Source: an alpha proteobacterium BAL199 (GTDB taxonomy: Bacteria > Pseudomonadota > Alphaproteobacteria > Thalassobaculales > Thalassobaculaceae). Taken from it: a DNA stretch of 64,000 nt. Position numbers and translations under genes: made by a program. Every line of letters begins with the position of its first letter. The stretch's first letter is position 1. A model generated the notes under the pieces. That model did not search any database. It saw nothing but the letters and a program-made list of their open reading frames with translations, and was not told the DNA's origin. Positions 1 through 64,000 of this stretch are shown here, one piece after another. The stretch covers positions 310,001 to 374,000 of the forward strand of contig ABHC01000003.1 in assembly GCA_000171835.1 (NCBI GenBank), in the 5' to 3' direction.

Positions 1-187
1 CAATTTCATCAATTTTGATGTAACGAAATGTAATTCCAAATATTGAATAGAAATCATCAATATACTGCACATCTTATCAAATTTATTATTTCACAACAAC
101 ATATATCACTTAAAATCAACTTGGGTATATTTGAAGTTTTCCATCACAAAACCCACAGGAGACTGACAGCGCCGCTTCGTTCGGACC
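1..187. other. AT-rich intergenic stretch at window edge
   Basis: This stretch is strikingly AT-rich next to the GC-rich remainder and carries no convincing reading frame. It lies downstream of the reverse-strand gene that ends at 188. Forward frames that run out of it overlap that gene antisense and look like shadows. It could be the intergenic tail of a neighbour outside the window or a short acquired segment; nothing more is visible. Confidence 0.5.
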
Positions 188-1459
188 TCAGTTTGGTGTC
201 ACCAAAGAGCATGCGACTCCACCCGACATACCGGCGACGACGTCGCCCGCGCCAAGGACAATCGGGGTCAACCCGGCCTCCCGCGCGATCCTGCGAAAGC
301 GTGCCACCATGTCTTCCGGCTTCTCGAAACGTCGCTCCGGCCCGTCCAGGATGACCGTCGTCGCCCCGCCTGCCGCAGCGGCGGCGATATCGACCGCCGG
401 ATCGGTTACTCGTACCGCGATGGCAAGCACGCGGGACCGGAGCAGTTCGCGAGCACGCGGCAGATGCGTTCGCCCCGCACCGTCGCCCGGATCGATCACG
501 GGGACCAGCCGCTGGCGAAGAATTGGCGGCATCGAGTCGAGAGCTGAGCGGATGTTGTCGAAGTACAGCGGGTTGACCAGGCTGGTCAGCCGGATCGGCA
601 CGTAGATCGGCTTTGCCGCCTCGCCAAGCACCGGCTGAGCAAGCGCCGTCAGCTTCTCCAGGACCACGCAGTCCGTCTCCGCCCCGAGCGCCGGCTGGGC
701 CACCGAGAAGCTCTCGTCCCGCAAGGTGGCGGCATCGCCTTTGCCGTGACGCCGAAACACCGCCATCTCATAGCCGATCAGGTCGAAACCGTTGGCGGCC
801 ATGACCGGGCGGCGAACCACGCTCACCCCCTGCTCCAGTTCACGGGCAACGCCACGTTGCTTGGCCACATACCCCCGGTGCGCGATGTGAACGAAGCGAA
901 TCAGGTCCTCGACCGAATCGATCAGCGCACCATCCATCACCTCGTCGAGCTCGTAGCCGAATCCCTCTGCAAGGTACCGGCCGCCGGCCCCGACCTCACC
1001 GAGGGCAGCCACCGTCGCGTCGGCAATTCGCTGGCTGCGGGCTTCAGCCTCTTCACGGCTGATGCCGTCGAACAGAATCGCCACACCGTCAGGGTCCATC
1101 CGCACAAGGATGTCGGAGGGCCGAATCATCTGGCGGGCAACCTCCTCCGCGACCTTCAGCGCTTTAACCGGCGACAGGCCGGCACTCGTACTGCCTTCGA
1201 TCATCGCGCCAACATCGATGAGCTGGACATGACCAGCGGTCAGTCGTCCGGCCTGTTCGCGTTGCCGCTTCACAGCATCTCGGAGCCGGTCGCCGACCGA
1301 TGCATCCGGCGATAGTGCAGGCGCCGCCGGCGTCCTGCGGCGTTCGACCGCGGGAACTTCGGTAACAGGTTCCGATCCGCGTCGGTTGCCACGCCATGCG
1401 AATATGACAGCGCCGAGCGCTGTCGCGAGCACCAACCCCAAGGCGCCGAGCCAGATCAT
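188..1459 (-). CDS. Membrane-anchored degenerate GGDEF/EAL-like protein
   Basis: A 423-residue protein with one N-terminal membrane segment (about residues 3-22) and a basic stop (RGNRRG), so the rest is probably cytoplasmic. Residues about 80-170 follow the spacing of a GGDEF fold (LIDVGAMIE, DILVRMDPDGVAILF), but the GGDEF signature is replaced. Residues about 205-420 resemble an EAL barrel: VVRRPVMAANGFDLIGYEM stands where the substrate-binding EAL strand would be, followed by PIRLTSL and VILDGP strands. The catalytic Glu/Asp residues of active c-di-GMP phosphodiesterases are not visible. I infer a non-catalytic regulator or scaffold of c-di-GMP type. It is transcribed divergently from the hybrid kinase at 1588. 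It might instead be an unrelated TIM-barrel protein. Confidence 0.6.
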   Translation of the reverse strand: MIWLGALGLVLATALGAVIFAWRGNRRGSEPVTEVPAVERRRTPAAPALSPDASVGDRLRDAVKRQREQAGRLTAGHVQLIDVGAMIEGSTSAGLSPVKALKVAEEVARQMIRPSDILVRMDPDGVAILFDGISREEAEARSQRIADATVAALGEVGAGGRYLAEGFGYELDEVMDGALIDSVEDLIRFVHIAHRGYVAKQRGVARELEQGVSVVRRPVMAANGFDLIGYEMAVFRRHGKGDAATLRDESFSVAQPALGAETDCVVLEKLTALAQPVLGEAAKPIYVPIRLTSLVNPLYFDNIRSALDSMPPILRQRLVPVIDPGDGAGRTHLPRARELLRSRVLAIAVRVTDPAVDIAAAAAGGATTVILDGPERRFEKPEDMVARFRRIAREAGLTPIVLGAGDVVAGMSGGVACSLVTPN

Positions 1460-1587
1460 CGACGCGTCCCCACTATTTGCCCCACGCGCAGCGGCAGTGC
1501 GCCGCCTCGACTTTTACCATGCCTCAGGGCAGTTTAGCGCCACCTTGGTTGAGAAGACACGCCTGACGGTCGTAGGAGTAGTGCGCG

Positions 1588-4500
1588 ATGCGCATGTCGG
1601 TTCGCGTACCCCTATTGGTTGTCGGCGTCGCACTCGCGACGGTGGCTCTGCTGACCGTCTCCAACGGCTTTCGCATCGTCGATACGATCTATGAGGAAAA
1701 TCAGGAGAAACTCGTCGCTTTGCGCGCATCGCGGGCAGAGACCGTCGAGCGGTATGCCAACCAGCTTGAAAACCGCGTCCGCACCATCACCAATTCGGAG
1801 ACCACCCATCATGCGCTGGCCGCCTTCGTGGCCGCTGCAGATCGCGTAACCTTTGTCGGTGGAGATCTCGCCGCGTGGGTCCGCGACACACAAGTCAATC
1901 GTGGGTCGTCCGATCAATCCAAGACACGGCCGATGTCCTCCAACGATCCAATGGCGCAGTACTACGCCACCCACGAACGCTTCCATCTGTGGCTGACGGC
2001 CCTGGTCAATGGCCTCGGCATTCGCGACGTTCTGATGGTCTCGCCGAACGGACAGGTCGTGTATTCGGTATCCAAGGGACCGGCATTCGGCACCAACCTC
2101 AACATCGGCCCGTGGTCGTCCACCGGTGCGGCCGGAGCGTTTCGGCGCGCCGTATCGCGAGACGATCCTGACCGGGTGGCATTCGTGGATTTCAGCACCC
2201 GCAGTTGGTCCCCGGAAGACCCTCTAGCCTTCGGCGCGTATGCCGCCAGAGACATGCAGGGCGGTCTGCTCGGCGTTGTGGTGGTGGTCGTCGGCTCGGA
2301 GGGTTTCAACGACATCGTCAAGGGTACCGCCGGCCTCGGCGAGACCGGCGAAACCTACCTGGTCGGGCATGACAATCTGATGCGCAGCGGCTCTCGGCAC
2401 CTACCGGGCGGCGCTGTGCTCAAGCAGGCCGTACACACCGAAAGCGCCGATCGTGCGATCGCCGGGCAGTCCGGATTCGCGACGATCACTGGGTATCGCG
2501 GCATTGAAGTCCTCTCCGCCTATCAACCGGTCGTGGTGTTCGACAACGCCTGGGCTTTGCTGGCCGAAGTCGACGCATCGGAAGAATACCGGTCCGTCTA
2601 CACGACCCTTCAGGAGGCAGCACTGATCGCCCTTGTGATTGCCGGTTTGGCGAGCCTCGCCGGCATCTTGACCGGCCGTGCGATCACTTTGCCGGTGGTG
2701 GCGTTGCGCGATTCGATGCTCCGGTTCACCGAAACCCGCCGTGCGATAGCCGTTCCAGGGAGCGAGCGCCGTGACGAGATCGGCGATGCCGCACGCAGTT
2801 TCAGCGGCCTGACGGAGGAGATCACCCGGTACGTCGACGAACTCGACAAGGAGCATCGACAGGTTGAACAGTCGGCCGCGCGGCTGGCGGATGAACAAGA
2901 ACGCCTGCGCCTGACTCTCGACCAGATGCCGGGTGGTTTGGTCATCCTCGACCGCAACCTGAACGTCCGTCTGTCCAACCGACAGTTCACCCAACTTTAC
3001 GGCCTGCCCGATGCGTTGTCGGAAGAAGGCACCCCCATCGAGGCGCTCCTGCGCTTTCGGGCCGAGCGCGGCGACTACGGCCCCGATGCGGACGACGATC
3101 ACATCGCCCGCCGGATCGTCGACTACCGCAGCAAGGAAGCGCGACGGTACGAGGACATCCTGCCAGGCGGTCGGGTAGCGGCGGTGTTCCGTTCTCCGAC
3201 AGCGGACGGCGGCGTCGTGCTGGTGGTTGCCGACGTCACTGAACTCAAAGATGCCCAGTCGCGTGCCGAAGCGGCGGCGGCAGCCAAGGCGGCCTTCCTG
3301 GCCACCATGAGCCATGAGATCCGCACGCCCATGAACGGCGTAATGTCGATGGCCGAATTGCTGGACCACACCGTCCTCGATGGCGAGCAGCGCGGCATGA
3401 CCCGCGTGATCCGCCAATCGGCCGAAGCCCTGCTGACCGTCATCAACGACATTCTCGACTTCTCCAAGATCGAGGCCGGCCGGCTGCCGATCGAGCGGGT
3501 GCCGTTCGAGCTTGGCGAGTTGGTCGAGGATGTCGCCGAGTTGCTGGCGCCACGCGCCGACGATCATGGACTGGACCTGATCATCGAACTGGCCCCAAAC
3601 CTGCCGGAGCGCGTACTGGGCGATCCGACACGGCTGCGGCAGATCCTGGTCAATCTCGGCGGCAACGCGGTCAAGTTCACCGAAGCCGGAAGCGTGCGGA
3701 TCGCGGCCCGACCCGACGTCCCGGTCGCCGGCGACACGCTGCGACTGTGCCTGGAGGTCACCGACACGGGCATCGGCATGACCGACGAGCAGATGACCCG
3801 GCTGTTCGAGCCCTTTGCACAGGCCGACTCCTCAACCGCCCGTCGCTTCGGCGGCACCGGGCTCGGCTTGTCGATCTGCTTGCGTCTGGCCGAATTGATG
3901 GACGGCGCGATCACCGTGTCGTCGGTGCCTGATGCCGGCTCGACGTTCAGGGTCGAACTGCCGCTCGGCGTCGCGGATCCGGCACCGCTTGCACCTGATG
4001 TCGCGATCGACGACGCACCGATCGTCATGGCCGGCTTCCGGGAGCCGGTGCGCGGGCAGATGCTGGCCGTTCTGGCTGCGGCGGGTATCGCCTCACCGGT
4101 CGAGTGCGACCTCGGCGATCTCGACACCACACTCGCCGATCGACCCGATACCGGCCTGCCAGCCATCGTGCTGCTCGACGGGCGTCGAACCGCCGTGCTC
4201 GACGCCATTCATCGCCTTCAGGGCCTAGGCGATCGGGTTCGACTGATCCTTGTCGCGCCACGTGCGCTGGTCTCAACGCTGGACGAGGCGACCCGTCGAG
4301 GCGTGGTGGCCAACCTGCGGCTGCCGGCACGGCGTGCCGATACCTGGCGGGTGATCGCCGCCGCCCTCGGCCGCGCGACACTGACCGACCGCGCGGCCGG
4401 TGATAGCGATACCTATGCCCCACCGCCGGTCGAGGAGGCACGGGCCGCCGGAGTTCTGATCCTGGTCGCTGAGGACAATCCGACCAACCGGCTGGTCATT

Positions 4501-5241
4501 GCCAAGGTGCTGGGCCGCCTCGGCTACGCCCACGAGATGGCGGAGGACGGTGCCGAGGCGTTGGAGCGTTGGCGCAACGCCCGGTATGGGTTGATCCTGA
4601 CCGACTTCCACATGCCGGAGATGGACGGCTTCCAACTGACCGCCGCCGTCCGTACCGATGAAGCCGCAGCCGGCGACCGCCGGCGCATTCCAATCATCGC
4701 CCTGACCGCCGACGCGCTTGCGGGCACCGAAGAGCGCTGTCTGGAGGCTGGTATGGACGGCTACCTCACCAAGCCGATCCGAACCGGAGCACTCGCCGAA
4801 ACCCTGGCGCGTTTCCTGCCAGAAGCGGTGCATCTGCGCCGGCTCTCCGACACATCAACATCCGTCCCTCCAACCGCCGATCCGCTCGCCGAGATCGATC
4901 GCGAAATCTTCGACCCGCAGTCCCTCGCCGAGACGTTTGGGGCATTCGACGGCGAGGCGTTCGATTTCGTGTCGGAGTTCCGCGGGGACGTGCCGGACAA
5001 GATCGCTGCAATCGTTTCAGCTTTGGAGCAAGGCGACCTGTTGCAGGCTCGCCACGCTACGCATTCGTTGAAAGGGGCAGCACGATCGGTCGGCGCAAAT
5101 AGACTGGGCCAGATCGCGTCTGACGTGCAGGATGCGTTGGATCAAAACGATGCGGATACTGCTGGATTTATGGCGAGCCTGCTTGAGTCGACACTGGATG
5201 AACTGAATCAGGTTCTTGCTTCCGTACCAAGGCCGCTGTGA
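1588..5241 (+). CDS. Hybrid sensor histidine kinase with REC and Hpt domains
   Basis: A 1217-residue membrane sensor kinase. A first membrane segment at about residues 7-27 and a second at about 345-365 enclose a large periplasmic sensor of the Cache/CHASE kind. A HAMP-like linker follows, then a PAS domain (about 445-555) that starts at [17 protein letters not shown]. The HisKA box reads [11 protein letters not shown], with the phospho-acceptor His near residue 575. The HATPase domain has N-box [17 protein letters not shown] and [10 protein letters not shown] degenerate receiver-like segment (about 810-925) precedes a true receiver with [13 protein letters not shown]. The C-terminal Hpt domain has [12 protein letters not shown] (His near 1160). 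The start ATG has AGGAG nine bases upstream. The complete internal phosphorelay could feed the receiver protein nine bases downstream, probably in the same operon. Confidence 0.93.
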
Positions 5242-5250
5242 GGGCGATGA

Positions 5251-5646
5251 ATGGCTGACATTTTCTTTCCGGACCTTCGGGTCGTGGTGATCGAGGATGA
5301 GGAATTCACCCGCAAGATTATTGTGCGTGGTTTGCGCACGCTTGGGGTCATCAAGGTTCACGAGGCGTCCGACGGCAGCGAAGGACTGAAGGTTGTCGCG
5401 ACGGTCCGACCCAATTTGGTGCTGTGCGATATCCACATGGAGCCGGTCGACGGTTTCCAGTTCCTGGATCACCTGCGAAAACTCCCGATCCCAGCCATCG
5501 CGTCCACGCCTGTAGTCTTCCTGACCGCCGACGCCGAGCAGCACACGGTCCTGGCCGCCAAGAAGCTGCGCGTGAACGGTTATCTGGTGAAACCGGTCTC
5601 GGTAAACCAATTGCAGAAGCGGATCGAAAGCGCCCTCGCCAGTTAA
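5251..5646 (+). CDS. Single-domain response regulator (CheY-like)
   Basis: A stand-alone receiver of 131 residues without an output domain. The acidic pocket E15/D16, phospho-acceptor D60 (LVLCDIHMEP), switch T92 (VFLTADAEQ) and K114 (YLVKPVS) are all in place, so it should be phosphorylatable. It begins nine bases after the stop of the hybrid kinase and is almost certainly co-transcribed with it. The likely role is to take phosphate from the Hpt domain of that kinase and act by protein contact, for example on motility or c-di-GMP proteins. That role is inferred, because no target is encoded in the operon. It ends four bases before the convergent hydrolase remnant. Confidence 0.92.
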   Translation: MADIFFPDLRVVVIEDEEFTRKIIVRGLRTLGVIKVHEASDGSEGLKVVATVRPNLVLCDIHMEPVDGFQFLDHLRKLPIPAIASTPVVFLTADAEQHTVLAAKKLRVNGYLVKPVSVNQLQKRIESALAS

Positions 5647-5650
5647 TCGG

Positions 5651-6514
5651 TCACGGCTTACCCAGGATGAACGCCCGGAGAATGCGCTCGGCTTCCGCAG
5701 GACGGTCTCGATGCACGCCGTGCCCCGCACCGTGCACCACCTGGTAGCGCACCAGTTCCTTCGGCAGCGACGCCACGATCTCCTCGGAGTCGGCGAGCGG
5801 GGTGACCGGGTCGCGATCACCGGCCAGCACAAGCGTCGGGCACCGCACCGTGGCAAGGTCCTTGCGATAGTCCATACGCCAGCGCTCGCCATCAGTCTTG
5901 AAGAACCGCGCCGCAGTCGCCTCGCGCCGGATCGCGCGGGCGCGCACCTGCGGATCCTGCGGGCGGGTGTTGTAGTGCGGCAGGCAGTGCCGGTCCCAGT
6001 CCTTGATGACCGTCGGGTCCTTGTCGATCGCCCCGCCCCAGAATCGCTCGGCAGCCCGCCGTGCCTCCGGTCCACCCATAGATTCGAACGCCTCATATTT
6101 GCGTTCGAACACCGACCGGCAGGCGGTGGATGCCAGGATCAGCTTGGACGGCAAATCCGGATGCCGGATTGCGACCGACTGCGCGACGAAGCCGCCAAAC
6201 GACAGGCCTTAGACAATCGGTCGTTCGATCTCCAACGCCTCGCAGAAGCCGGCAATGTCGTCGCCCCATTGGGCCAGGGTCTGCGCTTCTGGCGGGCCAT
6301 CGTCGCTGCGTCCATTGCCGCGATGGTCGATGTAGACGACCTGCGCGATGTCGGCGAATCGTCCGAACCACGGCTTGAAAGAGCTGTGATCGCTGCCCGG
6401 TCCGCCATGCATGACGATCAACGTCGGTTTCGACGTCAACGCCGGTCCGCTCGGCGTCAAGCCGGCTCCCTCGACGTCGAAGAACAGCCGAACCCCATTG
6501 ACCAGGACGCGCAT
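5651..6514 (-). pseudogene. Alpha/beta hydrolase (prolyl-iminopeptidase-like) interrupted by in-frame stop
   Basis: One reading frame of 288 codons encodes a complete alpha/beta hydrolase, but a TAA at 6209-6211 splits it. The N-terminal part has the oxyanion motif HGGPG typical of S33 peptidases and ends at ERPIV. The frame resumes directly at GLSFGG, the nucleophile elbow G-x-S-x-G. The acid (AGDRDPVTP) and histidine (GAGHGVHR) of the triad are intact downstream. The break is therefore one nonsense codon immediately before the catalytic serine, with no frame change. The 101-residue truncated product would lack the nucleophile. Restart at the TTG near 6154 would also miss it. Possible readings are a recent pseudogene, a sequencing error, or stop-codon readthrough (least likely). 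Substrate is unknown. Confidence 0.85.
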
Positions 6515-6601
6515 GCCGGACCCATCCTTTCCACGATCGAGACGCCGGTACTATGCTCCGCGGATTCCGTCGACGACCAGAGCCGATTGGACGAGAACGA
6601 C

Positions 6602-7528
6602 ATGGCGCAACCCAAAGTGCTGGTGACTGGCGGCGGCGGCCTGCTCGGACATCATGTGGTCGACGCTCTGCTGCCTGATCATTCGGTCGAGGTTCTCGAC
6701 CTGCGCAAGCCGACGTGGAACGTCCTCCACCGACCTGTCGACATCCGGGATCTCGATGCCGTCCGCAGCGCGGTGCACGGCCATGACCGGATCGTGCACC
6801 TGGCCGGGATCGACGACGGCACCGAGGTGCCGGACCAGCGCTACGTAGACGTCAATGTGCAGGGCACCTGGAACCTGCTCCACGCCTGCGAGGAAGCCGG
6901 GGTTGCGAAAGTCGTGATCGCTTCCTCGTCGGCGGCGTTCGGTCTGAACCCGCATAACCCGCCTGACTACCTGCCGATCGACGAAGCCCACCCGCTGCGC
7001 CCGACGCGCACCTACGATCTGACCAAAATGCTGATCGAGCGTACGGCCGAAAGCTTCGCGCGGCGTGGCGGCATCGGCTCGATCATCTGCCTGCGCCCCA
7101 CCCTGATCGTCCGGCCCGAGAAGATCCCTGAGATTCTGGCGGAACTTGCAACGATGACCCCGGCAGAGGGGAACCCGGGGTCTGCCGTCGACGCCCCACG
7201 CTATGGCGACCTGCCCGCCCATCGCTGCTACGTCACCTCGCGCGATGCCGCCGCTGCGTTCCGCGCCGCACTGCTCGCCGACACGGCGGCTTTCGCAACC
7301 TATGTGATCGCCGCGCGCGACACCCTGGGAAGGGTCGCCTCCTTGTCCTGGATGGATCGAGTCTATGGCCGGCAGCCAACGGTCCGCGACCCGGCGTGGT
7401 TTGCCTCCAATACGCATGCCAGCCCGCTCGACAGCCGCGCCGCCGAGCGCGATCTCGGCTGGGTGGCGCGCGACGACTGGCCGGCGGTGGTCCGATCGGC
7501 GACCGGCGCTCAACAGGCACAGCAATGA
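6602..7528 (+). CDS. NAD-dependent epimerase/dehydratase family protein
   Basis: A 308-residue extended short-chain dehydrogenase. The Rossmann glycine motif VLVTGGGGLLGHH (residues 6-18) binds NAD(P). The catalytic signature is present: SSSAAF near 108-113 and Y138-x3-K142 (YDLTK). Families of this kind act on nucleotide sugars or related substrates. The ATG at 6602 is chosen because homologues begin at the first beta strand; the open frame runs far upstream, but over the antisense hydrolase. The stop overlaps the start of the glycosyltransferase gene by four bases (ATGA), so the two are translationally coupled. Together they suggest modification of a surface glycan. The exact reaction cannot be read from sequence. 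Confidence 0.85.
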   Translation: MAQPKVLVTGGGGLLGHHVVDALLPDHSVEVLDLRKPTWNVLHRPVDIRDLDAVRSAVHGHDRIVHLAGIDDGTEVPDQRYVDVNVQGTWNLLHACEEAGVAKVVIASSSAAFGLNPHNPPDYLPIDEAHPLRPTRTYDLTKMLIERTAESFARRGGIGSIICLRPTLIVRPEKIPEILAELATMTPAEGNPGSAVDAPRYGDLPAHRCYVTSRDAAAAFRAALLADTAAFATYVIAARDTLGRVASLSWMDRVYGRQPTVRDPAWFASNTHASPLDSRAAERDLGWVARDDWPAVVRSATGAQQAQQ

Positions 7529-8790
7529 CCGGACGCCCCGACGTCGCCGCCTTCGAGCAGGACATGCGCGCGCGCTTCCTGCAACGCGAGAACCTGGAGA
7601 AGCTGTTTCGCCTGGTTCTGCCGCACCTGGACGCCGAGCAGCCGACCCTGGTCTACATCCTGACCCAGTCGGACCGGATCGGTCATTTCACGCTCGAGCC
7701 GCAGATCCTGAAGACCCTGTACGCCAACACTTACCGGCGCATCGTCATCATCACGCCGACCCTGGACAAGCCCGGTACCAACGCCCTGGTGCGCGACTGT
7801 TTCGACGACACCTTCGTCTGGGTCGAAACTGACGATCCGGTGATTCAGTCCATGGGTTTCCTCGACGGCGGACTGGCGGACCTGAAGCGTATCCACCTGC
7901 TGCTGCAGTCTCCGCGCCTGCTGATCGTCGATTTCTGGCGCAAGGTGGTCGGTGGCGTGCAGCCGACGCGTCTGGCCTTGCCCGATGCGGTGCGCGAGCG
8001 CGGCCATGCGCAACTGCGCAGCATCGGCATCGATCCTGCCGCCCCGTTCGCGTTCTTCCATGTCCGTACCATGAAGTACCTGGATGCCCTGTCGCACCAC
8101 GGGCACCGCACAGCCCGGATCGAGTCATATGCGCCGTCAATCCGGCGGATCCGCGATGCCGGTTACCAGGTCGTGCGGATCGGCGAGCCTAGACTTGAGC
8201 CACCAGATTGGATCTCCGACGGTTATGTCAGCCTGCCGGACGCTTTGCCGGACCTGATGCCGGACGATCGGGCGGTCGACCTTGCGGTGCTCGCCGATGC
8301 TGCGTTCGGCACCGCGCAGAACTCCGGCCCGATCTGGGTCGCAGCCGCGTTCGGCACGCCGACCCTGCGCACCAATACCCCGTTCGAGCATCTGAACCTG
8401 CCCTACAACCGCGACCTGACGCTGTTCAAGCGCTACCGCGACCGCGCCGACGGACGTACGCTGAACTATCCGGAGATCCTAGCGCGCCGCCTGCCATCGG
8501 TGTTCCGCGATGCCGATTTCGAGGAACGCGGCGTCGAACTGGTCGAGAACTCCGCCGACGAAATCGATGTGGTGACCGACGAGTTTCTTCAGATGCTGGG
8601 TGGCGCGCCCGGCAAACTGCCGACGAGCCGCCACCAACGCTTCCTCGACCTCGGCACCGCCTACGAGCAGTCGATATCCGGCGAGACATGGTTCCGGAAC
8701 GAGAACCTCGACTTCTACGGTTACGGCCACCGTTTCGGCGAAATCGCCGGCATCGCGCTACCGACCGAGCCGGACTTCCTTGGTGAATGA
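7525..8790 (+). CDS. TIGR04372-like glycosyltransferase
   Basis: A 421-residue soluble protein that resembles the TIGR04372 family of putative glycosyltransferases. Features are the PTLVYILTQSDRIGHF N-terminal segment, FFHVRTMKYLD at the start of the second half, RIGEP, and GTAQNSGPIWVAAAFGTPT, the donor-site region shared with GT-B enzymes that act on surface polysaccharides. There is no signal peptide. The start ATG lies inside the last codons of the epimerase gene (ATGA overlap). It probably transfers a sugar made or modified by its neighbour. A family match by profile would settle this, since motif reading gives only moderate certainty. Confidence 0.7.
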   Translation: MTGRPDVAAFEQDMRARFLQRENLEKLFRLVLPHLDAEQPTLVYILTQSDRIGHFTLEPQILKTLYANTYRRIVIITPTLDKPGTNALVRDCFDDTFVWVETDDPVIQSMGFLDGGLADLKRIHLLLQSPRLLIVDFWRKVVGGVQPTRLALPDAVRERGHAQLRSIGIDPAAPFAFFHVRTMKYLDALSHHGHRTARIESYAPSIRRIRDAGYQVVRIGEPRLEPPDWISDGYVSLPDALPDLMPDDRAVDLAVLADAAFGTAQNSGPIWVAAAFGTPTLRTNTPFEHLNLPYNRDLTLFKRYRDRADGRTLNYPEILARRLPSVFRDADFEERGVELVENSADEIDVVTDEFLQMLGGAPGKLPTSRHQRFLDLGTAYEQSISGETWFRNENLDFYGYGHRFGEIAGIALPTEPDFLGE

Positions 8791-8846
8791 CGCCAGCTTT
8801 TCCGTGGTGCTAGGCTGGTTGAAACAACGAGAATCGGGAGGACGGT

Positions 8847-9884
8847 ATGGCCCGGACACGCGAACTGCACGCGGCGGCCGGAGCGGCGGAAGTTCCGGTT
8901 CTTGATCTCGGACCGTATCGCGCCGGTACCGTCGGCGCGCTTGATGCGCTGGCCGAAGAGTTGCGGTACGCGCAGGAGAACGTCGGCTTCTACGTGATCG
9001 TCAACCACGGAGTGCCGTCGTCGCGCATCGCCGCCGCGTTCGAAAGTGCCCGTCGCTTCCACGCCCTGCCTCTGGAGACCAAGCTTGAGTTGCGGGCGAA
9101 CGAGCACAACATCGGCTACTTGCCATTTAAAGGCAGCACGACCCGATCCTCCAAGGTCAACGTCAACACCAAGCCGAACCTGAACGAAGCCTTGTTCGTG
9201 AAACGCGACCTGGCGCCGGACCACCCGGACGTGCTGGCCGGCAAGCGCTACAAGGCGCCGAACCAATGGCCGGACGAGGCTGCCCTGCCCGGCTTTCGCG
9301 GCGACGTCGTGGCGTATTGTGATGCGCTGGAGGCGCTCGCCAAGTCCCTGATCCCGGTGTACGCCCGCGCCCTCGACCTGCCGGCCGACTGGTTCGGCAC
9401 CGCGTTCGACATGCCGATGTACACGCTGCGGATGACGCATTATCCGCCGGTCCCGGAAACCGAAATCGAGGACAACCAGTTCGCCATCGCGCCGCACACC
9501 GATTCCGGCTTCCTGACCCTGCTGGCGCAGTCCGACATTCCCGGCCTGGCGCTCCGTCTGCCGGACGGCAGTTGGGTCGAGCCACCGATGATCCCCGGAT
9601 CGTTTGTCGTCAACACCGGCGACCTGGCTCACCGCTGGACGAATGAGCGGTTCCTCTCGACGCCGCATCGGGTGATCCACCGCACGCCGACCGACCGCTA
9701 TGCGGTGCCGTTCTTCTTCGACTGCTCATACGACCACGTGATGGAATGCATCCCGACCTGTACGGGGCCGGGCAATCCGCAGAAGTATCCGCCGACGACC
9801 TATCCGGAGTACCAGCTCTGGTTCGGCAGCCGGAACTACGCGCACATCAAGCCGAAGGACGGCGAAAAGCTGGCGGAGGGTTGA
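8847..9884 (+). CDS. Isopenicillin N synthase-like 2-oxoglutarate/Fe(II) oxygenase
   Basis: A 345-residue non-heme iron oxygenase. An N-terminal DIOX_N-type segment (VPVLDLGPYR, then GFYVIVNHGV) precedes the double-stranded beta helix core. The iron ligands H217-x-D219 (APHTDSGFLTLL) and H274 (STPHRVIHR) and the co-substrate arginine R284 are visible, so it should be active. GGGAGGA-like ribosome binding sequence lies directly before the ATG. The following SDR begins two bases after its stop codon. Oxygenase plus dehydrogenase is a common pairing in the breakdown or tailoring of small molecules, but the substrate cannot be named. Confidence 0.88.
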   Translation: MARTRELHAAAGAAEVPVLDLGPYRAGTVGALDALAEELRYAQENVGFYVIVNHGVPSSRIAAAFESARRFHALPLETKLELRANEHNIGYLPFKGSTTRSSKVNVNTKPNLNEALFVKRDLAPDHPDVLAGKRYKAPNQWPDEAALPGFRGDVVAYCDALEALAKSLIPVYARALDLPADWFGTAFDMPMYTLRMTHYPPVPETEIEDNQFAIAPHTDSGFLTLLAQSDIPGLALRLPDGSWVEPPMIPGSFVVNTGDLAHRWTNERFLSTPHRVIHRTPTDRYAVPFFFDCSYDHVMECIPTCTGPGNPQKYPPTTYPEYQLWFGSRNYAHIKPKDGEKLAEG

Positions 9885-9886
9885 GT

Positions 9887-10660
9887 ATGACGACTGCCCG
9901 ACGATTCGACGGTCGCGCCGCCATCGTGACGGGGGGCGGTGGCGGACTTGGTCTCGCCATCGCACGGCGGCTGGCTGAGGAAGGTGCCAGTATCCTGCTG
10001 GCCGATATGAACGCCGGCCTCGTCGAAGAGGCCGCAAGCGATCTGACCAGCCCTGGCATTCACGCGGTCCATGTCGACGTGACCGACGACAGCAGCGTGG
10101 CGGCTATGGTGGCCAAGGCGGTCGCTGCGTTCGGCCGGGTCGACATCCTGGTCAACTCGGCCGGGATTGGCGAGCAGGTCTCGTTCCTGAAGCAGCGGAC
10201 CGAGGATTTCGAGCGGATCGTCGCCGTCAACCTGACCGGGTCGTATCGCTGCGTCCGGGCGGTCGCACCGGCGATGATCGCTGCCGGCCAGGGCGCGGTG
10301 ATCAACATCAGCAGTGTGGCCGGACTCACCGGCATTTCCGGCCGCGTCGGCTACGGCAGTTCCAAACATGGTGTGGTCGGCCTGACCCGGACGCTGGCCA
10401 TCGAACTTGCACCGTTCGGCATCCGGGTGAACGCGGTGGCGCCAGGACCGGTGGACACCGCCATGGTTGCGCAGGTCCACACCGAGACGACGCGCTCGAC
10501 CTACACAAGGAACATCCCGCTCGCGCGGTATGGCCTACCGGAGGAGATTGCTGCTGCAGCCGCGTTCCTGGCCTCGGACGATGCCAGCTATATCACCGGC
10601 CATACCTTGCCGGTCGACGGTGGGTTCGCATCCACCGGAGCAATGTTCGATCCCGATTGA
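9887..10660 (+). CDS. Short-chain dehydrogenase/reductase (SDR)
   Basis: A classical SDR of 257 residues. The cofactor motif TGGGGGLG (15-22), NSAG (90-93), catalytic S143 (ISSVAG) and Y156-x3-K160 are all present. The C-terminus ends in LPVDGGFASTGAM, typical of FabG-like enzymes. The start ATG at 9887 follows a GGAGGG that overlaps the stop of the oxygenase gene, so the two are co-transcribed. It likely oxidises or reduces a hydroxyl made by, or supplied to, that oxygenase. The IS1182-like element begins only 24 bases after its stop, which may have separated it from further operon genes. Confidence 0.9.
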   Translation: MTTARRFDGRAAIVTGGGGGLGLAIARRLAEEGASILLADMNAGLVEEAASDLTSPGIHAVHVDVTDDSSVAAMVAKAVAAFGRVDILVNSAGIGEQVSFLKQRTEDFERIVAVNLTGSYRCVRAVAPAMIAAGQGAVINISSVAGLTGISGRVGYGSSKHGVVGLTRTLAIELAPFGIRVNAVAPGPVDTAMVAQVHTETTRSTYTRNIPLARYGLPEEIAAAAAFLASDDASYITGHTLPVDGGFASTGAMFDPD

Positions 10661-10683
10661 GTCGCATAAATTTCGTGACAATT

Positions 10684-12260
10684 GAGGCTGTTGCAGAATC
10701 ACCGGTTCCACCGACGATCTCCGCTTGACCCACTGACGGGGTCCTGATTCCGTTGGGAGAGGCAATTTGAAGGGGGGGGAGATGGCAAATTTTTACCGAG
10801 AACCAGATCGTAGGCAGCGGTTTCTTCTGCCGGTGGACATGGCGGATTGGGTTCCGGACACAGACCTCGTGCACCTTCTTCTGGATGCCGTGGGTTTGAT
10901 GGATCTATCGGCATTCGAGACGCACTACCGGAAGCGTGGGTCGGGAGCGCCACCGTTCGCGCCGAGGATGATGGTTAGTCTCCTTGTTTATGCGTATGCG
11001 AACGGGCAACGCTCAAGCCGCAAGATCGAGCGCCTGTGCGTGCGGGATGCTGGGTTTCGGACGATCGTGTGCGCCGAGGTTCCCGACCACAGCGTGATAG
11101 CGCGGTTCCGCAAGCGGCACCGGGGCGACCTGGAGACCCTGTTCGTGGAGGTCCTGAAGCTGTGTCATGCGGCGGGGCTGGTGCGGTTGGGCGTGGTGGC
11201 GCTGGATGGGACCAAGGTGAAGGCAAATGCGTCGCTTGCGGCGAACCAGACCTCGAAGTCCCTGGAGGCGGAGGTTGCCGCCATGCTGTCGGAGGCCGAG
11301 GCGATCGATGCCGCCGAGGACGGGATGTTCGGGGAGGGCCGAGGTGACGATGTTCCCGTCGGGCTGAGGAAGCCGTCAGATCGGCTGTCCCGTCTTCGCT
11401 CCTGTCATGAACGTCTCTTGCGCGAAGCCGACCATCAACGGGTCGAGCAGCAGGAGAAGATCAACGCCCGGATTGCCGAGGAAAAGGCGAACGGAAAAGC
11501 CAAACGCGGGCGGAAGCCGAAGACAGCCGAGGCGGTTGTCAAGGAAGAGGCCAAGGCCAACGTGAGCGACCCGGACAGCCGGATCATGAAGAGCCGCAAG
11601 GGATATCTCCAGGGGTACAATGCCCAGGCGGTGGTGACGGCGGACCAGATCATCCTCGCCACCGATGTGACGAACCAGGCCAACGACGTTCGCCAACTGG
11701 CCCCGATGATTGCCCGGACCCTGACGATGATGGAGGCGGTGACCGGCGACGAGGCGGTGCTGGGGGTTGGCCTGTTTGACGCGGGCTATTGGTCTGACGA
11801 GAACGCGGCCACGGAAACAGCGGAATGCGAATACCTGATCGCCACCACTAAGGATTGGAAGCAGCGCAAGGCGATGCGTGATGCTCCACCACCCCGGGGC
11901 CGTATACCCAGGGACATGAGTGCCCGTGACCAGATGGAGCGTAAGCTCCTGACCCAACGGGGCCGAAAACTTTACCGGCTGCGCGGCCAGACCGTGGAAC
12001 CGGTGTTCGGGCAAATGAAGGAGACCCAGGGCGCAGACGGATTCATGATGCGCGGGGAGCAGGAGACCCAGGGTGAATGGAACCTGCACTGCGCCGCCCA
12101 CAACATCAAAAAACTACACTCGGAGTCCGTCCGCAGAGGAAGAAAGGGTGGAAAATGGCTCTTGAACTGAAGCAATTGGACAAGAAAAATGCCGTCTGAG
12201 GGCAAAATCACCGGATAGCTGCTTCATGCCGTCAAGCCAGACTCATTCAGCAACAGGCTC
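10684..12260 (+). mobile_element. IS1182-family-like insertion sequence
   Basis: The element is about 1577 bp. Its terminal inverted repeats are GAGGCTGTTGCAGAAT at 10684-10699 and the complement of ATTCAGCAACAGGCTC at 12245-12260, matching at 14 of 16 positions. AATT stands directly outside both ends (10680-10683 and 12261-12264) and reads as a 4-bp target duplication; CAATTG is present at both junctions. One intact transposase gene fills the interior. Conserved ends and an intact gene suggest a recent insertion that could still move. Confidence 0.85.
10782..12170 (+). CDS. IS1182-like DDE transposase
   Basis: A 462-residue transposase. The N-terminal domain (FYREPDRRQRFLLPVDMADW, residues about 4-23) and the DUF772-type segment with RKIERLCVRD match the IS1182 group. 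The RNase H-like catalytic core has Asp in VALDGTKVKANAS, Asp in VGLFDAGYWSD and Glu in VEPVFGQMK. A charged, Lys/Glu-rich region in the middle (about 225-285) includes KRGRKPK and is probably flexible. The ATG at 10782 after a G-rich stretch is preferred over an upstream TTG at 10767. The frame is uninterrupted. Confidence 0.92.
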   Translation: MANFYREPDRRQRFLLPVDMADWVPDTDLVHLLLDAVGLMDLSAFETHYRKRGSGAPPFAPRMMVSLLVYAYANGQRSSRKIERLCVRDAGFRTIVCAEVPDHSVIARFRKRHRGDLETLFVEVLKLCHAAGLVRLGVVALDGTKVKANASLAANQTSKSLEAEVAAMLSEAEAIDAAEDGMFGEGRGDDVPVGLRKPSDRLSRLRSCHERLLREADHQRVEQQEKINARIAEEKANGKAKRGRKPKTAEAVVKEEAKANVSDPDSRIMKSRKGYLQGYNAQAVVTADQIILATDVTNQANDVRQLAPMIARTLTMMEAVTGDEAVLGVGLFDAGYWSDENAATETAECEYLIATTKDWKQRKAMRDAPPPRGRIPRDMSARDQMERKLLTQRGRKLYRLRGQTVEPVFGQMKETQGADGFMMRGEQETQGEWNLHCAAHNIKKLHSESVRRGRKGGKWLLN

Positions 12261-12427
12261 AATTGCCTGAATATTTCTCCGTCATAGATGCGGTCTTGTT
12301 CGGATTGGAGTACGCTGATGCTGCGAACAAGATCGACATCATTCCGATGCGATCAATACGGTCGTTGGGGGGCGGCAGTTATGGATCCTCAGCGATGGAC
12401 TGTAGAAACAGATCTGAGGAGTATCCC

Positions 12428-12826
12428 ATGAAGACGCTCAAGACATTGGCCGCAGCCGGCGTAATCGCTACGACCATGGCACTGGCACCATCGGGCGCCC
12501 ATGCGCAGGCAGCGACGGCTTCCAGCTTCGACGGCTATCGTGTCGTTGCGGTCACCGCCGGCGTGATCGGCGGCGCGGTGGTCGCCGCGATCGTCACCGA
12601 CGGCCTGATCATCCCGGTCTATGCCTATATGACCGGCGGCGCAGCGGCCGGTGGTGGAATGGCCGGTGGTGGAATGGCCGGCGGCGCAGCAGCCGGCGGC
12701 GCGACGGGCATGACCGTTGAGGGAGTCATGATGGGCAACATCGGGCACGTCGTGCGCGGCGGCATGCGGCTCCTCGGTGCTATTGGCGGCGGCTTCTACG
12801 CCGACTCCTGGTACACCGGTCAGTAA
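12428..12826 (+). CDS. Small secreted Gly/Ala-rich protein of unknown function
   Basis: A 132-residue protein. A signal peptide is clear: MKTLKTLAAAGVI, then a hydrophobic stretch and AHAQA cleavage site near residue 28. The mature part has two hydrophobic segments, one rich in Val/Ile near 45-70 and one C-terminal. Between them is a low-complexity region of Gly, Ala and Met (MAGGGMAGG type repeats, about 75-95). AGGAG lies about a dozen bases before the ATG. A strong stem-loop terminator follows at 12841. Its size and composition recall small Gly-rich envelope proteins, but no function can be given. The upstream region is close to the IS end, so its promoter may have been altered. Confidence 0.75.
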   Translation: MKTLKTLAAAGVIATTMALAPSGAHAQAATASSFDGYRVVAVTAGVIGGAVVAAIVTDGLIIPVYAYMTGGAAAGGGMAGGGMAGGAAAGGATGMTVEGVMMGNIGHVVRGGMRLLGAIGGGFYADSWYTGQ

Positions 12827-12840
12827 GAAACAGTACTGAA

Positions 12841-12880
12841 CGGGTGCATTTCCATATTGGGAGTGCACCCGGTTTCTTTG
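12841..12880 (+). terminator. Rho-independent terminator of the Gly/Ala-rich gene
   Basis: CGGGTGCA (12841-12848) pairs perfectly with TGCACCCG (12864-12871) around a 15-base loop, and GTTTCTTTG follows. It lies 14 bases after the stop codon at 12826. The downstream kinase gene is convergent, so the hairpin may stop transcription from both sides. Confidence 0.8.
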
Positions 12881-12912
12881 TACGCCTCCGTCGGTGAACG
12901 GATGGCCCGCGT

Positions 12913-15765
12913 TCAGGACGGACGGATCGTTCGCGAGGCTGGCAGGAGGATCGTCACGGTCGTACCGCGACCGACCTGACTGTCGAATTTGAGTTCGCCT
13001 CCTAGCGCGTCCGTGTGAGATTTGACAATCGCCAGCCCGAGGCCGACGCCGTCGTGGTCGCGCACCAGCGGCCCCTGACGCTGCCAGAACGGCTGGGTCA
13101 CCTTGTCGATCAACTCGTCCGGAATACCAACCCCGTGATCCGTGACCGACATTCCGGCCGAACCATCGGCGGCCCGGAAGGTACGCAGGCCTATGGGCGC
13201 TCCGGGGTTCGAAAACTTGATGGCGTTCGAGAGCAGGTTTTGCAGAATCTGATAGAGGATCGCCCCGTCGACGTTCAGCGGTGGCAGAGTCTCGTCGCGG
13301 TCGACAGAGACATCGATGTTCTTCTGCAACGCGATCGGACTGAGGTCCCGAACCACTGCGCCGACCACGTCATTGAGTGCACAACGCGCATCGCTGTCTG
13401 ACTGGCCGACCTGTTCCGAGCGTGAGAAGTCCAGGATCACTTCGATCATGCTCAACAGCTTCGAGCCGCTGCCGATGATGTCTTCGACGTATTCTCGGTA
13501 GTGATCGTGGCCGAGCGGGCCGAACAACTCCTGCTTCATCAGGTCGGCAAAACCGATCACCGCGTTCAACGGCGTGCGCAGCTCATGGCTCATGTTCGCC
13601 AGGAATTCCGACTTCGCGGAACTCGCGGACTCGGCGCTGATCATCGCCTGGGTGATCTCCATCTCCCGATGCTTCAACTCGGTGATGTCGGTGTACACGC
13701 AAACGAGACCACCTTCGGCGGTCGGCCGTTCGTCGATGCGGAACCAGCGCCCGTCCAGACACTCGCGGACCGCCGGTTCGCTGGTCTCGGCAAGTGCCGC
13801 CGTACGCTCGGCGACCCAGTCCCGTCCCCGTCCAACGGCGCTGACCGGCGCTCGGGAGGTTTCGGCGTAACACTCCATGATGACGTCATACCGCCCGCCA
13901 GGACGGGCCGTCGAACCCGCTTCGCCGAGCATGTCGACGAAACGCGCGTTGCAGATCACCAATCTGCGGTCCGGGCCGAACAGCGCAAATCCATCCGTAA
14001 TCCGCTCGACCGCGTCGCGCAGCCTCTCGACCGCCTGCCGAGCCGCCGCCTCTGCGCCAATCCGGGCGCTGATATCGCGTAGGACGATCACAAAAGTCAG
14101 GCCCGACGCCGCGGTCTCGGCAACCGTCAACTCGATCGGCACCTGCACGCCGCTGCCTTGGTCGGTAGCTGCCGCGATGATCTGGTGGCCACGGACCGAG
14201 TCGCGCAAGGCCCGTTCCGGTTCCTCCCGGACTGCCCGCGCCCAGAAGCCGATGAGCCATTCTTCGACTCGCGAATCACGCAACTGCTCGGCCGGAACCT
14301 TAAACAAGCGCTCCGCGCCGGCGTTCGCCGTGAGTATCCGCGCTTCACGATCAACGGTAATGATGGCATCGAAACTGGCGTCGACAACCTGACGCATGTA
14401 CGCATCTTGCTGTGCGAGGAGCGCAGACTGCCGTCGTCGGAGCACGCTTTGCTCATGAACCCGGACCACCGCAAGATGGCCGGCAAGCACCAGTCCGACC
14501 AGGAGCGGAAAGCTGAAGTCCACGAGGGTGATGGCTCCGAAAGCCACCAGCCCGGCGGCTGACGGCATCGTCACCCCAAGGCCGGCTGCCACCATCCCAA
14601 GCGACGTCAGTCCGAACCACGGCGCGCCAAGGATCAGGGTCAAGCCGATCACGACAGCCGCCGCGAGTTCTAGGACCATCAAGAACGCCGGGCGCGCCAT
14701 GACCCGATGGTCGAGTATCGAGTCGATCGCCAAGGCCTGGAACACCGCGCTGGCCACGCCAGCCCCGGACGCCGTCTTGACCGACAACCCGATGCCCGCC
14801 GCAGAGACTCCCACCACCGCGATGCGCCCTTGCAACTCTGTATTGGCAACATCTCCTCCCAGCAATCGATGGGCGGCTATCACCGGAATCCGCTGAGAAT
14901 GGCGCGTATCGATCCAAAGTCGGCCACGCTTGTCGGTCGGTACGAACCGGTTACCGACCAGAATACCGTCGGGCCCGGACATCGATGACGCCAGAAGGAT
15001 GAGATTGTTTGCGCCATCCGCAGCTCGGGCCGCCTCGATCGCCAGCCCGGGAAGCAGTGTCTGATCGACAACCAGTGCACCCGGGACGGTCCGCATCACG
15101 CCGTCCAGGTCCGGGTAGAGGTTTATTATCCCGATACCCGGGCTTGCCTGCTCAATGACCGGAAGTGGACGGATCAGACCGGTAGAAGCCGGCAGGTTGG
15201 CGTACCCGGGAGCGCCGCGTACAGCCATACGCCCGACGATCGGGGTCCGATCATCAGCTACTGTACCGGTCGCCATAGCCGCCGCTGCCGACACAACTCG
15301 GCCTCGACCCATCGCTGCGGCCAGGATCGCATCGTTGTCTTCGGTGCGGTCTGCCGCGACCCGCTTCAGAGGGTCGGATTCGGAGACTGCTCCCGACAAC
15401 CGAGCCGTCGACATCCGATCGGCTTCGGCTAAAAGCATGTCGAGTACGATGATCGAAGCCTCGGCAGCGACCAATCTGTCGACGACCCGCCCGAGCACAT
15501 CCCGCGGCCAGGGCCACTGACCGAGAGTCGCCAGGCTCTCCTCGTCGATATCGACAACCACCACGGCAGGCGGCTGCGACGGTGCCGGCCGCAGGCTGGC
15601 GACAGCATCGAAGCCCCACAGGCGCATCGCCGTCAGCGGTGCTACGTCACCAAGGCGCGCAAACAACAGTACAACCAGAAGAGCACATCCGATCAGCCGG
15701 TCTCGCCACCGGCTTCGTTGACTGCTCGGCTCCGGTTCGAACGGGTGAGGCGACGGGAGGGTCAT
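12913..15765 (-). CDS. CHASE2-domain sensor histidine kinase
   Basis: A 950-residue kinase. One N-terminal membrane segment (about 24-40) precedes an extracytoplasmic CHASE2 domain (about 45-345; VVVVDIDEESLATLGQWPW, IIVLDMLL). Three closely spaced membrane segments follow (about 350-440), the standard CHASE2 topology. Two PAS domains come next (from MRQVVDASFDAIITVDREA and from RITDGFALFGPDRRLV). The HisKA box is MSHELRTPLNAVIGF (His near residue 726) and the HATPase has NLLSNAIKFS, DHGVGIP and GVGLGLAI. There is no receiver. It is the last gene of a reverse operon behind the OmpA-like lipoprotein (64 bases upstream) and the FecR-domain gene. I infer that it senses an envelope condition reported by these proteins. 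Its response regulator is not in the window. Confidence 0.92.
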   Translation of the reverse strand: MTLPSPHPFEPEPSSQRSRWRDRLIGCALLVVLLFARLGDVAPLTAMRLWGFDAVASLRPAPSQPPAVVVVDIDEESLATLGQWPWPRDVLGRVVDRLVAAEASIIVLDMLLAEADRMSTARLSGAVSESDPLKRVAADRTEDNDAILAAAMGRGRVVSAAAAMATGTVADDRTPIVGRMAVRGAPGYANLPASTGLIRPLPVIEQASPGIGIINLYPDLDGVMRTVPGALVVDQTLLPGLAIEAARAADGANNLILLASSMSGPDGILVGNRFVPTDKRGRLWIDTRHSQRIPVIAAHRLLGGDVANTELQGRIAVVGVSAAGIGLSVKTASGAGVASAVFQALAIDSILDHRVMARPAFLMVLELAAAVVIGLTLILGAPWFGLTSLGMVAAGLGVTMPSAAGLVAFGAITLVDFSFPLLVGLVLAGHLAVVRVHEQSVLRRRQSALLAQQDAYMRQVVDASFDAIITVDREARILTANAGAERLFKVPAEQLRDSRVEEWLIGFWARAVREEPERALRDSVRGHQIIAAATDQGSGVQVPIELTVAETAASGLTFVIVLRDISARIGAEAAARQAVERLRDAVERITDGFALFGPDRRLVICNARFVDMLGEAGSTARPGGRYDVIMECYAETSRAPVSAVGRGRDWVAERTAALAETSEPAVRECLDGRWFRIDERPTAEGGLVCVYTDITELKHREMEITQAMISAESASSAKSEFLANMSHELRTPLNAVIGFADLMKQELFGPLGHDHYREYVEDIIGSGSKLLSMIEVILDFSRSEQVGQSDSDARCALNDVVGAVVRDLSPIALQKNIDVSVDRDETLPPLNVDGAILYQILQNLLSNAIKFSNPGAPIGLRTFRAADGSAGMSVTDHGVGIPDELIDKVTQPFWQRQGPLVRDHDGVGLGLAIVKSHTDALGGELKFDSQVGRGTTVTILLPASRTIRPS

Positions 15766-15829
15766 GCCGCAATACTAGGCGTTCTTGCCTCTCGGGCGCA
15801 CCACGGTTCGTTGCCGCAGGCTGCTCCGA

Positions 15830-16864
15830 TCAGCGAACCGTAATCTCGACGCGACGATTGCGCGGTTCATCGACTCCGTCGGCCGTGGGAACCACGGGAT
15901 CCCGTTCGCCGAACGAGTCCACCCGGATCAACCGTCGCGAGATTCCCAGATCAAGCATCATCTGCTGAACCAACTCGGCGCGCCGAAGGGCCAGGGCATC
16001 ATTGACGCTGCTTGCTCCGACCCGATCGGTGTGACCGGCAATCTCGACACCCGGCAGGACGCGCTGGCGTATGATCTCAAGCAGTGTCGGTAGCGAAGCC
16101 TGGGACTCCGGAGTCAGTACGTTGCCCCCGACCTCGAAGTACAGCAGTACGGTGATCGGTGCCGGAGGCTCCGCACCGAGAGCGCCCCCGAAGATCTCGC
16201 GGACGTCGCGCTCGCCGAGCGTGCCTGCGGCATCCGGCGCCACGCCACCAGCGGCAACGACGGCACTCGCCCGCAAACTGTCAAGCGTGACCGCGCCACG
16301 ATCGTTCTGCAGATCGACCGCACCAACCGTGCCGCCGGCATCGGCGAGCAGAACCACCACAACGCCCTTCAGCCCGAGTTCAACCGTCGCCATGGCCGTA
16401 TCGAAGCCAGCACGACAAGCCGCGATATCATCCGGTTGATGGCCTTCTTCCTGTTCCTGCATCCAACAGTCGAAACCGGCCTGGGCTTGCGCCGCCGCCT
16501 TGGGCGTCAACGCCCGCGCACCCTCTTTCAAGGCCCGCACGAGACGGTCGCGGGCGGCACCCAACACCGCCTGGTCAGCGCTCGCCAGATCGCGCCTCTC
16601 GAGCGCTTCGGGCTCGACCCGGTCACCCGCGGCAACATCAATGGCGCGTTGATAGAAGCGAGCCGTGTCCGGCCAGTCGTACTCAGCGCGTTCCAGGTCT
16701 CCGAGCGCCACATATTCCTGGCTCAACGTCGCATCGAACGTCGAACTTGGCGGAGGGCTTGTGGCGAGCCGGTCAGCGTCGAACGGTCCAAGGGTACAAC
16801 CGGAGAGCAACCATGCTGCCGCGACAATCCAGCCGGCGCGAGAAGAGTTATGTCTGCCGAGCAT
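15830..16864 (-). CDS. OmpA-family outer-membrane lipoprotein
   Basis: A 344-residue lipoprotein. The lipobox LLSGC puts the lipidated cysteine at residue 23, followed by Thr-Leu rather than Asp, which favours the outer membrane. The middle part is alpha-helical and Ala-rich with a predicted coiled character (about 60-180). The C-terminal domain (about 225-344) is OmpA-like: VLLYFEVGGNVLTPES, HTDRVGASSVNDALALRRAE and NRRVEITVR, the peptidoglycan-binding signature. It starts three bases after the FecR gene ends, so both are co-transcribed. It likely tethers the outer membrane to the cell wall and may report wall state to the CHASE2 kinase encoded next. Confidence 0.88.
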   Translation of the reverse strand: MLGRHNSSRAGWIVAAAWLLSGCTLGPFDADRLATSPPPSSTFDATLSQEYVALGDLERAEYDWPDTARFYQRAIDVAAGDRVEPEALERRDLASADQAVLGAARDRLVRALKEGARALTPKAAAQAQAGFDCWMQEQEEGHQPDDIAACRAGFDTAMATVELGLKGVVVVLLADAGGTVGAVDLQNDRGAVTLDSLRASAVVAAGGVAPDAAGTLGERDVREIFGGALGAEPPAPITVLLYFEVGGNVLTPESQASLPTLLEIIRQRVLPGVEIAGHTDRVGASSVNDALALRRAELVQQMMLDLGISRRLIRVDSFGERDPVVPTADGVDEPRNRRVEITVR

Positions 16865-16867
16865 CGG

Positions 16868-17347
16868 CTAATTCCCAGTCGCGATCGGCAACCGGACGGC
16901 GAATCGGGTACCGCGCACCGCGATCACCGAGATCGGTGTGTGGATCTTGGTCCGCTCCGGCGCCAGCTTCCCGATCTTGCCGGAGGAATACAGCATGGTT
17001 CCGCCGAGCACCGAGCCAAGGAAGCCGAACGCCCCGCGTTGCGGCACATATTCATACTCGGTGAACTCGAACAGCGAGTTCGGGCCGAGCGAGATCAGCG
17101 TGCCGTCGTCGAGAGTAACGCCGACCGAACCGTTTGCCCCGGTGCGCAACCGGTCGTGCAGATTCACCCCGGTTCCAATTTCGACCGGAATTGCCGAATC
17201 CGACCGCAGCAGCGCAACTTCGCCCTCGGCGATCTTGACGATCCCGATCGCAGTACCCTGCGCATACGCAGCGGCTCCCCAAAGGGACACCAGCGTTATG
17301 CCAATCACCGCACTTATGATCAAAAGGTGTCTGTATACCGCGCCCAT
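16868..17347 (-). CDS. FecR-domain periplasmic protein
   Basis: An exported protein of about 159 residues. A signal peptide or membrane anchor spans the first 30 residues (LLIISAVIGITLVSLWG, then AYAQG). The remainder is a FecR-type domain: GEVALLRSDSAIPVEIGTGV, LRTGANGSVGVTLDDGTLIS, HTPISVIAVRGTRFAV. Unlike true FecR it has no cytoplasmic anti-sigma part, and no sigma factor gene is adjacent. It is the first gene of the operon with the OmpA-like lipoprotein and CHASE2 kinase. I chose the ATG at 17347; a TTG nine bases upstream is also in frame and neither has a strong ribosome binding sequence. Confidence 0.82.
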   Translation of the reverse strand: MGAVYRHLLIISAVIGITLVSLWGAAAYAQGTAIGIVKIAEGEVALLRSDSAIPVEIGTGVNLHDRLRTGANGSVGVTLDDGTLISLGPNSLFEFTEYEYVPQRGAFGFLGSVLGGTMLYSSGKIGKLAPERTKIHTPISVIAVRGTRFAVRLPIATGN

Positions 17348-17435
17348 CGGCAACACCGTGACCCGGTTCGTCGATCAAGGTCAAGGCGCCTTTACGTCTC
17401 TGGACGGCCTGTCTAACCGTGCTAGCGTCCCCATC

Positions 17436-17810
17436 ATGTTGATGTCGCGCATTCTCCTCTTCATCGCCTCAGTTCTGTTGGCGGCAGCCGTTGCCCTTGC
17501 GGCGATCGGCGCCCACGCCGTTCCGGACGCTGCGCACCCTGGCGGCATCTGGTGGACCGCGGTGTTCTGGCACGCGATCACCGGTGTCGGCCTGTTCGCC
17601 GTGGGAGCAGCCTGGAACCGGTTCCATTGGGCCTGGGGGGCGCTCGGATCGGTTCTGATGCTTGTCGGGGTCGTACTGTTTTCCGGGACCCTCTACGTCA
17701 AGGGCATCAATGCGTGGGAAACGGGGACGTTCCTGACGCCGACCGGCGGTACGCTTCTGGTACTCGCCTGGTTGGCCATGGCCGTTGCAGCTGTGCGCGG
17801 CCCGCGTTGA
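17436..17810 (+). CDS. DUF423 family small membrane protein
   Basis: A 124-residue protein with four hydrophobic segments (about 5-25, 40-58, 68-86, 95-115). The order and motifs match DUF423 (YgdD-like): AAIGAHAV near the N-terminus, WWTAVFWHAITGVGLFAVG, LFSGTLYVKG and LTPTGGTLLVLAWLAMA. The function of the family is unknown; it sits in the inner membrane. Two ATG codons six bases apart (17436, 17442) are possible starts. It diverges from the FecR operon with 88 bases between the starts, where promoters for both must lie. Confidence 0.9.
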   Translation: MLMSRILLFIASVLLAAAVALAAIGAHAVPDAAHPGGIWWTAVFWHAITGVGLFAVGAAWNRFHWAWGALGSVLMLVGVVLFSGTLYVKGINAWETGTFLTPTGGTLLVLAWLAMAVAAVRGPR

Positions 17811-17872
17811 CGGCGCAGCGGCGTCGGACCTGAAACTCATTGGCAAACACGAAATAAGGACGGGACACGGTC

Positions 17873-18676
17873 ATGGCCGGACGCGTGCAGGACAAAGTAA
17901 TCGTGGTCGCGGGAGCCGGGTCGGTTGGCCCCGGCTGGGGTAACGGCAAAGCCTCGGCGGTGCTGTATGCGCGCGAGGGCGCGACGGTCTACCTGATAGA
18001 CCGTGTATCCGAGGCGGTCGAGGAGACCCGGCGGATCATCGAGTCGGAAGGCGGTCGATGCCACGCCGCGGACGGCGACCTCACCGACAACGCAACGGTG
18101 AAGGCCCTGCTCGACGACTGCGTGCAGCGCTTCGGGCGCCTCGACGTCATCCACAACAACGTCGGCGGCTCGATGCCGGGCGGTGTCGCGGAAATGGACG
18201 AGGCCACCTGGGACCGCCAGATGGACCACAATCTGAAGACCGTCTACCTCGGCTGCCATCATGCCATCCCGCATATGCGCAAGACGGGAGGCGGCGCCAT
18301 CGTCAACGTCGCCTCGGTTGCCGGTTACCGCCACATCGGCTCGCACATCCACGCCTACGCCGCCACCAAGGCCGGGGTGGTGCAGATGTCACGCGCCATC
18401 GGGGTGAGCTACGCCAAGGAGCGGATCCGCTGCAACACCGTGGTGCCGGGCCTGATGCACACCCCACTCGTCGAGACCCGACTGGCCGGACAGCGCGCCG
18501 GCGGCGACGCCGAGGCGCTGATCGCCAAGCGAAACGCCCAGGTACCGATGGGGCATATGGGCGACGCCTGGGACGTCGCCTATGCCGCGCTGTATCTGGC
18601 TTCCGACGAGGCGAAGTACGTCACCGCAACCGAGATCGTGGTGGACGGCGGCCTGATTATGAGTGCGCCACTGTAG
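17873..18676 (+). CDS. Short-chain dehydrogenase/reductase (SDR)
   Basis: A 267-residue SDR. The glycine motif is unusual: AGAGSVGPGWGNGKA (13-27) carries an insertion relative to the common TGxxxGIG, a form seen in one SDR subgroup. HNNVGG stands where NNAG is usual. S148 and Y162-x3-K166 complete the active site, and the end reads EIVVDGGLIMSAPL. It stands alone between DUF423 and a small unknown gene, all forward. The substrate is unknown. Confidence 0.88.
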   Translation: MAGRVQDKVIVVAGAGSVGPGWGNGKASAVLYAREGATVYLIDRVSEAVEETRRIIESEGGRCHAADGDLTDNATVKALLDDCVQRFGRLDVIHNNVGGSMPGGVAEMDEATWDRQMDHNLKTVYLGCHHAIPHMRKTGGGAIVNVASVAGYRHIGSHIHAYAATKAGVVQMSRAIGVSYAKERIRCNTVVPGLMHTPLVETRLAGQRAGGDAEALIAKRNAQVPMGHMGDAWDVAYAALYLASDEAKYVTATEIVVDGGLIMSAPL

Positions 18677-18787
18677 CGGCCTGCTCACCTCCGATCACGT
18701 TCCGTCGAGGTCTCCCGTATCGCCGTTACCTGCTTCGCTCCCGGTCATTACGTGTGGGTCGTGATGAATTCGCGGAGGGGCATCTAC

Positions 18788-19063
18788 ATGGGGATCGTCG
18801 TCGCCTTCCCACAGCGACCGAAGGCTGTCGCCTTCGGGCCGGAGGATTTTGCGGCCCTCGACCGGCTCGTTGCGCGGACACGCCATTCCGGGGCCGTGCG
18901 CTGGGAGATTGAGGATCGGGCCACCGGTCATGCACGCGCCTACGTGCTCGGCGCGGAGGATGAGACGCTGCTGATCGTGACCAAGAGCCGGTCCGGCATC
19001 ACGGTCAATAGCGGCTACGCCCACGAGTTGTTGTGGCAGGGCGATCGTCTGGCGGGGTACTAA
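18788..19063 (+). CDS. Conserved-looking small protein of unknown function
   Basis: A 91-residue soluble protein without recognisable motif. It begins MGIVVAFPQRP and ends GYAHELLWQGDRLAGY. The composition is ordinary for the genome, with an alternating helix/strand pattern (FAALDRLVART, then AVRWEIEDRATG, RAYVLGAEDETLLIVTKS), like a small alpha/beta domain. The start at 18788 is chosen for GGAGGGG seven bases before it; an upstream GTG and ATG in the same frame (18752, 18764) lack one. A short inverted repeat, ATCCGG/CCGGAT at 19068-19085, follows the stop and may be a weak terminator. Confidence 0.65.
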   Translation: MGIVVAFPQRPKAVAFGPEDFAALDRLVARTRHSGAVRWEIEDRATGHARAYVLGAEDETLLIVTKSRSGITVNSGYAHELLWQGDRLAGY

Positions 19064-19429
19064 AACCATCCGGCAACGGCCGGATCAGTCTGGATCATGG
19101 CTATGCCATGGTGACGTCGGCACGGGCGGCGCAGCGCCCGACAGATCGCCTCAATCGAGTAGAGGCCGCAGTCAACGTCGGTAGTCCAGGCGCTCGAGTC
19201 CACTCGGGGCTCGATCACGGGGCACCGCAAGCCTGAACAATCCCCAAAACAACAGCGCGTAGAAAATCCAACCGATGATGTCCAACGCTTCCACTGTGAC
19301 ACCCGTACTGGTTGTTAAGCGTATTGATTATCACCGCAGAGCCTTAACGGAAGGTTAGTGCCCAGCCGTCCAAGACAGCGCGCGAGGTAGGAGCCGAACC
19401 TTGGGTGGTGCGCCGACCCTTCGACGCGG
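19064..19429. other. Gene-poor interval between unknown gene and patatin gene
   Basis: These 366 bases have no long gene. They hold the weak inverted repeat at 19068-19085, a candidate 40-residue membrane-protein frame on the reverse strand (19172-19294, listed separately) and a more AT-rich stretch at about 19310-19360. The patatin gene ends at 19430 on the reverse strand, so part of this interval is its 3' region. No clear terminator for it is visible. Confidence 0.5.
19172..19294 (-). CDS. Candidate 40-residue single-span membrane protein
   Basis: On the reverse strand a GTG at 19294 opens a 41-codon frame that ends with TGA at 19172-19174. The product would start EALDIIGWIFYALLFWGLF and continue RLAVPRDRAPSGLERLDYRR. 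It has one strong hydrophobic span with aromatic residues and a basic, charged C-terminal tail, which is the pattern of small inner-membrane proteins and unlikely in a random frame. The ribosome binding sequence is weak and the start is not ATG, so this is only a candidate. Confidence 0.4.
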   Translation of the reverse strand: MEALDIIGWIFYALLFWGLFRLAVPRDRAPSGLERLDYRR

Positions 19430-21694
19430 TCAGAACAGTTTACCGAAGTACAGGTACGCCGCGGTCCGACCACCGTCACCCTGTCCCAACGCCAGGTAAC
19501 CGGCGCCGAGCGGGGTGTCCGCTCCAAGGAAAATGCTGCTGCCGAAGGCGGTCTGGTCGAAACTATCGGGCCCGGAGTCACCGTCCAACCGAGCGGCTTC
19601 AAAAGAGGTTCCGGCGTAGATCGGCAAATCAAAGAACATCGGCGACTTCTCGGTGAGCCGGCGCATGTAGAGGAACCGACCGTGCAACAGGCTCTCGGTC
19701 GACAGCTCGTCGCGGGTGTAACCGGACAAGCTGAACAAGCCCCCGACGGACATTCGATCGTAGGTCGGCAATTCGCCGCTCAGCGATGTGCCGCCACCGG
19801 CGCCGAAGATCATGGTGTTGGACCCGAAGGTGAAGGCCTGCGCCCCCGTCGCGTCCAGCTTCACGTAGTCATGGTCGGCCCCCAATTCCCCGCGGGAGAC
19901 GCCGAGATTCATGCGCAACAATGTACCTTCGTTCGGAAACCGAACGCTGTCCAAGGTGTCATAGAGCAGGCTGGCATCGGCCGAGCCGATGCGGAAATCG
20001 CCGGTGGTTCCGCTGGCAGCCGATCCGGTATGCAGATCCACGTCCCCCACTCCAAAACGCAGTCCAATCCGGGTATCGAGCGCGGTGCCCACCTCGTAGC
20101 CAAGCTTCAGAGCCGTCTCGATCCGCGTGGTGCGGAACTCATTGACGTTACCATCCGTGCCGTACGCGCGCACGTCGCTGCGCACGTAGTTCAGCGACGG
20201 CAGCACGTAGAAGCCGGTCTCCGGCTGCAGTGGCTGATAAAACTCCGTCAAGAGGCGCTGCGTACTGCCGAAAGCCACCTCGTTGCGCGACTCCGCACCG
20301 TAGGCATTGAGCGCCGTCAGCGTAAACCCGGCCCCGACCATGTAGCTGCTGTCCCCGTCGACGTCGCTTTCGAGCGCGAGCCCCAGACGTAGATAGTCCT
20401 TGGCCCAGGCCTTTTCGGTGGCGGTCACCACCATGCCGGTCTCGCCGTTCCGGTCGACCAGTGCGTAGTCGATCTGTTCGAACAGCCCGGAGCCGTATAG
20501 GTGGGAGAAGTCTTCCTCCACCTGCTTCACGTTGAGCGGTTGCCCGATCTGCTGTCGGATGTTGGAGGTCAATCGGCGGTCGGAAAGTTCCGTGCGGTTG
20601 TCCACTTCGATGAACGCGATCACCGGTGTCTGAGCTTTTTCCTTACCGTGCGCCGCAATCTCGGCGGCGTAGGCCGTCGCGTCCAGCGACAGCGCCTGCA
20701 GCCGGGCGGTCTGACCTCGGGCAGCCGCTTCGCCCGGCGCGATCATCTCCAGGATCTTGTCGAAATCGGTGGATGTACGGGTGCCGAGATCCGGCTGGAT
20801 CAGGATGTCCTGCGGTTGCAGATTGGCGATTTGCGCCAGCGAGTTCTGCTGAACCAGCACCGCCAGGATCTGGCCGGCGATGTCGAGGCTCGACGTCAAC
20901 TGATCCCGCTTTTTCAGGATCGTCGGAATATCGACCACGATGAGAACTTCAGCGCCCATCGCACGGGCAACGTCGGCCGGAAGATTGTTGGCGACCCCAC
21001 CGTCCACCAGCAACTTGCCGTCATACTCCACCGGCGGAAGCAGGCCGGGCACTGACATGCTCGCCCGCATCGCGGTCGCGAGATTGCCGCTCTTCAGGAT
21101 CACCTGCTGGCCGGTCTCCAAATCGGCCGCTACCGCCCGATAGCGGATCGGCAACTGGTCGAAATCGGTGATGTTGCGAGCCCGTACGGTCAACTCGCGC
21201 ATCATCAGTGTCAGCCGCTGACCCTGAATGATCCCGGCCGGCAACTGCAGGGCACCGTCCTTAATTCCGAGCTTGAGGTCGAGGAGGAAGCCATAATCCT
21301 CCTGTTTGCGGCGTACCGGCAGAGAACCGCGCGGCGGGCTGTCGCGGAAGGTCTTGGCCCAGTCGATGTCGCCAACGACCGTTTCCAATTCGTCGGCGGG
21401 CAGACCAAGCGCATAGAGTCCTCCGACGATCGACCCCATGCTGGTGCCGGTGATGATGTCGATCGGCACACGTAGCTCTTCGAGCACCTTCAGGACGCCG
21501 ATATGCGTCGCCCCCAGCGCGCCACCACCGCTCAACACAAGGCCAATGACCGGACGTCGAGCGATTGGGGCAGCGGTAGCCGCCTCCGATACCGGTGGAT
21601 CCGCGGCGAGGAGCAGCGCTCCCACAGACGCCAGCAATCCGAGCCTCCGAACAAGCATCCGCGGCGCGGACCAGTTAATCACCCGCCTCATCAT
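19430..21694 (-). CDS. Patatin-like phospholipase fused to POTRA and outer-membrane barrel (type Vd autotransporter)
   Basis: A 754-residue protein with a signal peptide (about 15-39; hydrophobic core, then SEAATA). The patatin domain (about 48-300) has the oxyanion loop GGGALG (56-61), nucleophile elbow G83-T-S85-M-G and the dyad partner D231 in DGGVANNLP; it should have lipase activity. A POTRA-like domain follows (about 350-430; FIEVDNRTELSDRRL, HLYGSGLFEQIDY). The C-terminal 320 residues are beta strands of the Omp85/D15 type, ending in the aromatic YLYFGKLF. This order is that of PlpD-like type Vd autotransporters. The ATG at 21694 follows a run of G; a second ATG is the next codon. It probably acts at the cell surface or in the periplasm on phospholipids. 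Confidence 0.93.
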   Translation of the reverse strand: MMRRVINWSAPRMLVRRLGLLASVGALLLAADPPVSEAATAAPIARRPVIGLVLSGGGALGATHIGVLKVLEELRVPIDIITGTSMGSIVGGLYALGLPADELETVVGDIDWAKTFRDSPPRGSLPVRRKQEDYGFLLDLKLGIKDGALQLPAGIIQGQRLTLMMRELTVRARNITDFDQLPIRYRAVAADLETGQQVILKSGNLATAMRASMSVPGLLPPVEYDGKLLVDGGVANNLPADVARAMGAEVLIVVDIPTILKKRDQLTSSLDIAGQILAVLVQQNSLAQIANLQPQDILIQPDLGTRTSTDFDKILEMIAPGEAAARGQTARLQALSLDATAYAAEIAAHGKEKAQTPVIAFIEVDNRTELSDRRLTSNIRQQIGQPLNVKQVEEDFSHLYGSGLFEQIDYALVDRNGETGMVVTATEKAWAKDYLRLGLALESDVDGDSSYMVGAGFTLTALNAYGAESRNEVAFGSTQRLLTEFYQPLQPETGFYVLPSLNYVRSDVRAYGTDGNVNEFRTTRIETALKLGYEVGTALDTRIGLRFGVGDVDLHTGSAASGTTGDFRIGSADASLLYDTLDSVRFPNEGTLLRMNLGVSRGELGADHDYVKLDATGAQAFTFGSNTMIFGAGGGTSLSGELPTYDRMSVGGLFSLSGYTRDELSTESLLHGRFLYMRRLTEKSPMFFDLPIYAGTSFEAARLDGDSGPDSFDQTAFGSSIFLGADTPLGAGYLALGQGDGGRTAAYLYFGKLF

Positions 21695-21900
21695 TCCCCC
21701 CAGACCAGACCCGGCAGCGTACCGTGTCGCACGGTGATTGTCCGTTCTGATATCAATTGTTTAAACTATCATTAAGCATGGCCGTCGATCGCATCTGCTG
21801 ATCGGCAAGCGGCGCGATTCGCCATCGTCGGCACGCAGCCAACAGTATGCATCGCTCGTATGCCGGGCTAAGTTTCGGCAACCGTTTACGGAGCGTTGCC

Positions 21901-22122
21901 ATGAGTGCCGACAACATGATGACCGAGCGTGTGTCCCGCCTCGACAAGCTGCAGATTCTGGTTGGGCTGCTCGATGCCACGATCGATCACGAGCGCCACC
22001 GCGACACCCCGTTCGAGGCGCCGTCCTGGCTGGTCAAGCACTACCCGCACGTCGACCCGGACGACCTGGACGACGTGCTCGACGCCGGGCGGCACGCGCT
22101 GACCCGTATCACCGCTCGGTAA
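21901..22122 (+). CDS. Small protein of unknown function
   Basis: A 73-residue, acidic and helical protein: SRLDKLQILVGLLDATIDHERH, then SWLVKHYPHVDPDDLDDVLDAGRHALTRI. No membrane segment, no cysteine and no known motif is visible. ACGGAGCG lies about ten bases before the ATG at 21901, and an earlier in-frame start (21847) lacks such a sequence. The region before it (21740-21790) is AT-rich and could carry the promoter. GC and codon use match the chromosome. Confidence 0.65.
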   Translation: MSADNMMTERVSRLDKLQILVGLLDATIDHERHRDTPFEAPSWLVKHYPHVDPDDLDDVLDAGRHALTRITAR

Positions 22123-22221
22123 ACGATCCGGAATAGGATCAAGCAGCCCTTAAAGTCTCAATTGGGTTACGATGAAGTTGGAGAACAGAATAGGCAGCTT
22201 TTTTATTTTTTGGATATCCAC

Positions 22222-22725
22222 ATGGAATCAAACGTGAAAGCGGCGCGAGACTTTACGTTCGATACAACGTTGAAATTTGACAGTCCCGACCTCAAGTCGC
22301 TCTTGGATGATTGGGTTCTTGCCAAAGAACAAAACCCGCACAGCGTGCCTCTCAGAAATTTTGCAGACCCGATCAAACTTCAATCTCACCTTGGCTATAT
22401 TCAACTGGTTGATGTGTCACACAACCCACTACGATTTAAATACCGCCTGATTGGGACAGCCATCACTAATTTGGCGGGACGCGACTCAACGGGACGATGG
22501 TTCGAAGAAATTTATTCTTCGGGCTTTATAAATGAAGCGTTCAAAAGTTATCGTTATGTCGTTGAATCGAAATCCCCTGTTCGCGTTACAGCGACGTGGG
22601 ACCATGTAAACAAGAGTTATATTAATTATGAATCTCTCGATCTGCCTTTGTCGAACAATGGATTTGAGGTTGATATGATTTTAACTCGAATGAATTTCGT
22701 TAATATTTCACCAGAACAGGTCTAA
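22222..22725 (+). CDS. PAS_5-like sensory protein, AT-rich gene
   Basis: A 167-residue protein that resembles the PAS_5 (DUF1150-neighbour type) family of alphaproteobacterial single PAS proteins. It has a helical N-terminus (DSPDLKSLLDDWVLAKEQ), the basic LRNFADPIKLQSHLGYIQLVDV, and the core RFKYRLIGTAITNLAGRD, GRWFEEIY, then ESKSPVRVTATWDH and LDLPLSNNGFEVDMIL. Such proteins have a ligand or sensory fold but no output domain. Its codons are much richer in A and T than all neighbours, which suggests transfer. The ATG at 22222 is preferred to the TTG at 22162. The IS1595 element begins 66 bases after its stop. Confidence 0.72.
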   Translation: MESNVKAARDFTFDTTLKFDSPDLKSLLDDWVLAKEQNPHSVPLRNFADPIKLQSHLGYIQLVDVSHNPLRFKYRLIGTAITNLAGRDSTGRWFEEIYSSGFINEAFKSYRYVVESKSPVRVTATWDHVNKSYINYESLDLPLSNNGFEVDMILTRMNFVNISPEQV

Positions 22726-22791
22726 TGTCACGCACCTGAAGGTCAGGAAAGAAGCCCGACTCGTATTCGATGTCGAGACGCATGGAACATT

Positions 22792-23871
22792 CCTTGCCTA
22801 TCCGGTTGTTACCCACACCCACTAAATGTAGGGTGAGTCCATTCTCCCGAGTAGAGCCCGTCGAAGGTCGGCGCTGCGGCCCCGCCGGCGATTCCGAGCA
22901 GTGAGCGGAACGAGTTGAACGGATAGAAGCGCCGATTGAAGCGGAACGTGAACTCGTTGAGGTAGGCTTGCAGATGCTTGGCACTGACGCCGTGATGGAT
23001 GCCATTGATCCAGGTCTTCAGATTGGCGAAGACCAAGTGGATGATCGGCAGGAATTCCTCTGCGATCTCCGGGTCTCCGCATTCGGCGATCGCGTGGTGG
23101 TCGAATCCGCGCTTGCGAAGCCCGGCATAGCCGCTCCAGTCGTCGGTGACGATCAGCGATCCGGGAGCAACGGCGTTTTCGACGAAACTGCCGAGCGAAT
23201 TGGCGCTGCGGTCGGGGACGACGGCGAGACGAACGCGTCCCGCGTAGCGACCGTCTTTCCGATTGTCGAGTTTGGTTCCCGGCTTGCGGCGACGCACCTC
23301 CACGGCGCAGGAGACGAGAACCTTGTGATGGACTCCCCGGCCCTCGCCTCGGGTGCGCCCTCCAACCCACGTTTCATCCACTTCGACATGCTCTTGCGGC
23401 TTGCCGCCAATCTTGTCGCGCTCTGGGCGCACCATCGCGGCGCGGAGCTTGTGAAGGATGCCGAATGCAGTCTCATAGCGCGACAGGCCGAGTTGCCGTT
23501 GAAATTGAACGGCCGACATTCCGGGCGTCTGGCTGGCCATCAGGTAAGCCGCCCAGAACCAGGTCGACAACGGCGTGTGACTGCGCTCCATGACAGTCCC
23601 AGCCATCAGGCTTACGTCTTTGCGACAGGCGCGGCAGCGCAGAACGCCCGGACGCGCCTCGAAACGGAACGGTTCGCCGACAACGCCGCATCTCGGGCAG
23701 ACGAACCCACCATTCCAGCGGGCCTTTTCGAGATATGCAGCACAGGCCGCGTCGTCGGGAAAAAAGCACTGAAATTCCGGCAGCGACTGCGGAAACGGCA
23801 GATCTTCTCGGGCCAGGACATCCATGCCAAACGCTAGATCTAGTGGGCATGGGAGTCAACCGGATAGGCAA
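22792..23871 (-). mobile_element. IS1595-family insertion sequence
   Basis: The ends share CCTTGCCTATCCGGTTG at 22792-22808 and its complement at 23857-23873. A further match, CCCACTA, lies inside both. GGAACATTC occurs directly outside or across both junctions (22784-22792 and 23872-23880), which fits an 8-bp target duplication GGAACATT. The last two bases of the right end can be assigned either to the element or to the duplication. The transposase is intact. The insertion lies within ten bases of the stop codon of the LysR gene at 23888. Confidence 0.85.
22809..23825 (-). CDS. IS1595 (ISXO2-like) transposase
   Basis: A 338-residue transposase. The N-terminal zinc ribbon has CPRCG near residue 42 and CRACRKD near 64-70. 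The ISXO2-type catalytic domain carries the DD-N/E residues: VEVDETWVGGR, LIVTDDWSGY and the late NLKTWINGIHHGVSAKHLQAYL helix with EFTFRFNRR. The full length is usual for the family and the frame has no break, so it may be functional. It starts ATG at 23825. Confidence 0.93.
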   Translation of the reverse strand: MDVLAREDLPFPQSLPEFQCFFPDDAACAAYLEKARWNGGFVCPRCGVVGEPFRFEARPGVLRCRACRKDVSLMAGTVMERSHTPLSTWFWAAYLMASQTPGMSAVQFQRQLGLSRYETAFGILHKLRAAMVRPERDKIGGKPQEHVEVDETWVGGRTRGEGRGVHHKVLVSCAVEVRRRKPGTKLDNRKDGRYAGRVRLAVVPDRSANSLGSFVENAVAPGSLIVTDDWSGYAGLRKRGFDHHAIAECGDPEIAEEFLPIIHLVFANLKTWINGIHHGVSAKHLQAYLNEFTFRFNRRFYPFNSFRSLLGIAGGAAAPTFDGLYSGEWTHPTFSGCG

Positions 23872-23887
23872 GGAACATTCATTCAGT

Positions 23888-24811
23888 TCACGTATCACTG
23901 CCAGTATCCGCACGCTCGACGCCGGCGAGTGCGATCAGCCAACGCTCCAACCGTCTCGCCGACGCTGGTGATGGGACACCTACCGGTCGGCATAGGTAAT
24001 ACGCCGCGCCGGTCGGGTCGGCCGCTCCGAACGGGGCGACCAAGGCGCCGCGCCTCAGCCGATCGTCGACCAGCGGGCGGCGACCCAGGGCCAATCCATG
24101 CCCGCTCTCGGCGACCTGCAGCGCCTGCTCCATGGCGTCCATGGTGACGGCACCGGACAAGTTCGGCGGCGCCAGTCCGCGGGCCCTTGCCCACTCCTCC
24201 CACTCATCGGGGAAGCGGTCGTTGACGATCAGTCGCACCCGAGCCAGGGCTGCCAACGGATCCGCTCCCTCGTCGAGCGTGAGGTAGCCGGGGGCACACA
24301 CTGGAAGGGCCGTCTCCTCCAGCAGGAACGTGGCATCGAGCCCTGACCAGACGCCCTTACCGTGGCGAATCGCAAGGTCCACCTGATCACGGCGCAGATC
24401 GATCACCCGGGTTGTCGTGACCAATTGGAGTTCGACATCCGGACAGGCGCGCTCGAACGCGCCAAGCTTCGGAATCAGCCACGTCGCCGCAAGAGACGGC
24501 GGTAGTGTCAGGCGAACCACGCCACGCCCCTCCGGCCGTAACATGGCTTCGGTCGCCGACTGGATCTGCCGGATGGCCGGGTCGATCTGTTCAAGGTAGC
24601 GGCGGCCGGCCGACGTCAATTTCACCCCGGCACCTGAACGCTCGAACAACGAGGTGCGCAAATAATTTTCAAGCCGGCGAACCTGGTGGCTGATCGCCGA
24701 TTCGGTGACCCCCAGGCTGTCGGCAGCGCTCCGGAACCGACCATGCACCGCCGCCGCGTGGAACGCGCGCAGTGCAGCAAACGGTGGCAGGGTGACCCGA
24801 GACTCATCCAT
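23888..24811 (-). CDS. LysR-family transcriptional regulator (GcvA-like)
   Basis: A 307-residue regulator. The winged helix-turn-helix lies at about 10-68 (FHAAAVHGRFRSAADSLGVT, ESAISHQVRRLE) with the wing LFERSGAGVKLTSAGRRYL. The effector domain (about 95-290) has the GcvA/TrpI-type pattern TLPPSLAATWLIPKLGAF and VDLAIRHGKG. It diverges from the FAD oxidoreductase gene at 24905, the usual position of a LysR regulator next to its target. A T-N11-A palindrome lies between them. An IS1595 copy is inserted right after its stop, which does not alter the reading frame. Confidence 0.92.
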   Translation of the reverse strand: MDESRVTLPPFAALRAFHAAAVHGRFRSAADSLGVTESAISHQVRRLENYLRTSLFERSGAGVKLTSAGRRYLEQIDPAIRQIQSATEAMLRPEGRGVVRLTLPPSLAATWLIPKLGAFERACPDVELQLVTTTRVIDLRRDQVDLAIRHGKGVWSGLDATFLLEETALPVCAPGYLTLDEGADPLAALARVRLIVNDRFPDEWEEWARARGLAPPNLSGAVTMDAMEQALQVAESGHGLALGRRPLVDDRLRRGALVAPFGAADPTGAAYYLCRPVGVPSPASARRLERWLIALAGVERADTGSDT

Positions 24812-24832
24812 CCCGGGAGGGTGGTGTTGACC

Positions 24833-24845
24833 TGAATGAAATTCA
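24833..24845. promoter_or_regulatory. Candidate LysR operator (T-N11-A)
   Basis: TGAATGAAATTCA is a perfect inverted repeat (TGAAT, spacer GAA, ATTCA) that fits the T-N11-A pattern of LysR binding sites. It stands 22 bases before the LysR start (24811, reverse) and 60 before the oxidoreductase start. Control of both divergent genes from here is an inference. Confidence 0.5.
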
Positions 24846-24904
24846 AGCTACCGCGGGACGGCAGGTTGTCCGCACAATAGGCTGGCCATAGAGGAGCCTT
24901 GGGT

Positions 24905-26068
24905 GTGACGAGCTACGACGTCTGCATCATTGGCGGTGGGATCATGGGTCTAAGCACCGCGGTGTTCCTCAAGCGCCTGGATCCAGCCATATCGGTCTGC
25001 GTCGTCGAGCCGGACCCTTCCTATGAGTTCTCGTCGACCTTGCGGGCATCCGGCGGTGCTCGCCGGCTGTTCTCCGGCCCGGAGAACATCGCGATGTCCA
25101 ACTTCAGCATCGATTTCCTGACGCGCTTCGACGTCGAGATGGCGGTGGACGGTGAAGCCCCGGCCATCGACTGGCAGGAGCAAGGGTACCTGTTCCTGGT
25201 TCCGCCAACAGGTGTCGCGTTGCTGGAGGCGAACACCCGAACGCAACGGAGTCTCGGGGTCGAGGTCATCCTGATGGATCCGTCAGCACTCAAGCGGCGG
25301 TTCCCGTCGATCAATGCCGACGACGTCGGTGCCGCCGCGCTGTCGCCGCGCGACGGGTGGTGCGATCCAAACGGTGTCCTTCAGGGCTTCCTGCGCAAGG
25401 CGCGCGCCACCGGCGCGGCAATCATCCGGGACCGGGTGGCCGGCCTGGACGCGTCCAGCGGCGTCGTGCGGTCGGCGACCCTGGCGAGCGGCGGTTCGCT
25501 CGACGCAGACACTTTCGTGGTCGCAGCGGGCGCCTGGTCGCCACAGGTGGTTGCCTCGATCGGCATGCCCCTGCCGATCACGCCGATGCGCCGGTTCGAG
25601 CACTACTTCACCACCCGGACACCGATCGAGCCGCTGCCGTTCGTGAAGGACCTCGACCGGCTGGCCTTTCGACCGGAGGGTGCCGGCTATACTGGAAGCC
25701 TCGTCAACTCCGACGAACCGCGCGGGTTCAACTTCGACGTTGATCACGGCTATTTCGAGAACACCGTCTGGCCGGCGCTGGCACACCGGTTCCCAGCGTT
25801 CGAGGCAACGAAGTGCCACCGCTCCTGGTCCGGTCTGTACGAGCAGTGCGAGTTGGACGGCAACGCAATCATCGGCAACTGGCGGGAACGCCATCCCAAC
25901 GTCTACGTGATCGCCGGTTTCGGACATGGCCTTATGCACGCTCCGGCCGCCGGTCGGGGCATTGCGGAGATGATCGTACACGGCGCGTTCCAGACCATCG
26001 ACCTGACCCGGTTGGGGTACGACCGGGTCCTCAACAACACTCCCTACCGGGAACTCGGCATCCTGTAG
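24905..26068 (+). CDS. FAD-dependent oxidoreductase (DAO/sarcosine-oxidase-like)
   Basis: A 387-residue flavoprotein of the DAO family. The FAD-binding motif is DVCIIGGGIMGLSTAVFL (residues 5-22), followed by the acidic end of the second strand, CVVEPD. The C-terminal part has HRSWSGLYEQCELDGNAIIG and VYVIAGFGHGLMHAPAAGR, the conserved FAD and substrate region. Members oxidise amines or N-methyl amino acids. I chose GTG at 24905 because GAGGAG lies about nine bases upstream; the TTG at 24899 is too close to it. It is divergent from the LysR gene, its probable regulator. The exact substrate is not evident. Confidence 0.88.
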   Translation: MTSYDVCIIGGGIMGLSTAVFLKRLDPAISVCVVEPDPSYEFSSTLRASGGARRLFSGPENIAMSNFSIDFLTRFDVEMAVDGEAPAIDWQEQGYLFLVPPTGVALLEANTRTQRSLGVEVILMDPSALKRRFPSINADDVGAAALSPRDGWCDPNGVLQGFLRKARATGAAIIRDRVAGLDASSGVVRSATLASGGSLDADTFVVAAGAWSPQVVASIGMPLPITPMRRFEHYFTTRTPIEPLPFVKDLDRLAFRPEGAGYTGSLVNSDEPRGFNFDVDHGYFENTVWPALAHRFPAFEATKCHRSWSGLYEQCELDGNAIIGNWRERHPNVYVIAGFGHGLMHAPAAGRGIAEMIVHGAFQTIDLTRLGYDRVLNNTPYRELGIL

Positions 26069-26078
26069 GTGCAGCCGG

Positions 26079-26687
26079 TCAGTACAGCCGGGTCGTGTAG
26101 GCTTCCTCCAGCCGCTTGTCCGCCGCTTCGGCGTCGATGCCGGCGACCTGGTCGGCGATGATCCGACCAAGCGACGGAAAGCTGCCCTTCTCAATCCGGC
26201 TGTCCGGATCCCACAGCTTGGCGCGGATCAGCGACCGGCCGCAGTGGAAATACACTTGCCGGATCGCGACCTCCATGCCCGACGCAGGCACCTGCCCGCG
26301 CACGGCCAGCGGCTCAAGCACAGCCGGATCGGATACGATCCGCGCCGTTCCATTCGCCCGCAGCGTCTCGCTCACCCCCGGCACCATGAACAGCAGCCCG
26401 ACCTCGGGGTCCTCGACCACGTTGCCCAGCGTATCCAGCAGGTTATTGCCGCGCCGGTCCGGGATCAGCAGCGTGCGGTCGTCGATCACCTCCACGAAGC
26501 CCGGTGCGTCGCCGCGCGGCGAGCAATCGGCGCCGCCCGGTCCGCGCGACGCGATCACCAGGAACGGGCTGAGCGCGATGAAGGCGCGTGCATGCTTATC
26601 GAGCTTGGACAGCAACTTCTTGCGGGCCGGTTCGCCCGGTGCGTCGTAGGTCTCGCGCAGGGCGTCGACGGTGTCGATAGCAGTCAT
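26079..26687 (-). CDS. Pyridoxamine-phosphate-oxidase-fold FMN protein (MSMEG_1061-like)
   Basis: A 202-residue protein with the split-barrel FMN-binding fold. ALSPFLVIASRGPGGADCSPRG (first strands, about 38-59) and RTLLIPDRRGNNLLDTLGNV (about 72-91) are the FMN-phosphate contacts typical of the MSMEG_1061 subgroup. VGLLFMVPGVSETLRANG and the C-terminal CGRSLIRAKLW complete it. These enzymes reduce small molecules with flavin; the substrate is unknown. It is convergent with the FAD oxidoreductase gene, with 10 bases between the stops. Confidence 0.88.
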   Translation of the reverse strand: MTAIDTVDALRETYDAPGEPARKKLLSKLDKHARAFIALSPFLVIASRGPGGADCSPRGDAPGFVEVIDDRTLLIPDRRGNNLLDTLGNVVEDPEVGLLFMVPGVSETLRANGTARIVSDPAVLEPLAVRGQVPASGMEVAIRQVYFHCGRSLIRAKLWDPDSRIEKGSFPSLGRIIADQVAGIDAEAADKRLEEAYTTRLY

Positions 26688-26885
26688 GGAGATCCTCTCG
26701 TCAAGGCGGTCGGCGGTCTGACCAGATGCGTGTTCTCATCACCACGTTTCGCGGTCGTGAGCAATGATGACAGGACCAAGCCCAGTCCGTTCGATCGGAC
26801 CAAGAGTGGGCGCGGATCATCGTCTCGATGGTTGGCCGGACTGTTGCTATGGTCTCTCCATTGCCACTCTCCGCCAGGTCCCCAG

Positions 26886-27995
26886 ATGGTTGATCCTTGC
26901 CCGCTGATCGAGGTCTCCGGCGCGCCATTCGAACGCGGCCGGCAATATGGCACCCAGGCGGCCGAACGCATTGCCAAGGGCGTCGCACACTACACTTCGC
27001 AACTTGAAGGACTCGGACTCGGCTGGCCCGAAATCCGAGCGCTCGTTGCGGACTATCTGCCGGTGATCGAAGGGTTCGACGCCCGCTACGTCGAAGAGAT
27101 GCGCGGCATCGCCCAAGGCGCAGCGTTGCCGTTCGAGCAGATTGCGCTGCTGAATGCCCGCACCGAGATCCTGAAGCTCGGCGCGCATCCCGAGTTGCGA
27201 GCCAAGCTTGCGACGGCCGAGGATCCGGACGGCTGCACCGGTTTGGTCGCGCTGCCCGCCGCCACCCAAGACGGCCGCCTGATCCACGCCCAGAACTGGG
27301 ATTGGAAGGCGGAGTGCGCCGAAACCGCCGTGGTGCTGCGGATCCGCCGAGACGACGGCCCCGACATCCTGACCTTCACCGAGGCCGGCGGGCTGGCGCG
27401 CTGCGGCCTGAACGCCGCCGGCATCGCGATCACCGCCAACTATCTGGAATCGGACCGCGACTACTCGCAGATCGGCGTGCCGCTCGCCCTGATTCGCCGC
27501 AAGGTTCTGGAGACCGAGCATCTGGCCCTGGCGATGCGGACGGTCTACGCCACACCGAAATCGCCGTCGAACAACATGATCGTCAGCCATTGCGGGGGTG
27601 TGGCGATCGACTTCGAGTGCGCGCCGGACGAGACCTTCCAGGTCCACCCGCAGGACGGGCTTCTGGTACACGCCAACCACTGGCAGAGCCCGGTGGCGCT
27701 ATCCAAGCTGAAGGACACCGGTATCGCCAGCACGCCCGACAGCCTGTACCGCGACATCCGGGTCCGTGACCTGCTGGCGCCGCAGATCGGCAGGATCACG
27801 GTCGATGGGGTGAAGACGGCACTGTTCGACGATTTCGCCTCGCCGTGGTCGGTCTGCCGGCCACCGCGGCCATCGCTGACCACCAACCTCAGCGCCACCG
27901 TCGCCATGATCGTCATGCAGCCGGCAATCGGCCGGATGGAAGTGGCGATGCTGCCGGCGCTGAACCGCGAATTCCAAACCTTCAGCCTGGATTGA
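26886..27995 (+). CDS. C45-family peptidase (acyl-CoA:6-aminopenicillanic acid acyltransferase-like)
   Basis: A 369-residue Ntn-hydrolase of family C45. The N-terminal region has SGAPFERGRQYGTQA (the G-x-x-YG family opening). The nucleophile is C117 in DGCTGLVAL, where autocatalytic cleavage would expose it. Then come NWDW and GLNAAGIAITANYL, and later VHANHW. Homologues cleave or transfer amides. The ATG at 26886 is chosen because the family starts shortly before the SGxPFERGRQ segment; the open frame extends upstream over an antisense gene. It is followed 34 bases later by an SDR gene in the same direction. Confidence 0.88.
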   Translation: MVDPCPLIEVSGAPFERGRQYGTQAAERIAKGVAHYTSQLEGLGLGWPEIRALVADYLPVIEGFDARYVEEMRGIAQGAALPFEQIALLNARTEILKLGAHPELRAKLATAEDPDGCTGLVALPAATQDGRLIHAQNWDWKAECAETAVVLRIRRDDGPDILTFTEAGGLARCGLNAAGIAITANYLESDRDYSQIGVPLALIRRKVLETEHLALAMRTVYATPKSPSNNMIVSHCGGVAIDFECAPDETFQVHPQDGLLVHANHWQSPVALSKLKDTGIASTPDSLYRDIRVRDLLAPQIGRITVDGVKTALFDDFASPWSVCRPPRPSLTTNLSATVAMIVMQPAIGRMEVAMLPALNREFQTFSLD

Positions 27996-28029
27996 ACACC
28001 AGACGACCGACACGGGGAGACCATCGGGC

Positions 28030-28854
28030 ATGTCAGCACTGAACAGGGTGGCGTTGATCACCGGAGGCGGCGGCGGGATCGGCGCGGCGCTCTGCACCGC
28101 GATCGCCGCCACCGGCACAAGGGTCGCGGTGGTCGACCGTGACGAGACGGCCGCACACCGGGTAGCCCAGGCGCTGGGGGATCGAGCTGTCGCGATCGCC
28201 GGCGACATCTCGACGGAAGCCGGCTGTACGGCTGTCGTCCACGCGACCGAGCAGCGTCTCGGGCCGGTCGACATCCTGATCAACAACGCCGGCATCGGCC
28301 TGAGCGCCCTGCGTCCCGACGGCGAGCGCAACCTGCCCGACCTGCAGGAGGTCACCCCGGAGATCTTCGATCGGTTCATTGCCATCAACCTGCGCGGCCC
28401 GTTCCTGATGACCCGCCTCGTCACGCCGGGCATGCGCGAGCGCGGCTGGGGCCGGGTGATCAACAACACGACCAGCTTCTTCACCATGCTGCGCACCTTT
28501 CCCTACGGCGCCTTGAAGGCGTCGCTGGAAGCGGCGTCGGCCGTCTGGGCGACCGAATTGGAAGGGACCGGGGTGACGGTGAACATCCTGGTTCCGGGCG
28601 GCCCCACCGACACCGCGTTCATCGGCGACGGCAGTGGCATGGACCGGGCCACCATGCTGCGGCCCGAGGTGATGGGCCCGCCGGCGGCGTGGCTGGCCTC
28701 GCCCGGGTCTGACGGCTTCACCGGCAAGCGGATCATCGCCGCCTACTGGGACCCGACGCTGGACGCAGATGCGGCCATGGCCAAGGCGGCGATGCCGATC
28801 GGCTGGCCCGAACTCGCACAGGCGACACGGGTCTGGCCGAAGGCGGCCGACTGA
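28030..28854 (+). CDS. Short-chain dehydrogenase/reductase (SDR)
   Basis: A 274-residue classical SDR. Cofactor motif TGGGGGIGAA (11-20), NNAG (85-88), S149 and Y159-x3-K163 are present. The C-terminus differs from FabG-like SDRs: after the substrate loop it ends in TGKRIIAAYWDP and a further 30 residues. This is seen in a group of SDRs often linked with carbohydrate or catabolic loci. It lies behind the C45 gene and ahead of the GMC oxidoreductase in one direction. The three may form a catabolic set, which is an inference from position. Confidence 0.88.
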   Translation: MSALNRVALITGGGGGIGAALCTAIAATGTRVAVVDRDETAAHRVAQALGDRAVAIAGDISTEAGCTAVVHATEQRLGPVDILINNAGIGLSALRPDGERNLPDLQEVTPEIFDRFIAINLRGPFLMTRLVTPGMRERGWGRVINNTTSFFTMLRTFPYGALKASLEAASAVWATELEGTGVTVNILVPGGPTDTAFIGDGSGMDRATMLRPEVMGPPAAWLASPGSDGFTGKRIIAAYWDPTLDADAAMAKAAMPIGWPELAQATRVWPKAAD

Positions 28855-28975
28855 GCGATTCAGTCCGCTTCGGCGAATCTGTCGGATTGAATTCAATATC
28901 TTTGCCGAGCGCGGCCGGCGTCTGGTAAGGGATTAGTCCTTCTCCACCCTGCGCGCTCGCGAGGGAATTCGCCGC

Positions 28976-30613
28976 ATGGATACGTTCGATTACATCATCG
29001 TCGGTGCCGGATCTGCCGGCTCGGTGCTCGCCAACCGTTTGACCGAGGACGGCACCGCAACCGTCTGCGTGCTGGAGGCCGGGCCGTCCGACTGGCACCC
29101 GTTCATCCACATCCCGGCCGGCTTCATGAAAACCATGGTCGATCCGGCGGTGAACTGGCTCTACGACATGGAGCCGAGCGAATGGACCGGCGGCCGGCGC
29201 ATCAAAGCGCCACGCGGGAAAACGCTGGGCGGATCCAGCTCGATCAACGGCCACATCTACAATCGCGGTCAGCGCATGGATTTCGACGGCTGGGCACAGC
29301 GCGGCAACCACGGCTGGGGATACGCCGACGTGCTGCCGTACTTCCGGCGTTCGGAGAAGCGCGAGGGTGCCGGGGACGACACCTTCCGCGGCCGCAATGG
29401 CAACCTGGTGGTCACCGACATCGACTGGCGTCATCCGCTGTGCGAGGCGTTCATCGAGGGTGCCACCACCCTCGGCATTCCGCGCAATCCCGACTACAAC
29501 GGCGCCATCCAAGAGGGTGTGTCCTACGCCCAGCGCACCATTTCCAAGGGCCGGCGGATGAGTGCCGCCCGCGCCTATCTTCACCCCGCGATGAAGCGCC
29601 CGAACCTGACCGTCATCACCGACGCCCACGCCACCTCACTGATGCTCGAAGGCAAGCGTGCGACCGGCGTGCGCTACAACAAGGGCGGCCGCCACGGCAT
29701 CCCTTCAGAGGTCACGGCGCGGCGCGAGGTCATCCTGGCCGGCGGCACCTACAACTCCCCGCAACTTCTGCAGTTGTCCGGCATCGGTCCGGCCGCGCAC
29801 TTGAAGGCGTTGGGCATTCCGGTGCTGCACGACCTGCCGGGCGTCGGCGAGAACCTGCGCGATCACTACGCCCCGCGCTTCGTCGCCCGCGTCAAAGGCA
29901 CCGATACGATCAACGAGGAAGTCCGTGGAACTCGTCTGGTCGGCCAGGTGCTGCGCTGGCTGGCCACCCGCAAGGGCGTCCTCTCGCTCAGTCCGACCCT
30001 GGTCTACTGCTTCTGGCACTCCGACGAGGCGGCCCGGAACAGCGACGTGCAGTTCACCTTCACCCCGGCAAGCTACAAAGAGGGGGTACAGTCACGACTC
30101 GACGACCACCCCGGCATGACGGTGGCGTCCTGGCAGCAGCGTCCGGACAGCAAGGGCTATGTCCGCGCCCGCAACGCCGATCCGTTCGAGGCACCGGTCA
30201 TCCAGCCGAACTACCTAGCCGAGGAAAGCGACCGGCAAGTCCTTTTGAAGGCCATGAAACTCGCCCGCCGCCTGCTCGCCACCAAACCGCTGGAGCCATA
30301 CTACGACAGCGAGGAATACCCCGGCCCGAACGTCCAGACCGACGACGAGTTGCTGGCGGCGGCACGCGAGCGCGGCACCACGACCTTCCACCCGATGGGC
30401 TCGTGCCGGATGGGGCCGGAAACTGACCCGACTGCCGTGGTCGACGACCAGTTGCGGGTTCGCGGGATGGAGGGATTGCGGGTGATCGATGCCTCGGTGA
30501 TGCCGACGATGCTGTCCGCCAACCTCAACGCCTCGGTCATCATGATCGCCGAGAAGGCGTCCGATATCATCCGTGGCCGTCCGGCGCTGGAGGCGACAAT
30601 CCTGCCGGATTGA
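28976..30613 (+). CDS. GMC-family FAD oxidoreductase (choline-dehydrogenase-like)
   Basis: A 545-residue flavoenzyme. FAD motif [16 protein letters not shown] (7-22), GMC signature 1 [18 protein letters not shown], signature 2 near [18 protein letters not shown], and the C-terminal HPMGSCRMG with the later [15 protein letters not shown] containing the catalytic region. The length and sequence are those of the BetA/alcohol dehydrogenase branch. It oxidises a primary alcohol such as choline or a polyol, with electrons going to quinone or oxygen. No betaine aldehyde dehydrogenase or BetI gene is adjacent, so I do not call it betA. Confidence 0.92.
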
Positions 30614-30715
30614 TCTGCGCACGCAGATGTCAATTGAACCGGGCCCGTCATCCCCGCATGCTGTCCGCTGTATGGGCGGGCTCCCGGCCCGACCCGGAAG
30701 CGGGCAGGAGGAGTC

Positions 30716-31153
30716 ATGCGATATCTCATACGTGCGGCCGCCGTTGGCGCGGTGATTCTGGCGACCTTCGGCGGTGCCGTGGCCGCTGACGTGATCGCCG
30801 AGCGCAAGGAAGTCATGAAGGGCAACGGCGGCGCCATGAAGGCGATCAAGGCCGCGGTCGAGGGTGGCAAAACGGCAGATGCCGTGGCGCCGGCCGAGAA
30901 GATCGCCGCCAGCCTGAAGACCTTCCCGAGCCTGTTCCCCAAGGGTTCCGGCGAGGGCGACACGGACGCCATGCCGGCAATCTGGACCGACTGGGCGGAG
31001 TTCGAGAAGGCCGCAGCCAACACCTCGGCCGCAGCCGAAAAACTGGCGATGATTGCCAAGGGCGGCGACGCCAGTGCTACCGGTGACGCATTGAAAGCCC
31101 TCGGCGGTACCTGCGGCGCCTGCCACAAACCGTTCCGCAAGCCCAAGACCTGA
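30716..31153 (+). CDS. Cytochrome c' (class II c-type cytochrome)
   Basis: A 145-residue exported cytochrome. The signal peptide ends near GGAVAA (residue 24). The mature protein is a four-helix bundle pattern with the single haem site C133-G-A-C136-H137 near the C-terminus, the hallmark of the c'/c-556 class. A conserved aromatic and acidic pattern (TDAMPAIWTDWAEFEK) stands in the third helix. AGGAGGAG precedes the ATG. It may accept electrons from the GMC oxidoreductase encoded 102 bases upstream, but this is only a positional inference. A symmetrical hairpin follows. Confidence 0.92.
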   Translation: MRYLIRAAAVGAVILATFGGAVAADVIAERKEVMKGNGGAMKAIKAAVEGGKTADAVAPAEKIAASLKTFPSLFPKGSGEGDTDAMPAIWTDWAEFEKAAANTSAAAEKLAMIAKGGDASATGDALKALGGTCGACHKPFRKPKT

Positions 31154-31161
31154 CCTTGTCA

Positions 31162-31189
31162 AGGTGACGCGCCATCCGGCGCGTCACCT
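31162..31189. terminator. Long symmetrical hairpin between convergent genes
   Basis: AGGTGACGCGCC (31162-31173) pairs without mismatch with GGCGCGTCACCT (31178-31189) around ATCC. It stands nine bases after the cytochrome stop and 17 before the deacetylase gene end. There is no strong T run, so it may act as a bidirectional terminator or an mRNA 3' stabiliser. Confidence 0.7.
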
Positions 31190-31205
31190 CACCACCCCAC
31201 GGCAG

Positions 31206-32105
31206 TCACCCAGGATTCGTCTGGGTCCCGTTGTACCAGTCGGCGATCTCGCCACCGGTAGCCATCCACACCTCCTGACGCGAGACTATGTGCGCAAATG
31301 CCTTGGCGAGATGCTTGCTGCGGTGTGGACGCCCGATCAAGAACGGGTGCAGCGCAATCGCCATCACGCGCCCCGATTTGCCCCCGTCCTCGTAAAGACC
31401 GTCAAACTGGTCACAGATCGACTGCGCAAAGGCCTCGCCGCTCTGCCCTCGTTCAATGAACGCGGCATAATCGTTGATCTCGGCTGAGTACGGCATCGAC
31501 AACATCGATCCGCGCGCCACTCGCATTGGGTACGGTTGTTCGTCATTGACCCAATTGGCGACATACTGGACGCCGGCCTCGGCAATCAGGTCGAGTGTGC
31601 GATGCGTTTCGCTCAGCGCTGGGCTGAGCCAGCCTCGTGGCGGTCTCCCGGTACCCTGGGCAATCGCGTCGACGACCGATGTGATGAGCTCACGCTCTTC
31701 GGCCTCCGACTGGTCGTTGATCACCGTCGAATTGTTGGTGCCGTGGCCCATCCATTCCCAGCCGAGCGCATTGCCAGCTTCGATGATGCGCGGATAGCGT
31801 CGGACGACGTCCGAGTTCAACGCTGCGGTACCTTTCACGCCGTACCTGTCCATCACTTCCATCAGCCGCCATATACCGACCCGGACGCCGTAGTCGCGCC
31901 AGGAGTAATTGAGGACATCCGGCACTAGGTTCGTGGTTGCGGCGACGATCGAGCTGGATGGGCGGTCGAACAGGAAATGCTCGACGTTCGGAATCACCCA
32001 AACCGCCACTCGCGCACCGTTCGGCCAACGCAATGGCGGGCGATCGACGATGGCCGAATAGGGGAAGCGGTCATGATGCAGCGGCATTGCCAAGGATAGA
32101 GGCAT
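31206..32105 (-). CDS. Polysaccharide deacetylase family protein
   Basis: A 299-residue NodB-fold hydrolase of the PuuE/allantoinase-related kind. Features are RPPLRWPNGARVAVWVIPNVEHF, RYGVKGTAALNSDVVRRYP and the His-containing WEWMGHGTNNS, then RPPRGWLSPALSET and HPFLIGRPHR near the end. Members deacetylate or deaminate small amide substrates. The start ATG at 32105 is chosen because GGAG lies eight bases upstream. It diverges from the frameshifted LysR gene, whose probable operator lies between them, so it may be the regulated gene. Confidence 0.82.
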   Translation of the reverse strand: MPLSLAMPLHHDRFPYSAIVDRPPLRWPNGARVAVWVIPNVEHFLFDRPSSSIVAATTNLVPDVLNYSWRDYGVRVGIWRLMEVMDRYGVKGTAALNSDVVRRYPRIIEAGNALGWEWMGHGTNNSTVINDQSEAEERELITSVVDAIAQGTGRPPRGWLSPALSETHRTLDLIAEAGVQYVANWVNDEQPYPMRVARGSMLSMPYSAEINDYAAFIERGQSGEAFAQSICDQFDGLYEDGGKSGRVMAIALHPFLIGRPHRSKHLAKAFAHIVSRQEVWMATGGEIADWYNGTQTNPG

Positions 32106-32217
32106 TGGTCGGCTCCATAGTGTGCGTTCAAGGCCGCAACGGTCAGTCGAGTGATCGGGCCGAGGCGGTGACGCAAAACGTACGGCCGGCAACCACCATT
32201 GATAATTCAGCCTCAAT

Positions 32218-32232
32218 TCCAAATACATTGGA
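32218..32232. promoter_or_regulatory. Candidate LysR operator
   Basis: TCCAAATACATTGGA is an inverted repeat (TCCAA, five-base spacer, TTGGA) in the divergent region between the deacetylase and LysR genes, 30 bases before the LysR start. Position and form suit a LysR-type binding site; this is not proven. Confidence 0.45.
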
Positions 32233-32261
32233 CTGTTTTGTCCGCAATAGGCAGACGGCGC

Positions 32262-33179
32262 ATGGACAGCCTCGGACCGCTCAACGCCTTCGTACAGGCT
32301 GCCGACGCTCGCAGCTTCACGGCGGCAGGACGGCAGCTCGGCGTATCCTCATCGGCGATCGGCAAGGCGGTCGCACGGCTGGAAGAGCGCCTGGGCGTGC
32401 GACTGTTCCATCGCTCGACCCGAGCGATTGCCTTGACGCCAGAAGGTGCGCTTTTTCTCAGGCGCTGCCGACGCATCCTCAGCGAGGCCGAGGATGCCGA
32501 ACTGGAGATTGCGCAGACCCAAGGTGCGCCGCGCGGTCGGCTGAACGTCAGCCTGCCGCTTGCCGGTATCCTGATGATGCCCGCAATCAGCGCGTTTATG
32601 CACGCGTACCCTGAGATCGAGCTTGAACTGGATTTCTCGGACCGGCTCGTGGATGTGATCGATGAGGGCTTTGACGCCGTCATTCGAGCCGGCGAGATCG
32701 GCGACTCCCGGCTGATGTCGCGTACGCTCGGCACCTTCCAACTCCGGCTCGTCGGTTCGCCCGTCTATTTCGCGTCAAAAGGGTATCCACAGAACCCAGA
32801 TGACCTGAAGCAGCATGCCTGCTTGCAGCACCGGTACGCGACCAGTGGAAAGCTTGAGCGCTGGCCTCTGCAGCACAAAGGCGAGGCTCTCGACCTGGAT
32901 CTGCCGAAGACTGCGGTTGCAAACACGATCGACCCACTGATCCATCTGGCCGAACAGGGGCTTGGCATTGCATGCCTACCCGACTTCGCAATCCGCCGCC
33001 AACTCGCCAACGGCAACCTCGTCACGGTCCTCGACGATCACATCCAGCACTCTCCGGCCCGTTCAGAGTGCTATGGCCGTCGAACCGCTACCTGTCGCTC
33101 AAGCTCCGGGTCTTCGTGGATTTTATCGCGCACAACCTGTTCAAGGACTTTCCGCAAACAGCCCCTGCCTCTGCCATAG
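32262..33179 (+). pseudogene. LysR-family regulator with C-terminal frameshift
   Basis: The first 265 or so codons encode a normal LysR regulator: HTH at about 4-60 (FVQAADARSFTAAGRQLGVS, SSAIGKAVARLEERLGV), then the effector domain up to LVTVLDDHIQHS. After that the frame turns into an unrelated tail and stops at 33179. The expected continuation GPFRVLWPSNRYLSLKLR followed by VFVDFIAHNLF is encoded in another frame from about 33050. One base missing, or two added, near 33050-33056 explains it. The restored gene would end at 33232, inside the start of radC. The product may keep DNA binding but lose the last helices. A sequencing error is possible. Confidence 0.75.
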
Positions 33180-33206
33180 CCGACCGGAAACCGCCGGACG
33201 GCAGGC

Positions 33207-33896
33207 ATGTCGGGAACCGATATCAACGATGATCGCACGGGGCATCGCTCTCGGCTCCGCCAGCGGTTTCTTACAGTCGGCGCCGAAGCGCTGGCCGACT
33301 ACGAACTGCTGGAATTGCTGCTGTTCCTGGCCAAGCCGCGTGGCGATGTGAAGCCGCTGGCCAAGCGGCTGATCGCACAGTTCGGCTCATTCGCCGAGGC
33401 AGTCAGTGCGCCTGCAGACGCGCTCGCTCGGGTGGACGGGATGGGCGAGGCCTCGATCGTGGCTCTGAGGACGGCCCAGGCAACCGCCGCCCGATTGCTG
33501 GGTCAACCGCTGCTCGATCGGCCCCTGCTGTCAAGCTGGATCCAGTTGCTGGACTATTGCCGGGTGGCAATAGCTTATCAGCCGGTCGAGGAGGTGCGCG
33601 TTCTGTACCTGGACCGCAAGAACCGTCTGATCCGCGACGAACGCCAGGGTCGCGGCACGGTCGACCACACCCCGCTGTACCCACGCGAAGTGGTCAAGCG
33701 CGCGCTTGAACTCGGCGCGTCGGCGGTGATCGTCGTGCACAACCACCCGTCCGGCGACCCAACACCGTCACAAGCCGACATAGTAGTGACCCGCCAGCTC
33801 GGCGAGGCGCTGTCCACGCTTGGCCTGATCTTGCACGACCATCTGATCGTCGCCCGCGGCGGGCACACCAGCTTCCGGTCGGCCGGATTGCTTTAG
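33207..33896 (+). CDS. radC: RadC-family JAB-domain protein
   Basis: A 229-residue protein. A helix-hairpin-helix region (about 55-85; RVDGMGEASIVALRTA) precedes the MPN/JAB domain with the metal-binding motif H-x-H-x7-S-x2-D in HNHPSGDPTPSQAD, plus the upstream Glu in VEEVRVLYLD. It is of normal RadC length. The molecular role of RadC is unsettled; it was once linked with DNA repair. The start overlaps the restored end of the LysR gene. The next gene is convergent with two bases between. Confidence 0.93.
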   Translation: MSGTDINDDRTGHRSRLRQRFLTVGAEALADYELLELLLFLAKPRGDVKPLAKRLIAQFGSFAEAVSAPADALARVDGMGEASIVALRTAQATAARLLGQPLLDRPLLSSWIQLLDYCRVAIAYQPVEEVRVLYLDRKNRLIRDERQGRGTVDHTPLYPREVVKRALELGASAVIVVHNHPSGDPTPSQADIVVTRQLGEALSTLGLILHDHLIVARGGHTSFRSAGLL

Positions 33897-33898
33897 GA

Positions 33899-35176
33899 TC
33901 ACTCCTCGAACGGCCGGGCGCCGGTCTCGCGCAGCAACAGGGTCAGCAGCGCGCCGAGCCCGCAGGTCGCCGGAAGCACCAGGAACGCCGCCTGGTAGGT
34001 GTCTAGGCTGTAGACCCGGGCGCCGGCCACCAACGTGCCGCTCCAGCCGAGATCGAGCAGCCAGCCGACCAGCGGCTGCAGGATCGCGCCGGAACCGACC
34101 ACGAAGCCGTTGACGATGCCCAGTGTCACGCCGGCCGACCAGGACGGCGTATTCTCGCGCGCCACCGCGAAACACAGCACCATGGAGGCCGCACCCATGC
34201 CCTGGAAGAACAGGACGACCGCCAGCAGTTCGATCGTGAGGCCCGGCAGGTAGACGGCTCCGGCGATCCCCGCGGTCGCCATCACGCCGCCGAACGCCAT
34301 GAACGGCCGGCGCCGGCTGAACCGGTCCGAAAGGAACCCCCACAGCGGCGCGCCGATGCCCCAGCCGACGAAAAGCACGGACACCAGGGCCGCCGCCTCC
34401 GCCTTCGGCAGGCCATAGGCCTGCTCGACATAAGGCACGCCCCACAATCCGCCGAACGCCAGCATGCTGCCGGTCATGGACATGCCGAAGCCCGACGCGA
34501 CCCATACCTGCCCGGTGCTTGCAGCCCGCTTCAAGCCGGACAACAGGCTGCGCTTCTGCGTCGATGCACTGCTGGCCGGGCGCTTCTTGTCGCGCAGCAC
34601 CAGACCGGTCGCCACCGCCAGCGCCAGGCCGAACACCGCCAGGCCGCCAACAGCCGTCCGCCAACCAACCGCTTCGACCAGATAGCCGAGCGGTGCCTGC
34701 CCGAGAACTCCGCCGACCACGCCGAGCATCTGGGCCCACCCGCCGAGCGTGGCGAACCGGTTCGGCGGGAACCACAGGGCGGCGTAGTTGAGCGCCCCGA
34801 CAAAGCTGAACGCGCAGCCGAACCCGATCATCAGCCGGCCGAGCGATGCGAACCACAGATCGTCCGCCACGGCGAACACCAGCGAGCCGCCCCCCGCCAA
34901 CGCAGCGGCAACCGTCACCAGACGGCGCGGTCCGTAGCGGTCCATCAGGACGCCGACCGGGATCTGCGACCCGGCGTAGGAATAGTAGTAGAACGCCGAC
35001 AGGTTGCCGAGCAGCGCGCCGCCGACCGAGAAATCCCGCATCAGGTCGTCGACCATCACCGACGGCGCGACCCGCTGCACGAACGCGTACAGGAAGAACA
35101 CCGCGCACAGGAACCAGCCGAAGCCGAGCAAGGCCGCGCGCGGGGCAGCGGAGTGCGTATCGTTGGATATGGTCAC
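33899..35176 (-). CDS. MFS transporter
   Basis: A 425-residue major facilitator with twelve hydrophobic segments. The loop 2-3 signature is GVLMDRYGPRR, repeated in weaker form as GFLSDRFSRRR in the second half. The segments are LGFGWFLCAVFFLYAFVQRV first and LVLPATCGLGALLTLLL last. The substrate is unknown; the family includes organic-acid and sugar-phosphate carriers. I chose the GTG at 35176 (VTISNDT), because the longer form adds a polar N-terminus with no family counterpart. It diverges from the XRE-cupin regulator, which may control it. Confidence 0.88.
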   Translation of the reverse strand: MTISNDTHSAAPRAALLGFGWFLCAVFFLYAFVQRVAPSVMVDDLMRDFSVGGALLGNLSAFYYYSYAGSQIPVGVLMDRYGPRRLVTVAAALAGGGSLVFAVADDLWFASLGRLMIGFGCAFSFVGALNYAALWFPPNRFATLGGWAQMLGVVGGVLGQAPLGYLVEAVGWRTAVGGLAVFGLALAVATGLVLRDKKRPASSASTQKRSLLSGLKRAASTGQVWVASGFGMSMTGSMLAFGGLWGVPYVEQAYGLPKAEAAALVSVLFVGWGIGAPLWGFLSDRFSRRRPFMAFGGVMATAGIAGAVYLPGLTIELLAVVLFFQGMGAASMVLCFAVARENTPSWSAGVTLGIVNGFVVGSGAILQPLVGWLLDLGWSGTLVAGARVYSLDTYQAAFLVLPATCGLGALLTLLLRETGARPFEE

Positions 35177-35330
35177 GGGATGATCGCCACGCTGAAGGGT
35201 TGCCGAAGCTAGGCGCCGTCCACCGGTCGGGTCAAGTTGCGCAGCCCGACACGGGTATGGTGCCAAACGACCGACAGTGCGGCACGCACCCGCCCGCTGG
35301 TTCGGTCGGACTCGCCTTCAGTTTCAGTCA

Positions 35331-35400
35331 GTGCAATTTTTCTTGCACAAACATGCTGTCGATGATTGCATCACATGCAAATCGAACTTCGAACGATGCA
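35331..35400 (+). promoter_or_regulatory. Cluster of TGCAA half-sites upstream of the XRE-cupin gene
   Basis: GTGCAATTTTTCTTGCAC (35331-35348) is an inverted repeat with a six-base spacer. TTGCATCACATGCAA (35366-35380) is a perfect palindrome with a three-base spacer. A further TGCAA is at 35396. Five half-sites in 70 bases directly before the regulator gene look like its own operator. If translation starts at the earlier ATG (35353) the second palindrome is inside the gene. Confidence 0.65.
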
Positions 35401-36057
35401 ATGAACCTCATCGACCAGAGCCTTCAGCGGATCGGCGACGCTATCCGCGACCGTCGGACCAGCCGTCGAATGACCCTTGGCGACTTGGCCGCCCGCTGCG
35501 GGCTTTCCGTGTCATTCCTGTCGCGGGTCGAGCGCGGCCATGCGCAGTCCTCGGTTGGCAACCTGATCCGCATCGCCGATGCGCTGGGCGGAACCATCCA
35601 CGACCTGATAGGGCCACCCGACGCGACAACCGCCGACCATGGGTTCGCGGTGTTCCGCTCGGCCGAATCGATGCCGCGGGCGATTCCGGCCACCGGGTAC
35701 CGTTGGACCCCTGTCTCGACCGGCGGGGCGGGCCGGGCCATCGAAGCAACGCTGCTCGAGTTGTCAGCGGCCGGGAGCGCCGATACCCGCTTCGCCCATC
35801 CGGGTGAGGAGATCTGCTTCGTACTGGAAGGCCGGGTCCGGTTCGTGGTCGGCGAACGGACGACGTTGCTGGAACCCGGCGACGCCATCCATCTGCGCTC
35901 CGATATCCCGCACACCGCGGAGGCCGCCGGTGACGCGCCCGCCCGCGTACTAATGATGACCCACCACCCGGCGGGACCGGGTGGGCATTCCGATTGGTGG
36001 AACCAGGGTGCGAGCGACTCTCCGCCAGGCGCACCAGCAAGGGAGGAAAGCCGATGA
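35401..36057 (+). CDS. XRE-family regulator with cupin domain
   Basis: A 218-residue regulator. The N-terminal Cro/C1-type HTH lies at about 8-62 (LGDLAARCGLSVSFLSRVER, SSVGNLIRIADALG). The C-terminal cupin_2 domain (about 120-195) has FAHPGEEICFVLEGRVRFVVG and LEPGDAIHLRSDIPHTAEAAG, with the His and Glu metal or ligand sites. Such regulators sense small molecules through the cupin. The ATG at 35401 has no strong ribosome site; ATG at 35353 in the same frame is an alternative. The stop overlaps the start of the cupin gene (ATGA). Palindromes upstream suggest autoregulation. Confidence 0.9.
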   Translation: MNLIDQSLQRIGDAIRDRRTSRRMTLGDLAARCGLSVSFLSRVERGHAQSSVGNLIRIADALGGTIHDLIGPPDATTADHGFAVFRSAESMPRAIPATGYRWTPVSTGGAGRAIEATLLELSAAGSADTRFAHPGEEICFVLEGRVRFVVGERTTLLEPGDAIHLRSDIPHTAEAAGDAPARVLMMTHHPAGPGGHSDWWNQGASDSPPGAPAREESR

Positions 36058-36500
36058 GCGAACAGACCGCACCGATCGCGCGGCACGGGCACCAGCCGTT
36101 CGAGGCCCGGCATCGCGACGACCTGGAATGGGAAACCATCCGCTGGCCGGGCGAGACCGGCAAGATGCTGTTTCACCCGCGCCAGGATCGGCCGACCGAA
36201 CCGAACGCCGGCATCCTGCGCCTGGAGCCGGGCGCCCATCACCCGGTGCACCGGCACGATTTCGCCCAGGTCTGGTACATCCTGGAGGGGGAGTTCCACA
36301 TCGGCAGCGGCGTCTACGGGCCGGGTACGATGTTGTTCCATCCGGATCCGCATTTCGAGGACGAGTTCCGGACCGAAACCGGTGGCGAGATCCTGATCGT
36401 CCAGTATCCGGGACCGACCACCGGCGGGCGGCCGATCTACGACGATCGATTCAACAAAGCGAGCCGCAAGCCGATCGAGGCCGAACGCACTGACCTGTGA
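36054..36500 (+). CDS. Cupin-domain protein
   Basis: A 148-residue single cupin. The conserved motifs are LEPGAHHPVHRHDFAQVWYI with HxH and LEGEFHIGSGVYGPGTMLF, then HPDPHFEDEF. Metal-binding histidines are in place, so an enzymatic role such as isomerase or dioxygenase, or simple ligand binding, is possible. GGGAGGAAAG stands before the ATG, and the start overlaps the regulator stop by four bases. The regulator and this protein probably form one response unit for the same ligand. Confidence 0.88.
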   Translation: MSEQTAPIARHGHQPFEARHRDDLEWETIRWPGETGKMLFHPRQDRPTEPNAGILRLEPGAHHPVHRHDFAQVWYILEGEFHIGSGVYGPGTMLFHPDPHFEDEFRTETGGEILIVQYPGPTTGGRPIYDDRFNKASRKPIEAERTDL

Positions 36501-36509
36501 CGGGGCGGC

Positions 36510-36782
36510 TCAGGCGACGATATCGACGATCGCGCCGCGGGGGGCGGAGGGATTCAGGCGACGGATCTGCTCGGCCGCGTGTTCCAGGTTGAACTGCCGG
36601 CGGTCAGCCTCATTGTCCAGCGGTTCGGCCTTCAGCACATCGCCCAATTGCGGCGCAGCACTGCGGCTGCGGAAACCGAACGCGTCCTGCAGGCCGCGGG
36701 CGAGCCGGGACGGCGCAAGCGCGTTGCTAGATCCTTGGGGAATGGGGGCGAGAGGGTAAGCCCCCGTCGAGCCAATCGCCAT
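36510..36782 (-). CDS. Small Pro/Ser-rich protein of unknown function
   Basis: A 90-residue soluble protein. The N-terminal part is disordered in character (STGAYPLAPIPQGSSNAL). The C-terminal half is helical and charged (LDNEADRRQFNLEHAAEQIR) and ends RGAIVDIVA. GAGGAG precedes the ATG. The next reverse gene upstream (36896-37144) has the same overall design and ends AKVVDILA, so both may be paralogues. No function is known. The sequence between the two genes (36783-36895) is AT-rich and probably holds the promoter of this gene. Confidence 0.65.
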   Translation of the reverse strand: MAIGSTGAYPLAPIPQGSSNALAPSRLARGLQDAFGFRSRSAAPQLGDVLKAEPLDNEADRRQFNLEHAAEQIRRLNPSAPRGAIVDIVA

Positions 36783-36895
36783 TCTGCCGCTCCTCGAAAA
36801 CCTTTGAGCATCCTGCTCAGGATGTCTCAGAAACTGAGTAGATCATAATTAAGTGGTATTTTAAATAAAATTATCAAGCTTTCGCGTTTAAAGAT

Positions 36896-37144
36896 TCACG
36901 CCAGAATATCGACCACTTTTGCGGTGGCCCGCGCGGTCGCCTGACGCCCGACCGACTGGAAATACTCCGCGCGCTCCGCCGGGTTGAAGGCGGCCACTTC
37001 CGACAGCGACGCCAGCTTGACCAACGGCTGGTTCACCGGCTCGCTGGCGAGGTCCGACCCCGAACCGGCAAGCCGCACCTTCTCCGGTCCCACAAGCTTG
37101 GAATGCGGGATTGGAGGGGGAACACCGGGAATGCTGCTGACCAT
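36896..37144 (-). CDS. Small Pro-rich protein of unknown function, similar design to neighbour
   Basis: An 82-residue soluble protein. It starts VSSIPGVPPPIPHSK, followed by a polar linker, then the helix FNPAERAEYFQSVGRQATAR and the end AKVVDILA. AAGGGG stands before the ATG. The shared pattern with the product of 36510-36782 (Pro-rich start, acidic linker, helix, terminal VDI[VL]A) suggests duplication and divergence, but identity is otherwise low. No motif tells the role. Confidence 0.62.
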   Translation of the reverse strand: MVSSIPGVPPPIPHSKLVGPEKVRLAGSGSDLASEPVNQPLVKLASLSEVAAFNPAERAEYFQSVGRQATARATAKVVDILA

Positions 37145-37215
37145 GTCGGCCCCTTGCTTGGGAGCACGCAGTTTCTCATAACCCTGACGATGTGGCGAGT
37201 CGCCGGAGTTTCACC

Positions 37216-38157
37216 TCAACGAGCACTCCTGGCGTTGCTCCGGGAAACCAGGAAGACGCCGAGCGCGATCAGGGCTCCGGCCCAGCCGATGCCGGCCGGC
37301 AGTGTCTCGCCGAGAAGCAGGCTGGCGATCCCGGCCCCGGCCGCCGCACCGACCGCCCCGATCTGGCTGAGGTAGACCGGCCCGGCCAACCGCTGCAGCA
37401 CGAAGTACAGCATGTACATCGCCGCGAAGGTCAGCGTCTGGGCCGCCAGCAGAACCGCGGAGTAGCCGTCATGGACCGGAATCGCCACATCGATCCCGAT
37501 CACGGGCGCGCCGATGAACAGCAGCATCGCCGCCGCCAGCAACATGCCGGGCGCCAGGGACATCGACGACGCACCGGCCGGCCAGCGCAGGGTGCGATAG
37601 ATGTTGCCGGCGGCGATGATGATCGGCGCGCTCAAGGCAACGCCTATCCACAGCAAGTCGGCCTCCGGCTCCGACGCCTTCGACCAGGCGAGAACGACGG
37701 CTCCGGCGATGCCCGACAGCACCCCGACCGCGCGAACCAGACGCACCCGCTCCATTCCGCCGGCCAGCGCCATCGCGTAGGTGTACAGCGGCGGGAACGC
37801 GAAGGAGAGTGCAACGAACCCGGCACCGACATGGGGCACGGCGGCAAACACCAGGGCGTTGGACAACGCCACGCTCAGCAGTCCCGACATCAGGAAATAC
37901 TCGACGGTGCGCCGATTCAGCGCCGGGCGGTTTCCGCTTGAGACCGCCGAGATGAGCAGGATCAGGCCGGCCCCCAGGACCGACCACGCCAGGAACGCCA
38001 CCGGTCCGGCGCCGACGCCGACCGCCAGCTTCACCAGATTGGCGGTGATCCCGATGAACGAGCCGACCACCAGCAGGCACACGACCGGTACGAACCGGGC
38101 GACCGGCGATGCGGGAACGGATTCGGCGTTGGCACTGGTCATCATGGTCTCCATCAT
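37216..38157 (-). CDS. EamA/DMT-family transporter
   Basis: A 313-residue membrane protein with ten hydrophobic segments in two EamA repeats (about 20-150 and 165-300). The second repeat ends LLLGETLPAGIGWAGALIAL, the typical last-helix region of the drug/metabolite transporter family. Direction and substrate cannot be told. The first in-frame ATG is at 38157; ATGs at 38145 and 38142 follow a GGAG and may be the true start. The MarR gene diverges from it, with a perfect palindrome between, so the transporter is probably its target. Confidence 0.88.
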   Translation of the reverse strand: MMETMMTSANAESVPASPVARFVPVVCLLVVGSFIGITANLVKLAVGVGAGPVAFLAWSVLGAGLILLISAVSSGNRPALNRRTVEYFLMSGLLSVALSNALVFAAVPHVGAGFVALSFAFPPLYTYAMALAGGMERVRLVRAVGVLSGIAGAVVLAWSKASEPEADLLWIGVALSAPIIIAAGNIYRTLRWPAGASSMSLAPGMLLAAAMLLFIGAPVIGIDVAIPVHDGYSAVLLAAQTLTFAAMYMLYFVLQRLAGPVYLSQIGAVGAAAGAGIASLLLGETLPAGIGWAGALIALGVFLVSRSNARSAR

Positions 38158-38225
38158 CGAAGTGTCGATGCAATGCTTCGGGTCGTGCTTTTCCGCACTC
38201 GCCTGAATACTATCTCGCCATCAAC

Positions 38226-38243
38226 TATCTTGATGTCAAGATA
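38226..38243. promoter_or_regulatory. MarR-type operator palindrome
   Basis: TATCTTGATGTCAAGATA is a perfect inverted repeat (eight-base arms, TG spacer) 12 bases before the MarR ATG and 68 before the transporter start. Form and size match operators of the MarR family, which cover the promoter of the regulator and its divergent target. Confidence 0.8.
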
Positions 38244-38255
38244 CTTGGAGAAAAG

Positions 38256-38741
38256 ATGGATAGAGCCGAGTTCGCTGTCTCGCAATGGGCCAAGGAACGC
38301 CCGGACCTGGACCTGCTGCCGATGGCGGTGCTCGCGCGCCTGGGGATTGCCGCCCGGACCGTCGCAAAAGACCACCTGGAGCCGCTGTTCGCGCGGTTCG
38401 GGCTGGGACGCGGCGAGTTCGATGTCCTGGCGACCCTGCGTCGGGCCGGCAAACCCTACGCCCTCAGCCCGACGGGTCTCTACGAGGCGACCATGGTGAC
38501 GTCCGGCACCATGACCAGCCGGCTCGACCGGCTGGAACGCGCTGCCCTGATTCGACGCGAGAGCGACCCGAGCGACCGGCGAGGCACCATCGTGGTGCTC
38601 ACGGAAAAGGGCTTCGCGGTGATCGATGAGGCGGTCGGCGCGCATGTGGAGAACGAGACAAAGGTCCTGGCCGGCCTCAGCCGCGCCGAGCAGAAGCAAC
38701 TCAACGAACTGCTGGCCAAACTGCTGGCGAGCCTGGGGTAG
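38256..38741 (+). CDS. MarR-family transcriptional regulator
   Basis: A 161-residue regulator with the MarR fold: dimerisation helices at the ends (AVLARLGIAARTVAKDHLEP, LSRAEQKQLNELLAKLL) and the winged helix in the middle (LYEATMVTSGTMTSRLDRLE, with wing LIRRESDPSDRRGTIVVLTEKG). GGAGAAAAG precedes the ATG. It is divergent from the EamA gene, with an operator palindrome 12 bases before its start, so it likely represses itself and the transporter until a small ligand binds. It is convergent with the VOC gene. Confidence 0.93.
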   Translation: MDRAEFAVSQWAKERPDLDLLPMAVLARLGIAARTVAKDHLEPLFARFGLGRGEFDVLATLRRAGKPYALSPTGLYEATMVTSGTMTSRLDRLERAALIRRESDPSDRRGTIVVLTEKGFAVIDEAVGAHVENETKVLAGLSRAEQKQLNELLAKLLASLG

Positions 38742-38747
38742 TCCGGT

Positions 38748-39098
38748 TTACTTGTCTGACCATACCGCCAGTTCGTAGCCGTCCGGATCCTCGAAGTGAA
38801 AGCGTCGGCCACCCGGGAAGGCGTACGGTTCCTTCACGATCTTGGCGCCGGCATCCTCCACCCGGCGCTGCAGATCGCCCAGGTCGTCGGCGAACAGAAT
38901 CACCAGCGGGCCGCCGGGGCGGGGCGTGCCTTGGGCGAATCCGCCAGTCATCCGCCCGTCATTGAACTCGCAGTAGCTCGGACCGTAATCCGTGAAGGTC
39001 CAGCCGAACGCCTTGCCGTAGAACGCCTTCGACCGTTCGATGTCGCCGACCGCGAACTCGACGTAGTCGATGCGGCGATTGCTGTCCCGTCTATCCAT
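38748..39098 (-). CDS. Glyoxalase/VOC-family protein
   Basis: A 116-residue single-module VOC protein: RIDYVEFAVGDIERSKAFYGKAFG (first beta-alpha unit, split here at residue 9 and 29 or so) and LVILFADDLGDLQRRVEDAG, then RFHFEDPDGYELAVWSDK. Conserved His and Glu ligands of glyoxalase I are only partly visible, so the reaction is unknown. GAGGAG lies upstream of the ATG at 39098. The gene stands alone, convergent with the MarR gene. Confidence 0.88.
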   Translation of the reverse strand: MDRRDSNRRIDYVEFAVGDIERSKAFYGKAFGWTFTDYGPSYCEFNDGRMTGGFAQGTPRPGGPLVILFADDLGDLQRRVEDAGAKIVKEPYAFPGGRRFHFEDPDGYELAVWSDK

Positions 39099-39211
39099 AC
39101 GCGTGCTCCTCGGGCAGTTGCGCTCCGCGCCTCGAACGATCGTTTGGAAGCCACCAAACCCTGCGCGGCTTTGGTCGACAGGAAGAAGAACGCCCTGCTC
39201 CCCTGCCAATC

Positions 39212-39248
39212 ATCCTGCGGTGACCGGCAACGCCCGGCCACGAAGGAT
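39212..39248. repeat. REP-like imperfect palindrome, copy 1
   Basis: Two 16-base arms (39212-39227 and 39233-39248) around a five-base loop pair at 11 of 16 positions. The right arm holds CGGCCACGAAGGAT, which recurs in full at 43069-43082 in a similar palindrome. The element is intergenic. Confidence 0.5.
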
Positions 39249-39250
39249 GC

Positions 39251-39502
39251 TCAGCGCCGGTCATCCTCCGGCGGCAGGAGCCGGTCGCGGAACCGGCGGG
39301 CGAAGCCGAGCGGGTCATCGGTCGCCCGCACTTCCGAGGAGGTCTGGCGCGCGGTCTCGACCACGTGGCGGCCGGCGTTCTCGATCTTCGGCGCGACCTT
39401 GCCGTAGACCTCCCCGGCGATCCGGGCGGCACCACGGCGCAGTTCCGGATTCTGCGCGGCGCGACGGCCGGCCTCCAACAGCAGGCGACGCAGCAAGCTC
39501 AT
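39251..39502 (-). CDS. Small basic helical protein coupled to the aminotransferase gene
   Basis: An 83-residue protein rich in Arg, Ala and Leu. The first 15 residues (MSLLRRLLLEAGRRA) form an amphipathic basic helix. Further helices follow (RRGAARIAGEVYGKVAPKIE and HVVETARQTSSEVR) and the end is acidic-basic (LLPPEDDRR). Its ATG overlaps the stop of the aminotransferase gene (ATGA), so it is translated with it. The pattern suggests a membrane-surface or nucleic-acid binding helix protein, but no family is recognised. Confidence 0.7.
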   Translation of the reverse strand: MSLLRRLLLEAGRRAAQNPELRRGAARIAGEVYGKVAPKIENAGRHVVETARQTSSEVRATDDPLGFARRFRDRLLPPEDDRR

Positions 39503-40824
39503 GCGGCCTCCCTTCCCGCCGCTTCGATCACCGGGCGCCGAGCGTCCAGGAATTCCTCGAAGGCGGCGGTGAAGCGGTCGAACTCGGCCGCCCCCATCGG
39601 CAGCGACAGTACCGCCATGCCGCGCCGGGCGGTGTAGATCCCGGCGGCGATCAGGTCGAGGTGCATCAGGTCGATCAGCTTGCGCGAGCGCTTGCCCGAC
39701 TCCGGCGGCGAGTTCGGCGCGGTCGCCCCGGAATGCACCGCCATCATCGAGCCGCGCCCGGTGACGATCATCGGCAGGCCGCGCCGGGTAATCGCGTCGT
39801 TCAGCCGGCCGCGCAGGCTGTCGCCGGCGGCGTTCAGCATGACCGCGCGGTCGGGGGTGTACAACTGGGTCAGCCCGGCCAGCCCGGCCGACATGGTGAA
39901 GACGTTGTTGTTGAAGGTGCCGGCGTGCGGCCAGGCGTCGGGCCGGCGCGGATCGAACCGGGCCAGGATATCGGCGCGACCGCCGAACGCGCCGAAGCTG
40001 AGGCCGCCGCCCAGATACTTGCCCAGCGTCACCAGGTCCGGACGGATGCCGAGCAGGCCGTGCAGCCCCTCGCCCGACAGCCGCGAGGTCATCACCTCGT
40101 CGAAGATCAGCAGCGCGCCGGTCGCCTCGGTGGCGCCGCGCAGCGCCTCCAGGAACGCCTCGCTGCCGGGGATGCAACCGCCAGAGCCCGACATCGGCTC
40201 GACCAGCACGCAAGCCAGCTTGTCGCCTTCGGCTCGGATCAGCGCCGCCGCTCCCTCGGCGTCGTTGTAGTCGCCCATCACGTAGTCGAACGGTGCGTTC
40301 AGCGGCGAGCCGGAGAAGTACAGCACGCCACCGTGATAGGCGCCGCGGAACACCATGACCTTGTCGCGGCCGGTGAAGGCGCGGGCCGCAGCGATCGCCA
40401 TCATGTTGGCTTCGGTGCCGGAATTGGTGAAGCGCACCCGCTCGATCGCCGGGAACCGGTCGACCACCGCCTGGGCCAGCCGCGCCTCCAGCAGGTTCGG
40501 CCCGCCCAGCACCCAGCCGTCGTCGGCCGCCTGCTTGATGGCGTCGCGGATCACCGGCTCGGAATGGCCGTACAGCCCGGCGGTGTATTCGCCGAGGAAG
40601 TCGACCAGTTCGTGGCCGTCGGCGTCCCACAGCCGGCACCCCTCGCCGCGTGCGAAGCGCAGCGGAAACGGGTGGTAATGCAGCACGGTACGGGTGTTGC
40701 CGCCGGGCATGGCCTGCTCGGCCTGCTCCTGGATCGTCCGGCTCTTCGGGTTGGATGCGACGAACCGCTCCGCCGCCTCGGCGTAGGCCGCCTCAAGGTC
40801 CGAGTTGACGAGGGTCGTGGTCAC
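39499..40824 (-). CDS. Class III aminotransferase (glutamate-1-semialdehyde aminomutase-like)
   Basis: A 441-residue PLP enzyme. PGGNTRTVLHYHPFPLRFAR near the N-terminus, SGTEANMMAIAAARAFTGRD (PLP phosphate region), RGAYHGGVLYF, LIFDEVMTSR and the Schiff-base lysine in VTLGKYLGGGLSFGAFGG (near residue 269) define it. The sequence is closest in style to HemL-like enzymes, but the neighbour is an aldolase rather than haem genes, so it more likely acts on an omega-amino or amino sugar substrate. The start overlaps the end of the aldolase gene (ATGA), and the stop overlaps the small gene. Confidence 0.9.
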   Translation of the reverse strand: MTTTLVNSDLEAAYAEAAERFVASNPKSRTIQEQAEQAMPGGNTRTVLHYHPFPLRFARGEGCRLWDADGHELVDFLGEYTAGLYGHSEPVIRDAIKQAADDGWVLGGPNLLEARLAQAVVDRFPAIERVRFTNSGTEANMMAIAAARAFTGRDKVMVFRGAYHGGVLYFSGSPLNAPFDYVMGDYNDAEGAAALIRAEGDKLACVLVEPMSGSGGCIPGSEAFLEALRGATEATGALLIFDEVMTSRLSGEGLHGLLGIRPDLVTLGKYLGGGLSFGAFGGRADILARFDPRRPDAWPHAGTFNNNVFTMSAGLAGLTQLYTPDRAVMLNAAGDSLRGRLNDAITRRGLPMIVTGRGSMMAVHSGATAPNSPPESGKRSRKLIDLMHLDLIAAGIYTARRGMAVLSLPMGAAEFDRFTAAFEEFLDARRPVIEAAGREAA

Positions 40825-41543
40825 GCTGCCCTGCCCTTTCCACCGGCCTTCGCCGGCGCCTTGGCGTCCGGCGCGGCCTTGTCGACGACGCCGTAGCCCA
40901 TGGTACCGAATTTCTCGCCGACCCGCGCGATCTCATCGTCCGGCAGGATCACCGGCTTGCCGACCTGCAGGGTGCGCCAGTACATGGCGGCGAGCGTCTC
41001 GACCTCCAGCGCGAGGGCCAGCGCCTTCGGCAGGGTCGGCCCGATGGCGATCATGCCGTGGTTGGCCAGCAGGCAGGCCCGGCGGTCGCGCATCGCCTCG
41101 AGCGCGGTGTCCGACAGTTCCTGGGTCCCGAAGGTGGCGTAGTCGGAGCAACGAATGGTCGGCCCGCCGGCCTGGGCGATCATGTAGTGGAACGCCGGGA
41201 TCTCCATGCGCAGGCAAGCCAGCGTGGTGGCGAACATGCCGTGGGTGTGGACGATCGCCCCGCAGTCCGGGCGGTGCCGCATGATGTCCAGGTGAAAGCG
41301 CCACTCGCTGGACGGCCGGCGGTTGTCGCTGTGGCTGCCGTCCAGTTCCATCCGGACGATGTCCTCGGGCCGGATCTCCTCGTACGGTATCGCCGACGGC
41401 GTGATGAAGAACCCCGCACTCGGATCGTCGGCCACCCGCACGCTGGCGTTGCCCGAGGTGCCCTGGTTGATGCCGAGCGCGTTCATCTTCAGGCAGGTGT
41501 CGATGACCTGCTGGCGCAGCGCGCGTTCCTTGGCCGGCATCAT
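40821..41543 (-). CDS. Class II aldolase/adducin-family protein
   Basis: A 240-residue protein. Features of the aldolase II fold are GINQGTSGNASVRV near the N-terminus, FFITPSAIPYEEIRPEDIV, the zinc-binding AIVHTHGMFATTLA and the later ACLLANHGMIAIG with the third His. A Lys/Ala-rich tail ends the protein. Such enzymes cleave or epimerise phosphorylated or free sugars. ATG at 41543 (with a second ATG next to it) fits the family start; the longer frame upstream has a Cys-rich unlikely sequence. It is the first gene of the coupled set aldolase, aminotransferase, small protein. Confidence 0.9.
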   Translation of the reverse strand: MMPAKERALRQQVIDTCLKMNALGINQGTSGNASVRVADDPSAGFFITPSAIPYEEIRPEDIVRMELDGSHSDNRRPSSEWRFHLDIMRHRPDCGAIVHTHGMFATTLACLRMEIPAFHYMIAQAGGPTIRCSDYATFGTQELSDTALEAMRDRRACLLANHGMIAIGPTLPKALALALEVETLAAMYWRTLQVGKPVILPDDEIARVGEKFGTMGYGVVDKAAPDAKAPAKAGGKGRAA

Positions 41544-41622
41544 GACGGGCGTATCCTCTGGGCTGGTTCTCCGGTGCCCCGATCCTGAAACAAACTCGCC
41601 GCCGCGGGAAGGGGTGGCGACA

Positions 41623-42882
41623 TTACCGTTGTGGCACGGCCGGCACACCTTCCGCCCAGGATCCAACCAGCAGCGCCCAATCGGCCAGCTTATCGCCCAG
41701 ATGCGGGAACGCCACCGATTCCACCCGGAACAGCAGATATCCGATGACGAAAAACAGGAAGATCGACAGCAACCACGACAGCAATACTCCACCCACCAGC
41801 CACGTCCGCTGGATTGGCGCTACCGCCGCCCCGTCTTGCGCCATCCATGGCCGGGTGAAAGTAGGCAACACCAGAGCCGCCCATGCGGCGAACAGGTGCA
41901 GCGCGGTCGGAACCAGCGTGCTGACCAGCATGATGGTGACAGACAGGCCAGCGCCGAGCGGATCATCACGAGCAGCGTCGACAAAGTCCTTCCATGGAAA
42001 CACCGCGCCGAACCGGTTTGCCAGCCCGAGTGTGGCAGCCATGACGGTGGCGAGCAGCCACAGGAACCCAATCGCCAACCCGAGGTCCGCCGCAACGTGC
42101 CGGACGATCGACCACCGCCGCGGCAATGCCGAATCGCTCGACGGGAACAACCCGCGCATCAGCCGCCGGCTCGCCGCCCACGACAGCCAGTCGAGCAGCG
42201 CGTTCAGCACTGGCAGCAAACTGTATAAGATTACAAGAATCGCGCCGGCCGCGACGGCCGCGACGACCGCAACGACCGCGCCGGCCGCGCCGGCCGCGCC
42301 GGCCGCGCCGGCCGCGCCGGCCGCGACGACCGCGCGTACCATGAACCGCGTCGCGCTGGACGCCCTAGATCGATGTAGACGTTGTGACAGCCAGTCGGCC
42401 AGGACGTTCGCGGCAGCCTCTTCGTGACGAAGCCACCCGGCGAAAATCAGGCCACCGAGCGTCGATGATGCAACGACAATGACTACCCCGGCAGCGCGAT
42501 CGTGCGCCGCCGTCGATGCGTCATTAACCACCGACCACAGCGGCCCACCGGCAACCCACCCGATCAGGATCGCCAGAACCGGATAGAAGAACGCTAAAAG
42601 CAGGCATCGATCAAACGCACGCCAAGACCACGGCGCCCCGAACCAGCGATCCAACCGAACCAGCCCCGCTACCACGAACCGACACCACCGGCGCGCCCAG
42701 CCGTCGTGGCGCAACGCACGCTTCAGGGCTTCGAAGTTGGCCGGATCCTCAAGCTTCTTGTCGAACCAGGTCAAAGCGGTCCAGAACGCCTTCCCGGTGA
42801 GTCCGAGCCCGATGAGCGCGCCGACGACGATCGCGATATCCGCCGACACGCCGCCGACTATCCCTTCAATGAACGCCTGCAT
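41623..42882 (-). CDS. Multi-span membrane protein of unknown function with Ala/Gly/Val repeat
   Basis: A 419-residue protein with about eight hydrophobic segments. The first is ADIAIVVGALIGLGLTG. A positively charged stretch follows (WFDKKLEDPANFEALKRALR) and then a pair of spans. A third region at about 185-225 is a low-complexity run of Ala, Gly and Val, encoded by a 9-bp tandem array (42245-42334). Further spans near 290-345 and 370-400 close the protein. There is no known domain. The G-rich sequence before ATG 42882 could serve as ribosome site. The gene stands alone. Confidence 0.7.
   Translation of the reverse strand: MQAFIEGIVGGVSADIAIVVGALIGLGLTGKAFWTALTWFDKKLEDPANFEALKRALRHDGWARRWCRFVVAGLVRLDRWFGAPWSWRAFDRCLLLAFFYPVLAILIGWVAGGPLWSVVNDASTAAHDRAAGVVIVVASSTLGGLIFAGWLRHEEAAANVLADWLSQRLHRSRASSATRFMVRAVVAAGAAGAAGAAGAAGAVVAVVAAVAAGAILVILYSLLPVLNALLDWLSWAASRRLMRGLFPSSDSALPRRWSIVRHVAADLGLAIGFLWLLATVMAATLGLANRFGAVFPWKDFVDAARDDPLGAGLSVTIMLVSTLVPTALHLFAAWAALVLPTFTRPWMAQDGAAVAPIQRTWLVGGVLLSWLLSIFLFFVIGYLLFRVESVAFPHLGDKLADWALLVGSWAEGVPAVPQR
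42245..42334. repeat. Ten-unit 9-bp tandem repeat inside the membrane-protein gene
   Basis: Ten consecutive 9-bp units: CCGGCCGCG, ACGGCCGCG, ACGACCGCA, ACGACCGCG, five exact CCGGCCGCG, and ACGACCGCG. On the coding (reverse) strand they give an Ala/Gly/Val tripeptide periodicity. Because the unit is a multiple of three, copy-number change would lengthen or shorten a hydrophobic segment without a frameshift. Confidence 0.92.
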
Positions 42883-43046
42883 CCCACCCCGCCTACAGAT
42901 GCACGTCATGCACCCGTAAGACTATCGCGGAAAGTGTGAGCCGGTCATACAATTCGGGACGCGGACCGGCCCGTCGCGGCTTCGCTTCGCTCGCACCTCA
43001 GGGCGACAGATTTGAGTGAACAGCGAGCGCTCACGCACACTCTGCC

Positions 43047-43082
43047 GTCCTGAGGAGCGGCCAACGGTCGGCCACGAAGGAT
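43047..43082. repeat. REP-like imperfect palindrome, copy 2
   Basis: Arms at 43047-43062 and 43067-43082 around AACG. The right arm shares CGGCCACGAAGGAT with the copy at 39235-39248. It lies between the membrane-protein gene and the end of mtnA, in a GC-rich, gene-free stretch of 227 bases. Confidence 0.5.
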
Positions 43083-43109
43083 CCACCGGCCGCTGGCCGA
43101 TCTCGCTAC

Positions 43110-44213
43110 CTACTCCCCGGCCGCCCGGCTCTCCGGAAACAGGCCGCGCAGGCCTTCTGCCGTCGCCGGTGCCACGCCGCGTTCGGTGATCAGGCCGGTG
43201 ACCAGCCGCGCCGGGGTGACGTCGAAGGCCGGGTTGGCGGCCTTGCTGGCCTTGGGGGTGATGGTGACGGCGCCGATGCTGCCGTCGTCGAGCCGGCCGG
43301 GGATGCGGGTCACCTCGTCGCCGGAGCGTTCCTCGATCGGGATCGCGAAGCCGTCGTGCAGGGTCCAGTCGATGGTCGGGCTCGGCAGGGCGACGTAGAA
43401 CGGTACGCCGTTGTCGTGGGCGGCCAGCGCCTTCAGGTAGGTGCCGATCTTGTTGGCGACATCGCCGTTGGCGCTGACCCGGTCGGTGCCGGTGATGCAC
43501 AGATCCACCTGGCCGCGCTGCATCAGGTGGCCGCCGGCGTTGTCGACGATCACCGTGTGGTCGACCCCGTGATTACCGAGTTCCCAGGCGGTCAGGAAGG
43601 CGCCCTGGTTGCGCGGCCTTGTCTCGTCGACCCAGACATGGATCGGGATGCCAGCGTCGTGCGCCTGGTAGATCGGCGAGGTGGCGGTGCCCCAGTCGAC
43701 GGTGGCGAGCCAGCCGGCGTTGCAGTGGGTCAGCACGTTGACGGTCTCGCCGGGCCGCTTCTTCGCCGCGATGCCCCGGATGATCTCCAGCCCGTGCCGA
43801 CCGATGGCGTGGTTCAGTTCGGCGTCCTCGTCGCAGATCCGCCGGGCGAACGCCTGGGCCGTCGCAATCCGTTCGCCCGGCGCCACGGCGGCCAGACGAG
43901 CCCGGCCGGCGTCGAGCGCCCAGCGCAGGTTGACCGCGGTCGGCCGGGTCTGCATCAAGGTCTCGTAAGCGTTGGCGAGGCCGGCGTCGCTGGCATCGGC
44001 GCGCATCGCCAGCCACAGCCCCCAGGCCGCCGTCGCCCCGATCAGCGGGGCGCCGCGCACAAGCATCGCCTTGATGGCGTGGGCGGCGTCGGCCATCGAC
44101 TCAAGGCGCGCGGTGACGAAATCGTGCGGCAGCCGGGTCTGGTCGATGATCTCGACCGCCGAGGCGTCGGCGGCCTGCCAGATCGGGCGATAATGGGTTC
44201 CGTCGACCTTCAT
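43110..44213 (-). CDS. mtnA: S-methyl-5-thioribose-1-phosphate isomerase
   Basis: A 367-residue enzyme of the methionine salvage pathway that converts methylthioribose-1-phosphate to the ribulose form. The family motifs are clear: [13 protein letters not shown] near 53-65, catalytic C164 in [11 protein letters not shown] and D244 in [37 protein letters not shown] lies between. The ATG at 44213 has GGAGCG upstream; the frame runs further upstream but over the promoter of the divergent kinase gene. No other salvage gene is next to it. No SAM-type riboswitch was seen. Confidence 0.96.
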
Positions 44214-44342
44214 GGCGTCGCTCCATCGGGTTCTCAGCGGACAAAATGGCGAGCCTCGCACTCTTGCACAACCGTTTAGCCGATGCGCGGCGGTTGCCGA
44301 TGCGGCAGGCTGGGGAACCTCGATCAGTGGACCGTCGAAACC

Positions 44343-44924
44343 ATGCACACTCGCCGCATTCACATCCTGGGCGCTTCCGGATCGGGCACGACCACCCTCG
44401 GTCGTGTGCTGGCCGGCGAGATGGCGGTTCCGCACCATGACACCGACGACTACTTCTGGCTGCCGACCGACCCGCCGTTCACTGAGAAACGACCCGAAGC
44501 CGATCGCCTGCGGCTGATGACCGAGTTGTTCACGCCGCGTGCGGCGTGGGTGCTGAGTGGATCGCTGGTCGGCTGGGGCGATCCGCTGATCCCGCTGTTC
44601 GATCTGGTCGTCTTCCTGCAAACCCCCGCCGCGACCCGGCTTGCGCGGCTGCGTGACCGTGAGGTGCTGCGCTACGGACAGGCTGCCGTTGGATCCGGCG
44701 GCACGCATCACGAAGCGACCGAGGGCTTCCTGAACTGGGCCGCCGGCTATGACGGCGGCGGGCTCGAGGGACGTTCGCTGCGCCGTCATGAGGAATGGCT
44801 GGCCGGCTTGCCTTGCCCGGCGGTTCGCCTGGACGGCTCCCGGCCGATCCCCGAACTCGTTGCATCCCTGCTAGGCGCAGCGACACGTGCCGCGTTTGAT
44901 GACAGCCCCGGGAGCGGGTGCTAG
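44343..44924 (+). CDS. P-loop nucleotide kinase-like protein
   Basis: A 193-residue P-loop protein. The Walker A is [11 protein letters not shown] (10-20), followed by [14 protein letters not shown], which resembles adenylate kinase-like and shikimate kinase-like small kinases. A LID-like region with [14 protein letters not shown] follows, then FLNWAAGYD. It likely phosphorylates a small metabolite or acts as an AAA-type topology-modulation-like ATPase. Substrate unknown. It lies between mtnA (divergent) and purB (same direction, 36 bases). Confidence 0.82.
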
Positions 44925-44960
44925 AAGCCCGATACCGACCGCCGACGGAGTGTACCCCGC

Positions 44961-46259
44961 ATGATCCCGCGCTATTCCCGCGAGAAGATGGCCGCCATCT
45001 GGGCGCCCGAGAGCAAGTTCCGGATCTGGTTCGAGATCGAGGCGCACGCCTGCGACGCCCAGGCCGAACTGGGTGTGATCCCGAAGGAAGCCGCCAAGGC
45101 CGTGTGGGAACGCGGCGCGTTCGAGGTCGAGCGCATCGACGCCATCGAGGCCGAGGTCAAGCACGATGTCATCGCCTTCCTGACCAACCTCGCCGAGCAC
45201 GTCGGCCCGGAAGCCCGGTTCGTCCACCAGGGCATGACCTCGTCGGACGTGCTGGACACTTGCCTGGCGGTACAGCTGGTGCGTGCCGCCGATATCCTGA
45301 TCGAGGATGTGGACGGACTGCTGGCGGCGCTGGAGCGGCGGGCGTTCGAGTACAAGGACGCGCCGACCATCGGTCGCAGCCACGCCATCCACGCCGAACC
45401 GCTGACCTTCGGCCTGAAGCTGGCTGGCTACCACGCCGAATTCCAGCGCGCCCGCGCCCGGCTGGTGATCGCCCGACAGGAGGTCGCGACCTGCGCGATC
45501 TCCGGTGCAGTCGGCACCTTCGCCAACATCGATCCGCGGGTCGAGGAACACGTCGCCGCAGCGCTCGGCCTGGAGCCGGAACCGGTGTCGACCCAGGTGA
45601 TTCCGCGCGACCGTCACGCCATGTTCTTCGCCGTGCTCGGCGTGGTGGCGTCATCGGTCGAGCGGCTTGCCACCGAGATCCGCCATCTGCAGCGCAGCGA
45701 AGTGCGCGAGGCCGAGGAGTTCTTCAGCGAGAAGCAGAAGGGCTCGTCGGCAATGCCGCACAAGCGCAACCCGGTGCTGACCGAGAATCTGACCGGTCTG
45801 GCCCGGCTGGTGCGCATGACCGTGGTGCCGGCGATGGAGAACGTCGCCCTGTGGCACGAGCGCGACATCAGCCATTCGTCGGTCGAGCGGATGATCGGCC
45901 CGGACGCCACGGTCACGTTGGACTTCGCACTGGCCCGGCTGACCAGCGTGGTCGACAAGCTGATCGTCTATCCGGAGACCATGCAGGCCAATCTCGACAA
46001 GCTCGGGGGCCTCGTGCACAGCCAGCGGGTCATGCTGGCCCTGACCCAGAAGGGCGTCAGCCGCGAGGACGCCTACCGGCTGGTGCAACGCAACGCCATG
46101 CCGGTCTGGCTGGAGGGCAAGGATTTCCGGACCCTGCTCGCCTCCGACGTCGAGGTAACGGCCGCGCTGTCGGCCGTGGAACTCGATGATCTGTTCGACC
46201 TCGGCTACCACACCAAGCATGTCGACACGATCTTCCGCCGGGTGTTCGGTCGAGCGTGA
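44961..46259 (+). CDS. purB: Adenylosuccinate lyase
   Basis: A 432-residue enzyme of the fumarase/aspartase superfamily. It acts twice in purine synthesis: on SAICAR and on adenylosuccinate. The signature GSSAMPHKRNP stands near residue 263, with GMTSSDVLDT, the catalytic region RSHAIHAEPLTFG and RDISHSSVER. Start ATG with ACCCCGC before it is weak in ribosome site, but the N-terminus MIPRYSREKMAAIW is typical. It is coupled by a four-base overlap with the GNAT gene. purC and the others lie 1.8 kb downstream. Confidence 0.97.
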   Translation: MIPRYSREKMAAIWAPESKFRIWFEIEAHACDAQAELGVIPKEAAKAVWERGAFEVERIDAIEAEVKHDVIAFLTNLAEHVGPEARFVHQGMTSSDVLDTCLAVQLVRAADILIEDVDGLLAALERRAFEYKDAPTIGRSHAIHAEPLTFGLKLAGYHAEFQRARARLVIARQEVATCAISGAVGTFANIDPRVEEHVAAALGLEPEPVSTQVIPRDRHAMFFAVLGVVASSVERLATEIRHLQRSEVREAEEFFSEKQKGSSAMPHKRNPVLTENLTGLARLVRMTVVPAMENVALWHERDISHSSVERMIGPDATVTLDFALARLTSVVDKLIVYPETMQANLDKLGGLVHSQRVMLALTQKGVSREDAYRLVQRNAMPVWLEGKDFRTLLASDVEVTAALSAVELDDLFDLGYHTKHVDTIFRRVFGRA

Positions 46260-46723
46260 GCGGCGGCCTGCGCATCCGCCGGGCCGTTGCCGGCGAGAGC
46301 GACGCGGTCGCGCTGCTTCACCGCACGGCGTTCGATACGGCGATGCCTCACCTCGTCGGACTGCATACGCCCGACGACGATCGCTGGTTCTTCCGGGAGC
46401 GGGTGTTTGCACGCGACGAGGTCTGGGTCGCCATCATGGACGATGGCCCGGAGGGTGGGCACCTGATCGGCGGTTACTGCGCGGTCCGGGGCGACTGGCT
46501 GAACCAGCTGTACGTGGATCCACGGCACTGGACGCGCGGGATCGGCAGCGCGCTTCTGGAGCAGGCGCGCGCAGATCGCCCGGCCCTTCAGCTCTGGACG
46601 TTCCAATGCAACAGCCGCGCCCGTCGCTTCTACGAGGCGCGCGGCTTCGTTCTCGCCGAACTCACCGACGGATCGGGCAACGAAGAGAACGAGCCGGACG
46701 TCCGCTACGTCTGGTCGCGCTAG
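46256..46723 (+). CDS. GNAT-family N-acetyltransferase
   Basis: A 155-residue GNAT fold: LRIRRAVAGESDAVALLHR (beta1-alpha1), the central GGYCAVRGDWLNQLYVDP, acetyl-CoA motif RGIGSALLEQAR (about 100-111) and RFYEARGFVLAELTDG at the end. It starts with GTG within the last bases of purB (GTGA overlap). Substrate unknown. The stop is near the convergent zeta-inhibitor gene. Confidence 0.88.
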   Translation: MSGGLRIRRAVAGESDAVALLHRTAFDTAMPHLVGLHTPDDDRWFFRERVFARDEVWVAIMDDGPEGGHLIGGYCAVRGDWLNQLYVDPRHWTRGIGSALLEQARADRPALQLWTFQCNSRARRFYEARGFVLAELTDGSGNEENEPDVRYVWSR

Positions 46724-46747
46724 AACAGCGACGCCCGGCCTACACGA

Positions 46748-47074
46748 TCAGGTCTTCGCCTTGACCTCGGCCAGCGCTTCGCGCAGGAACTCGTCCATCC
46801 GGTGACGCAGGCGCGCCTCGGTCAACTCGCCGCCGGCATCGGCGACCTTCTTGAGCACGAACTCGATCACGTCGGAGTCACCCGGCTTCTCGAAATCGGA
46901 GGCCACGACTTCACCGGCGAAATCGGCGGCCGCCTCGCCCTGCAGTTTCAGGAATTCCTCGGCGATCCACAGCCCGACCTTGCGGTCGCGGCGGACGTTC
47001 GCCTTGAACATCAGTTCGGCATCGTGCGCATAACGCGATTCTTCGGCGCGCTCACGGTCCTGGAAACCACTCAT
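46748..47074 (-). CDS. F1F0-ATPase inhibitor subunit zeta (DUF1476)
   Basis: A 108-residue soluble helical protein of the DUF1476 family. The opening FQDRERAEESRYAHDAELMF is the inhibitory N-terminal region described for the alphaproteobacterial zeta subunit, and the core RRDRKVGLWIAEEFL, the MDEFLREALAEVK end and the length are typical. It blocks rotation of the ATP synthase in the hydrolysis direction. AGGAGGG precedes the ATG. It diverges from the NRDE gene. It is confined to alphaproteobacteria as far as known, which supports the taxonomic call. Confidence 0.9.
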   Translation of the reverse strand: MSGFQDRERAEESRYAHDAELMFKANVRRDRKVGLWIAEEFLKLQGEAAADFAGEVVASDFEKPGDSDVIEFVLKKVADAGGELTEARLRHRMDEFLREALAEVKAKT

Positions 47075-47197
47075 TACGGCCCTCCTGGGATCGCCTTTCG
47101 GCTGAAATCGGGCGGACCATACACCGCACCTCGCGGGATGTGAACGATCGATCACGGTCTTGCGAAATGACGCCGATGCCGCCACCTTCGCGCCAGC

Positions 47198-47980
47198 ATG
47201 TGCACCGTCGTCATTCTCCGTCGCCCCGGCCATGACTGGCCCGTGATCCTCGCCGCCAACCGCGACGAGCTTGCCGGCCGGCCGTGGCACCCCCCGGCCC
47301 GACACTGGCCGGACCGCCCGGAAGTCACCGCCGGGCTCGACGTCTTGGCGGGCGGCAGCTGGCTTGGCCTGAACGACAATGGTGTCGTCGCCTGCATCCT
47401 GAACCGCCACGGCACCCTCGGCCCGGCGCCCGGCAAGCGCTCTCGCGGAGAGCTGGTGCTGGAGGTTCTCGACCATACCGACGCATCGGACGCGGCGCGG
47501 GCGCTGGAAGCGCTGGAGCCCGGCAGCTACCGGCCGTTCAACATGCTGATTGCCGACAATCGGGACGCCTTCTGGCTGGCCCACCGCGGCGACGGCTACT
47601 CAATCGACCTGTCACCGATCCCGGCCGGCGTGTCGATGCTGACGGCGCACGACTTGAATGACCGTTCCGGCTCGGCCCGCACGGCACGCTACCTGGATCG
47701 CTTCCGGGCGGCCCCCGCTCCCGACCCGACGGCGGAGCACTGGGGCGCTTGGGAGATGTTGCTCGGGACCACCGATCACGCACCGGACGCCGGCCCGGGA
47801 GGAGCCATGACCATCATCGGTCCAGGCGAGTTCGGCACCAGCAGCTCGACCATGATCGCCCTTCCGGCGCCTGGAGGTGGTCGTCCGGTGTTCCGCTTTG
47901 CGCCCGGGCGCCCGGATCGAACCTCGTTCACAACGGTCGACACTGAGCCCCACACCCAGGCACCGGCGGCCGCAGATTGA
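47198..47980 (+). CDS. NRDE-family (TANGO2-like) protein
   Basis: A 260-residue protein of the TANGO2 family. It begins MCTVVI, with the catalytic-type Cys at residue 2 as in Ntn-like relatives. The family motif is ILAANRDELAGRPWHPPA (17-34), followed by VLAGGSWLGLNDNGVVACIL. The C-terminal part (SSSTMIALPAPG) matches too. The bacterial role is unknown; in eukaryotes TANGO2 affects membrane traffic and haem handling. The tail (about 235-260) is Pro/Thr-rich. The putative purC promoter overlaps its end. Confidence 0.9.
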   Translation: MCTVVILRRPGHDWPVILAANRDELAGRPWHPPARHWPDRPEVTAGLDVLAGGSWLGLNDNGVVACILNRHGTLGPAPGKRSRGELVLEVLDHTDASDAARALEALEPGSYRPFNMLIADNRDAFWLAHRGDGYSIDLSPIPAGVSMLTAHDLNDRSGSARTARYLDRFRAAPAPDPTAEHWGAWEMLLGTTDHAPDAGPGGAMTIIGPGEFGTSSSTMIALPAPGGGRPVFRFAPGRPDRTSFTTVDTEPHTQAPAAAD

Positions 47981-48005
47981 GTTTCAGGAAGCCGGCTGCT
48001 ATAGG
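47977..48005 (+). promoter_or_regulatory. Sigma-70-like promoter of purC
   Basis: TTGAGT (47977-47982) and TATAGG (48000-48005) are separated by 17 bases, close to consensus spacing, and lie 93 bases before the purC start. Transcription would begin near 48012. Confidence 0.6.
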
Positions 48006-48097
48006 ACGCCGTTGGTAGCGCGGGTGCGCCGCAGTACCGTTCCAAACAACTTGACGCCCGCCCACGCGCGCAGCCGCGTGGCTCCGGAGACCGCTTC

Positions 48098-48865
48098 ATG
48101 GCCAGACGCCGCAAGCTTTACGAAGGCAAGGCCAAGGTTCTGTACGAGGGGCCCGAACCCGGCACCCTCATCCAGTACTTCAAGGACGACGCGACCGCCT
48201 TCAACAATCAGAAGAAGGGCACCATCACCGGCAAGGGGGTGCTGAACAATCGGATCAGCGAGTACCTGATGACCCGGTTGACGGAGGTCGGCATCCCGAC
48301 GCACTTCATGCGGCGCCTGAACATGCGCGAACAGCTGGTGCGTGAGCTGGAGATCATTCCGATCGGGGTGGTGGTCCGCAACATCGCCGCCGGGTCGATC
48401 GCCAAGCGCTTCGGCTTGGAGGAAGGCACCGTCCTGCCGCGCTCGATCATCGAGTACAGCTACAAATCCGACGAACTCGGCGACCCGATGGTCACCGAGG
48501 AGCACATCACGGCGTTCGGCTGGGCCGGCCCCCAGGACCTGGACGACATGGTCGCCCTGTCGCTGCGGGTAAACGACTTCCTGACCGGCCTGTTCCTTGG
48601 AATCGGCCTGCGTCTGGTCGACTTCAAGCTGGAGTTCGGTCGCCTGTACAATGAGCACGACGAGGTCCAGGTCGTGATCGCCGACGAGATCAGCCCGGAC
48701 AACTGCCGTCTGTGGGATCTGCGCACCAACGAGAAGATGGACAAGGACCGGTTCCGCTGCGATCTCGGCGGAGTCGAGGAAGCCTATCAGGAGGTGGCCC
48801 GCCGCCTCGGCGTGCTTCCCGAGGCCGGCCCGATGGACCTCAAGGGTCCGCAGTTGATGCAATAA
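48098..48865 (+). CDS. purC: SAICAR synthase
   Basis: A 255-residue phosphoribosylaminoimidazole-succinocarboxamide synthase. It joins CAIR and aspartate with [20 protein letters not shown] (ATP-binding start), [14 protein letters not shown], the substrate region [19 protein letters not shown] and the metal-binding [10 protein letters not shown] are present. Length is normal. It is the first gene of the local purine cluster, followed by purS 55 bases later. A sigma-70-like promoter is at 47977-48005. Confidence 0.97.
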
Positions 48866-48920
48866 CCAACCGACGACCATCACCAAGCACGATGGCGCAT
48901 GGCGCGCCGATGGAGGATCG

Positions 48921-49163
48921 ATGAAGGCGATTGTTCACGTCACCCTGAAGTCCGGTGTTCTCGACCCTCAGGGCAAGGCGATCGGACACGCGCTCGGCTC
49001 TCTCGGCTTCGACGGGGTCGGCGAAGTTCGCCAGGGCAAGGTCATCGAAATCGACCTGGCCGAGAGCGACCCGGCGCGGGCCGAGACGACGGTGAAGTCG
49101 ATGTGCGAGAAGCTGCTCGCCAACACGGTCATCGAGAACTACGCGATCCGCATCGAAGCCTGA
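48921..49163 (+). CDS. purS: FGAM synthase, PurS subunit
   Basis: An 80-residue protein. It bridges PurQ and PurL in the three-part formylglycinamidine synthase. The typical start MKAIVHVTLKSGVLDPQGKA and the middle LGFDGVGEVRQGKVIEIDL are both present, and the end NTVIENYAIRIEA is standard. In most relatives purQ follows at once; here an IS630 element begins 95 bases after the stop and a histidine kinase gene lies beyond it. Confidence 0.95.
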   Translation: MKAIVHVTLKSGVLDPQGKAIGHALGSLGFDGVGEVRQGKVIEIDLAESDPARAETTVKSMCEKLLANTVIENYAIRIEA

Positions 49164-49257
49164 CCGGAACCGCAGGCGATACCGGGCGATTGTTCGCCTC
49201 CACCGTCGGCGTCAGTTTGGCGTACGGCTTGGATTCCGGGCGCCCTTCGGTACAGTA

Positions 49258-50406
49258 GTGGATAAAATCCGACATTAGAATCCCGCTCAGGATTCCCGCG
49301 GGTTCGGTGGCGTGCGAGTCTGGGGCATGCGCACCGGGATCAGCTTCACCGTCAGTACCGCCGATCGCGCCCGCCTGGAGGCGATCGTGGCGGACCGCAA
49401 CAGCCCGCAAAAGCACGTCTGGCGCTGCCGGATCGTGCTGCTCACCGCCGCGGGCCTGGGCACCAACGCGATCATGCGCGAGGCCGGGGTCGCCAAGACG
49501 GCGGTCTGGCGCTGGCAGGAGCGCTTCGCCGCCGAAGGCGTGGACGGGCTGCTGCGGGACAAGACGCGCCCGTCGCGGATCCCGCCGCTGGACCCCTCGG
49601 TGGCCGAGCGCGTCGTCGCCCTGACCCTGACCGATCCGCCCGGCGAGACGACCCACTGGACCGCCGCAACGATGGCGGCACAGACCGGCATCTCGGTTAG
49701 TTCGGTGCAGCGGATCTGGCGTGCTCACGGTTTGGCCCCGCATCGGATCCGGCAGTTCAAGCTCTCGAACGACCCGGAGTTCGTGACCAAGCTGCGCGAC
49801 GTGGTCGGGCTCTATGTCGACCCGCCGGCCCACGCCATCGTGCTCAGCGTCGACGAGAAGAGCCAGATCCAGGCGCTCGACCGCACCCAGCCCGGCCTGC
49901 CGCTGAAGAAGGGCCGCGCCGGCACCATGACCCACGACTACAAGCGCCATGGCACCACCACCTTGTTCGCTGCCCTCAACGTGCTCGACGGCACCGTCAT
50001 CGGCCGCAACATGCAGCGTCACCGCCACCAGGAGTTCATCCGCTTCCTCAACCACATCGAGGCCCAGGTTCCGGCCGGCAAGGTGATCCACGCCGTCCTC
50101 GACAACTACGCCGCCCACAAGCACCCCAAGGTCCGCGCCTGGCTGCACCGCCATCCCCGCTGGACCTTCCACTTCGTGCCGACCTCATGTTCCTGGCTCA
50201 ACGCCGTCGAAGGCTTCTTCGCCAGGCTCGCCAAGCGCCGCCTCAAGCGCGGCGTCTTCCGCTCTGTCGCCGACCTCCAGGCCGCCATCAACCGCTTCCT
50301 CGACGAGCACAACGCCTCAGATCCGAAGCCCTTCAACTGGACAGCCGATCCCGACAAAATCATCGCCGCCGTCAGGCGTGGGCACCAAGTGTTGGATTCT
50401 ATCCAG
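49258..50406 (+). mobile_element. IS630-family insertion sequence
   Basis: The element spans about 1149 bp. Its ends read GTGGATAAAATCCGACA at the left and, on the reverse strand, CTGGATAGAATCCAACA at the right; 14 of the 17 bases match. TA stands on both sides (49256-49257 and 50407-50408), the standard IS630 target duplication. The insertion separates purS from the histidine kinase gene. Confidence 0.85.
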
Positions 50407-50409
50407 TAG
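49327..50409 (+). CDS. IS630 transposase
   Basis: A 360-residue transposase from the ATG at 49327 (GTG at 49312 is an alternative). The N-terminal helix-turn-helix (about 42-95; GLGTNAIMREAGVAKTAVWR) precedes the DDE core: VLSVDEKSQIQALDRT (first Asp), VLDNYAAHKHPK (second Asp) and SWLNAVEGFFARLAKRR (Glu). The frame is intact. The stop codon TAG at 50407-50409 is made of the duplicated TA plus the next flanking base, so the element itself carries no complete stop codon for this gene. Confidence 0.93.
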   Translation: MRTGISFTVSTADRARLEAIVADRNSPQKHVWRCRIVLLTAAGLGTNAIMREAGVAKTAVWRWQERFAAEGVDGLLRDKTRPSRIPPLDPSVAERVVALTLTDPPGETTHWTAATMAAQTGISVSSVQRIWRAHGLAPHRIRQFKLSNDPEFVTKLRDVVGLYVDPPAHAIVLSVDEKSQIQALDRTQPGLPLKKGRAGTMTHDYKRHGTTTLFAALNVLDGTVIGRNMQRHRHQEFIRFLNHIEAQVPAGKVIHAVLDNYAAHKHPKVRAWLHRHPRWTFHFVPTSCSWLNAVEGFFARLAKRRLKRGVFRSVADLQAAINRFLDEHNASDPKPFNWTADPDKIIAAVRRGHQVLDSIQ

Positions 50410-50443
50410 GTGGTCTGTTGCATAAGTCTGTCGGAGTGCGAAC

Positions 50444-52393
50444 TTGCTCGACTCGACGACATTGCCGCCAGACATTGCACCTCTGATCGAGGCACTCAAC
50501 CATGCCGATGTCGGACTCGCCGTGTTCGACCGGAAGTCCGTGTTGTTGTTCTGCAACAGCCGCTTCCAGGAGATCTTCGACTACCCCGAAGCATTGGTGA
50601 CACCAGGCACGACGCGCGAGGCACTGTTACGCTTCGACGCCGAGCGGGGTGAACTCGGACCCGGCAATGTCGACGATCTGGTCCGCGAACAGCTGGAGCG
50701 TGTCCAGTATCACATTGAGCACCAGATCGAACTGACCCGGTCGAGTGGCCGCCAGATCAAGGTCGTCAACCGCCCACTTCCCTCCGGCGGCAACGTTTCG
50801 ACGTATCACGAGCGTCTGGACGATCGGAAAAGTCTGCTCGGAGCGGACCTGACGTTCGAAGCGCTTCAGCAGGCCCTCGATTACGCGCCCGATGGTCTTC
50901 GGGTCTGGGATGCCAAAGACCGGTTGATCTACGCCAACGCGCGGATCCGGCGGGTGAGCGAGGCCGAAGGCACGCCGCTGCGTCCGGGCATGACCTTCGA
51001 GGAACACATCCGTGCGCGCGTGGCCAAGAATCTCGTCGCCGAGGCAGAAGCCGATCCCGAGGCGTATGTCCAACAGCGGCTGGAAATGCACCGCCTCGGC
51101 GGTCGCAGCTACACGACCCGCTTGCGGGACGGCCGATGGGTCGTGATTCGGGACCACCGCCTGCCTGACGGAGGCACGGTCACGACCTCGCAGGACATCA
51201 CCGACATCAAGCGCGTCGAGCAGGCCTATCGGGAAAGCGAGCAGCGGTTTCACGATTTCGTAGACGCCAGTTCGGACCGTTTCTGGGAGATGGATGAAAA
51301 CCTGCGGTTCACGATGGTTGTCGACACGGCTGTCGGCCGGCGCGAGCCGCCGGTCGCCCAGGTTCTCGGCAAGACCCGTTGGGCCAATGCCGGAGTGGAC
51401 GTCGAGGACGATCCGCTGTTCACCACGCACAAAGCGGTGCTGGACGCCCGCGAGCCGTTCCGGGACTTCCGCTACGAGGTGCCGGCGGCTGACGGATCAC
51501 CGCGCCATTGGCGAGTGTCGGGCGTACCGGTGTTCGACGAAGGCGGCAAGTTCTGCGGATATCGAGGCACGGCTGCCGACGAAACCGAATTCAGTACCGA
51601 GCTGACCCGTGCGCAGCGCGAACTGCAGGAAGCGCTGCGGCAGGCCGAGATCGCCAACCGTTCGAAAAGCCTGTTCCTGGCAACCGTCAGCCATGAGCTG
51701 CGCACCCCGCTGAACGCCATCATCGGCTTCTCCGACCTGTTGGCGCAGAAAGTCTTCGGGCCGCTCGGCGACGAGCGCTACGAAGGCTACGCCCACGACA
51801 TTCAGACCAGCGGCCAGCATCTGCTGAGCCTGATCGAGGATGTGCTCGACCTGTCCAGAATCGAGATGGGGCAGATCCGGCTGCGCCTGGGCCTGGTCGA
51901 CCTCCCGATCGAGATTCAGGCGGCCGTCGCGATGGTCAGGGCCCGTCGGGGTCAGGAGATCGCCAGCATCCAGATTGAGGTCGCCGAGGGATTTCCAACC
52001 CTCAACGCCGACGCCCGTCTGATCCGCCAGATCCTGATCAACCTCATCTCCAATGCCGCCAAGTTTACTCCGCCGAGCGGGCGTATCCTGGTAACCGCGC
52101 AGGTCGTGGACGATGGCATCTCCATTGCCGTGATCGACGATGGGATCGGCATCGACCCCGCGGATCATGCCAAGGTGCTGCGTCCATTCGAGCAGGCCGA
52201 CAATCGGCTGAGCCGGCGCTACGAAGGCGTCGGCCTGGGCCTCCCGCTGACCAAGGCGTTCGTGGAGGTCCACAACGGCCAGTTGCAGCTGGAGAGCGCC
52301 ATCGGAGAGGGCACCACCATCACGATTCGGCTCCCCAAAGAACGCATCGACGGCACCCGACCCGGCGCGCTGGCCGCAGGCACCGATCGATGA
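50444..52393 (+). CDS. PAS-domain sensor histidine kinase within the purine cluster
   Basis: A 649-residue soluble kinase without membrane segments. Three PAS domains (about 14-120 and 142-255, both PAS_7-like with the DVGLAVFDRK and PDGLRVWDAKDRLIYANARI openings, and 265-385). The HisKA has VSHELRTPLNAIIGFSDLL (His near 416) and the HATPase has NLISNAAKFT, DDGIGIDP and GVGLGLPL. There is no receiver. The start TTG has CGGAG nine bases upstream; the IS630 element ends 37 bases before it, so its native promoter may be lost. It lies between purS and purQ in the same direction. A partner regulator is not in the window. Confidence 0.88.
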   Translation: MLDSTTLPPDIAPLIEALNHADVGLAVFDRKSVLLFCNSRFQEIFDYPEALVTPGTTREALLRFDAERGELGPGNVDDLVREQLERVQYHIEHQIELTRSSGRQIKVVNRPLPSGGNVSTYHERLDDRKSLLGADLTFEALQQALDYAPDGLRVWDAKDRLIYANARIRRVSEAEGTPLRPGMTFEEHIRARVAKNLVAEAEADPEAYVQQRLEMHRLGGRSYTTRLRDGRWVVIRDHRLPDGGTVTTSQDITDIKRVEQAYRESEQRFHDFVDASSDRFWEMDENLRFTMVVDTAVGRREPPVAQVLGKTRWANAGVDVEDDPLFTTHKAVLDAREPFRDFRYEVPAADGSPRHWRVSGVPVFDEGGKFCGYRGTAADETEFSTELTRAQRELQEALRQAEIANRSKSLFLATVSHELRTPLNAIIGFSDLLAQKVFGPLGDERYEGYAHDIQTSGQHLLSLIEDVLDLSRIEMGQIRLRLGLVDLPIEIQAAVAMVRARRGQEIASIQIEVAEGFPTLNADARLIRQILINLISNAAKFTPPSGRILVTAQVVDDGISIAVIDDGIGIDPADHAKVLRPFEQADNRLSRRYEGVGLGLPLTKAFVEVHNGQLQLESAIGEGTTITIRLPKERIDGTRPGALAAGTDR

Positions 52394-52472
52394 CAATCCC
52401 TTACGCTCTGCGCTTGCGTCTCGCCTGAGACGGACCTAGGTTCCGGCCCACCGTGACGCCCCCGGAGCGCCC

Positions 52473-53162
52473 ATGAAATCCGCCATCATTGTCTTCCCCG
52501 GCTCGAACCGCGACCGCGACATGATGGTCGCCCTGCGGCAGGCTTTCGGTTCCGATCCGCTCATGGTCTGGCACAAGGAGGTCGACCTTCCCGAGGTCGA
52601 TCTGATCGTGGTGCCCGGCGGGTTCTCCTATGGAGACTACCTGCGGGCCGGCGCGATGGGCGCGCATTCCCCGGCAATGCGTACCGTCAAGGAACGCGCC
52701 GGCAAGGGCGTGCCGGTGCTCGGTGTGTGCAACGGTTTCCAGACCCTGACCGAAGCCGGCATGCTGCCCGGCGCCCTCATGCGCAACGCCAGCCTAAAGT
52801 TCATCTGCAAGACTGTCCACCTGCGCGTGGAGACATCCCAGTCGATCTTCACCGGCGGCTACTCGGCGGGCCAGACCATTGCGGTGCCGGTCGCGCACAA
52901 CGACGGCAACTACTACGCCGACGACGCCACGCTCGATCGGCTGGAAGACCGGGGGTTGGTCGCGTTCCGCTACGTCGACGCTGATGGTGGCGACGGCGCA
53001 GAGGCTAACCCGAACGGTTCGCGCCGCAACATCGCCGGCATCTTCAACGGGACCAAGACCGTGCTGGGCCTGATGCCGCATCCCGAGGACGCGATCGACC
53101 CGCTGCACGGCGGCACCGAAGGGCGCGGCCTGTTCGAGGGCCTGGCCCGGGCGCTGGCGTAG
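52473..53162 (+). CDS. purQ: FGAM synthase, glutaminase subunit PurQ
   Basis: A 229-residue class I glutamine amidotransferase. It supplies ammonia to PurL. The nucleophile is C86 in [12 protein letters not shown], and the His-Glu pair lies in LMPHPEDAI near the C-terminus. The start [17 protein letters not shown] is typical. It begins 79 bases after the kinase gene and ends 10 bases before purL, so these two are co-transcribed, whatever separates purS from purQ. Confidence 0.96.
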
Positions 53163-53172
53163 AGGACATCTG

Positions 53173-55392
<2,220 letters not shown>

Positions 55393-55413
55393 ACGAACCA
55401 GAGGAGTAGCGTC

Positions 55414-55647
55414 ATGGCGATGGACGCGGGTGAAATCGAGCGGATGATCAAATCCGCGCTGCCGGATGCGCTGGTCACCATTGAGGACCTGCGCGGCGAC
55501 GGCGATCACTACGCATGCCACGTCGTGTCGGCTGCCTTCTCGGGAAAGAACCGGATTCAGCAGCATCAGATGGTGTACAAGGCTCTGCAGGGGCGGATGG
55601 GAACCGAACTGCACGCCCTGGCTCTGCAGACGGCAACGCCGGAGTGA
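55414..55647 (+). CDS. bolA: BolA-family protein
   Basis: A 77-residue BolA domain. The start AGEIERMIKSALPDALVTIE and the core DGDHYACHVVSAAFSGKNR, with RIQQHQMVYKALQGRMG, fit the family; the His in QHQMV and the loop Cys could bind an iron-sulfur cluster with a monothiol glutaredoxin. The next gene encodes exactly such a glutaredoxin, a classical partner. AGAGGAG lies before the ATG. Confidence 0.93.
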   Translation: MAMDAGEIERMIKSALPDALVTIEDLRGDGDHYACHVVSAAFSGKNRIQQHQMVYKALQGRMGTELHALALQTATPE

Positions 55648-55679
55648 CGGCGAAGCACCCTTAACGGAGGATTTCGACA

Positions 55680-56021
55680 ATGCTCGATGAGACCCTGCGC
55701 CAGCGCATCGACCAGGAGGTCGGAGGCAATGACGTGGTGCTGTTCATGAAGGGCACGCCGGTGTTTCCGCAGTGCGGCTTCTCCGCCACGGTGGTTCAGG
55801 TGCTGAGCCATCTCGGCGTCAAGTTCAAAGGCATCAACGTGCTTGAGGACCCGGCGATCCGCGACGGTATCAAGGAGTATTCCTCCTGGCCGACCATCCC
55901 TCAACTCTACGTCAAAGGCGAGTTCGTCGGCGGCTGCGACATCATCCGTGAGATGTTCGAAACCGGCGAGCTGACCCAGATGCTCAACACTCATGGCGTC
56001 GAGGCCCGGCCGGCCGCCTAG
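55680..56021 (+). CDS. grxD: Grx4-family monothiol glutaredoxin
   Basis: A 113-residue glutaredoxin with the CGFS active site (C32 in PQCGFSATV), the glutathione-binding K24-GTP (FMKGTPVFP), and [17 protein letters not shown]. The monothiol type carries and delivers [2Fe-2S] clusters, with BolA as its partner. It is the last gene of the purine cluster, 32 bases after bolA, and a terminator hairpin follows at 56046. Confidence 0.96.
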
Positions 56022-56045
56022 GACCGACCGAGCTCTGCCATCCCA

Positions 56046-56079
56046 CGCCGAGGCGGATAGCCGCCTCGGCGCGTTTCCG
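56046..56079 (+). terminator. Terminator of the purine-bolA-grxD operon
   Basis: CGCCGAGGCGG (56046-56056) and CCGCCTCGGCG (56061-56071) pair perfectly over 11 bp with an ATAG loop, followed by CGTTTCCGT. It lies 24 bases after the glutaredoxin stop and before the convergent NIPSNAP gene. Confidence 0.78.
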
Positions 56080-56090
56080 TGTCGACCTGG

Positions 56091-56399
56091 TTAGGCTTCA
56101 ACCGGTCGCAGGAATGTCCGTTCCTCAGCCAGGATGAATCGCTCGCCCTCGGCGAACTGGAAGTTCGCCTTACCGTCGGCGTCGGAGCGCAACCGCGCTC
56201 GATAAGATTCGTAGGCGGCAAGGCTCTCGAACGAAATCAGCCCGAAGGCGATGTTGTTGGTCCCTTCATGCGGCATCCAGTAGCCGAGCAGGTTGCCGCC
56301 GCAGTTCGGGATGATGGTGAGCCAATTCCGGGCGTACTCTTCGAACCGGTCACGCTTGAACGGATCGAGTTGGTAGCGGATGAACACGGTGATCGTCAT
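56091..56399 (-). CDS. NIPSNAP-family protein
   Basis: A 102-residue ferredoxin-like alpha/beta protein of the NIPSNAP/DUF1330-like group: [20 protein letters not shown], the central [19 protein letters not shown] and [20 protein letters not shown]. It forms dimers in related proteins; function unknown. It diverges from the GlcD-like oxidase, with 164 bases between the starts. Confidence 0.88.
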
Positions 56400-56563
56400 G
56401 GCAGTCTCCTGGGTGGTGCTGACCCGAGACGTAGCCCGCCAGGACCGTTGAACGCTTCGGCGGTGACCGAAGCAATGCGCCCGATCCGATCGGTTTTGCG
56501 TGGCATCCGAACAGGCAGCGCCCTATGGTCCCGCATCGACCGATCGCCTGCCCGGAGCGCTTC

Positions 56564-57976
56564 ATGACGTCAGCTGCCGCCGTACTTGCCCGCCCCGACG
56601 CCTCGGCGCTGGAGACCGCTCTGGCCGCAATCTGCCAGCGCCTGGGAGATCGTTTGTCGATCGCCCAGTCGGTGCGCGATCAGCACGGCCGGGACGAGAG
56701 CTATCACGCCACCCTGGCGCCTGACGCCGTCGTCTTCGTGGAGTCGACGGAAGAGGTCGCGGCCGTCCTGGAGATCTGCCTGTCGCACCGCATCCCGGTC
56801 ATCCCGTTCGGGGCAGGCACCTCCCTGGAGGGCCATGTCGGAGCGGTCGCCGGCGGTGTTGCCGTCGACCTGTCCGCCATGAACCAGGTGCTTGAAGTCA
56901 ATACCGAGGACCTGGACTGCCGTGTGCAGGCCGGCGTCACCCGCAAGCAACTGAACGAGCATTTGCGCGACCAGGGCCTGTTCTTCCCCATCGACCCGGG
57001 TGCCGATGCTTCGATCGGCGGGATGAGCGCGACCCGCGCCTCCGGGACCAACGCGGTGCGCTACGGCACCATGCGCGAAAATGTCCTCAGCCTGACCGTC
57101 GTGATGGCAGACGGGCGCATCGTGCGGACCGCGCGACGGGCCCGGAAATCGGCGGCCGGCTACGACCTGACGCGCCTGTTCGTCGGCTCGGAAGGCACGC
57201 TGGGCGTCATCACCGAGATACAGCTCAAGCTGCACGGCATCCCCGAAGCGATGTCGGCGGCGGTCTGCCCGTTCCCGGATCTCGACAGCGCGGTCAATAC
57301 CGCCATCGCCACGATCCAGACCGGCGTTCCGGTGGCCCGTGTCGAACTGCTGGACGACATCCAGATGCGGGCCTGCATCGCCTATTCGAAGCTCGAAGGG
57401 TTCGAGGCGGTTCCGACCTTGTTCTTCGAGTTCCACGGCACCGAAGCCGGGGTCAAGGAACAGGCCGAAACCGTCGAAGCCATTGCCAAGGAGTTCGGCA
57501 GCGGCAGTTTCCAATGGGCGACCAAGGCCGAGGACCGCAACCGCCTGTGGGAGGCCCGGCACAACGCCCATTATGCCACCCGCGCGCTGCGCCCCGGCTG
57601 TCAGGTCATGTCCTCCGACGTCTGCGTGCCCTTGTCCCGCCTGGCCGAGTGCATAGCGGAGAGCAAAGCCGATCTGGAAGCGTCGCACCTGCTCGGCGTC
57701 ATCGTCGGCCATGTCGGCGACGGCAACTTCCACATCGGCTACGTGGTCGATCCGAACGATGCTGACGAAATCGACCGGGCGCACGCCCACAACGAACGCA
57801 TGGTTCTGCGGGCGATCGCGATGGAAGGCACCTGCACCGGCGAGCACGGCATCGGCCGCGGCAAGATCCACTTCATGGAAGCCGAGCACGGCGATGCCGT
57901 TGCGGTCATGCGGTCGATCAAGAACGCGCTCGATCCGACCGGCATCCTCAACCCCGGCAAGGTCCTGCCGGCATGA
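56564..57976 (+). CDS. FAD-linked oxidase (GlcD / D-lactate dehydrogenase-like)
   Basis: A 470-residue flavoenzyme of the FAD-binding oxidase_4 family. The FAD site is VIPFGAGTSLEGHVGAVAGG, then IDPGADASIGGMSATRASGT and LFVGSEGTLGVITEIQLKL. The C-terminal substrate domain ends with GTCTGEHGIGRGKIHFME and LDPTGILNPGKVLPA. It oxidises a 2-hydroxy acid such as glycolate or D-lactate. glcE and glcF genes are not adjacent, which favours the single-subunit lactate type. The ATG at 56564 has CCGGAGC upstream. The stop overlaps the start of the DUF3592 gene. Confidence 0.9.
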   Translation: MTSAAAVLARPDASALETALAAICQRLGDRLSIAQSVRDQHGRDESYHATLAPDAVVFVESTEEVAAVLEICLSHRIPVIPFGAGTSLEGHVGAVAGGVAVDLSAMNQVLEVNTEDLDCRVQAGVTRKQLNEHLRDQGLFFPIDPGADASIGGMSATRASGTNAVRYGTMRENVLSLTVVMADGRIVRTARRARKSAAGYDLTRLFVGSEGTLGVITEIQLKLHGIPEAMSAAVCPFPDLDSAVNTAIATIQTGVPVARVELLDDIQMRACIAYSKLEGFEAVPTLFFEFHGTEAGVKEQAETVEAIAKEFGSGSFQWATKAEDRNRLWEARHNAHYATRALRPGCQVMSSDVCVPLSRLAECIAESKADLEASHLLGVIVGHVGDGNFHIGYVVDPNDADEIDRAHAHNERMVLRAIAMEGTCTGEHGIGRGKIHFMEAEHGDAVAVMRSIKNALDPTGILNPGKVLPA

Positions 57977-58416
57977 CCGCGCTGCTGCGTCGCCGCAAGC
58001 CGTTCCTTCGAGCACGGGCGCTGGTTGCCGTTGGTCTGGTCTCCCTGGTCGCTGGCAGCGTGGGATTGTGGGGGCAGATCGGCTTCCTGAGCCGTGTCGT
58101 CCAAGTTGACGCCGAGGTCGTCAGCGTCGAGACCCTGGGCGCCTCGGAAACGTTTGCCTTGTACCGACCGACGGTCAGGTTCTCGCCGACCTCCGGCGAA
58201 ACCATTGAACGGGCGGCGGCAGAGACCTACCGGCCGACTGCGGCAGGCGAAACTCTGGTCGTTGGCTTCGACCCGCAGAACATTGACGACGTGCGGTTGC
58301 TGGACATCCGTGACCGCTGGCTGAGCCCGGTCTGGATTCTGCTGTTCGCGGTCATCACCCTGGGCGTTGCGGTCCACCGGTGGCGCAACCCGCCACAGAC
58401 GCCCGACGATACCTGA
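57973..58416 (+). CDS. DUF3592 membrane protein
   Basis: A 147-residue protein with two membrane segments (about 18-36 and 116-134) and an extracytoplasmic domain between. VVQVDAEVVSVETLG and YRPTVRFSPTSGETIER, with LVVGFDPQNIDDVRLLDI, are the DUF3592 pattern. It is coupled to the oxidase gene by an ATGA overlap. Function unknown; a role near the membrane oxidase is only positional inference. Confidence 0.85.
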   Translation: MTALLRRRKPFLRARALVAVGLVSLVAGSVGLWGQIGFLSRVVQVDAEVVSVETLGASETFALYRPTVRFSPTSGETIERAAAETYRPTAAGETLVVGFDPQNIDDVRLLDIRDRWLSPVWILLFAVITLGVAVHRWRNPPQTPDDT

Positions 58417-58428
58417 CGGCCGGAGCGG

Positions 58429-59754
58429 TCAGACCGGCGTTCCATCGTCCGTCGGCTTGACCGCCACGTAAACCGCTCCGTCCAACGGTTCGCCCCGTTC
58501 ATGTCGAACGATGATCGGCCGGGTCGCCAGCAGGCGCAGGCCATTCTCCGAAAGGCACTGCGAGACGTACCGGTCGCCGTGGGCATACCGTCCGGATGCA
58601 CGCAGGAACCAGGGCACTCCCTCCGCCGCGAGTTCGACCGAGAAGGAGAACAGGCCACCCGGCGCCATGCGGCGGGCGATGCGCTCGATCGTGCCGTCAA
58701 GTTCGCCGATGTAAATAAACACGTCGCTGGCCAGCACCAGATCGGGCGCTGCGTCATAGGTATCGAGCGTCGCATCAATGTCAGCGCAGATCAGGGTATC
58801 GTAGATCCGCTTGCTGTCGGCCTGCAGCAGCATCCTTTCCGACAAATCAATGCCGATCAGAACACCGGTTCTCTCGCGCACCAGAGCTCCCGCCAGCCCG
58901 GTTCCGCAGCCCAGATCATAGCCAAGCGCGAACCGCCGATCCGACCCGGCGATGACATTGACGAGATCCACCACCCCGCGGTGAGCCTGATAGCGCAGAT
59001 CCCCGACCAGATGCGCATCAAACCGCGCGGCATAGAAGTCGAACAGTTGCCGCACGTAGGAGCGTGGCGCAGTGACTGTCGTCTTGCCCTCGAGCGCGGC
59101 AACGAGATGGGCCGCGTCCTCCCGGTCCGGGTCCAACTCCAGGGCGCGCCGCAGATGGATCAGCGCATCGTCACGACAGCCGACGCCGATCAACAGCAGG
59201 CCGACGTTGTAGTGCACGGTGTCGTTGTCGGGTAGGCAGTCTGCCGCGGTCAGGTAGGCCTCGACGGCCCCTTCGGTCTCGCCCAGTTCCTGCAGCGCGT
59301 TGCCCAGATTGTTCCACGCTTCGCCGAGCGACGGATCGATCTCGATCGCCCGGCGGAAGTGTTTCACGGCCAGGGCCATCTGGCCGTCGGCCTTGACGAC
59401 CACGCCGAGATTGGAATGCCCATCGGCAAAGTCCGGCTCGATCAGCGTCGCCTGCCGGTAGCAGCGCGCCGCAGCACCGGGCTGGCCCGCGCCCTTGAGG
59501 ATCAGACCGAGATTGTTGTAGGCCAGATGTGCCGCTGGCTCGACCAGCACCGCCTTGGCGGCGTACGGCACGGCCGCCACGGCGTCGCCGCGTTGGATAT
59601 GCAGAGCACCCAGCAGATGAAGTGCGTCAGGGTCAGTCGGGTCGAACTCCAGGGCCCGGGTGTACAGCGCGGATGCCGCGTCCATACGCCCGCTGCGGTG
59701 CTCCCGAATCGCCTGGTGAACCAGGACCGGCGCGACTGCAATAGCCGACGACAT
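58429..59754 (-). CDS. TPR-repeat protein with C-terminal methyltransferase domain
   Basis: A 441-residue fusion. Residues about 8-215 form six or so tetratricopeptide repeats (DAASALYTRALEFDPTDPDA, AYNNLGLILKGAGQPGAAAR, DGHSNLGVVVKADGQMALA, EAWNNLGNALQELGETEG). The C-terminal class I methyltransferase (about 245-441) has the SAM motif ALGYDLGCGTGLAGALV and the acidic IGIDLSERML. Such proteins methylate proteins or small molecules, with the TPR region holding a partner. No signal peptide. It is convergent with the DUF3592 gene. Confidence 0.88.
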   Translation of the reverse strand: MSSAIAVAPVLVHQAIREHRSGRMDAASALYTRALEFDPTDPDALHLLGALHIQRGDAVAAVPYAAKAVLVEPAAHLAYNNLGLILKGAGQPGAAARCYRQATLIEPDFADGHSNLGVVVKADGQMALAVKHFRRAIEIDPSLGEAWNNLGNALQELGETEGAVEAYLTAADCLPDNDTVHYNVGLLLIGVGCRDDALIHLRRALELDPDREDAAHLVAALEGKTTVTAPRSYVRQLFDFYAARFDAHLVGDLRYQAHRGVVDLVNVIAGSDRRFALGYDLGCGTGLAGALVRERTGVLIGIDLSERMLLQADSKRIYDTLICADIDATLDTYDAAPDLVLASDVFIYIGELDGTIERIARRMAPGGLFSFSVELAAEGVPWFLRASGRYAHGDRYVSQCLSENGLRLLATRPIIVRHERGEPLDGAVYVAVKPTDDGTPV

Positions 59755-59871
59755 ATCGCCTCTCCCTTCTGGAGGGCGGAACTATGACCTGTATTCTACT
59801 GTCACACGTCCCCACGGCCTCCAGAATAGCGTGCCTGAAAGACGTGAACAAACAGTTTAGTCCCAAACGAA

Positions 59872-59897
59872 AACGGCCGACCCGAAGGTCGGCCGTT
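59872..59897 (-). terminator. Terminator downstream of rpsD
   Basis: AACGGCCGACC (59872-59882) and GGTCGGCCGTT (59887-59897) form an 11-bp perfect stem with a TTCG-type tetraloop on the reverse strand, followed by TTTTCGTTT there. It lies 41 bases past the rpsD stop. Confidence 0.88.
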
Positions 59898-59938
59898 CGT
59901 ATGGCCGCCGGAAACACCGGCGCCAAAACTCTCTTCGA

Positions 59939-60553
59939 TCAGCGCGAGTAGTACTCGATGACCAGGTTCGGTTCCATCTGAACCGGGTACGGCACATCTT
60001 CCAGCTTCGGAAGGCGCAGGAAGGTGCCCTTCATCGCGCTGTGATCGACTTCCATGTAGTCCGGCAGGTCGCGCTCGGAGGACTGGACGGCCTCGAGCAC
60101 CATCGGCAGCTCGCGGCTCTTTTCCTTGACCTCGATCACGTCACCGTCCTTCACCATGAACGACGGCACGTTCACGCGGCGGCCATTGACCTTGACGTGG
60201 CCGTGGCTGACGAACTGGCGGGCGGCAAACACAGTCGGAACGAACTTCATCCGGTAGATCACCGCATCCAGGCGGGATTCCAGAATGCCGACCAGGTTCT
60301 CGCCGGTATCGCCACGGCGACGGACCGCCTCGGCGTAGTACTTGCGGAACTGCTTCTCGCCGATGTTGCCATAGTAGCCCTTGAGCTTCTGCTTGGCCAT
60401 CAGCTGGATGCCGTAGTCGGACGGCTTGCGGCGGCGCTGACCGTGCTGGCCCGGACCGTACTCGCGGTTGTTCAGCGGCGACTTCGGCCGCCCCCACAGA
60501 TTGACGCCAAGGCGCCGGTCAATTTTATGCTTGGCTTGTTCGCGCTTCGCCAT
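59939..60553 (-). CDS. rpsD: 30S ribosomal protein S4
   Basis: A 204-residue protein of full length for bacterial S4. It opens TKRE-less as [20 protein letters not shown], then [18 protein letters not shown]. The S4 RNA-binding domain (about 93-155) has [20 protein letters not shown] and [20 protein letters not shown]. The end [12 protein letters not shown] is standard. It binds 16S rRNA early in 30S assembly. It stands alone rather than in the alpha operon, as in alphaproteobacteria. AGGAG precedes the ATG. A strong promoter lies at 60689-60716. Confidence 0.98.
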
Positions 60554-60688
60554 GAAGCGGTCTCCTATTGTTGCACCGCCTTATTCAAAGGTCGGCTTCA
60601 TTGTCCCGATAGGGCTTACGGACCAAGGTCCGGGCCGGGGACACGCGACGAATAACGCGCACCCCACGTTCTCGGAAATCGAGCGGGT

Positions 60689-60716
60689 TTTATACGGATC
60701 GTCGCCGGAAAGTCAA
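60689..60716 (-). promoter_or_regulatory. Sigma-70-like promoter of rpsD
   Basis: On the reverse strand TTGACT (60711-60716) and TATAAA (60689-60694) are 16 bases apart, close to consensus. Transcription would start about 130 bases before the rpsD ATG, which leaves a long leader where S4 autoregulation could act; this last point is an inference. Confidence 0.72.
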
Positions 60717-60744
60717 ATCCTGCAGGTCAAACAGTTGGCCAACG

Positions 60745-61719
60745 TCAGCCGCGCAAGTGACAGGCAACCCAGTGCCCGTCCTCGCCCTGCTTCAAGGTCG
60801 GCGACTCCGTGCTGCAGAGTGGCAACTGGCGGATCGGGCAGCGGGTGTGGAAATGACAGCCCGAAGGCGGATGAATCGGGCTCGGCACATCGCCCTGCAG
60901 GCGGATCCGTTCCCGCCGGAGGGAGGGATCCGGGATCGGCACCGCCGACAACAGGGCTTCGGTGTATGGGTGCAACGGCGACGTATAGAGGTCGTGGGCC
61001 GAGGCGATCTCGACAATCCGCCCCAGATACATCACCGCCACCCGGTCACTGATGTGCTCGACCACCGACAAATCGTGGGCGATGAACATGTAGGTCAGGC
61101 TGAACTTCTCCTGCAGATCTTCCAGCAGGTTGATGACCTGGGCCTGAATCGACACGTCGAGAGCCGAGACCGGCTCGTCGCAGACGATCAGCTTCGGCGA
61201 CACCGCCAACGCCCGGGCGATGCCGATACGCTGCCGCTGGCCGCCAGAAAACTCGTGTGGATAGCGCCGCATGTGATCGGCGTTGAGACCGACGGTTTCC
61301 AAGAGTTCGACGATACGATCCTCATACTCCTGCTGGGAGTTCGCCAGCTTATGGATCACCAGCGCCTCGCCGATAATCCCCCCGACCGTCATTCGCGGGT
61401 TCAGCGACGCGAACGGGTCCTGGAAGATGATCTGCATGTCGCGGCGCAGCGCCATCAGGTCCGGGCCATTCAGCGCGTTGACATCCTTGCCCTCGAACCA
61501 CACCTCGCCGCCGCTCGGCTCGATCAGCCGCAGAATGCACCGCCCGGTCGTCGACTTGCCGCATCCGGACTCGCCCACCACGCCGAGGGTTTCGCCAGCC
61601 TTGAGATCAAAGCTGACACCGTCGACCGCGTACACGCGATCGACCTCCCGGTTGAACACCCCTCCCCGGATCGAGAAGTGCTTCTTCAGGTCTTTGACGC
61701 GGAGCAGAGGTTCGGTCAT
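60745..61719 (-). CDS. Dipeptide/oligopeptide ABC transporter ATP-binding protein (DppF/OppF-like)
   Basis: A 324-residue ABC ATPase. Walker [17 protein letters not shown]-loop [18 protein letters not shown], signature [15 protein letters not shown] and Walker [13 protein letters not shown] are intact. The C-terminal oligopeptide-type extension has [17 protein letters not shown], the cysteine cluster region of OppF/DppF. I chose ATG at 61719 after GAGGA; a start at 61743 would overlap the DppD gene. It is the last gene of the operon. Confidence 0.95.
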
Positions 61720-61732
61720 CGCGCGGCTGTCC

Positions 61733-62713
61733 TCAGGCATCATACAGAACGCAGGCCACCTTGTGGCCCGGCTCGATTTCCCGCAACGGCGGCATGGCTT
61801 CGGTGCAGGCCGCCTTGGCGAACTTGCACCGAGGCGCGAACCGGCACCCCGGCGGCGGCGTGATCAGGCTCGGCACAACGCCACCGATCGCCTCAAGCCG
61901 CGATTTCTGGACCGCCGCCGTGTCGATCCGTGGGATCGAGCGGATCAGCCCCTGGGTGTAGGGGTGCTTCGGGTCGGCGAACAACCGGTCCGCGGTTGCC
62001 TCCTCGACAACCCGTCCCGCGTACATCACGACGACCCGCTGCGCCGTCTCAGCCACGACACCCATGTCGTGGGTGATCAGCATCATCGCCATGCCAAGCC
62101 GCGAACGCATCTCGGCGAGCAGGTCGAGAATCTGTGCCTGGATTGTAACATCGAGCGCCGTTGTCGGTTCGTCAGCGATCAGCAGTTGCGGATCGCACGA
62201 CAGCGCCATGGCAATCATCACGCGCTGGCGCATGCCGCCGGAGAACTGGTGTGGGTAGTCGCGGACCCGGCGCTCCGGCTCGGGAATATTTACCAGACGC
62301 AGCATCTCGACGGCCTTGTCCATCGCGTCGCGACGGTTGAGGCCATCGTGCAACCGGATGACCTCGGCGATCTGCGCACCGACTGTGTACACCGGATTCA
62401 ACGATGTCATCGGCTCCTGGAAAACGATCCCGATTTCCTTGCTGCGAACCTTGCGCATCTCCTCGGGCCCGAGCGGGACCAGGTCCCGACCGCGCCAGAG
62501 GATCTGACCCTCGACGATCTTGCCCGGCGGCATCGCGATGAGCTTCAGGACCGTCATGGCAGTGACGGTCTTGCCGCAGCCCGACTCTCCCACCACGCCG
62601 ACGGTCTCACCGCGGCCAATGGTGACGTCGACGCCATCAACGGCCCGGACCATTCCGTCATCGGTCGAAAAGTGTGTCTTCAGTCCACGAATTTCGAGCA
62701 GCGGCTCCGCCAC
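61733..62713 (-). CDS. Dipeptide/oligopeptide ABC transporter ATP-binding protein (DppD/OppD-like)
   Basis: A 326-residue ABC ATPase. Walker [17 protein letters not shown]-loop [19 protein letters not shown], signature [15 protein letters not shown] and Walker [13 protein letters not shown] are complete. The C-terminal region holds [17 protein letters not shown], typical of the oligopeptide group and able to bind an iron-sulfur cluster in some relatives. It precedes the DppF gene by 13 bases and follows the permease after 148 bases. Confidence 0.95.
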
Positions 62714-62861
62714 GTTACACTCCCAGCGAGTTGGTCTGGGCGCCGACGGAGCTCACTCCCCCGATACCCACGCGGATTGCTGCCATGACATCGTCCATTG
62801 CCAGAAAGGCTCCCCCGGCCTGTAAACGCGGCGAACGCGGCGGTCGAACGTACTTCCGCGC

Positions 62862-63803
62862 CTAGATCACGCGGCGAGGATCGAGCGCATCCCGCAATCC
62901 GTCACCGATGTAGTTGATGCACAGCACCGTAAGAAAGATTGCAGCACCCGGGAAAAACGCCCAGTGCGGCGCGAAGTCCAGGTAGTCCTTCGCATCGAAC
63001 AGAATACGGCCCCAGGTCGGAATGTCCGGTGGCACACCCAAACCCAAGAACGACAGTGTCGACTCCGCGATGATGGCCACCGCCACGTCAATCGTGGCCG
63101 CAACGATCACTGGCCCGAGCGCGTTCGGCAGAATGTGACGAACCACCTGGCGCGTCGTCGACGCCCCCAGCGCCCGCGCCGCTTCCACGAACTCCTTCTC
63201 GCGCAGCGAGAAGAACTGAGCGCGCACCAGCCGCGCGACCGGCATCCAGCGCAACCCGCCAATGACGACGATGATCAGCACCAGGACACCGACCTCGGGT
63301 CCGGCAATCTGCTTCAACGCGTCCCGGAACAGGTAGATCAGGACCAGCAGCAGCGGCAACTGCGGCAAAGACAGGAACAGGTCCGTCACCCACATCAAGG
63401 CTGTGTCGACGCTGCCTCTTGCCATGCCCGCGACAGCGCCAACAACCACACCCACGCCGATCGCCACGAACATCGCGCACAACCCGACAGCGAGCGAAAT
63501 TCGACCGCCATAGAGCATGCGCGCAAGTACATCCTGACCCAGATCGTCGGTGCCCAACGGATGCGCCCAGGACGGTCCCTGAAGCATCGCGGTGAAGTCG
63601 ATATCGTTGATCGCCACCGGCCAGAGGATGGGCCCGAGAGCGACCGAAAGCACCAGGAGGCCGAGCACGATTGCGCCGGCCACGGCCAGACGGTGCCGCC
63701 GGAACCGGATCCAAGACTCCATGCCCGGCGAAACATGCTTCCGCCGAGCAACTCCCGGAACCGGGGCGTTAGCGGTAGGAGATGCGAGGGTCGAGCCAGC
63801 CAT
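62862..63803 (-). CDS. Dipeptide/oligopeptide ABC transporter permease (DppC/OppC-like)
   Basis: A 313-residue inner-membrane permease. N-terminal cytoplasmic segment, first span LAVAGAIVLGLLVLSVAL, extracytoplasmic loop HPLGTDDLGQDVLARMLYGG (the OppC_N pattern), then five spans, and the EAA loop with VEAARALGASTTRQVVRHIL. The start is uncertain: ATG 63803 overlaps the upstream permease gene by 35 bases and an internal ATG at 63722 is also possible. It is one half of the membrane channel. Confidence 0.92.
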   Translation of the reverse strand: MAGSTLASPTANAPVPGVARRKHVSPGMESWIRFRRHRLAVAGAIVLGLLVLSVALGPILWPVAINDIDFTAMLQGPSWAHPLGTDDLGQDVLARMLYGGRISLAVGLCAMFVAIGVGVVVGAVAGMARGSVDTALMWVTDLFLSLPQLPLLLVLIYLFRDALKQIAGPEVGVLVLIIVVIGGLRWMPVARLVRAQFFSLREKEFVEAARALGASTTRQVVRHILPNALGPVIVAATIDVAVAIIAESTLSFLGLGVPPDIPTWGRILFDAKDYLDFAPHWAFFPGAAIFLTVLCINYIGDGLRDALDPRRVI

Positions 63804-64000
63804 AGAGGAGGTCCGCAATTAGGTTGAAAAGGATCACAAGGCACGCAAACACGAAGGTCACCGCCATGATTACCGGCGTGTCGTTCGCCAAAATCGCCGC
63901 TATGAGAAGCGATCCGATCCCGGGTATCCGGAAGATCTGCTCGGTGACGATCGCTCCGCCGAACACCGCCGGCATCTGCAGAGCGAGCAACGTCACCACC
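63769..64000 (-). CDS. Dipeptide/oligopeptide ABC transporter permease (DppB/OppB-like), partial
   Basis: Only the C-terminal 76 residues are in the window; the gene continues past 64000. VTLLALQMPAVFGGAIVTEQ and IFRIPGIGSLLIAAILANDT, then the last span with VFACLVILFNLIADLLYG and WLDPRISYR, are the classic OppB/DppB C-terminus. Together with the next gene it makes the permease heterodimer. The substrate-binding protein and any regulator must lie beyond the window edge. Confidence 0.93.
   Translation of the reverse strand, partial: VVTLLALQMPAVFGGAIVTEQIFRIPGIGSLLIAAILANDTPVIMAVTFVFACLVILFNLIADLLYGWLDPRISYR

Follow-up and report, generated by a model that had tools for sequence, protein, structure and literature searches.

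The window, a stretch of 64,000 nucleotides of alphaproteobacterial DNA, carries a membrane-protein gene with a short tandem repeat between two conserved modules. The features of the locus, in window coordinates, are the following.

40821..41543, minus strand: class II aldolase-family gene, downstream flank (PF00596)
41623..42909, minus strand: membrane-protein gene, 428 aa from the first ATG (ORF list)
41626..42243, minus strand: C-terminal module, LPVLNALLDWLSWAASR ... STLVPTALH, residues 223-428 (alignments, profile searches)
42241-42335, minus strand: tandem array of period 9, 10.6 copies, coding residues 192-223 (TRF, period scoring)
42580..42630, minus strand: N-terminal module motif W..xxFDRCLLLAFFYP, residues 94-110 (alignments)
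42882, minus strand: alternative start, the second ATG (residue 10), downstream of the GGCGGGGTGGG stretch (by eye)
43110..44789, minus strand: mtnA-holding ORF, upstream flank, with an IF-2B-family domain in its C-terminal part (PF01008)

The second ATG, at 42882, follows GGCGGGGTGGG and may be the true start of the gene.

The array had the top score among the three found by TRF in the window (score 134, 89% matches, no indels). The first-pass annotation had described a 9-bp array inside a membrane-protein gene, with five exact and five near-exact units, and TRF bears this out: the period is 9, the copy number is 10.6, and the longest exactly periodic run is 50 nt, about 5.6 units. The unit is also, as proposed, a multiple of three that lies in frame within ORF 41623-42909, and its minus-strand translation is RAVVAAGAAGAAGAAGAAGAVVAVVAAVAAGA; the first-pass annotation had named no strand. 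Phase variation by frameshift requires a unit that is not a multiple of three, and the unit here is 9, in frame. Two minor arrays were detected elsewhere in the window, one of period 15 at 12646-12681 (2.4 copies, 100% matches) and one of period 20 at 6430-6478 (2.4 copies, 83% matches).

An exact periodicity of 50 nt was reached in none of 2000 resamplings in which the peptide was kept and codons were drawn following the usage of four neighbouring genes (mean 20.4, maximum 46). The period score of the gene was 65, and no shuffle of its codons, out of 200, scored above 12. The longest exact repeat in the array, 23 nt, was above the maximum for permuted hexamers (21) and equal to the maximum obtained with resampled tract codons. 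Alanine codons in the array are mixed (GCG 11, GCC 7) and resemble those in the rest of the gene. When 24 nt of the array were compared to the 6.1 Mb genome, matches with 0-2 mismatches were confined to the array; outside it, two isolated matches were found, each with 3 mismatches. Hairpin-promoted instability of the array was considered as well: 179 of 200 shuffles folded equally well or better as single-strand DNA, and such instability is therefore unsupported.

We consider the window gene to be accessory, and probably horizontally moving, because its GC3 is low, its flanking genes adjoin in three of eight genomes, and same-genus genomes lack a relative. GC3, with the array excluded, is 0.75, versus 0.89-0.93 in four neighbours. 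Relatives of mtnA were present in 8 out of 8 genomes searched, and in three of these (G003, G014 and G022) mtnA and the class II aldolase gene are separated by some 15-30 bp. The same two genes are about 400 bp apart in the same-genus genome G002, and about 1.2 kb apart in G001, also of the same genus, where a 339-aa ORF of another kind lies between them. In G010, G026 and G030, no aldolase gene was found within the 1.5 kb flank of mtnA. A relative of the window protein was absent from all 8 mtnA loci. Among the genomes of 61 relatives, two matched the window protein at E ≤ 0.001, its own genome and, at a different locus, G014; the two same-genus genomes gave no match at this threshold. The mtnA-aldolase interval (41543-43110) is itself variable, being empty in three relatives and holding the window gene in the window.

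Searches against collections of known families were negative for the window protein: no Pfam family was matched at E ≤ 1, no PADLOC or PHROGs family at E ≤ 10, and just two NCBIfam models, with E 0.29 and 6.9, far under cut-off. The window and G014 proteins matched each other pairwise in both directions (E 6.8e-4 and 3.6e-4) and have common motifs. Residues 71-161 of the window protein matched a G323 protein pairwise (E 1.6e-8), and the N-terminal module is present in the window protein. Profiles of the C-terminal module were then built from the relatives in G014, G280, G146 and G323, and searched in a sample comprising one genome per species. Matches were found in 9 of 385 genomes of the class (own genome included; G064 and G217 doubtful), in 6 of 185 genomes of the phylum (own genome and the doubtful G217 included), and in 2 of 195 genomes of the Bradyrhizobium aeschynomenes genus (that species' genome included). 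As the window sequence is one row of the C-module profile, its own match arises by construction. A scan of genome contigs gave 14 loci, some identical to genes in G323, G346 and G359; they include loci of Rhodospira trueperi ATCC 700224 and of two strains of Bradyrhizobium, as well as a Minwuia MAG that has the gene twice. Scanning the genome contigs using the window protein alone returned no relative, and plasmid and phage record collections returned no match for the queries tried.

Alignments define an N-terminal motif, W..xxxDRCLLLAxxYP, and a C-terminal module, LPxxNAxFDWxSxGLTR ... D...A ... WxYxxLxSTxxPTxxH, which are conserved in the family. The most distant rows, G344, G146 and G014, probably belong to it, judging from short motifs on long branches. 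The weak profile hits L025 (in G064) and L026 (in G217) were kept in the genome tallies and, being doubtful, excluded from the tract counts below. Two other candidates, L016 and L017, which matched only residues 99-220 of the window protein, were dropped before counting: by eye, they are of an unrelated enzyme type, presumably dihydroxy-acid-dehydratase-like. The protein family had been called unknown. It does lack a name, but profile searches gave its outline. No description of it was found in the literature searched, a collection with few subscription papers. Among 11 members scanned against Pfam, only L037 matched anything, namely DUF4062; the family is thereby outlined for genes with no Pfam match in the members scanned, save for this added domain.

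In most members seen, the conserved N- and C-terminal modules flank a middle coded by short in-frame repeats. Self-similarity at periods 6, 9 and 12 was scored in 27 sequences, with 200 codon shuffles per sequence, and 17 of the 27 had a tract scoring above all shuffles; this count takes in both ends of one gene, L103 and L107. In a previous run, with 100 shuffles per sequence, the figure was 12 out of 20. L123, which shows the C-module only and no tract, stands outside the count, its gene being represented there by L125. Of the ten sequences scored without a tract, eight lack one (G014, G280b, L030, L035, L042, L088, G344 and L120), and the other two may be too short to show it: L031 stops at a contig end ahead of the usual tract position, and the ORF of L040 is short. 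Tracts lie between the N and C modules; in fragments, they sit where the visible part of the middle ends. From the tract end to the N of the C-terminal motif, 53-84 residues were counted in 12 sequences where both are visible, and 13, 24, 27 and 31 in the window protein, L121, L125 and L122, respectively. The window protein has its tract between the modules (score 65, period 9); across the family, with 17 of 27 sequences bearing one, a tract is usual and not defining. Period 9 recurs in L121, which shares a branch of the tree with the window. This branch (96/91) groups the window, G014, L120, L121 and L122, and the end branches leading to the window and to G014 are long.

Tract length, unit and codon differ between relatives, presence and absence are scattered, and the window array is one such tract. 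That this segment is repeat-coded and varies in frame, as the first-pass annotation supposed for the window gene, thus holds among relatives, which often code this part by in-frame repeats that differ from member to member. Turnover at the DNA level shows in the alanine codons of several tracts, which are nearly uniform and unlike those elsewhere in the gene. GCT makes up 57 of 58 in the G280a tract (4 of 59 outside it), 36 of 37 in L041 (6 of 70 outside) and 21 of 21 in L038 (3 of 25 outside); GCA makes up 33 of 34 in L036 (3 of 65 outside), and GCC 14 of 14 in L122 (5 of 19 outside). In other tracts the bias is weaker, as in L037 (GCT, 28 of 38).

These codons bear on an explanation by selection on the amino acids alone, in which a flexible, small-residue membrane segment would be favoured and the DNA repeats would simply follow from the peptide. 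Tract peptides are indeed mostly made of Ala, Gly, Val, Phe, Ser and Ile despite differing units: most read Ala-X, with X being Val, Gly, Phe, Ser or Ile, together with Val-Val-Gly in L121 and Ala-Ala-Gly in the window. However, the choice among synonymous codons is close to uniform in several tracts and departs from that in the remainder of each gene, and the periodicity of the window array was unmatched by codon resampling of the same peptide; both make this explanation very improbable. L032 carries an (Ala-Ser)n run at 230-290 aa of its membrane protein, versus Val, Gly and Phe runs in most others.

Copies within one genome illustrate the extent of the differences. The tandem paralogues of G280 (L011 and L014) agree in 63% of the C-module, yet only one of them bears a tract, of about 123 aa and the longest seen. 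The two copies of the Minwuia MAG agree in 60% of the N-module, 62% of the C-module and 36% of the middle, and one of them has a tract. Altogether the middle was less alike than the C-module in 9 out of 12 pairs, four pairs involving fragments and the G280 pair being unreliable; the G280a/G280b middle value (25%) was left unused, as the N motif of G280b escaped the rule used for splitting. In the other 3 of the 12 pairs the middle was at least as alike as the C-module, which is expected of two Ala-rich middles. On a 23-row tree, 7 gains or losses of the tract were needed, of which well-supported branches force 3, and shuffled labels needed 6.8 on average. Tract presence on this tree is no more clustered than shuffled labels, and the tract therefore occurs here and there in the family, not as blocks passed on by descent. 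On an earlier tree, of 22 rows, 6 changes were needed and 6 were forced. Longest exact repeats were also measured in 13 tracts, and none went beyond permuted hexamers, with the exception of the window tract (23 nt).

The array had been taken for an Ala/Gly/Val membrane segment. This agrees with the host protein, which is rich in predicted membrane helices, but less well with the repeat units themselves. On an approximate membrane insertion scale applied to 21-residue windows, the AAG units summed to about +2.7 to +5.4, which is weakly hydrophobic, and the V/I/L-rich stretch that follows them, from residue 212, to about -2.3, which is strongly hydrophobic. It is thus likelier, on these predictions, that the V/I/L-rich stretch is the membrane span, rather than the AAG units. 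On the same scale, Gly-rich tracts of relatives were borderline and Val/Phe-rich tracts hydrophobic. AlphaFold models of the window protein and L029 were helical almost throughout, with mean pLDDT of 66.7 and 68.7; pLDDT fell below 50 in parts of the tract regions (residues 200-222 in the window protein; 238-247 and 280-347 in L029), and in some other stretches too.

Copy number of the array was also proposed to tune a channel or sensor in the window species. An in-frame unit in a membrane protein and the variation of repeats across the family speak for such tuning. The exact units, however, are weakly hydrophobic, and Foldseek searches of both models against the PDB gave nothing at E ≤ 0.001, and no channel or sensor fold (the best match, at E 0.016, was a MOP-superfamily transporter with a TM-score of about 0.2). 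We consider this tuning improbable.

Hexamer tracts of this kind were rare elsewhere in the class. An unguided pattern, made of six units of the hexamer GCW KKC and allowing a single mismatch, was matched in 6 of 385 genomes of the class, falling within the family in G280, G323 and G359, and elsewhere in G127, G174 and G184. Thus 3 of 9 family-bearing genomes have it, versus 3 of 376 others (Fisher p 1.7e-4). A stricter hexamer pattern gave 29 stretches in viral contigs, among which only L103 and L107 show family modules, full frames having been read for four and short stretches for all. Many of the others code, by eye, Ser/Asp, Pro/Ala, Ala/Ser, Gln/Arg or Ala/Thr repeats on the other strand. 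L103 and L107 come from the same metagenome and hold the two ends of a single family gene: each contig stops within the tract, and the overlap between them is exact over 61 nt. This phage-linked gene was found by the DNA pattern, two profile scans of viral contigs having returned no relative; a viral-contig scan using the gene itself returned only itself. In 5 of the 17 tract sequences (L034, L038, L103, L107 and L122), a contig ends in or beside the tract. Short-read assemblers break at long repeats, so such ends need not signal variation within a population.

The tracts could be mutational by-products of slippage, expanding where a short-lived accessory gene tolerates them and serving no particular function. 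The genes are sporadic, 10 of the 27 sequences show no tract, tract presence is scattered on the tree, and parts of the tract regions are modelled at pLDDT below 50, all of which fits such neutral expansion. It sits less well with reading frames that remain uninterrupted across tracts as long as about 120 residues, with a place between the modules that is kept in divergent members, and with the occurrence of such hexamer tracts otherwise in only 3 of the 385 class genomes, in other settings. We judge it somewhat unlikely.

We tentatively prefer, at slightly under even confidence, that the family consists of accessory, mobile membrane proteins whose middle would be remodelled by in-frame repeat turnover, perhaps in phage-host conflict. 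A mobile membrane protein of phage-host conflict is favoured because of DUF4062 and TIR at L037, and of phage genes beside L103 and L107. In L037, an N-terminal DUF4062 is joined to the membrane part (E 4.8e-5, 23.9 bits versus a Pfam cut-off of 24.7); the window protein and the other 10 members scanned with Pfam lack this match. A 2026 preprint (PMC13174449) reports DUF4062 to be a family of TIR-like NADases acting against phages, with an antiphage system activated by the portal. On the L037 contig, a TIR_2-domain gene (8972-9940, minus strand) lies 2.4 kb from the DUF4062-membrane fusion gene, on the opposite strand. Head-morphogenesis and terminase genes adjoin the family gene in L103; in L107 a nuclease gene adjoins it and an anti-repressor gene lies some 5 kb off. 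The same L107 contig, of phage type, also has a DUF4760 protein gene (2222-3193, minus strand). At the remaining loci the gene is mostly alone among ordinary-looking genes (by eye, with nine neighbours scanned), and the window protein has no conflict domain or PADLOC model match (Pfam E ≤ 1; PADLOC E ≤ 10). A conflict role, suggested by two loci (L037 and L103/L107), is the less certain part of the proposal.

If mobile membrane proteins are remodelled in this way, slippage or unequal recombination would add or remove units of 3n bases, and each gain or loss would alter the length and helix content of the membrane-embedded middle, without frameshift. With less certainty, the protein might act as a membrane sensor or effector in phage-host conflict, and the changing middle could be what contacts a partner or makes up a pore. 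A bolder version seems to us unlikely as a whole: that a mobile, sometimes phage-linked family of membrane immune proteins diversifies its membrane-embedded middle through continual expansion, contraction and homogenisation of in-frame codon repeats, each lineage having its own repeat-built helices. If true, this would be a repeat-driven counterpart of hypermutated immune sensors. Diversity-generating retroelements are reported to target hypermutation to putative antigen sensors, by error-prone reverse transcription. The likeness is in outline, part of a putative conflict protein being diversified; unlike there, the pattern here is one of tandem repeat turnover.

Contingency loci and intragenic variable tandem repeats are short coding repeats whose unit is a multiple of three, so that protein length can change in frame. 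The tracts of the window family resemble them in being short coding repeats with a 3n unit, and differ in recurring, with units and codons that vary, at the centre of a family of membrane proteins, as seen between relatives. Tandem repeats that alter a protein are known chiefly from surface proteins and from on/off switches. The present family, of membrane proteins, seems to rebuild its middle out of repeats in the DNA, and codon signatures in several members expose turnover at the DNA level. A member joined to DUF4062 and another among phage head genes provide a lead on membrane-protein diversification in phage-host conflict. With the DUF4062 or Swarozyc NADases (PMC13174449) the family shares a patchy distribution and, in L037, the N-terminal DUF4062; it differs in that the window protein and the other 10 members scanned are without this domain, and the words transmembrane and membrane are absent from the main text of that preprint.

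One record, that of L041, is titled Solirubrobacterales, yet its gene groups with alphaproteobacterial members on the tree; it is possibly a mis-binned contig or a transfer.
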